Shown piece by piece: positions 1-26,680 of a DNA stretch of 26,680 nt. Both the position numbers and the translations under genes were made by a program. The stretch is from Amphritea sp. (GTDB taxonomy: Bacteria; Pseudomonadota; Gammaproteobacteria; Pseudomonadales; Nitrincolaceae), in NCBI GenBank assembly GCA_024679635.1, contig JAIBDA010000004.1, forward strand, positions 1 to 26,680, read 5' to 3'. The notes beneath the pieces were generated by a model, which saw nothing but the letters and a program-made list of their open reading frames with translations, was not told the origin of the DNA and made no database searches. The first letter of the stretch is position 1. Every line of letters begins with the position of its first letter.

Positions 1-212
1 AACTGGATGGTCTCAGGTGGCGTTTCTTCGACATCTTTAAGCTGTTTACACAGAGTAACTAATGCTCGGTCCAGTACGGTCGAATGACCATCAAGCGCTA
101 CCGCCATCTGACAAATAAGATGCTCTAAGCTACGATCATCCAACTGCGCCTGGAGCAGCTCCATCTCTTCAGAAAGGGATTTATAGCGTTCTTTCCAGTC
201 TTCCTGTTCCAT
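1..212 (-). CDS. N-terminal part of a probable diguanylate cyclase (partial, runs off the window)
   Basis: Seen: an open frame on the minus strand from ATG at 212 to the window edge, about 70 codons. It has a good ribosome site (AGGTG about 8 bases upstream). The visible part is hydrophilic and helical, beginning MEQEDWKERYKSLSEEMELL, then a helical stretch with DRSLEHLICQMAVALDGHS. Known: in pseudomonads the gene following dsbA in this neighbourhood encodes a GGDEF protein whose N-terminus is a similar charged, W-x-x-[KR]-Y helical domain. Inference: this is the N-terminal sensory or oligomerisation region of a GGDEF diguanylate cyclase. The catalytic domain lies outside the window, so the function rests on synteny and N-terminal style only. 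Confidence 0.6.
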   Translation of the reverse strand, partial: MEQEDWKERYKSLSEEMELLQAQLDDRSLEHLICQMAVALDGHSTVLDRALVTLCKQLKDVEETPPETIQ

Positions 213-315
213 CACTTACACCTGCAAACCGATCATCAATAAGGAATTCCTTAATGTTATGCCAATTTCGGCCTGAGACACCAGCCCACATCACTGCGTT
301 TTCTACTCAGAATGC

Positions 316-344
316 AATAAAAAAGCCGCATATAGCGGCTTTCC
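316..344 (-). terminator. Intrinsic terminator of dsbA
   Basis: Read on the minus strand: AAAGCCGC, a 5-base loop, GCGGCTTT, then a T-rich run (TTTTATT). It lies about 16 bases past the dsbA stop and separates dsbA from the partial gene at the window start. Confidence 0.85.
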
Positions 345-359
345 AGAGATAAATTCAGA

Positions 360-983
360 TCATTTAGCGTTTCGTTCCTGAGCAATAAGATACTCAGCTA
401 CTTTTAACATACCAATATGCCCACCCGCCTTTTCAGCGGTAATGCGATACTTTCCGTTTATAATTAACGTTGGTACGCTTTGAATACCATAACCTTTGAT
501 TTTAGATGCTCCCTGGTTCATTCGCATATTAACAGCGAAGGAACCGTTCATCTTAGTAAACTTATCCTTATCAACACCCAGATCCGCATAAAAATCAGCA
601 AAATCTTCCAGACTCCGGAAGCGACGACGCTCTTTATGCAATGCGTCAAAGGTAGGTTGATGGGTTTTCTCCACTACCTTTAGCAGGTCGGCAGTGTAAT
701 AAGCACGAGCCATCGGCTCCCAAGAGCGAGAAAACACAACCGGAGTGCGGACAAAGCTGACATCATCTGCTAAGTTTTTTGTCCAGCTATGCAGCAGCGG
801 TTCGAAACTAGCACAATGGGGGCAAAGATAACCAAAAGCTTCTACTACTTCTACTTTGTCTTTATCCGCGGTCGGTACGGGAAGAGCAATGACTTCATAG
901 TTTATGCCTGCCTTATAGTCTTCAGCTTGTACAACCGCAGCCATAAGAACCAGTAACAAACCAACACCCAGGTTTTTAAACAT
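360..983 (-). CDS. dsbA: Thiol:disulfide interchange protein DsbA
   Basis: Periplasmic oxidase that donates disulfides to newly exported proteins and is itself re-oxidised by DsbB. Seen: start ATG at 983 with a strong GGAGG site at 989-993. This start is preferred over a non-ATG start 11 codons upstream because it puts the signal peptide at the N-terminus. The protein has 207 residues: a signal peptide at 1-20 ending VQA, the active site CPHC at residues 54-57, and the cis-proline loop SVPT near residue 170. Known: the CPHC centre is typical of DsbA, and dsbA next to cytochrome c4 and engB is a common pseudomonad-like order. The gene has its own terminator. The cytochrome c4 terminator lies between it and the upstream gene, so it is probably transcribed alone. 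Nothing odd seen. Confidence 0.95.
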   Translation of the reverse strand: MFKNLGVGLLLVLMAAVVQAEDYKAGINYEVIALPVPTADKDKVEVVEAFGYLCPHCASFEPLLHSWTKNLADDVSFVRTPVVFSRSWEPMARAYYTADLLKVVEKTHQPTFDALHKERRRFRSLEDFADFYADLGVDKDKFTKMNGSFAVNMRMNQGASKIKGYGIQSVPTLIINGKYRITAEKAGGHIGMLKVAEYLIAQERNAK

Positions 984-1070
984 ATATACCTCCACCCTTT
1001 CAAACAATCCAATCACCTAAGACACGCCAAAACGCTTCAAGTTCAGCCCCGGCGCAAATAAACTTCAGAC

Positions 1071-1098
1071 AATAAAAAAGGCAGCTTAAGCTGCCTTT
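1071..1098 (-). terminator. Intrinsic terminator of cytochrome c4 gene
   Basis: A perfect 22-bp palindrome (1077-1098, AAAGGCAGCTT and its complement) followed on the minus strand by a T-rich run down to 1071. It lies about 20 bases after the cytochrome c4 stop and insulates dsbA from it. Confidence 0.88.
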
Positions 1099-1117
1099 CC
1101 TGACTCAGAGCTGAATA

Positions 1118-1720
1118 TTAATTCAGTCCCTGAATATAACTTGCAACTGCCTGAATCTCTTTATCACTCAGTTTAGCCGCAATATCACGCATCATTTTCT
1201 GAGGATCGTTATTACGCGCCTCTACACGGAAGTTCTTCAGCTGAGTTTCAGTATAAGCTGCATGCTGGCCACCCAATTGAGGATAACCTGCAGACGCAAT
1301 ACCTTTACCCTGCGCACCGTGACAAGCGGTACAAGCCGCAATTCCTTTAGACTCAACACCGGCACGGTAAATTTTCTCACCCGCTTTCACCAGATCGGCT
1401 TTAGCTGCGCCTATTTGAACAGCTTTAGAGGAGTAATAAGCAGCTATATCCGCCAGATCCTGATCATTCAGGTTGGTCAGAGGACCTGTCATTTCTACAA
1501 CCTGACGGCTGCCTGCTTTAATTTCCTGCAACTGCTTTAGCAGGTAACGCTCATTCTGGCCTGCCAGTTTAGGGAAATTACCAACAGCGCTATTGCCATC
1601 AACTCCATGACATGCGCCGCATACAGCTGTTTTCCCTTGCCCTGCAGCAGCATCACCTGCCGCATGTGCAACACTCATGATACTCACGCTTGCCAGTAAG
1701 GCGATCAGTAGTTTATTCAT
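1118..1720 (-). CDS. Dihaem cytochrome c4
   Basis: Periplasmic dihaem electron carrier, usually membrane-associated, that feeds electrons to terminal oxidases. Seen: 200 residues, a signal peptide at 1-20 ending AHA, and two homologous class I c-type halves. The first haem site is CGACH (34-38) with probable axial Met77. The second is CTACH (130-134) with probable axial Met176 or Met177. The length and duplicated architecture match the c4 family. Known: c4 is often encoded beside dsbA and engB in pseudomonads, and the Dsb system helps prepare apocytochromes. The ribosome site is weak (GGATTAG). It is divergent from engB across a 204-bp spacer. Confidence 0.93.
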
Positions 1721-1737
1721 CGACTAATCCAGACTCT

Positions 1738-1746
1738 TGCTATAAT
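1738..1746 (+). promoter_or_regulatory. Possible extended -10 promoter for engB
   Basis: TGCTATAAT is a perfect extended -10. No convincing -35 is visible 16-18 bases upstream, which is acceptable for extended -10 promoters. It would give a leader of about 170 bases before engB. Confidence 0.35.
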
Positions 1747-1841
1747 TGCTAACGGTTTCTGCCGCAACCCGAAGCTAATCAGATTGAAACAGGGCGACCT
1801 AACTAACACCCGGACTGGTGTAATATCTCAGTCACAGGTAG

Positions 1842-1856
1842 AATTCCGGCGGAATT
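1842..1856. repeat. Short dyad in the cytochrome c4/engB spacer
   Basis: AATTCCG, one base, CGGAATT: a 15-bp near-perfect palindrome. Its right arm overlaps a minus-strand TATAAT (1859-1854) that could be the -10 of the cytochrome c4 gene, although no good -35 is visible. It could be an operator or simply a small hairpin in the engB leader. Confidence 0.35.
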
Positions 1857-1924
1857 ATAACCTAATATCCACACAAACTGGAACGACAAATGTCTGTATT
1901 TACAGGCTGATAGGCAAAAAGTAT

Positions 1925-2563
1925 ATGTCTTTACCCCAGATTCACTACCATTTGACCCGTTTTAACACCAGCGCAAGTAAGCTCAGTCAGTGTCCTGACG
2001 ACATCGGAGCCGAAGTTGCGTTTGCAGGTCGTTCCAATGCAGGTAAGTCCAGTGCAATCAACACACTGACCAATGCAAAGCTCGCCCGGACCAGTAAAAC
2101 ACCGGGCCGAACTCAGCTGATAAACTTCTTCGATACCAATGTTGAGGGTGTTCGTATCGTCGACCTACCTGGCTACGGGTATGCGAAAGTCCCTATCGCT
2201 ATGAAGGAGCACTGGCAAAAACACCTGAATGATTATTTGAAAAATCGCGACTGCTTACGGGGCGTCGTATTGATGGTTGATATTCGCCACCCATTGAAAG
2301 AATTCGATCAGATGATGATTGAATGGTGCCGTGACGCAGAGATGCCATTACATATTCTGCTTACGAAAGCAGACAAGCTTAATCGGGGCGCGGCACAAAA
2401 CGCTACGCTGAAGCTAAAAAAGGACTTAGATGTTAAAAATACTCCTTTACTGAGCATCCAATCCTTCTCGGCACTCAAGGGAACAGGGGTTGATCAGCTC
2501 CGTGATCAGTTAAACACCTGGTTACTCGAAGAGGGTTCCGAAGACGAGAGTGATAAGAGTTAG
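1925..2563 (+). CDS. engB: Ribosome biogenesis GTP-binding protein EngB/YsxC (YihA)
   Basis: Small cytoplasmic GTPase needed for assembly of the large ribosomal subunit and usually essential. Seen: 212 residues from ATG at 1925. The reading frame is open about 47 codons further upstream, but the family N-terminus begins near [13 protein letters not shown], so the internal ATG is chosen. G1 is GRSNAGKSS (35-43), G2 lies around KTPGRTQ, G3 is [10 protein letters not shown]4 is TKAD and G5 is SFSALKG. Known: this order of motifs, including the invariant DLPGYG, identifies EngB, and the gene faces polA in many gammaproteobacteria. The ribosome site is weak. A downstream hairpin terminator at 2712-2734 follows, with a candidate antisense-strand sRNA in between. 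Confidence 0.94.
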
Positions 2564-2577
2564 TCGATGAACAAAAA

Positions 2578-2624
2578 GAAGCCCTCGAAATCATAAGGGG
2601 GAACAGAGTGATCACGAGAGCTTC
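2578..2624 (-). terminator. Terminator hairpin of the candidate sRNA
   Basis: A 10-bp stem (with one G.U) pairs 2624-2615 with 2587-2578, followed by TTTTT at 2577-2573 on the minus strand. The large C-rich loop is a plausible target-pairing region. Confidence 0.7.
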
Positions 2625-2645
2625 AACGCATGCGTGTTACATGAG

Positions 2646-2670
2646 AACCTCCCTTGGCAAGGTTTTTTTT
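2646..2670 (+). terminator. Possible plus-strand terminator after engB
   Basis: On the plus strand AACCT (2646-2650) pairs with AGGTT (2660-2664), and the T-run extends through 2670 (eight T in total). It could end engB transcripts. The same bases form the 5' hairpin of the minus-strand sRNA, so this may be incidental. Confidence 0.35.
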
Positions 2671-2683
2671 GGCTCTCATAAAT

Positions 2684-2711
2684 TATGAGTAAAACAGTAT
2701 AGAAAAGTTCC
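2684..2711 (-). promoter_or_regulatory. Sigma-E/AlgU-like promoter of the candidate sRNA
   Basis: Minus strand: GGAACTT (2711-2705), then 16 bases, then TCATA (2688-2684). This resembles the extracytoplasmic sigma-E/AlgU pattern GAACTT-N16/17-TCtga or TCaaa. A sigma-70-like TATACT (2701-2696) also lies inside but has no good -35. The predicted start falls at the first base of the 5' stem of the sRNA. Confidence 0.55.
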
Positions 2712-2734
2712 CCCTACCCTTTGGGTAGGGTTTT
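2712..2734 (+). terminator. Intrinsic terminator facing polA
   Basis: CCCTACCC, loop TTT, GGGTAGGG, then TTTT. This strong 8-bp hairpin is best read on the plus strand and ends transcription from engB before it enters polA. On the minus strand the hairpin sits just after the polA stop, with a T4 tract 5-6 bases beyond, so it may also stop polA transcripts. Confidence 0.75.
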
Positions 2735-2754
2735 ATAACTCCGACTTTCAGGTA

Positions 2755-5496
2755 TCAGTGAGCCTGATCCCAATTATCTCCGCTTCCGGCTTCCACCAGC
2801 AACGGCACATCCAGATCCGCAGCGGTTTCCATCAACTCAACAAGCTGCGCAGTAACCGCTTCTAACTCAGCCTCAGGCACTTCAAGGATCAGTTCATCAT
2901 GTACCTGCATAATCATTCGGGCACCAGTATCACTGCTCTGTAGCCAGCCATCTACCTTCACCATCGCTTTCTTAATGATATCAGCGGCAGTGCCCTGCAT
3001 CGGCGCATTGATCGCGGTCCGCTCAGCGGCCTGACGGCGCATACCATTACTAGCTTTGATTTCAGGCAGGTAGAGCCGGCGTCCAAATAGCGTTTCCACA
3101 TAGCCATTTTCTGCCGCCTGTAAACGAATATCATCCATGTAACGCTGCACACCCGGGTAGGTTTCAAAGTAATGATCGATATATCTTTGCGCCTCATTCC
3201 GGCCTATGCCCAGTTGTTTGGCCAAGCCAAAAGCCGACATACCATAGATCAAACCAAAGTTGATCGCCTTAGCACTGCGACGCTGATCGGCCGTTACCTC
3301 ATCCAGAGCTACTTTAAAGACCTCAGCTGCGGTGGCTTTGTGAACATCCTCTCCCTGGGCAAAGGCATTCAACAAGCCCTTATCCTGCGACAGGTGAGCC
3401 ATGATTCTTAGCTCAATTTGAGAATAATCCGCCGCAACTAACTTATAACCTTCTGATGCGATAAATGCCTGACGGATACGTCGTCCTTCGGTAGAACGAA
3501 TAGGGATATTCTGCAGATTAGGATCTGATGATGACAGCCGCCCAGTCGCGGTAACCGCCTGGTGATAGGATGTATGAATCCGCTTCGTTGCCGGATTAAT
3601 CATCTGCGGTAGTTTATCGGTATAGGTACTCTTCAGCTTACTCAGGCTACGGTGCTCGATAATTAACTTCGGCAGAGGATAATCTAGCGCCAACTCTTGC
3701 AAGACCTCTTCTGCTGTCGAGGGTGCCCCTTTTGGCGTTTTTTTAATCACTGGCAGCTTCTGCTGCTCAAATAAGATCTCTTGCAGCTGTTTAGGCGAGC
3801 TCAGGTTAAAAGGACTGCCCGCCAATTCATGGGCTTGTACTTCCAGTTCCTTCAATCGAACACCGTGCTCCATGCTTTGAGTAGCCAGTTGCGTGGCATC
3901 AACCATCGCACCCTGTTGTTCCATACGTGCCATGACAGCAATAAGAGGTCGTTCAATATCTGAAAAGACACTCTCCAGCGAAGGCTCTTTTTCTAGTTTG
4001 CTATACAGCGCCTGATGAAGCCTGAGCGTTATATCTGCATCCTCAGCCGCATAAGGTGCAGCCTGCTCCATTTCAATCTGATTAAATGTCAGCTGTTTCT
4101 TACCTTTGCCCGCTATCTCCTCAAATTTGACGGTCTTAACGCCCAAATAGAAGTCAGCCATCGCATCCATGTTATGGCGCGTCGCTGTAGAGTTGAGCGC
4201 GTATGACTCAAGCATCGTATCGAAAGCGACGCCTTTAAGCTCAATACCGTATCGGGCAAGCACATTCATATCGTATTTAATGTGCTGCCCAACCTTCTTA
4301 TTGCTATCACTTTCTAACAAAGGCTTCAGTTGTTCCAATACAGCCTTACGATCAAGCTGATCCGGCGCCCCCATATAATCATGAGCTACCGGCAGATAAG
4401 CCGCTTTGCCCGCCTCGATAGAAAAAGACAAACCAATGAGGTTCGCCTCCATATAATTAAGACTGTCTGTTTCAGTATCAAAAGCGAACAAATCTGCCTC
4501 ACTAAGCCGCGTTAGCCAGCGATCAAAAGAGGCCTGATCCAGAATCGTTTCATATTCAATTTCGGTGGGCGCTTGCGGAGATTCCTCTGCACCGGCAGCA
4601 GTAACCGGCGCTTTCTCATCCAGATCTCTCACCCAGGTGCGAAACTCGCACTGCTGAAATAGCGCCATTAACTGATCATTATCGGCAACCGGAACCGGAA
4701 TATCCTCGATCGCTATCTCCAATTCAAGATCTGTTTTAATCGTGGCTAACAGATAAGATAGATCAGCGCCTTCGCGGTTATCTTCCAGCTTTTTCGCCAT
4801 GGTTTTTGAACCCCGAAAACCTAGCGCCGCAATTTTATCCAAATTAGCATAAAGATCACTGATACCACCGATTCCCTGTAATAATGCCAGCGCAGTTTTC
4901 TCACCAACTCCTGGAACCCCTGGTATGTTATCGACCTTGTCTCCCATCAACGCCAGATAATCGATAATCAGTTCAGGCGGTATACCAAACTTTTCCTTTA
5001 CGCCATCAATATCCATATAACTATCATTCATAGTGTTGATCAAAGAGACGTGCTTATCCACCAGCTGCGCCATATCTTTATCGCCGGTAGAGATAACAGT
5101 ATCCAGCCCCTTAGCGCTGGCCTCTCTTGCGAAAGTACCGATGACATCATCGGCCTCAACACCTTCAACAGCGATAAGAGGAAAGCCCATCGCCCGCACA
5201 ATATTATGAATAGGTTCTATCTGGGTACGCAGATCATCGGGCATTGGCGGGCGCTGCGCCTTATATTCCGGATAGATATCATCGCGAAAGGTTTTACCCT
5301 TCGCATCAAAAATCATCGCCACCGGACTATCGGGGTACTGCTTAATCAGGCTACGCATCATGCTGGTAACCAGGCGAACAGCACCGGTAGGAACCCCCTC
5401 TGAGGTACGCATATCAGCTTGCTGAGAAGCAAAAAAAGCCCTATACAGATATGAAGAGCCATCGACTAAGATAATAGGAGAAGTATTTGCGGTCAT
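2755..5496 (-). CDS. polA: DNA polymerase I
   Basis: Repair and Okazaki-fragment polymerase with 5' nuclease, proofreading and polymerase activities, cytoplasmic. Seen: 913 residues, close to the usual length. The N-terminal 5'-nuclease domain (about 1-290) starts near [16 protein letters not shown] and contains [10 protein letters not shown] and the helix-hairpin-helix [14 protein letters not shown]. The 3'-5' exonuclease (about 320-510) keeps its acidic residues: D340 and E342 in FDTETDS, the D of KYDMN, and YAAEDADIT. The polymerase domain has motif A DYSQIEL with D690, motif [15 protein letters not shown], and motif C QVHDEL with D867. Known: all three catalytic centres appear intact, so proofreading is expected. 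The ribosome site is weak. The gene diverges from the DUF2782 gene and is followed by the candidate sRNA, as polA-spf in enterics. Confidence 0.97.
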
Positions 5497-5611
5497 GGTA
5501 TTGCAGTCATTGTCCGTCAGGAGATATTGTTAACGGGATTGGTCCCGAGAGCCCCATCATATTCGATTCACCTCTGTCACAGAAGAGGCGTCATCAGATC
5601 ACGGAGTGGTT

Positions 5612-5899
5612 ATGAAAAAAATTCTATTACTGGCAGCCCTGTTGAGTGCCTTCTCTCTGTCCCCAATAGCGAATGCCGAAGTGCTGCCGGAGTTTGATGA
5701 TAATGAACCGGTGGTCACTATCCGTCAGGGGGAAAAGGCGACCTATTATGAATATCGGATCAATGGTCAACTGAAAGAGATAAAAGTGGAACCAGTGATC
5801 GGTAAGACCTACTATCTGGTTCCCGCAGCCGAAGGAGAGTTTAGCCGTTTTGATAACTCAACGCTGATGCTGCCGAAGTGGATACTATTTAGCTGGTAA
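5612..5899 (+). CDS. DUF2782 family periplasmic protein
   Basis: Function unknown. Seen: 95 residues from ATG at 5612. A GTG two codons earlier is possible, but the GGAG site at 5603-5606 fits the ATG better. The signal peptide is at 1-22, ending ANA. The mature part has the family pattern: an acidic N-terminus, IRQGEKATYYEYRINGQL, a K-V-x-P-x-x-G-x-x-YYLV block, and the C-terminal PKWILFSW, which matches the conserved PSWVLFSW-type ending of DUF2782. Known: the family sits between polA and thrB in Pseudomonas and relatives, as here. It is probably cotranscribed with thrB (45-base gap). No catalytic residues are evident. Confidence 0.87.
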   Translation: MKKILLLAALLSAFSLSPIANAEVLPEFDDNEPVVTIRQGEKATYYEYRINGQLKEIKVEPVIGKTYYLVPAAEGEFSRFDNSTLMLPKWILFSW

Positions 5900-5944
5900 C
5901 GCTTTAAACAAATCACTCTTTATTGGAAATAAGTAAACGCATTT

Positions 5945-6898
5945 ATGGCCGTATACACAGATGTAAGCCGGGCTGACCTTGAAGGTCTGTTGACTAAATT
6001 CGACCTGGGCACACTAGTAGATTTTAAAGGTATCGAAGGCGGTATCGAGAATACCAACTACTTTGTCACCCTTTGTGACAACGAAGGCGACAATCAGGAG
6101 TATGTACTCACACTCTTCGAAGAGCTGAATCAGGAAGAGATGCCCTACTTTGTCGAACTAACCACCTGGCTGGCGGAGAGAGGCTGCCCGGTGCCCTTTC
6201 CCTATAAAGACCGCAACGGCATTGCATTGAAAATGATGCACGGCCGCCCCGCTCTGCTTCAACCTCGCCTGGCTGGCAATCACATAGAGAAACTGACGCC
6301 TAGTCATTGTGCTCAGATCGGTACTGCACTAGCGCAATTTCATCAGGCTGGCCGTGATTTCTATCTGCAACGCCAAGCCCACCGTGGAGTATTCTGGTGG
6401 CGCCGGGAATCTCAACAGATAGCCCGGAAACTATCCGAAGAGGATGCAGAACTGCTGCGTTCAGAGGTCGAATTATTCGATCAACTGCGGGAGCAATCCT
6501 GGGCCCTTCCTCAGGGAGCGATCCATGGCGACCTATTCTTTGATAACGCGCTGTTCGATAACGATACACTGAGCGCCGTATTAGATATCTATAACGCCTG
6601 TACCGGTTACCTGCTCTTTGATTTGGCCATCGTTGCTAATGACTGGTGTGTTAACCCGGATGGCTCTATCGATCCTCAACGCGAACAGGCACTGCTAACG
6701 GCCTACAATGAAGTACGCCCATTCGAAGAGAACGAATACCACGCCTGGCCACAATTAGTTCGCACCGCGGCGATGCGTTTCTGGCTGTCACGCTTAATTC
6801 CGGCACTGGACCCGAACGCCACCCAGAAAATCAAAGACCCGGAAGAGTTCCGCCGGATTTTGGCTTTTCGGATCAAAAACCCGGCGACGCTGCCGTAA
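5945..6898 (+). CDS. thrB: Homoserine kinase, ThrB2 / aminoglycoside-phosphotransferase-like type
   Basis: Phosphorylates L-homoserine with ATP in threonine synthesis. This is the kinase-fold type found in pseudomonads, not the GHMP type of E. coli. Seen: 317 residues, beginning MAVYTDVSRADLEGLLTKFD. The N-lobe has the GIENTNYFV segment that places ATP, and a VLTLFEEL strand follows. The catalytic loop is HGDLFFDNALFD (H194-D205), and the metal-binding LDIYNACTG comes next. The C-terminus is RRILAFRIKNPATLP. Its placement after polA and DUF2782 supports the call. Odd: the last two codons and the stop lie inside the left arm of an inverted-repeat element (6892-7053). Confidence 0.93.
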   Translation: MAVYTDVSRADLEGLLTKFDLGTLVDFKGIEGGIENTNYFVTLCDNEGDNQEYVLTLFEELNQEEMPYFVELTTWLAERGCPVPFPYKDRNGIALKMMHGRPALLQPRLAGNHIEKLTPSHCAQIGTALAQFHQAGRDFYLQRQAHRGVFWWRRESQQIARKLSEEDAELLRSEVELFDQLREQSWALPQGAIHGDLFFDNALFDNDTLSAVLDIYNACTGYLLFDLAIVANDWCVNPDGSIDPQREQALLTAYNEVRPFEENEYHAWPQLVRTAAMRFWLSRLIPALDPNATQKIKDPEEFRRILAFRIKNPATLP

Positions 6899-7053
6899 CT
6901 CGTGGCTCGAAAATATTAGTTACTGCAAATCCATAGCAGCCACTTTCTTACAAAGCATTGACCTTCAAGGCCACCTCAAGACCAATAACGAAGGTTTTTT
7001 CGAGCGACGAACAAGTCATGTTTTTTTGTAACGTTCGAGCTACGAGTAACGGC
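6892..7053. repeat. 162-bp element bounded by 20-bp inverted repeats (MITE-like or long hairpin)
   Basis: Left arm 6892-6911 (GCCGTAACTCGTGGCTCGAA) and right arm 7034-7053 are inverted repeats matching at 18 of 20 positions. One of the two mismatches is a G.U pair in plus-strand RNA. A third, shorter copy, TTCGAGCGACGAAC, lies at 6999-7012 in the same orientation as the right arm. No ORF is present and no flanking target duplication is obvious. The left arm contains the thrB stop codon. This could be a small nonautonomous mobile element, a dispersed palindromic repeat, or a transcript-end structure. Confidence 0.5.
6961..7000 (+). terminator. Possible thrB terminator
   Basis: ACCTTC (6961-6966) pairs with GAAGGT (6990-6995) and is followed by TTTTTT. 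The loop is long (23 bases) and the stem short, so the call is moderate. It lies inside the inverted-repeat element. Confidence 0.4.
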
Positions 7054-7090
7054 GCTTAAAGTTCATCTAGCCTCCGGCTGTTCCGGCGGC

Positions 7091-7096
7091 TATAAT
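7091..7096 (+). promoter_or_regulatory. Possible uvrD -10 element
   Basis: A consensus TATAAT lies 40 bases upstream of the uvrD start. No clear -35 is seen at 16-18 bases. LexA control cannot be claimed, because no CTGT-N8-ACAG site was found here. Confidence 0.35.
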
Positions 7097-7135
7097 CCCC
7101 TACTGAATATTTATACAGCTATCTGAAGAAACCCT

Positions 7136-9352
7136 ATGGACGTATCCCATCTACTTGATTCCCTTAACGAAGCCCAGCGGGAAGCGGTCTCTGCACCCGT
7201 CTGCAATATGCTGGTACTGGCCGGCGCGGGGTCGGGTAAAACCCGGGTACTGGTACACCGGATAGCTTGGCTGGTACAGACTGAAGGGCTGTCTCCCTAC
7301 TCGATTATGGCGGTAACCTTTACCAATAAAGCCGCTAAAGAGATGCGGGGCCGAATCGAGGAACTGCTAGGGCTGAGTCCGGCAGGGATGTGGGTAGGCA
7401 CTTTCCACGGGCTGGCCCACCGCATTTTGCGCGCTCACTGGCGCGACGCCGGTTTAATGGAAAACTTCCAGATTATGGATTCCGATGATCAGTTACGGCT
7501 GATTAAGCGTCTGGCGAAAGAGATGAATCTGGACGACAGTCGCTGGCCTGCACGGCAGTTCCAGGGATACATCAATGCCCAAAAAGATGAAGGCCTGCGG
7601 GCACGTCATATCGAAGCTGGAGGCGACCCCTATGCCCAGGTTATGGTAAGGGTTTACGCCGCGTATGAAGACGCCTGTGATCGGGGTGGCATGGTCGATT
7701 TTGGCGAGCTGTTGCTGCGCTCACTGGAGCTCCTCAGAGATCATAACCCCGCCCTTCTGGAACATTATCAGGACCGCTTCCGCTATATTCTGGTCGACGA
7801 GTTTCAGGATACCAACTCTATTCAATACGCCTGGCTGAAGATCCTCTGTCAGCCGATGGATCCGCGTAAGCCTTTACCTGAAAAGTTGATGTCTGTCGGT
7901 GATGATGATCAGTCAATCTATGGCTGGCGTGGCGCGAAGATCGAGAATATCCAGCGCTTCAATCAAGATTTCACCAAAACAATGGTGGTGAAGCTGGAGC
8001 AGAACTACCGCTCTACGAACACTATCCTGCAGGCCGCCAATGAGGTAATTCGCAACAACCAGGGCCGTTTGGGAAAAGAACTACGTACCGATCAGCCCGA
8101 TGGTGAGCAGATTGCCCTCTATTCCGCCTTCAACGAACAGGATGAGTCCCGTTTTATTGTTGATCAAATCGATAGCTGGGTACGTAAAGGCAACTTGCGC
8201 AGCGAAAGCGCTATTCTATATCGTTCCAATGCCCAGTCCCGGGTATTGGAGGAGTCACTGATCCGGGCAAACATGCCCTACCGTATATACGGTGGCCAGC
8301 GCTTCTATGACCGACTGGAAATCAAAAACGCTCTCGCCTATTTGCGGTTAGTGAGCAACCGGGATGACGATACCGCGATGGAACGGGTTATCAATGTGCC
8401 TACCCGGGGTATCGGTGGCAAAACCATTGAAGAGATACGTCTGCACGCCCGCACCGAGGGCGTTTCCATGTGGCGCGCATCCAATGAAGTAATCGAGCTG
8501 AATAAGCTCTCGGCACGGGCCGCTAATGCACTGCAAGCGTTTATCGATCTGGTTAACCGCATCGATCAGGATACTGAAGGCACCGATCTGCATGAACAAA
8601 CCGAACATGCAATTCAGAAGTCAGGATTGATTGATCACCATTTGAAAGAGAAAGGTGAGAAAGCTCAGGCCCGCATAGAAAACCTTGAAGAACTGATCAG
8701 CGCTGCTCGACAATACCTCTCTATCTGGCAACCCGATAAAGAAGGCAACGAAAACAGCACGCCATTAACTGCATTCCTGGATGATGCTGCACTTGATGCT
8801 GGTGACGCTCAGGCAGATGAACATCAGGACTCCGTCCAATTGATGACTTTGCACTCGGCCAAGGGGCTGGAATTCCCACTGGTATTTCTGGCGGGCATGG
8901 AGGAAGGTCTGTTTCCCCATAAGATGTCTCTGGAAGAGGATGGGCGCCTCGAAGAGGAACGCAGACTTTGCTACGTGGGGATTACCCGAGCGATGGAGAA
9001 ACTCTTTATCACCTACGCAGAGTCCCGTCGTTTACATGGTAACGAAACCTTTAACCGGCCTTCCCGCTTTATCCGAGAGATTCCTGATGAACACCTGGAA
9101 GAGGTGCGCCTGAATGCCAGTATTAGTCGTCCAGTGACGGCACGCCAACAGACCCGACCATCAATGCTCACCAATGCAGAGGTGCCTGATACTCAGATTA
9201 TTCTCGGACAGCGAGTGTCTCACGCGATCTTTGGTGACGGTATCGTGGTTAATTATGAAGGCTCAGGCCCCAAAGCCCGGGTTCAGGTTAACTTCGACTC
9301 TGAGGGTAGCAAATGGCTGGTTGTTGGATACGCCAACCTGCAGCCTGCTTGA
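7136..9352 (+). CDS. uvrD: DNA helicase II UvrD
   Basis: ATP-dependent 3'-5' helicase of superfamily 1A, acting in nucleotide excision and mismatch repair. Seen: 738 residues, with an N-terminus MDVSHLLDSLNEAQREAVSA nearly like that of E. coli UvrD. Walker A is AGAGSGKT (29-36), motif II ILVDEFQD (218-225), motif III GDDDQSIYGWRGA (255-267), motif IV LEQNYRST, motif V HSAKGLEF (573-580) and motif VI GITRA (615-619). A C-terminal Tudor-like segment from about 690 (GQRVSHAIFGDGIV...) is the RNA-polymerase/partner-binding module of UvrD/PcrA proteins. These, plus the length, favour UvrD over Rep. It probably has its own promoter, since an inverted-repeat element separates it from thrB. Confidence 0.96.
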   Translation: MDVSHLLDSLNEAQREAVSAPVCNMLVLAGAGSGKTRVLVHRIAWLVQTEGLSPYSIMAVTFTNKAAKEMRGRIEELLGLSPAGMWVGTFHGLAHRILRAHWRDAGLMENFQIMDSDDQLRLIKRLAKEMNLDDSRWPARQFQGYINAQKDEGLRARHIEAGGDPYAQVMVRVYAAYEDACDRGGMVDFGELLLRSLELLRDHNPALLEHYQDRFRYILVDEFQDTNSIQYAWLKILCQPMDPRKPLPEKLMSVGDDDQSIYGWRGAKIENIQRFNQDFTKTMVVKLEQNYRSTNTILQAANEVIRNNQGRLGKELRTDQPDGEQIALYSAFNEQDESRFIVDQIDSWVRKGNLRSESAILYRSNAQSRVLEESLIRANMPYRIYGGQRFYDRLEIKNALAYLRLVSNRDDDTAMERVINVPTRGIGGKTIEEIRLHARTEGVSMWRASNEVIELNKLSARAANALQAFIDLVNRIDQDTEGTDLHEQTEHAIQKSGLIDHHLKEKGEKAQARIENLEELISAARQYLSIWQPDKEGNENSTPLTAFLDDAALDAGDAQADEHQDSVQLMTLHSAKGLEFPLVFLAGMEEGLFPHKMSLEEDGRLEEERRLCYVGITRAMEKLFITYAESRRLHGNETFNRPSRFIREIPDEHLEEVRLNASISRPVTARQQTRPSMLTNAEVPDTQIILGQRVSHAIFGDGIVVNYEGSGPKARVQVNFDSEGSKWLVVGYANLQPA

Positions 9353-9438
9353 TAGATCAAGGTTAGTTACAGCTTTTCATTTTACTTACCGGCATAACCG
9401 CCGATACAGTTCTCTGAAAGAGACTGAAAGGAACCGGG

Positions 9439-10668
9439 ATGTTACACAGAATCTGGCTTGGATTTTTCCTACTGGCTTTCGCCGGCGGTTTGTATCAGTG
9501 GCTTATTGGTGGTGATGCCAACGTCTTTCAGCGCATGGTACAGTCAACTTTCGATATGTCGAGAGTCTCCGTTGAACTGGCACTGGGCCTGATAGGTACA
9601 CTGGCGTTCTGGTTAGGCATTATGAAACTGGCTGAAGCTGCCGGGCTGGTGGAAAAGATGGCCAACGGTCTCAGCCCTCTATTCTCACGACTGATGCCAG
9701 AAGTACCCAAAGGCCATCCGGCAATCGGATCCATGACCATGAATCTCTCTGCCAATATGCTTGGTCTGGATAATGCTGCTACCCCCCTGGGGCTGAAAGC
9801 GATGCAGGATCTGCAACAGCTAAACCCAAGTAAAGAACACGCCACCAATGCCCAGATTCTGTTTCTGGTATTAAACACCTCATCCGTGACCCTGTTTCCA
9901 ATCACCGTCTTTCTTTACCGGGCCCAGCAGGGCTCCACTGACCCAACCTCTGTTTTTATTCCAATTCTGATCGCTACCTGCTGTTCTACTCTGGCGGGGC
10001 TATTGGCGGTGGCCTGGGTACAAAAGATCCGCCTGTGGGAACGGGTAACCCTACTTTATCTGGGTGGTTTTTTTGCGCTTCTACTCGCCTTTATTGGGTA
10101 CTTTGCCACACTGACCATTGATCAATTGCAGCATCAATCCTCTCTTATTGGCAACCTGATGATATTCAGCGCAATTATCTGCTTTCTGAGTGTTGCGCAC
10201 CTGAAAGGAGTGAATATCTATGAAACCTTTGTTGAGGGAGCAAAAGAGGGATTTTCAGTCGCTATCATGATTATCCCCTACTTGCTGGCCATGCTCGTGG
10301 CGATCGGTGTATTCCGAGCCAGTGGCGTTATGGATGGAATGATCTGGCTGTTGCGGGAGGGAATATCGCTGCTTGGAATGGATACCCGCTTTGTTGATGC
10401 CCTGCCCACCGCTCTAATGAAACCATTGAGCGGTTCTGGTGCCCGCGCCATGATGCTGGATGCCATCGGCACCCATGGAGTAGACTCTTTTGCCGGCCGT
10501 CTGGCAGCCATTATTCAGGGATCAACTGAGACTACATTTTATGTACTAGCCGTCTATTTCGGCTCAGTAGGTATTCGCTATACCCGGCATGCTCTGGCCT
10601 GTGGACTGACGGCTGACCTGGCAGGCATTATCAGTGCAATTGTGGTGGGTTACTGGTTCTTTGGTTAA
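9439..10668 (+). CDS. Fused SpmA/SpmB-like nucleoside-recognition (Gate) domain membrane protein
   Basis: Inner-membrane protein of unknown substrate. Seen: 409 residues, about ten hydrophobic segments, in two halves. The N-terminal half carries the SpmA signature NLSANMLGLDNAATPLGL (about residue 100) and LFLVLNTSSVTLFP. The C-terminal half carries the SpmB signature KPLSGSGA (about 330) and GSTETTFYVLAVYFGSVG (about 360). Known: Bacillus spore-maturation proteins SpmA and SpmB are separate Gate-domain proteins, and non-sporulating proteobacteria carry fused homologues whose role is not settled (transport of a small molecule is suspected). Start ATG at 9439 has AAAGGAACCGGG before it. It follows uvrD by 86 bases and is convergent with the thioesterase gene, with only 8 bases between stops. 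Confidence 0.82.
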   Translation: MLHRIWLGFFLLAFAGGLYQWLIGGDANVFQRMVQSTFDMSRVSVELALGLIGTLAFWLGIMKLAEAAGLVEKMANGLSPLFSRLMPEVPKGHPAIGSMTMNLSANMLGLDNAATPLGLKAMQDLQQLNPSKEHATNAQILFLVLNTSSVTLFPITVFLYRAQQGSTDPTSVFIPILIATCCSTLAGLLAVAWVQKIRLWERVTLLYLGGFFALLLAFIGYFATLTIDQLQHQSSLIGNLMIFSAIICFLSVAHLKGVNIYETFVEGAKEGFSVAIMIIPYLLAMLVAIGVFRASGVMDGMIWLLREGISLLGMDTRFVDALPTALMKPLSGSGARAMMLDAIGTHGVDSFAGRLAAIIQGSTETTFYVLAVYFGSVGIRYTRHALACGLTADLAGIISAIVVGYWFFG

Positions 10669-10676
10669 CAAAGCCG

Positions 10677-11075
10677 TTATTGCCCGAAATCCAGCGCCCG
10701 AATATGACCATGACCATCAATGGCTACCTGTACGCATTCCGTTTCAGAGACTTTACGCAGGTCGCGTCCATCGGGGCAGCAACCCCAGACTTCTACGTTT
10801 ATTCGTAACGAACTAGTCCCTTGCTCCTTAATCTCGGTATAAAAGCTCAGAATAGTCCCTTCCAATACCGGCGCCATAAAGCTCATCGCGCCTATAGACA
10901 CAGTGGCAACCCGTCCCTCTGCAGCTTCAGCAGCACGGATTTCAGCAGCAAGAACGGCCTGAGATGCAACCCACCCACCGTAAACATCACCAAACATATT
11001 GGCGGCAATCCCTGCGGCAGGACAGCGCAAACTCAGTTCACCTTCAGGCTTTAAGAGTGTTTCATCGGTGTTCAT
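10677..11075 (-). CDS. YciA-like hotdog-fold acyl-CoA thioesterase family protein
   Basis: Likely hydrolyses acyl-CoA thioesters; substrate unknown. Seen: 132 residues, the single-hotdog length. The helix-start motif is ANMFGDVYGGWVASQAVLAA (26-44), then VATVSIGAMSFMAPVLEGT and the strand LRINVEVWG, with the end VQVAIDGHGHIRAL. These follow the YciA/4HBT order. Odd: in YciA proteins the position after the GGW-x-x-SQ-x motif is the catalytic Asp (SQMD), but here it is Val41 (SQAV). The GG-x-x-x-SQAxxAA pattern resembles TesB-like hotdogs instead. The enzyme may use another residue (Asp30 and Glu45 are nearby) or be non-catalytic. The gene is convergent with the SpmAB-like gene, with no terminator visible between them. 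Confidence 0.7.
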   Translation of the reverse strand: MNTDETLLKPEGELSLRCPAAGIAANMFGDVYGGWVASQAVLAAEIRAAEAAEGRVATVSIGAMSFMAPVLEGTILSFYTEIKEQGTSSLRINVEVWGCCPDGRDLRKVSETECVQVAIDGHGHIRALDFGQ

Positions 11076-11195
11076 ATCAAGTCAGTTCCAGAATTAAATT
11101 TTCTTAACAGTCCATATTCTACTACCAACTACCCGACTAAGGTCTAGCAAAAAATATCCTTTACCCTTCCTGAGGTGCAGAATAAATATTACTCC

Positions 11196-11217
11196 CTGTC
11201 ACATTCTTGTCACACAA
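11196..11217 (+). promoter_or_regulatory. Pho box upstream of pstS
   Basis: Two 11-bp direct units, CTGTCACATTC (11196-11206) and TTGTCACACAA (11207-11217), match the PhoB-binding consensus CTGTCAT plus four A/T-rich bases. A -10-like TATATT follows at 11224-11229, 6 bases after the box. The expected start is near 11236, giving a leader of about 60 bases. Confidence 0.9.
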
Positions 11218-11223
11218 CCTCCT

Positions 11224-11229
11224 TATATT
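11224..11229 (+). promoter_or_regulatory. -10 element of the pstS promoter
   Basis: TATATT, 6 bases after the Pho box. The Pho box takes the place of a -35, as in PhoB-activated class promoters. Confidence 0.75.
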
Positions 11230-11294
11230 GCCATCATCGAATCAACACTGAACGTTTTAAAAGCGTATTCAAACCATACTTTGTGGAGCTTGTA

Positions 11295-12266
11295 ATGAAA
11301 CCAATGAACAAAATTTTTGCAGCTGTTGCCCTGACAGCAACGTGCATGACAGCATCTGCATCTGATCTGCTGGACGCTAACCTACCCACTTACACGAAAG
11401 CGTCCGGCGTCTCTGGTAACCTTTCTTCTGTCGGTTCAGATACGCTGGCTAACCTGATGACCCTATGGGCTGAAGAGTTCAAGCGTAACTACCCTAACGT
11501 TAACGTTCAGATTCAGGCTGCGGGCTCTTCTACTGCTCCTCCAGCGTTAACCGAAGGCACCTCTAACATGGGTCCTATGTCTCGTAAGATGAAGGACAAG
11601 GAACTGGGCGCATTCGAGAAGAAGTTTGGTTACAAACCAACACCTGTTGCTGTAGCGATCGACGCCCTGGCAGTCTTCGTAAACAAAGATAACGCAATTG
11701 AAGGTCTGACGATTCCTCAGGTTGACGCGATCTTCTCTTCTACCCGTAAATGCGGCCTGGCTAAAGACGTTAACACTTGGGCTGACGTAGGTGCTACTGG
11801 TGCAATTGCGGCTCGGAATTTCCAAATTTTTGGTCGTAACTCTGTATCCGGTACTTACGGTTACTTCAAGAAGAAGGCGCTGTGTAAAGGTGACTTCCGT
11901 AACAACGTAAATGAGCAGCCGGGTTCTGCTTCTGTTGTACAGTCTGTCTCTACTTCTCTGAACGGCATCGGTTACTCTGGTATCGGGTACAAAACCTCTT
12001 CGGTTCGTGCACTGGCATTGACTAAGAAAGCAGGCACTCCGTTCGTAGAAGCAACGCCAGAAAACGCACTGAATGGTTCCTACCCTCTGGCTCGTGCGCT
12101 GTACGTATACATAAACAAGAAACCTGGTCAGGATCTGGCGCCTCTGGAGCGTGAATTCCTGAAAATGGTAATGTCTAAAGTTGGCCAGGAAGTTGTCGTG
12201 AAGGATGGTTACATCCCACTGCCTGCGTCTCTGGTTGAAAAGCAGATGAAAGCACTGGGCCTGTAA
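11295..12266 (+). CDS. pstS: Phosphate ABC transporter periplasmic substrate-binding protein PstS
   Basis: Binds inorganic phosphate in the periplasm and delivers it to PstCA. Seen: 323 residues from ATG at 11295, with GGAG at 11285-11288. The frame is open further upstream, but those codons cross the Pho box and promoter, so they are not coding. The signal peptide is at 1-22, ending ASA. The phosphate-binding loops are SVGSDT (about 45-50), [10 protein letters not shown] (about 76-85), and [12 protein letters not shown] (about 180). The C-terminus resembles DGYIPLP-type PstS endings. Codon use is strongly biased to the preferred codons (CGT, TCT, GGT), unlike neighbouring genes, as expected for a very abundant protein. 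Transcription is under a Pho box and ends at a strong terminator before pstC. Confidence 0.96.
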
Positions 12267-12287
12267 TACAGAGCTAACCTCAGGGAA

Positions 12288-12320
12288 TTACTGGTCGGCC
12301 TTATAGCGCCCGACCAGTAA
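12288..12320 (+). repeat. Stable hairpin after pstS without a U-tract
   Basis: TTACTGGTCGG (12288-12298) pairs perfectly with 12310-12320 across an 11-base loop. With no T-run it is unlikely to terminate. It may protect the pstS mRNA 3' end from exonucleases ahead of the terminator. Confidence 0.7.
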
Positions 12321-12332
12321 ATTTAGTCTGAT

Positions 12333-12362
12333 AAAAAGGAGCCCATATGGGCTCCTTTTTTT
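12333..12362 (+). terminator. Intrinsic terminator between pstS and pstC
   Basis: A perfect 28-bp palindrome (AAAAAGGAGCCCAT and its complement, 12333-12360) followed by further T. It separates the highly expressed pstS from pstC. Confidence 0.92.
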
Positions 12363-12386
12363 GTATGTGAAAGCTTTATTACCAAG

Positions 12387-12408
12387 CTGTAACATTTCTG
12401 TCATCAAC
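12387..12408 (+). promoter_or_regulatory. Second Pho box, upstream of pstC
   Basis: CTGTAACATTT (12387-12397) and CTGTCATCAAC (12398-12408) are two adjacent 11-bp PhoB units. TATCTT at 12415-12420 stands 6 bases after the box, exactly as upstream of pstS. It gives pstCAB-phoU an independent phosphate-regulated promoter downstream of the pstS terminator. Confidence 0.82.
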
Positions 12409-12454
12409 AACGTTTATCTTTGCGCCATAACTTTTATCATTGTAGAAATTTGTC

Positions 12455-14731
12455 ATGAATATTGAGAACAACTCCGTTATTCCTGATCTGGATTTTGACT
12501 CACAAGCAGCGCGTCGTGGCCGGAAATTCCGCGCCTTTAAAGACAAGGCAGCGACAGTGGGTATTGGTCTGGGTGGTGTCAGCGTGATCATCGCTATCCT
12601 TTTGATCTTTTTCTACCTTCTTTATGAAGTAGTTCCGATGTTCCGTGCGGCTGAAGTCCAGCCCTGGGAGCATAATGAGCAGATTGTCGAGCCATATGCT
12701 GTTCCCGGCTCAGGGCAAACTCTCTACATGGCGATGGAAGAGCAAGCTGAGATAGGTCTGCGGGTTTCTCATCTGGGCGAACTTATCTTCTTCAGCACCC
12801 TTACCGGTGATCTGATGAAAACGGTTCAAGCTCCCCTCCCAGCTGGCGCTAACGTCACCAGCTTTGCTTTAGCATCAGAAAACAGCCGCACCTTCGCACT
12901 GGGTCTGAGTAACGGCCAGGCGCTCGCGTTCAAGCATGAATATAAATCCACTTACCCCGGCGGGAAGCGGGTAATTTTACCATCGATTACCTATCCCCTG
13001 GGTGAAGCCCCTATCGATGTCGCCCCTGTCCCCCTGGATCAACTGGCTTTCAGCGGTGACGAGGGCAACTTCGCTCTGATCGGCGGCACACAGGAAAACA
13101 TGCAGGCAGTGTTTATCTCTCAAACCGAAAATCTGTTTACCGGTGAAGTTGAGCTCGAACAAACCACCACAGCACTGCCTGATCTGGGTATCAAGATTAA
13201 AAAAATGCTGATGATGCCTGATCTTACATGGCTGTTTGTTGCCGCTGAAAACGGCAAAATGGCCGTTGTGAACCTCCGTGACCACGACGAACCGGTTATC
13301 TCCCAGGTTCTCGATGCATCATCCAGTAAAATCACAACTTTCGACCTGCTACTCGGTGGAAACGCAATTCTTGTTGGCAATGAAAAAGGGGAAGTCTCCC
13401 AGTGGTTCTTGGTTAGAAACGAGCAAGGCGAATGGTTAATGACCAAAGTTCGTGAGTTCCAAGCCGGCACAACTCAGGTGAAAGATCTTGCCATTGAACA
13501 CCGCCGTAAAGGCTTTGCAACTATCGATACCGCCGGTGATCTACGCATTTATAACACCACAGCCAACGACAATGTCCTGACCCATAAAGTGGCTCAAGCA
13601 AATGCCTCGATGATAACCATTGCACCCCGGGCTAACGCAGTCCTAATCGAAGAAGCGGGAAATCTCACCCTGCTACGCATCGATAACGAGCACCCGGAAG
13701 TATCCTGGAGCGCTCTTTGGGGTAAAGTCTGGTATGAAGGCCATGAGAAACCTAAATATATCTGGCAGTCCTCAGCGGCGAACAACGACTTTGAGCCTAA
13801 ATACAGTTTGATGCCACTGGCATTCGGCACGCTTAAAGCCGCGTTTTATGCAATGCTGCTAGCGACGCCTCTGGCGATCTGCGGTGCAATTTATACTGCC
13901 TACTTTATGGTGCCGTCACTGCGTCGTAAGGTGAAGCCATTTATCGAATTGATGGAAGCACTGCCTACGGTAATTCTTGGGTTTCTGGCGGGCCTCTGGT
14001 TAGCACCGTTCATGGAAGATAATCTTCCCGGCATATTTGTCACCTTGCTGATGCTTCCCGCCGCCATACTGGGTTTTGCCTTCTGCTGGGCGCAGATGCC
14101 GAAACAGATTCGCTGGCTGGTACCCGATGGCTGGGACGCTCTGCTACTGATACCGGTAATTATTCTGGCCACCTGGTTCAGTATTGCCATCAGTCCTTCA
14201 CTGGAGCTGGTTTTGTTTGATGGCAATATGCGCCACTGGCTGACAAACGATCTGGGTATCGCTTATGACCAGCGCAACGCGATGGTTATCGGTATTGCGA
14301 TGGGCTTTGCGGTCATCCCAACCATCTTCTCTATCACTGAGGATGCGATCTTTGCGGTACCTAAACATCTCAGTTACGGTTCATTAGCGCTAGGGGCAAC
14401 ACCCTGGCAAACCCTGACCCGCGTAGTTATGCCAACTGCCAGCCCTGGTATTTTCTCAGCCGTAATGATCGGTATGGGCCGTGCGGTAGGTGAAACCATG
14501 ATCGTCCTGATGGCAACCGGCAATACACCGATTATGGATGTCAATATCTTCGAGGGAATGCGTACTCTGGCGGCAAATATCGCGGTGGAAATGCCTGAGG
14601 CCGAAGTAAGTAGTACACACTATAGAATCCTGTTCCTGGCTGCCTTTGTGCTGTTTATGTTTACGTTTGTGGTAAACACCCTGGCGGAAGTTGTCCGCCA
14701 GCGACTGCGCAATAAATATGGCTCCCTTTAA
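12455..14731 (+). CDS. pstC: Phosphate ABC transporter permease PstC (long form)
   Basis: Inner-membrane permease subunit, partner of PstA and PstB. Seen: 758 residues, more than twice E. coli PstC (about 320). A cytoplasmic N-terminus is followed by a membrane segment at about 37-60, then a region of about 380 residues with repeated short strand-like blocks (for example LAFSGDEGNFALIG, TWLFVAAENGKMAVV), suggestive of a beta-propeller-like extracytoplasmic domain. The permease domain starts at about 450. The coupling (EAA-type) loop is YGSLALGATPWQTLTRVVMP, followed by GMGRAVGETM. Known: long PstC forms occur in pseudomonads and vibrios, and the added domain has no assigned role. It is driven by its own Pho box and spaced 26 bases from pstA. 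Confidence 0.93.
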   Translation: MNIENNSVIPDLDFDSQAARRGRKFRAFKDKAATVGIGLGGVSVIIAILLIFFYLLYEVVPMFRAAEVQPWEHNEQIVEPYAVPGSGQTLYMAMEEQAEIGLRVSHLGELIFFSTLTGDLMKTVQAPLPAGANVTSFALASENSRTFALGLSNGQALAFKHEYKSTYPGGKRVILPSITYPLGEAPIDVAPVPLDQLAFSGDEGNFALIGGTQENMQAVFISQTENLFTGEVELEQTTTALPDLGIKIKKMLMMPDLTWLFVAAENGKMAVVNLRDHDEPVISQVLDASSSKITTFDLLLGGNAILVGNEKGEVSQWFLVRNEQGEWLMTKVREFQAGTTQVKDLAIEHRRKGFATIDTAGDLRIYNTTANDNVLTHKVAQANASMITIAPRANAVLIEEAGNLTLLRIDNEHPEVSWSALWGKVWYEGHEKPKYIWQSSAANNDFEPKYSLMPLAFGTLKAAFYAMLLATPLAICGAIYTAYFMVPSLRRKVKPFIELMEALPTVILGFLAGLWLAPFMEDNLPGIFVTLLMLPAAILGFAFCWAQMPKQIRWLVPDGWDALLLIPVIILATWFSIAISPSLELVLFDGNMRHWLTNDLGIAYDQRNAMVIGIAMGFAVIPTIFSITEDAIFAVPKHLSYGSLALGATPWQTLTRVVMPTASPGIFSAVMIGMGRAVGETMIVLMATGNTPIMDVNIFEGMRTLAANIAVEMPEAEVSSTHYRILFLAAFVLFMFTFVVNTLAEVVRQRLRNKYGSL

Positions 14732-14757
14732 CCTGAGTTGTTGAGGAAATATACGAT

Positions 14758-16446
14758 ATGAACATCTCAGTAAGAGAATGGTTTAAGACTGGTTCACCCT
14801 GGGTATGGATGAATGCCGGTGCGGTAGCCATTTGTATTATTATGGTTATTGGTCTGTTAGGACTGATAGCCGTCCGGGGTCTGAGTCATTTCTGGCCAGC
14901 CAATGTCGTTCAGGGCACATACACCCAGAATGGAGAATCACGGGCTATCGCCGGTGAAGTAGTAGAAACCAGCGAAGTGCTGACTAAACAGCTGGTTGAA
15001 GCGGGTATTAACATTCCCGAAGACAATGAATTTTCTACCCGCCATCTGCTTAAGATCGGTAACCGTGACATTTACGGTTCTGACTTTACCTGGATTCTGG
15101 AAGACTTCTTTTCCGACCAATCCCACCCAGAAATGCTCTTCACTGCTGAACGACGCGAGTGGGGTAACCTATATGGTTATCTGCGAACCATAAAAGAGTC
15201 TGGTGCCGAGGTCGCTCGTTACGATGGAAATGACAAGTCAGCAGAGTATCTGGCGCTTTGGGATAACCTGGAATCGCGTATTCAGCGGGCTCTGGATATT
15301 CATGAAGATATCCTCCAGATTGAAAAGCATGAGATCGGTTCGATCAACTATGAATTGGAGCGCCTTCGCCTTAAAGAACGAAGCCTGCAGCTCAAAAATG
15401 TCACAGAGACAGCCCCTTTTGCTGAAATTGAGCAGCGTCGTAAAGAACTAGACGTAGAGTATGAAGGCTTACAACAGCGCCTGCTGGATCTGTACACTGA
15501 AATCAACCGTGACTCTATGACGGCAGAAGTTGCCAACGGTAAGGTCGTTGAGATTCAGATAGCTAAAATAGTTCGTGCCTTCCGTCCTAACGATATGGGC
15601 ATTGCTCAGAAGAGTCTCCACTATATCGCTAAAATCTGGGAGTTTGTTAGCGACGATCCCCGGGAAGCCAATACCGAAGGCGGAATCTTCCCGGCGATAT
15701 TTGGCACAGTGATGATGGTAATGCTGATGTCCCTTCTGGTAACGCCCTTCGGAGTCGTTGCTGCCGTCTATCTGCGTGAATATGCTAAACAGGGTTTTGT
15801 CACCCGGGTGATCCGTATCGCGGTGAACAATCTGGCTGGCGTACCGTCCATCGTTTATGGTGTATTTGGTCTGGGCTTTTTTGTTTACTTCCTCGGCGGT
15901 AATATCGATGACCTATTCTTCCCGGAAGCAAAGCCGGCACCAACCTTTGGTACACCAGGCCTGATGTGGGCATCCCTGACACTGGCACTGCTAACGGTAC
16001 CCGTCGTTATCGTCGCGACTGAAGAGGGACTTAGCCGCATACCCCGTGCCGTCCGCGAAGGCAGCCTGGCACTCGGCGCAACTAAGTTCGAAACCCTGAT
16101 GAAAGTTGTACTGCCCATGGCAAGTCCGGCAATGATGACCGGGGTCATTCTGGCAATCGCCCGGGCTGCCGGTGAAGTAGCACCGCTGATGCTGGTGGGT
16201 GTTGTGAAACTGGCGCCTAGCCTGCCTCTGGATGGTAACTATCCGTTCATCCACCTGGACCAGAAATTTATGCACCTGGGGTTTCACATCTTTGATGTGG
16301 GCTTCCAGAGCCCTAACGTTGAAGCGGCAAGGCCACTGGTATATGCCACCGCTCTGCTGTTGGTTGCGGTCATCGCTCTGCTGAACATGTCAGCGATTGC
16401 GATTCGTAACCACCTCCGGGAAAAATACAAAGCGCTGGAAATGTAA
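14758..16446 (+). CDS. pstA: Phosphate ABC transporter permease PstA (long form)
   Basis: Second permease subunit of the phosphate importer. Seen: 562 residues, against about 300 in E. coli. A membrane segment at about 18-40 is followed by an inserted hydrophilic region of about 270 residues. This contains a strongly charged heptad-like stretch at about 180-250 (EIGSINYELERLRLKERSLQ, then EIEQRRKELDVEYEGLQQRL) that looks like a coiled coil. The permease core follows from about 300, with the coupling loop REGSLALGATKFETLMKVVLP and ARAAGEVAPLM. Inference: the insert lies in the periplasm beside the large PstC domain. GAGG about 11 bases before the ATG is the ribosome site. Odd: the last about 55 bases of the gene are partly repeated just downstream (16473-16532). 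Confidence 0.93.
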   Translation: MNISVREWFKTGSPWVWMNAGAVAICIIMVIGLLGLIAVRGLSHFWPANVVQGTYTQNGESRAIAGEVVETSEVLTKQLVEAGINIPEDNEFSTRHLLKIGNRDIYGSDFTWILEDFFSDQSHPEMLFTAERREWGNLYGYLRTIKESGAEVARYDGNDKSAEYLALWDNLESRIQRALDIHEDILQIEKHEIGSINYELERLRLKERSLQLKNVTETAPFAEIEQRRKELDVEYEGLQQRLLDLYTEINRDSMTAEVANGKVVEIQIAKIVRAFRPNDMGIAQKSLHYIAKIWEFVSDDPREANTEGGIFPAIFGTVMMVMLMSLLVTPFGVVAAVYLREYAKQGFVTRVIRIAVNNLAGVPSIVYGVFGLGFFVYFLGGNIDDLFFPEAKPAPTFGTPGLMWASLTLALLTVPVVIVATEEGLSRIPRAVREGSLALGATKFETLMKVVLPMASPAMMTGVILAIARAAGEVAPLMLVGVVKLAPSLPLDGNYPFIHLDQKFMHLGFHIFDVGFQSPNVEAARPLVYATALLLVAVIALLNMSAIAIRNHLREKYKALEM

Positions 16447-16532
16447 CCGATGAAGCATATATTTAATGAATCATTGCGGTTCGTAACCAGCAGTTTTAGA
16501 AAAAAATACAAAGCGCTTGAGATGTAAGCCGA
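16396..16532 (+). repeat. Imperfect tandem duplication of the 3' end of pstA
   Basis: 16396-16450 (ATTGCGATTCGTAACCA... through AAAAATACAAAGCGCT and ATGTAA) is repeated at 16473-16532 (ATTGCGGTTCGTAACCA... AAAAATACAAAGCGCT... ATGTAA). The second copy has a 4-base length difference in the middle. It ends just before pstB. The spacing is 77 bases at the left and 81 at the right part of the repeat. Confidence 0.8.
16450..16527 (+). CDS. Possible 25-residue peptide repeating the PstA C-terminus
   Basis: Seen: ATG at 16450, four bases after the pstA stop and in the same frame, with a GGAA about 10 bases upstream. It encodes 25 residues with a basic, amphipathic centre (FVTSSFRKKYK) and the end KKYKALEM, matching EKYKALEM at the end of PstA. 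It is created by the partial duplication of the pstA 3' end. It may be a translated micropeptide, a readthrough extension of PstA, or only a duplication scar. No known family. Translation is unproven. Confidence 0.35.
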   Translation: MKHIFNESLRFVTSSFRKKYKALEM

Positions 16533-16548
16533 ACACTAGATAGGTTTA

Positions 16549-17385
16549 ATGATGACTATGGAAGCTAAAACCCATTCAATCGATATTTCCGCGCTGCAGC
16601 GTCAGAAGCAGAGCCTGCGCATGGAAGATGAAACCATCGCCCTGACTGTACGCGATCTCGAGCTTTATTATGGCGAGAAGCGTGCGCTTCATGGCGTAAG
16701 TATGGATATTCCCAAAAACCGGGTAACCGCCTTTATCGGCCCGTCCGGTTGCGGTAAATCTACCCTGCTGCGTTGCTTTAACCGGATGAACGATCTGGTC
16801 GACAGTTGCCGCATCGAAGGTCAGATGAGTCTATACGGCAATAATATTTATGAGCGGGGGGTCGATGTTGCCGACCTGCGCCGTCGTGTGGGTATGGTTT
16901 TTCAGAAACCAAACCCGTTCCCAAAGAGCATCTATGAAAACGTTGCCTACGGCTTGCGTATCCAGGGTATTAAGAAGAAGCGCTTAATCGACGAAACGGT
17001 TGAGTGGGCGTTGAAATCGGCAGCCCTGTGGGACGAAGTAAAAGACCGGTTGCATGAAAGCGCACTGGGCCTCTCCGGTGGTCAGCAGCAACGCCTGGTA
17101 ATCGCCCGTACTATCGCGGTAAAGCCTGAAGTATTACTGCTGGACGAGCCGGCATCAGCACTGGACCCGATCTCCACACTGAAGATCGAAGAGCTGATTA
17201 ACGAGCTGAAAAAAGACTTCACTATTGTTATCGTAACCCACAACATGCAGCAGGCAGCACGGGTTTCCGATTACACAGCTTTTATGTATATGGGTGATCT
17301 GATCGAGTTTGGCGTAACAGATAATCTGTTCACCAACCCGGAAAAGAAACAAACTGAAGACTACATCACCGGTCGTTACGGTTAA
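16549..17385 (+). CDS. pstB: Phosphate ABC transporter ATPase PstB
   Basis: Cytoplasmic ATPase that powers phosphate import. Seen: 278 residues with Walker [10 protein letters not shown] (64-72), Q-loop Gln119 in VFQKPNPFP, signature LSGGQQQR (175-182), Walker B LLLDEP with D199 and E200, D-loop SALDP and switch His in VTHNMQQA. The FNRMNDL segment and the [10 protein letters not shown]-loop are diagnostic of PstB. An N-terminal extension of about 30 polar residues precedes the family core. Start: ATG at 16549, with another ATG directly after; the weak site ATAGG suits either. It lies in the pstCAB-phoU operon, 16 bases ahead of phoU. Confidence 0.96.
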
Positions 17386-17401
17386 TTAGGGGAGTATTAC
17401 A

Positions 17402-18136
17402 GTGAGTTACGAACAGGACCGTCATAGCAACCACATCTCCCAGAGCTTCAATGAAGAACTGGAGCAGATCCGCACAGAACTTCTGACTATGGGAGGCTTT
17501 GTTGAGCGTCAGTTAAGCGACGCCGTTGAAGCCCTGGTAGAGGGCGACACCGAGCAGGCTGAACAAGCCCGCAAAAGCGATCAGGCGATCAACGACATGG
17601 AGATGATGATTGATGAGCAGTGCACACTGATCATCGCCCGTCGTCAGCCCGCCGCTGCAGACCTGCGTCTGATTATCTCTGTCAGCAAGGCCGTCAGTGA
17701 CCTTGAACGGATTGGCGACGAAACCAGCCGGATCTGCCGCTACGCTATTGAACTGGCAGATGAAGGGAAAAATGTCCGGGGTTATCAGGAAGTTCGCCAT
17801 ATCGGCAACCTCGTACGCGATATGCTGAAGAATTGCCTCACGGCCTTTGCCCGCAGCGATGCGGAAATGGCCTATAAAGTGGCAAAACAAGATAAAGAGG
17901 TCGATTCAGAATACCGTACAGCGATGCGTTCTCTGATGACCTACATGATGGAAGATCCACGTTATATCTCCAGCATCATGAATGTTATCTGGGTACTGCG
18001 AAGCCTGGAGCGTATCGGTGATCATGCCCGTAACATGGCTGAACATCTGATCTATCTGGTCAGTGGTACCGATGTACGACACAGTAGCCTGAAAGAGATC
18101 AAGCGCACGGTCCGCCAGGTAGAAGAAAAGCAGTAA
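17402..18136 (+). CDS. phoU: Phosphate signalling regulator PhoU
   Basis: Cytoplasmic helical protein that couples PstB state to PhoR and keeps the Pho regulon off when phosphate is plentiful. Seen: 244 residues, normal length, with two PhoU repeats. The first has ERQLSDAVEALVEGD, then an E/D-x-x-x-D-x-x pattern at MEMMIDEQCTLIIARRQPAAADLRLI and VSDLERIGDETSRI. The second has RTAMRSLMTYMMEDPR and VLRSLERIGDHARNMAEHLIYLVSG. The start is GTG at 17402 with AGGGGAG 8 bases upstream; no ATG fits. It is the last gene of the pst operon and is followed by a terminator at 18174-18201. Confidence 0.95.
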   Translation: MSYEQDRHSNHISQSFNEELEQIRTELLTMGGFVERQLSDAVEALVEGDTEQAEQARKSDQAINDMEMMIDEQCTLIIARRQPAAADLRLIISVSKAVSDLERIGDETSRICRYAIELADEGKNVRGYQEVRHIGNLVRDMLKNCLTAFARSDAEMAYKVAKQDKEVDSEYRTAMRSLMTYMMEDPRYISSIMNVIWVLRSLERIGDHARNMAEHLIYLVSGTDVRHSSLKEIKRTVRQVEEKQ

Positions 18137-18173
18137 CCGCTTCATTACCCTTAATAATCCAGCTTCAACTATC

Positions 18174-18201
18174 AAAAAAGGCAGCCATCGGTTGCCTTTT
18201 T
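18174..18201 (+). terminator. Intrinsic terminator of the pst-phoU operon
   Basis: GGCAGCC (18180-18186), loop ATC, GGTTGCC (18190-18196) with one G.U pair on the plus strand, then TTTTT, preceded by an A-run. On the minus strand the G.U pair becomes a mismatch, so it mainly serves phoU, although it also follows the minus-strand gene that ends at 18222. Confidence 0.85.
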
Positions 18202-18221
18202 GTTATCAGCAGCGCAGAAAA

Positions 18222-18503
18222 TTATTCAGTAGATCTGATCTGCAAGCTGATCTGCCCACTACTGGTTGGCTGGGCGGAGAGTAAAACTCCCCCGGCCTGA
18301 TATCGCCCGGTGTTTTTCAATTCTGAAATAACCTCTTGAGGAATATTTCCACCACTCCAGCCGGGTACCAGCTGTTTCATAAACATAAGAAAGGCACCAT
18401 CGATCTCCCAAAGGTCCCCTTTCATATCGCATACCGCTTCACCCGTTTTACCGCCCCGACGCCCCAGCTTTCCCTGAGGCCCTCTCTTTAGCTCGACTGA
18501 CAC
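18222..18503 (-). CDS. Unrecognised small protein
   Basis: Not recognised. Seen: an open frame on the minus strand ending at 18222. The best start is GTG at 18503 (AGGGTGG about 5 bases upstream), giving 93 residues; the frame continues upstream to a TTG at 18575 without ATG. The N-terminus is basic (VELKRGPQGKLGRRGGKTGE), then a mixed segment GDLWEIDGAFLMFMKQLVPG, a short helix PQEVISELKNTG, and a C-terminus rich in S, Q and G (LLSAQPTSSGQISLQI). It has no signal peptide and no clear membrane span. It is convergent with phoU. Base composition is like its neighbours. It could be a real species-specific gene or a chance frame. Confidence 0.45.
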   Translation of the reverse strand: MSVELKRGPQGKLGRRGGKTGEAVCDMKGDLWEIDGAFLMFMKQLVPGWSGGNIPQEVISELKNTGRYQAGGVLLSAQPTSSGQISLQIRSTE

Positions 18504-18762
18504 ACAACCACCCTTAATTCTGTGTAAATAGTATTTGGCGTACACCACAGCTCGCGCAACATAGAACGGTATCAACTTTTATGTGTTGTTTTTCATACCG
18601 AACAGACGAGTTTATCTCAATTAAAACAACTCTTGTACTACGGGATCATTGATATACAACTAATACCTCGCCGATTATGACTCAAGAATACCCAGACCCG
18701 CCGATAGCTCTCTTGAGAACTGGCAACTATTACAATTAACAAACAAATTTCAAGGCAAGCGG
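18504..18762. other. Intergenic region with several dyads before the cyclase gene
   Basis: This A/T-rich spacer holds CGGTAT...ATACCG with an inner CAAC...GTTG, all within about 18568-18600. It also holds a 7-bp inverted repeat CTCAAGA (18681-18687) / TCTTGAG (18711-18717) and two copies of CGCCGAT (18669-18675 and 18699-18705). No convincing promoter or Pho box was found. It presumably carries the promoter of the cyclase gene and perhaps of the minus-strand gene. Confidence 0.35.
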
Positions 18763-20286
18763 ATGGCTGATTATATTGTTTATGGGAATCTTAACTGTCC
18801 TTTCAGTTATGCATTGTATGAGTTGCTCTACAGCCAAAACTTGCTGCACAAAGTTGAATGGAGAATCGTTGAGCATACATCTGATTCTGGCTCATATTTA
18901 CGCAGTGCCGAAAGTATGTCGGAACTTGCCAGCGATATTTTCAATATTCGCAACAGGGCTCCCGGCATTACAATCTCTCTGCCGTTAAGCCTTAGTGATA
19001 GTCTGTTTCCCTCGTTGTGTGCCATCGCAGCCCAACGCTCAGCCCCTGAACAATCAAGCCAATTTCTCAGCAATCTCTACCGAGCCCTCTGGATAAAAGG
19101 TAAAGACATCGGTAGCTCCTCGGTCATTTTTCACGCACTCGAAGAGGCAGGAATAGACACTGAACTAGAGACTGACGAACTCTGTGAAGAGATTCTTCTG
19201 CGCTGGCAAAAGGAGTGGGAACGTGGCAACTTTGGCCTCCGGACCCCTGTTATAATTGCTGATGACGGACGCCGGATGGTCGGTCTGGTAAACCAACAGA
19301 CAGTGCTCGAGTTTTTCCAAGGGGCAGAGGCGGTGCCAACTGCAGCGACGAGTAGTTCCCGTTATCAGGAAAGAATGACCATTGCCCTCTTTGGTGATGA
19401 TCAAATATCAAACCTTTGGCCGCTGCTCTCTTCGCTGCGTGACGATAGTAATATTCTTCTGCCTCAGTCATTAGCGTCACTGCAGGAGATGCTTCTTTCA
19501 GCAGAGCGTTGTCCGGACCTTGTGCTACTCCATAATACGGGCCAACATGCCAACCTGATTGAACTTTGTCGGAGTATGGCCCATTTAACCCGCGAAAAGC
19601 AGGTTCCCCTGGCGGTTATCGGAACCTCCATTAGTGATGCTGATGAAGTGAGCCTTTATGACTTAGGCGTAGCAGATTATCTGTTACAACAACGCAACGC
19701 GCAGATTATTCAGGCACGTATCAATATTTTGCTACAGTTGAAACGGGCACACGACCTACTTGCCAGAGCAGCCAGCATCGACACTCTGACCCAGGTTTAT
19801 AACCGCAGAGAATTTGAACGCTGCTTCGAAACCGAGTGGCGTCGGGGCCAGAGGTCACGACAACCGATCTCCGTTATTCTGATCGATATTGACCACTTCA
19901 AAGCCTTTAACGATAATCTGGGCCACCTGAACGGTGATAACTGTTTACGCCAAATTGCCACGACCATCCGTGATTCGGTTCGTCGGGCTCAGGATATGGT
20001 TTGCCGCTTTGGCGGTGAAGAGTTTATCATTCTGCTGCCGGAAACCGATCAGGCAGGAGCAGAGTTATTAGCTGAGCATATCCGCCAAAGGATTGTTGAA
20101 CTGGATATTCGTCATAGCCCTAATTTTAAAGATGAGCCGGTCACTGTCAGCTTAGGTATTGCAACCGCCGTTCCCGCTCACAAAGGTGAATCTCCAAGAA
20201 AAATCATCGATCAGGCCGACAACGCCCTCTATAAAGCTAAAAAACAAGGCCGGAACCGAGTAGAGACCTATGTCGGCGAGAGCTGA
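18763..20286 (+). CDS. Diguanylate cyclase with N-terminal DsbA/HCCA-like thioredoxin-fold domain and degenerate receiver
   Basis: Predicted to make cyclic di-GMP from GTP in the cytoplasm. Seen: 507 residues, no signal peptide or membrane span. Residues 1 to about 190 resemble the DsbA/FrnE/2-hydroxychromene-carboxylate-isomerase thioredoxin fold: the first strand leads into NCPFSYALYELL (CPFS at 12-15, monothiol), a helical insert follows, and a late cis-Pro-type loop RTPVIIADDG precedes a terminal helix. About 204-330 is receiver-like, but the phospho-acceptor Asp is His257 (LVLLHNTG) and the conserved Lys is Gln (ADYLLQQ). The GGDEF domain (about 340-505) has DTLTQVYNRREF, GGEEF at 417-421 and an inhibitory site RAQD at 408-411, five residues before it. 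So the cyclase should be active and feedback-inhibited, with sensing not by phosphorylation. The weak ribosome site is AAGG. Confidence 0.85.
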   Translation: MADYIVYGNLNCPFSYALYELLYSQNLLHKVEWRIVEHTSDSGSYLRSAESMSELASDIFNIRNRAPGITISLPLSLSDSLFPSLCAIAAQRSAPEQSSQFLSNLYRALWIKGKDIGSSSVIFHALEEAGIDTELETDELCEEILLRWQKEWERGNFGLRTPVIIADDGRRMVGLVNQQTVLEFFQGAEAVPTAATSSSRYQERMTIALFGDDQISNLWPLLSSLRDDSNILLPQSLASLQEMLLSAERCPDLVLLHNTGQHANLIELCRSMAHLTREKQVPLAVIGTSISDADEVSLYDLGVADYLLQQRNAQIIQARINILLQLKRAHDLLARAASIDTLTQVYNRREFERCFETEWRRGQRSRQPISVILIDIDHFKAFNDNLGHLNGDNCLRQIATTIRDSVRRAQDMVCRFGGEEFIILLPETDQAGAELLAEHIRQRIVELDIRHSPNFKDEPVTVSLGIATAVPAHKGESPRKIIDQADNALYKAKKQGRNRVETYVGES

Positions 20287-20294
20287 TTCTAACC

Positions 20295-20870
20295 TCAGCA
20301 ATAATCGGCAAAGGGAGGAAAACGTTCGATTAATCCTTCCCGTCCAAGCTCCCGTAGTAGCTTAATGTTTCGCTCTGGGATCTGCTCCGGATTTGAATAA
20401 TGGGTTAGTGCCCGCTCCATTTCAGCTTCTCGAATGAGATGAAAGGCAGGCCAGGGAGAACGATTACTCCAATGGCTCAGATCATCTTTCGCAACTCCTT
20501 GAAACAGATAACCGGGATGGAAGCTGGCTAACTGTAGTACTCCTTCCAATCCAGCCTGCTCCAATAGCTCTTCAAACAGGCGCAGATGGTCGAGGTAATC
20601 ATAAAAGTCTTCCAGACCGGTTGGTACAACAAACAGGGTGGTGGAGATCTCTTTTTCACCAGCCGCCAGAAGTAATTCGACTTCGGCCATAAAGGCGGCC
20701 ACCAGCGGCTCACTCCCTTGAGCCTCAGTCACCGCATAACGCAACGAGCCCTCTCTAACCACAGGCGCGGCAAACGGACAGAGATTCAAACCCACGACCA
20801 TTGTTTCCACCCATTGCCGGGTAAGCTGTTCAATCTGCTCAGTTGTATAGCACTGCTGTGTTTTAGACAT
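20295..20870 (-). CDS. DUF1415 family protein
   Basis: Function unknown. Seen: 191 residues with the family hallmarks: the N-terminal helix W-V-E-T-x-V-V-G-L-NLCPFA, an internal L-x-x-G-x-x-EISTTLFVVP, a strand LQLASFHPGYLFQG, the SPWPAFHLIREAEMERAL block, and the end IPERNIKLLRELG. Known: DUF1415 proteins are widespread in proteobacteria as single-copy cytoplasmic proteins; the conserved Cys (NLCPF) and His (FHPGY, FHLIRE) could bind a metal or be catalytic, but no activity is established. The start ATG at 20870 has AAAGG just upstream. It is convergent with the cyclase gene (8 bases between stops) and divergent from ubiC. Confidence 0.85.
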   Translation of the reverse strand: MSKTQQCYTTEQIEQLTRQWVETMVVGLNLCPFAAPVVREGSLRYAVTEAQGSEPLVAAFMAEVELLLAAGEKEISTTLFVVPTGLEDFYDYLDHLRLFEELLEQAGLEGVLQLASFHPGYLFQGVAKDDLSHWSNRSPWPAFHLIREAEMERALTHYSNPEQIPERNIKLLRELGREGLIERFPPFADYC

Positions 20871-20955
20871 AACCTTTCACCTGCTCCAAACGGTGCTCAA
20901 ACCGATACATTTTAATTCGGCTAGGGTACTATACAGCCAGTTTTTTTGCTGAGAA

Positions 20956-21510
20956 ATGATCGTGCCTATCCCTGCTGCCCTTAATCAAAATAGCTTCGAC
21001 ACTCGCTGGTATACACTACGACGCCCGGCTGCACCGGACGCCCCGAATGTCTGGCGCAAATGGTTACTGGATAGCGGCTCACTAACACGACACCTGATAA
21101 ACGCCAGTAACGGCGATTTTAGAGTCGAGGTTGTCCGTCAGCTATGGCAGCGCCCTACCCGATCAGAGGCCCTGGCGCTGGGAATTTCGCCCCGGCAGAT
21201 AGCTTTGATTCGAGAAGTACAGCTGATCGGCCTTGGGCAGCCCTGGGTATTCGCTCGAACTATTATTCCAGCAACCACCCTGACAGGGAAGCAGCGGGAG
21301 CTGAACTTTCTGGGCAGCCGCTCCCTCGGAACGGTTCTGTTTCGCGACCCAACGATGCGCAGAGGTCCGTTGCAAATCAGCAAACTCAGATTATCGAATA
21401 ACGAAACTGTCTGGGCCCGCCGTTCAGTGTTTCGTTTGGCCAATAAGCCCTTATTGGTTGCCGAAGTTTTCCTGCCGGCACTACAACAGGTAAACTATCG
21501 CTTAAAATGA
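20956..21510 (+). CDS. ubiC: Chorismate lyase UbiC
   Basis: Converts chorismate to 4-hydroxybenzoate and pyruvate, the first committed step of ubiquinone synthesis; cytoplasmic. Seen: 184 residues, close to E. coli UbiC. Matching blocks are [12 protein letters not shown] (substrate-lid region), [22 protein letters not shown] (with the active-site Arg) and [26 protein letters not shown], and the C-terminal [10 protein letters not shown], whose Glu corresponds to the catalytic Glu155 of E. coli. The ubiC-ubiA order, 16 bases apart, supports an operon. The ribosome site is weak (GAG close to the ATG). Confidence 0.93.
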
Positions 21511-21526
21511 TGACGGACTGTTAATA

Positions 21527-22417
21527 ATGCAATCAGGCACAAACCCGATCCCACCAGATTGGCAGCAAAAACTACAAGCCTGTGGTCAGTTGATGCGCGT
21601 GAGTAAGCCGATCGGTACCTATCTAGTGCTCTGGCCAATGCTCTGCTCATTATGGATCGCAGCAGAGGGTATCCCCTCCCTGGATCTATTATTCATCTTT
21701 TGCCTCGGCACATTTTTGATGCGCTCAGCCGGATGCGTTATCAACGATTTTGCCGATCGAAAAGTAGATGGTCATGTAAAACGAACAGCACAACGACCTC
21801 TTCCCGGGGGGCGTATTTCGACAAAAGAAGCCTTAACCCTGTTTTTCGTACTGTTGGTTAGCGCATTCATACTGGTGTTATTTACTAACTCGCTGACAAT
21901 CTGGTTATCCTTTGGTGCTGTTCTGCTGGCAGCATCTTATCCCTTTATGAAACGTTATACCCACCTGCCCCAGGTCGTTCTGGGAATGGCCTTTGCCTGG
22001 GCGATACCGATGGCCTTCAGCGCCACTCTGGATGAGATTCCACCTATCGCCTGGTTAATTTATACCGCAACCATGCTCTGGACGGTTGCATACGACACTA
22101 TGTACGCCATGGTAGACCGGGATGACGATATAAAGATCGGGGTGAAATCCACAGCGATTCTCTTTGGCGATATGGACAAAGTGATCATCGGGATATTGCA
22201 ACTATTAACCCTGATAATCTTTCTCATGGTAGGCCTTAAACTCAGCCTGTCGACAGGGTTCTATCTCGGATTAACCGTGATGGCCGGTCTCTTTGTTTAT
22301 CAGCAATATCTGATTAAGGACCGCCAGCGAGATGCCTGTTTCAGCGCCTTTCTTAATAACAACTATGCGGGTCTGGCCCTCTTCATCGGCATCGTAATAG
22401 ACTATCTGACTGTTTAA
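21527..22417 (+). CDS. ubiA: 4-hydroxybenzoate polyprenyltransferase UbiA
   Basis: Attaches the polyprenyl chain to 4-hydroxybenzoate in the inner membrane, the step after UbiC. Seen: 296 residues with eight or nine hydrophobic segments. The first Asp-rich motif is [20 protein letters not shown] (NDxxDxxxD, about residue 80), and the second is [17 protein letters not shown] (about 195). Both Mg-prenyl-diphosphate sites appear intact. Length and motifs match UbiA rather than other prenyltransferases of the fold. It is translated from ATG at 21527, 16 bases after ubiC, and followed by the phoB promoter. Nothing odd seen. Confidence 0.95.
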
Positions 22418-22446
22418 TGACAAATTCATTTGCATCACCCGCCGCT

Positions 22447-22468
22447 TTGTCATATTTCTGTAACAGTT
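22447..22468 (+). promoter_or_regulatory. Pho box upstream of phoB
   Basis: TTGTCATATTT (22447-22457) and CTGTAACAGTT (22458-22468) are two adjacent 11-bp PhoB units. TCTAAT (22475-22480) follows 6 bases later as the -10. It implies autoregulation of phoBR. Confidence 0.85.
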
Positions 22469-22520
22469 TCATCATCTAATATGACCGTCTGAATAAATCG
22501 AATAAATGAGGTGATAGGTC

Positions 22521-23216
22521 ATGACGTCGGGTAAACGCGTTCTGATTGTTGACGATGAGGCACCGATTCGCGAAATGATCGCTGTTGCTCTCGAAATGGC
22601 TGGCTATGAATGTCTGGAAGCAGATTCGGCTCAGTCAGCACATCCAATGATCGTTGACAGTCTCCCAGATATGATTCTGTTAGATTGGATGATGCCAGGT
22701 ATCAGTGGCATTGAGTTTGCGCGTCGTTTACGCAAGGACGAGATGACCGCAGATATTCCGATCATTATGCTAACAGCCAAAACTGATGAAGATAACAAGA
22801 TTCAAGGTCTGGAAACCGGCATTGATGATTATATCACTAAGCCCTTTTCTCCCCGTGAATTAGTTGCCCGCCTGAAAACAGTACTGCGTCGGACAACCCC
22901 AAAAGGGATAGAGGAACCTATTACGGTTGATGGATTAACACTGGACCCTGTCTCCCACCGGGTCAGCTCTGAATTGAAGCCGCTGGAGTTGGGCCCTACT
23001 GAGTTTCGTCTGCTACAGTTCTTTATGACTCACCAGGATCGTGCCTATACTCGCAGCCAGCTGCTAGATCTGGTGTGGGGTGGTAACGTCTATGTTGAAG
23101 AGCGAACTGTAGATGTTCATATCCGCCGCCTGCGTAAAGCGTTAGGCGACCGTCACGACTACCTGATACAAACCGTGCGCGGTACTGGTTACCGCTTCTC
23201 TTCTCAAGCGGCCTGA
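22521..23216 (+). CDS. phoB: Phosphate regulon response regulator PhoB
   Basis: OmpR-family transcription factor that binds Pho boxes when phosphorylated by PhoR. Seen: 231 residues. The receiver domain (1 to about 125) has the acidic pair D11-D12, phospho-acceptor D55 (LLDWMMPG), T85 and K107 (TKPF). The winged-helix DNA-binding domain follows (about 130-228), with [14 protein letters not shown], the recognition helix around [17 protein letters not shown], and the wing TVRGTGYRF. Ribosome site GAGGTGATAGG, spacing normal. Its own Pho box lies 52 bases upstream. phoR starts 9 bases after the stop. Confidence 0.96.
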
Positions 23217-23225
23217 GATTAATAG

Positions 23226-24542
23226 ATGTATAACTCCAGTCACTCGATAGCCAGCAACCTATTTTTAACAGTAGTGGTTGGTTTTCTGATGGGTCTTATC
23301 ATCGGTTACCCGGGCTGGACGCTATCCATTACCCTGATTATCTGGGGGTTGTATCAGATCAAGCAGTTTAACCGACTGCAACAGTGGTTGATGAGTAATG
23401 ATCGAACCCGTGTTCCCGAAAGCCAGGGCTATTGGGGCGAGCTCTTTGATGAATTATCCCGAGATCAGAAAAGACAGCAGCAACGTACTCTGTCGTTACG
23501 TAATGTGATTCATCGGTTCCAACAGTCTTCCGCCGCGCTTAGCGATGCCATCGTCATTATAGATGGTCAAAACCATTTAGAATGGTGGAACCGAGCCGCT
23601 GAAAGCCTGCTGGGCATGAAGGTCCAAACCGACCGGGGACGCTCTGTCATGAACCTCCTGCGGGACCCCCGTTTTGTCCGTTACTATCGCAAAGGACTGT
23701 ATGAAGATCCGCTGGAGCTAACTTCTCCGATACAGAGTGACATTGTGCTGGAGTATCGAATCACTCGTTTTGGTGCAGGTGATCGCATTCTGGTGGCCCG
23801 TGACATTACCCGCCTCAAACAACTCGAACAGACTCGTCAGGATTTCGTTGCCAACGCCTCCCACGAGCTGCGTACACCACTTACCGTAATTCGCGGATAC
23901 CTTGAGACCTTTCTTGATCAGGAGCTACCAAAACCTCTGCAGCGCGCTCTGAGCCAGATGGCAAGTCAGTCCAAACGGATGGAAAACCTAGTGTCTGACC
24001 TCTTACTATTATCACGACTAGAGGCCAGTGCTCATGTTTCCGATGAACTACCCATACCGCTCCACTCGATAATCGATCGAATTCAGGAAGACGGCCTGGC
24101 CCTGGGCACGGATAAACACCAGACAATCAGTGCTGATCTACAAACAGAATCAACTTTGCTAGGCCAGGAATCTGAGATCTACGGTGCCATTTCCAACCTG
24201 GTATTTAATGCCGTTCGCTACACGCCTGCCGGAGGTCACATCAAACTACGCTGGTGGACTGATAAAAAAGGTGGCCACTTCTCGGTACAGGATAACGGTA
24301 CGGGGATTGACAGTATTCACCTGCCACGACTGCAAGAACGCTTTTATCGGGTCGATGAAAGCAGGTCATCTGACAGCGGTGGCACGGGACTTGGTCTCGC
24401 CATCGTTAAGCATGTCATGCTGCGCCACGGCGGCCGGTTAACCATAAATAGTCAGCTAGGAAAAGGAAGTACTTTTACCTGCCACTTCCCTTCCGATCTG
24501 GTGATCCCTACCCCGCAAGAAGAACAGACAGAAGAGGAATAA
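23226..24542 (+). CDS. phoR: Phosphate regulon sensor kinase PhoR
   Basis: Membrane histidine kinase that phosphorylates PhoB and is restrained by PstSCAB-PhoU when phosphate is ample. Seen: 438 residues. Two short membrane segments at the N-terminus (about 10-27 and 29-46) have almost no periplasmic loop, as usual for PhoR. A charged linker follows, then a PAS domain (about 100-195), the H-box ASHELRTPLT with His213, the N-box NLVFNAVRYTP, and the ATP-lid motifs DNGTGI, ERFYRVDESRSSDSGGTGLGL. The lack of a periplasmic domain fits signalling through PhoU and not direct phosphate binding. It is 9 bases from phoB, and the stop codon overlaps the terminator. Confidence 0.96.
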   Translation: MYNSSHSIASNLFLTVVVGFLMGLIIGYPGWTLSITLIIWGLYQIKQFNRLQQWLMSNDRTRVPESQGYWGELFDELSRDQKRQQQRTLSLRNVIHRFQQSSAALSDAIVIIDGQNHLEWWNRAAESLLGMKVQTDRGRSVMNLLRDPRFVRYYRKGLYEDPLELTSPIQSDIVLEYRITRFGAGDRILVARDITRLKQLEQTRQDFVANASHELRTPLTVIRGYLETFLDQELPKPLQRALSQMASQSKRMENLVSDLLLLSRLEASAHVSDELPIPLHSIIDRIQEDGLALGTDKHQTISADLQTESTLLGQESEIYGAISNLVFNAVRYTPAGGHIKLRWWTDKKGGHFSVQDNGTGIDSIHLPRLQERFYRVDESRSSDSGGTGLGLAIVKHVMLRHGGRLTINSQLGKGSTFTCHFPSDLVIPTPQEEQTEEE

Positions 24543-24567
24543 AAAACGCACCCGAAGTGCGTTTTTT
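24541..24567. terminator. Bidirectional terminator between phoR and cysZ
   Basis: ACGCAC (24546-24551), loop CCGAA, GTGCGT (24557-24562), with an A-run before and T-run after. It works in both directions, for phoR (plus) and cysZ (minus, stop at 24585), and overlaps the phoR stop codon. Confidence 0.9.
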
Positions 24568-24584
24568 TAACCCTAAGTCGGTGA

Positions 24585-25370
24585 TCACTTATGCTCTATT
24601 TGATCCTGATGGAAAGTCAAATCAATCTCAGTATCACCGGTATACTCTTCCACCCAAAAGATAGTCGCCCCGATTACCGCGGCCGGCATCACCAGTAAGT
24701 TCACCAGCGGTATCATCATACCAATTGACACTAAACCGCCAAAGCCAAGTGAAGTCAGCCGGCGCTGCTTAAGGGAGTCTTTCATATCCCGAAAACTGAC
24801 TTTGTTATTATCCATTGGGTAATCGCAATACTGTATCGCCATCATCCAACAACCAAAGAGAAACAGGAGAATCGGCGCCAACATGCCCAGTACCGGGATA
24901 AAGGCGAGGATCAGCAGAAACAGCAAGCGAGGCAGATAGTAGAACAGCTTAGATAGTTCACGGGCAACCGTTCGAGGAATCAGCGCCACAATCTCTTTCC
25001 ACCCTGCATCGGTCACAGTAACACCACGCAAACGCTGCTCAACCTTCTCTGACAAAATACCATTGAAAGGTGCTGCGATAATATTGGCCACCACGCTGAA
25101 ACTGTAATACACCGTAATGAGTACCAAAGCAGCCACTAATGGCCAGAGAAGGTAACGTAAAAACTGTAACCAGTCCCAGTCGGGTAAAATAGAACTCAAC
25201 AGATAATCTATCCAGTAGCCCATCTGGTCAAACAGTAACCAGATTGCCCCGCTAAACAAACATACATTGATCAACAACGGCACCAACACAAAGTGTCTAA
25301 TGCCCTTTTCTGGCAACATTGCCAGGCCGCGCATGAAAAAACCTGCGCCACGGAACGGATTTCCTTTCAT
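24585..25370 (-). CDS. cysZ: Sulfate transporter CysZ (EI24/CysZ family)
   Basis: Inner-membrane protein that imports sulfate for cysteine synthesis. Seen: 261 residues, close to E. coli CysZ, with about four strong hydrophobic regions (around 25-50, 68-100, 150-180, 210-240). N-terminal GAGFFMRGLAMLPEKGIRHFVLVPLLIN matches the family start, and the conserved SFSVVANIIAAPFNGILSEKVE and C-terminal LVSIGMMIPLVNLLVMPAAVIGATIFW (NLxVMPxAVxGAT) are diagnostic. A good ribosome site is GAGGA 5 bases before ATG. It is downstream of a small membrane-protein gene, 24 bases apart, probably one transcript. No adjacent cys genes are seen. Confidence 0.88.
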   Translation of the reverse strand: MKGNPFRGAGFFMRGLAMLPEKGIRHFVLVPLLINVCLFSGAIWLLFDQMGYWIDYLLSSILPDWDWLQFLRYLLWPLVAALVLITVYYSFSVVANIIAAPFNGILSEKVEQRLRGVTVTDAGWKEIVALIPRTVARELSKLFYYLPRLLFLLILAFIPVLGMLAPILLFLFGCWMMAIQYCDYPMDNNKVSFRDMKDSLKQRRLTSLGFGGLVSIGMMIPLVNLLVMPAAVIGATIFWVEEYTGDTEIDLTFHQDQIEHK

Positions 25371-25394
25371 CTGGTCCTCAGTAAAATATTTGGG

Positions 25395-25619
25395 TCAGCC
25401 GACAAAGTGATTATAAAAACGTAAAACAACAGCCAGCAACATCATGGTCAGACCGCTTCGGTTAATCATGAATTCCCGCTTAGTAAAGCTAATTGTTGCC
25501 TGCCAGAACACCAGCACCGACTTGATATCCTGGGTTCGTACTACATAGAGTATCAGCGAGACGATAAATACACCAAGACCGACCATCATTAACAGCTGTT
25601 CTGCTACTTCAAGATACAT
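25395..25619 (-). CDS. Small two-span membrane protein
   Basis: Not recognised by family. Seen: 74 residues from ATG at 25619 with a GGTGATGG site. A hydrophobic segment at about 8-27 (LLMMVGLGVFIVSLILYVV) is followed by a short basic/polar loop with TKREFMINRSG, then a second hydrophobic segment at about 55-66 (LTMMLLAVVLRFY). It is in the same direction as cysZ and 24 bases upstream of it, so probably cotranscribed. It may be an accessory of CysZ or an independent membrane protein; nothing in the sequence decides. Confidence 0.65.
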   Translation of the reverse strand: MYLEVAEQLLMMVGLGVFIVSLILYVVRTQDIKSVLVFWQATISFTKREFMINRSGLTMMLLAVVLRFYNHFVG

Positions 25620-25747
25620 TTACCCATCACCCTAAATTATTTTTAAGGCCCTAAGATTAACAGAAATAGTAGGCATTAGTGGCTGGTTTAGCCTATAACT
25701 TTATGTGAACATGCAGCCTCACGTTTTCTCTGCACCGGAGTCCATTT

Positions 25748-26680
25748 ATGAAAGCCATCTCTATACATCAGTTTGGCGGCCTTGAAGAGCTAACCTACAG
25801 CACTCAGCCTAAACCCCAGCTAAATTCCGGTGACGTTCTAATCAAAACGACCGCTGCTGGCGTTAATCCAATCGACTGGAAAACCTGTTCAGGTGGTGGT
25901 GCAAGTGGCTTTATTAATGAGATGCCCTTTATTCCCGGCTGGGAGTTTTCCGGCATTATTGCCGATGCCGGCGATACAAATTTTGAAGCAGGCCAGGCGG
26001 TTTTCGGCATGATTCGCTTTCCACAACCTGCGGGTTGCTATGCCGAATATATCGCAGCGCCAGCAGCACAAATTGCCCGACTGCCCGATGCGATCGATCT
26101 GACCATCGCTGGCGGCCTTCCCACCGCCAGCCTGACAGCCTGGCAGGCTCTGTTCGACAAAGGAGGGCTGAAATCGGGACAGAAGGTTCTGATACTGGGA
26201 GCAGCCGGAGGGGTAGGCCACCTTGCTGTACAGCTGGCAAAATGGACAGGAGCCCATGTTACCGGTACCGCATCAGTACATAATCACGAGTTTCTGGCGA
26301 CTCTGGGCTGTGAACACACCATTGACTACCATACCCAGAATATTACCGATCATGTCAGCAACATTGATCTGATTATTGACTGTATTGGTGGTGAAACCGC
26401 GATTGAAGCCTTACCTTGCCTGACCATTGATGGCGTAATTGTGACGATACCATCGGTCACAAAAGAGCAGGTAGTTGCAGCAGGGGCTGCCCAGCGACGC
26501 CGGGTAGAAACTATTCTTTGTGAACCCTCCGCTGAACAGCTTAGTCAGATAGCTCAACTCGTTGCCGATGAACAACTAGTGCTGCACACAACCGAAACCT
26601 TTCCGGCGGAAAAAGCAGCAGAAGCATTTGAACTCAGCCAGAGTGGCCATGTCTGCGGCAAACTGATTCTAACATTTAAC
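25748..26680 (+). CDS. MDR-family NAD(P)-dependent alcohol dehydrogenase / quinone oxidoreductase (open at the window end)
   Basis: Probable NADPH-dependent reductase of quinones or enones; substrate unknown. Seen: ATG at 25748 with CGGAG 7 bases before it, and 311 codons to the window edge without a stop. The end GKLILTFN looks like the family C-terminus, so nearly the whole protein is present. The GroES-like N-terminal domain begins MKAISIHQFGGLEELTYSTQ with AAGVNPIDWK and FIPGWEFSGII. The Rossmann domain has the nucleotide loop LGAAGGVGHLAVQLAKWTGA (about 150-169). The catalytic-zinc and structural-zinc cysteine sets are absent, pointing to the zinc-free QOR-like branch. It is divergent from the small membrane-protein gene. 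Confidence 0.85.
   Translation, partial: MKAISIHQFGGLEELTYSTQPKPQLNSGDVLIKTTAAGVNPIDWKTCSGGGASGFINEMPFIPGWEFSGIIADAGDTNFEAGQAVFGMIRFPQPAGCYAEYIAAPAAQIARLPDAIDLTIAGGLPTASLTAWQALFDKGGLKSGQKVLILGAAGGVGHLAVQLAKWTGAHVTGTASVHNHEFLATLGCEHTIDYHTQNITDHVSNIDLIIDCIGGETAIEALPCLTIDGVIVTIPSVTKEQVVAAGAAQRRRVETILCEPSAEQLSQIAQLVADEQLVLHTTETFPAEKAAEAFELSQSGHVCGKLILTFN

Follow-up and report, generated by a model that had tools for sequence, protein, structure and literature searches.

A diguanylate cyclase with a FrnE-like thioredoxin-fold domain as a putative thiol input, beside phosphate genes in Amphritea

The locus and its gene order

The window analysed here is a stretch of 26,680 nucleotides from Amphritea sp. 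(assembly GCA_024679635.1, contig JAIBDA010000004.1, positions 1 to 26,680 of the forward strand). At 18763-20286 on the plus strand it carries a real gene, with an ATG start, for a cytoplasmic protein of 507 amino acids. Upstream of it are pstA-pstB-phoU; downstream it converges with a DUF1415 gene, after which come ubiC-ubiA-phoB-phoR. The features are as follows.

17402..18136, plus strand: phoU, the conserved upstream neighbour
18174..18201, plus strand: GC hairpin with A/T arms in the gap from phoU to the cyclase gene, terminator-like (alignment and script)
18763..20286, plus strand: gene of the 507-aa protein, a FrnE-like DSBA domain, a degenerate receiver and a GGDEF diguanylate cyclase
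18763..19329, plus strand: residues 1-189, FrnE-like thioredoxin-fold domain, putative input domain (AlphaFold, PDB matches, hhalign)
18796..18807, plus strand: active-site motif C12-P-F-S15, which is CPFC in most relatives
19243..19248, plus strand: T161-P162, cis-Pro-type loop of the thioredoxin fold, the Pro invariant among the aligned rows
19330..19371, plus strand: residues 190-203, flexible linker with Ser199 at the linker-Cys position
19372..19737, plus strand: residues 204-325, receiver-like domain without the usual phospho-acceptor
19531-19533, plus strand: His257, at the receiver Asp position
19687-19689, plus strand: Gln309, at the receiver Lys position
19771..20259, plus strand: residues 337-499, GGDEF domain (Pfam, 175.1 bits)
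19984..19995, plus strand: RAQD, residues 408-411, RxxD I-site (inhibitory) motif
20011..20025, plus strand: GGEEF active-site motif, residues 417-421
20295..20870, minus strand: DUF1415 gene, the conserved convergent neighbour

The closest genome loci, on two Amphritea MAG contigs (L001 and L008), encode proteins with 96% identity to that of the window. Wherever both genes could be measured, phoU is found immediately upstream (36/36 loci, repeats of the same genomes included); L100, L109 and L110, among the loci L090-L118, have no phoU on their short stretch. Between phoU and the cyclase gene lie 590-661 nt in 12 loci of the Amphritea/Aliamphritea type and 112-187 nt in 23 further loci, with L117 at 469 nt. 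In the window, phoU is followed by a GC hairpin between runs of A and T; a script recovered it in all five Amphritea/Aliamphritea-type loci to which it was applied, and the alignment contains similar hairpins in L005 and L007. Since this hairpin is terminator-like, transcription of the cyclase gene may well start from a separate promoter. A consensus terminator scan did not include the hairpin at 18174-18201 among its predictions, and Rfam gave no match in 17900-20700.

The initial annotation placed the cyclase next to the phosphate regulon. Its position beside the phosphate genes is confirmed; a regulatory link is weakened by the hairpin after phoU in the inspected loci and by a scan of the window that found no Pho-box-like match before the gene. 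Pho regulation of the cyclase gene was considered and set aside; the matches in the window as a whole are not far above chance (5 against 2.1 expected, with 6 of 100 shuffles reaching 5). Two Pho-box-like sequences on the plus strand do lie before pstC (12387-12404, 2 mismatches) and phoB (22447-22464, 3 mismatches), within this near-chance total.

Two smaller observations concern the same region. Between phoU and the cyclase gene, and convergent with phoU, there is a small ORF at 18222-18575 on the minus strand. It belongs to the loci of the Amphritea/Aliamphritea type, is conserved in L001-L004 and L132 and has no Pfam or NCBIfam match. In Aliamphritea spongicola (L009:8001-9499) the frame of the cyclase gene stops 86 codons past its start, which points to either a broken gene or a sequencing error.

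Fold and motifs of the domains

The cyclase domain is recognised by Pfam with an E-value of 1.2e-51 (175.1 bits) and has both the GGEEF and the RxxD motif, the latter predicting inhibition by the product. Both are widely kept in an alignment of 84 fused proteins (the window protein included, with a few near-identical pairs), with GGEEF in 79 and RxxD in 82. The receiver is less well preserved. Compared with relatives that keep the Asp and Lys, such as P0018, the window protein has His257 and Gln309 in their place, and it has no Pfam match to Response_reg. The receiver Asp is kept in 23 of the 84 proteins and absent in 61, so that phosphorylation at this position is not a general input. No relation was seen between this Asp and the linker cysteine discussed below.

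The N-terminal domain scores 22.0 bits against DSBA (PF01323), below the gathering cut-off of 25.6 bits that is passed by 15 of 19 other scanned members and failed by L130, L150, L123 and P0158. Four fused relatives scanned together all pass this cut-off, and two of them (P0018 and L129) also pass that for Response_reg. Searches of solved structures gave little: a single sequence of residues 1-189 found no match, and a 9-row profile gave weak, mostly partial matches with a best E-value of 0.08. For this reason, fold comparison was adopted instead. AlphaFold models residues 1-193 with a pLDDT of 90.1 and a pTM of 0.88, and by comparison with PDB folds residues 1-189 are predicted to form a DsbA-type thioredoxin fold, with the helical insert, a Cys at the start of helix 1 and the cis-Pro loop. 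Fold similarity to the YjbH/SpxH adaptors was found as well. In the full-length model (pTM 0.45) the arrangement of the domains is flexible and not predicted, and the pLDDT falls below 50 at linker residues 192-202; residues 202-506 align with the REC-GGDEF structures of WspR (3bre) and DgcR (6zxb). The initial annotation had described a DsbA/FrnE/HCCA-type thioredoxin fold with a single active-site Cys (CPFS) and a TP loop, a degenerate receiver and intact cyclase motifs, all of which are borne out here.

In a 22-row alignment with named sources from several phyla, nine residues of the domain (N11, C12, P13, H38, A108, W110, W152, P162 and G174) are invariant, so its conservation is not due to chance. 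With hhalign, the 22-row profile was compared to three small profiles. The FrnE-like profile (6 rows) gave a probability of 98.5% (E 3.6e-15, 187 columns), the HCCA-like profile (3 rows) 95.9 (E 5.9e-9, 183 columns) and the CSWC-type profile (3 rows) 90.9 (E 1.1e-6, 135 columns). These comparison profiles are small, and one search supplied both the FrnE-like set and part of the rows in the domain profile. The ranking is thus moderate evidence for placing the domain nearer to the FrnE-like dithiol oxidoreductases than to the HCCA-like group. A second difference lies near the C-terminal end of the fold, where HCCA isomerases and kappa GSTs have a G-x-D segment that we take to be glutathione-binding. 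All three HCCA-like proteins have it (G182-x-D184 in A9 numbering), and the aligned residues of the window protein are G174-L-V. The rank of the profiles and the missing segment together rule out glutathione or an HCCA-type ligand as first choice, and the earlier suggestion of an aromatic thioether-type ligand loses support on the same two grounds.

Cysteines, spread and partners of the domain

All 84 fused proteins of the alignment have Cys12; nine genome-locus rows among these had been picked by a pattern that contains Cys12, the remaining rows had not. The cis-Pro162 is likewise found in 28 of 28 representatives at 60% identity. Position 15 is more variable, with Cys in 61 of the fused proteins (CPxC) and Ser in 23, and in a domain-only profile search 98 of 100 rows read CPFC. 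On a quick maximum-likelihood tree the split at this position takes two changes: one falls in the common ancestor of Amphritea, Aliamphritea and Neptunomonas, the other in P0021. Judged by this alignment and tree, the CPFS monothiol is a derived minority loss in a mainly CPFC family that often has a further linker or tail cysteine, and not the defining state for which it was initially taken.

This further cysteine lies, in the fused proteins, in the column of Ser199 just before the receiver. It is present in 54 of 61 CPxC proteins and in 3 of 23 CPxS proteins, or in 23 of 24 and 1 of 4 representatives after clustering at 60% identity; no other position in 190-203 has Cys in more than 15 of the 24 CPxC representatives. 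In the domain-only search a tail Cys was found in 65 of 82 rows. (The script gave 66 of 82, from which P0133 was removed because its Cys lies outside the tail; a further 12 rows were not long enough to be judged, and the 82 include a few fused or partial proteins.) All 13 stand-alone genes read in their context, some of them close kin, also end with a tail Cys. From these counts, members of the wider family usually have CPFC and one cysteine in the tail or linker. The linker of the window protein contains no Cys and hence no CX4C pair, and the protein is, to go by its residues, a reduced form that keeps only Cys12 of the active-site pair and the linker cysteine.

It is possible to ask whether the two missing cysteines were lost together. 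In the window's own family (L090-L118, where 27 of 29 loci fit the pattern used and two did not) the linker Cys is found in 7 of 13 CPFC, 7 of 9 CPYS and 0 of 5 CPFS proteins, and on the tree co-evolution of the two positions has only two independent pairs. No coupling of the losses is claimed here, as the two cysteines part freely in these loci; read from the same aligned loci, the linker Cys is often lost in this family, independently of Cys15. Nine divergent copies away from phoU (L119-L127, with no phoU within the available stretch) are all CPFC, and the seven that could be aligned all keep the linker Cys. They are second copies in L119-L123 and L127 and sole copies in L124-L126.

The spread of the family was followed by protein and by genome searches. 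A search with residues 1-335 gave 24 rows, 21 of which (the window protein included) have the whole architecture, two of these with an extra N-terminal Ser/Thr kinase; three REC-GGDEF-type proteins without the thiol domain were left out. With residues 1-210 of P0018 as seed, 50 rows were obtained, 49 of them new. The domain-only profile search, which scored only the 7998 candidates sharing most words, gave 94 rows with the signature of the domain or a close form of it, and ordinary FrnE-like proteins make up its last six rows (E 1e-6 to 9e-6). Named sources of the profile rows include Myxococcota, Nitrospirota, Binatia, Bdellovibrionota and Temperatibacter. In whole genomes (counts include the centre genomes), the domain was found at E 1e-10 in 45 of 116 genomes of the window's family and in 8 of 369 of the class, three of the latter being weak partial matches (about 1e-11) and that in G270 split over two frames. 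It was also found in 1 of 6 genomes of the family of G086 and in 2 of 8 of one other order, one of them near the 1e-15 limit. A set of 282 genomes, 7 of them with the domain, represents a phylum that is probably Myxococcota, because its locus L144 encodes P0136, a protein whose named source is Sandaracinaceae; two orders overlapping this set have it in 5 of 29 genomes and in 11 of 183. Six genomes of mixed origin had none. The domain is rare outside its clades, as it occurs in 0 of 297 genomes of the phylum around G870 and, at E 1e-15, in 1 of 398 genomes of the phylum around G001, this one being G001 itself.

The domain has other signalling partners besides the cyclase. In P0019 and P0020 a Ser/Thr kinase precedes the DSBA, receiver-like and GGDEF-like parts, and the cyclase motifs are partly degenerate. 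Two genomes of the probable Myxococcota phylum contribute three more cases: L146:6454-8931 has a kinase and DSBA by Pfam, its GGDEF part is not readable throughout, and undetermined letters occur in the record; L147:5798-8653 has, by eye only, a kinase, DSBA and a GGDEF-like part; and L148:2-1672 has DSBA and GGDEF, its start missing at the contig edge. Like P0019 and P0020, these three are grouped with the proteins of kinase, thiol domain, receiver-like and GGDEF-like parts in which the cyclase motifs are partly degenerate. P0157 and P0158 have a HATPase followed by the domain, and in P0083 the domain is followed by PAS.

Stand-alone copies were read in 13 contexts. In three of these (L130, L149 and L150) the gene shares 4 nt with a histidine-kinase frame, counted from the nearest start codon of that frame; the kinase frames are confirmed, and alternative start codons exist further in. 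As an example, L130:3768-7152 has in a row a stand-alone CPFC domain, a PAS-HisKA-HATPase-REC kinase with the 4-nt overlap, and a REC-HD-GYP gene containing an HHE...GYP stretch, so that the same domain lies beside a likely cyclic di-GMP phosphodiesterase gene. A Ser/Thr-kinase-receiver gene is found about 0.4 kb downstream of the copy in L151. Neighbours in the nine contexts that have neither a histidine-kinase nor a kinase-receiver gene include PrkA (next to the copy in L171, by Pfam) and, by eye only, glucan phosphorylase and MFS transporters. Pfam scans covering part of the neighbours, together with reading by eye, recognised no kinase-type partner in eight of the 13 (L144, L168, L169, L170 and L172-L175, of which L172-L174 are close kin), which contradicts the idea that the stand-alone relatives are always paired with a kinase. 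Three 4-nt overlaps in two distant lineages are nevertheless good evidence that the domain and kinases work together in some cases, though not in all.

A putative thiol input to cyclic di-GMP signalling

The N-terminal domain is most likely a thiol-based input module, present in the window protein as a monothiol variant. As the receiver is without a phospho-acceptor, the cyclase would take its input instead from the FrnE-like domain. In the CPFC members the active site and the linker or tail Cys would exchange disulfides, similar to what has been proposed for the C-terminal cysteines of FrnE, and this exchange would rearrange the linker and hence the cyclase dimer. We infer in this way the redox chemistry, its effect on cyclase output and the direction of the response. 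The window's lineage has lost both Cys15 and the linker Cys, so such a relay could not operate there; Cys12 would most likely still serve as a monothiol that pairs with a small thiol or a partner protein in a reversible mixed disulfide. Several findings count against this explanation: the window protein lacks two of the three cysteines, the linker Cys is loose in its family, nine of the 13 stand-alone contexts show no recognised histidine-kinase or kinase-receiver gene alongside, and the arrangement of the domains is not predicted by the model. As Cys15 and the linker Cys part freely in L090-L118, our confidence is lowered, and we put a REC-GGDEF cyclase with a FrnE-like thiol input domain, working by a disulfide relay in relatives and by Cys12 as monothiol here, at slightly short of an even chance. 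A broader proposal is more tentative still. The D[LF]NCPFC[YF]A domain may be an undescribed module of several phyla, a FrnE-derived oxidoreductase turned sensor that passes thiol-disulfide state, by way of its tail or linker Cys, to diguanylate cyclases, Ser/Thr kinases, histidine kinases and HD-GYP regulators, with a one-cysteine form in Amphritea.

The closest known system is that of the FrnE-like cytoplasmic oxidoreductases of the DsbA family, represented by Deinococcus radiodurans FrnE (PDB 5co3, 5cnw and 5xwh). In the part of one account dealing with these residues, the C-terminal cysteines of FrnE are proposed to regenerate the active site, and a C-terminal CX4C pair is reported in many, though not all, FrnE proteins (PMC8945050). 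FrnE is a stand-alone enzyme, often with this pair, whereas the present family usually has a single tail or linker Cys and signalling partners, and the window protein has neither the CPxC dithiol nor a tail or linker Cys. The cyclase part resembles WspR, DgcR and PleD in its REC-GGDEF layout, GGEEF and RxxD, and differs from them by His257 in place of the phospho-Asp and by the extra N-terminal thiol domain.

A redox or thiol input to cyclic di-GMP signalling is already known. In Escherichia coli, cysteine-based redox input to cyclic di-GMP turnover is described for DgcZ, through its CZB zinc/Cys domain (PMC8262984), and for PdeC, through its CSS domain (PMC8846402). In contrast to the domain described here, CZB binds zinc, and CSS is a periplasmic membrane domain. 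To our knowledge, neither has a thioredoxin fold. In a related example, a description of Leptospirillum TFP8 has the gene of a cytoplasmic thiol-disulfide oxidoreductase adjoining a diguanylate cyclase gene and suggests a link between redox and cyclic di-GMP (PMC7084401); going by this description, these are separate proteins and the cyclase has a transmembrane helix. A 2005 survey (PMC1262709) includes a Mycobacterium Ser/Thr kinase joined to a DSBA domain, which its entry calls extracellular and for which that entry mentions no GGDEF, as well as a kinase and GGDEF protein that has TPR repeats and no DSBA. In passages of a 2022 review of cyclic di-GMP inputs, the redox inputs given are heme, flavin, hemerythrin or periplasmic disulfide domains, and the word thioredoxin has no occurrence in its main text (PMC8846402). 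Among the matches listed from the open full-text literature, a coverage that leaves most subscription papers and bioRxiv outside, there was no description of a DSBA-REC-GGDEF architecture. The initial suggestion that this domain order is new thus agrees with the literature searched, and a cytoplasmic FrnE-like input domain appears to be undescribed.

Other explanations of the domain have to be weighed against a thiol input. It could be a ligand sensor of the kappa-GST/HCCA-isomerase type, in which glutathione, a conjugate or another small molecule binds without redox chemistry and sets the output. The HCCA-like profile scores below the FrnE-like one and its G-x-D reads GLV here; in addition, Cys12 is never Ser in the 84 fused proteins and most relatives are CPFC, so we consider such a sensor unlikely. 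The similarity to YjbH/SpxH allows for an adaptor whose thioredoxin fold docks a partner protein, with catalysis being irrelevant in the window's lineage. Plain docking would not need Cys12, which is kept when the other cysteines are lost, and no partner gene was identified adjoining the window gene; an adaptor is also improbable. Least probable is a vestigial input, with the domain serving a purely structural role and the control of the cyclase resting solely on product inhibition and expression. The degenerate receiver, the loss of Cys15 and the linker Cys and the flexible domain arrangement in the model favour it, but nine residues of the domain are invariant across phyla, and in all 36 measured loci the gene has stayed downstream of phoU.

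If the thiol input is real, the cytosolic thiol pool would feed directly into second-messenger and kinase signalling, the same domain being fused or translationally coupled to kinases as well. The family also provides a natural series, namely CPFC with a linker Cys, CPYS with a linker Cys, CPFC alone and CPFS alone, with which the contribution of each cysteine can be tested in existing proteins.

As a separate observation from the 84-row alignment, Cys at the positions of window residues 141, 250 and 354 is found only in CPxS proteins, in 20, 18 and 8 of the 23 respectively, against 0 of 61 CPxC proteins.
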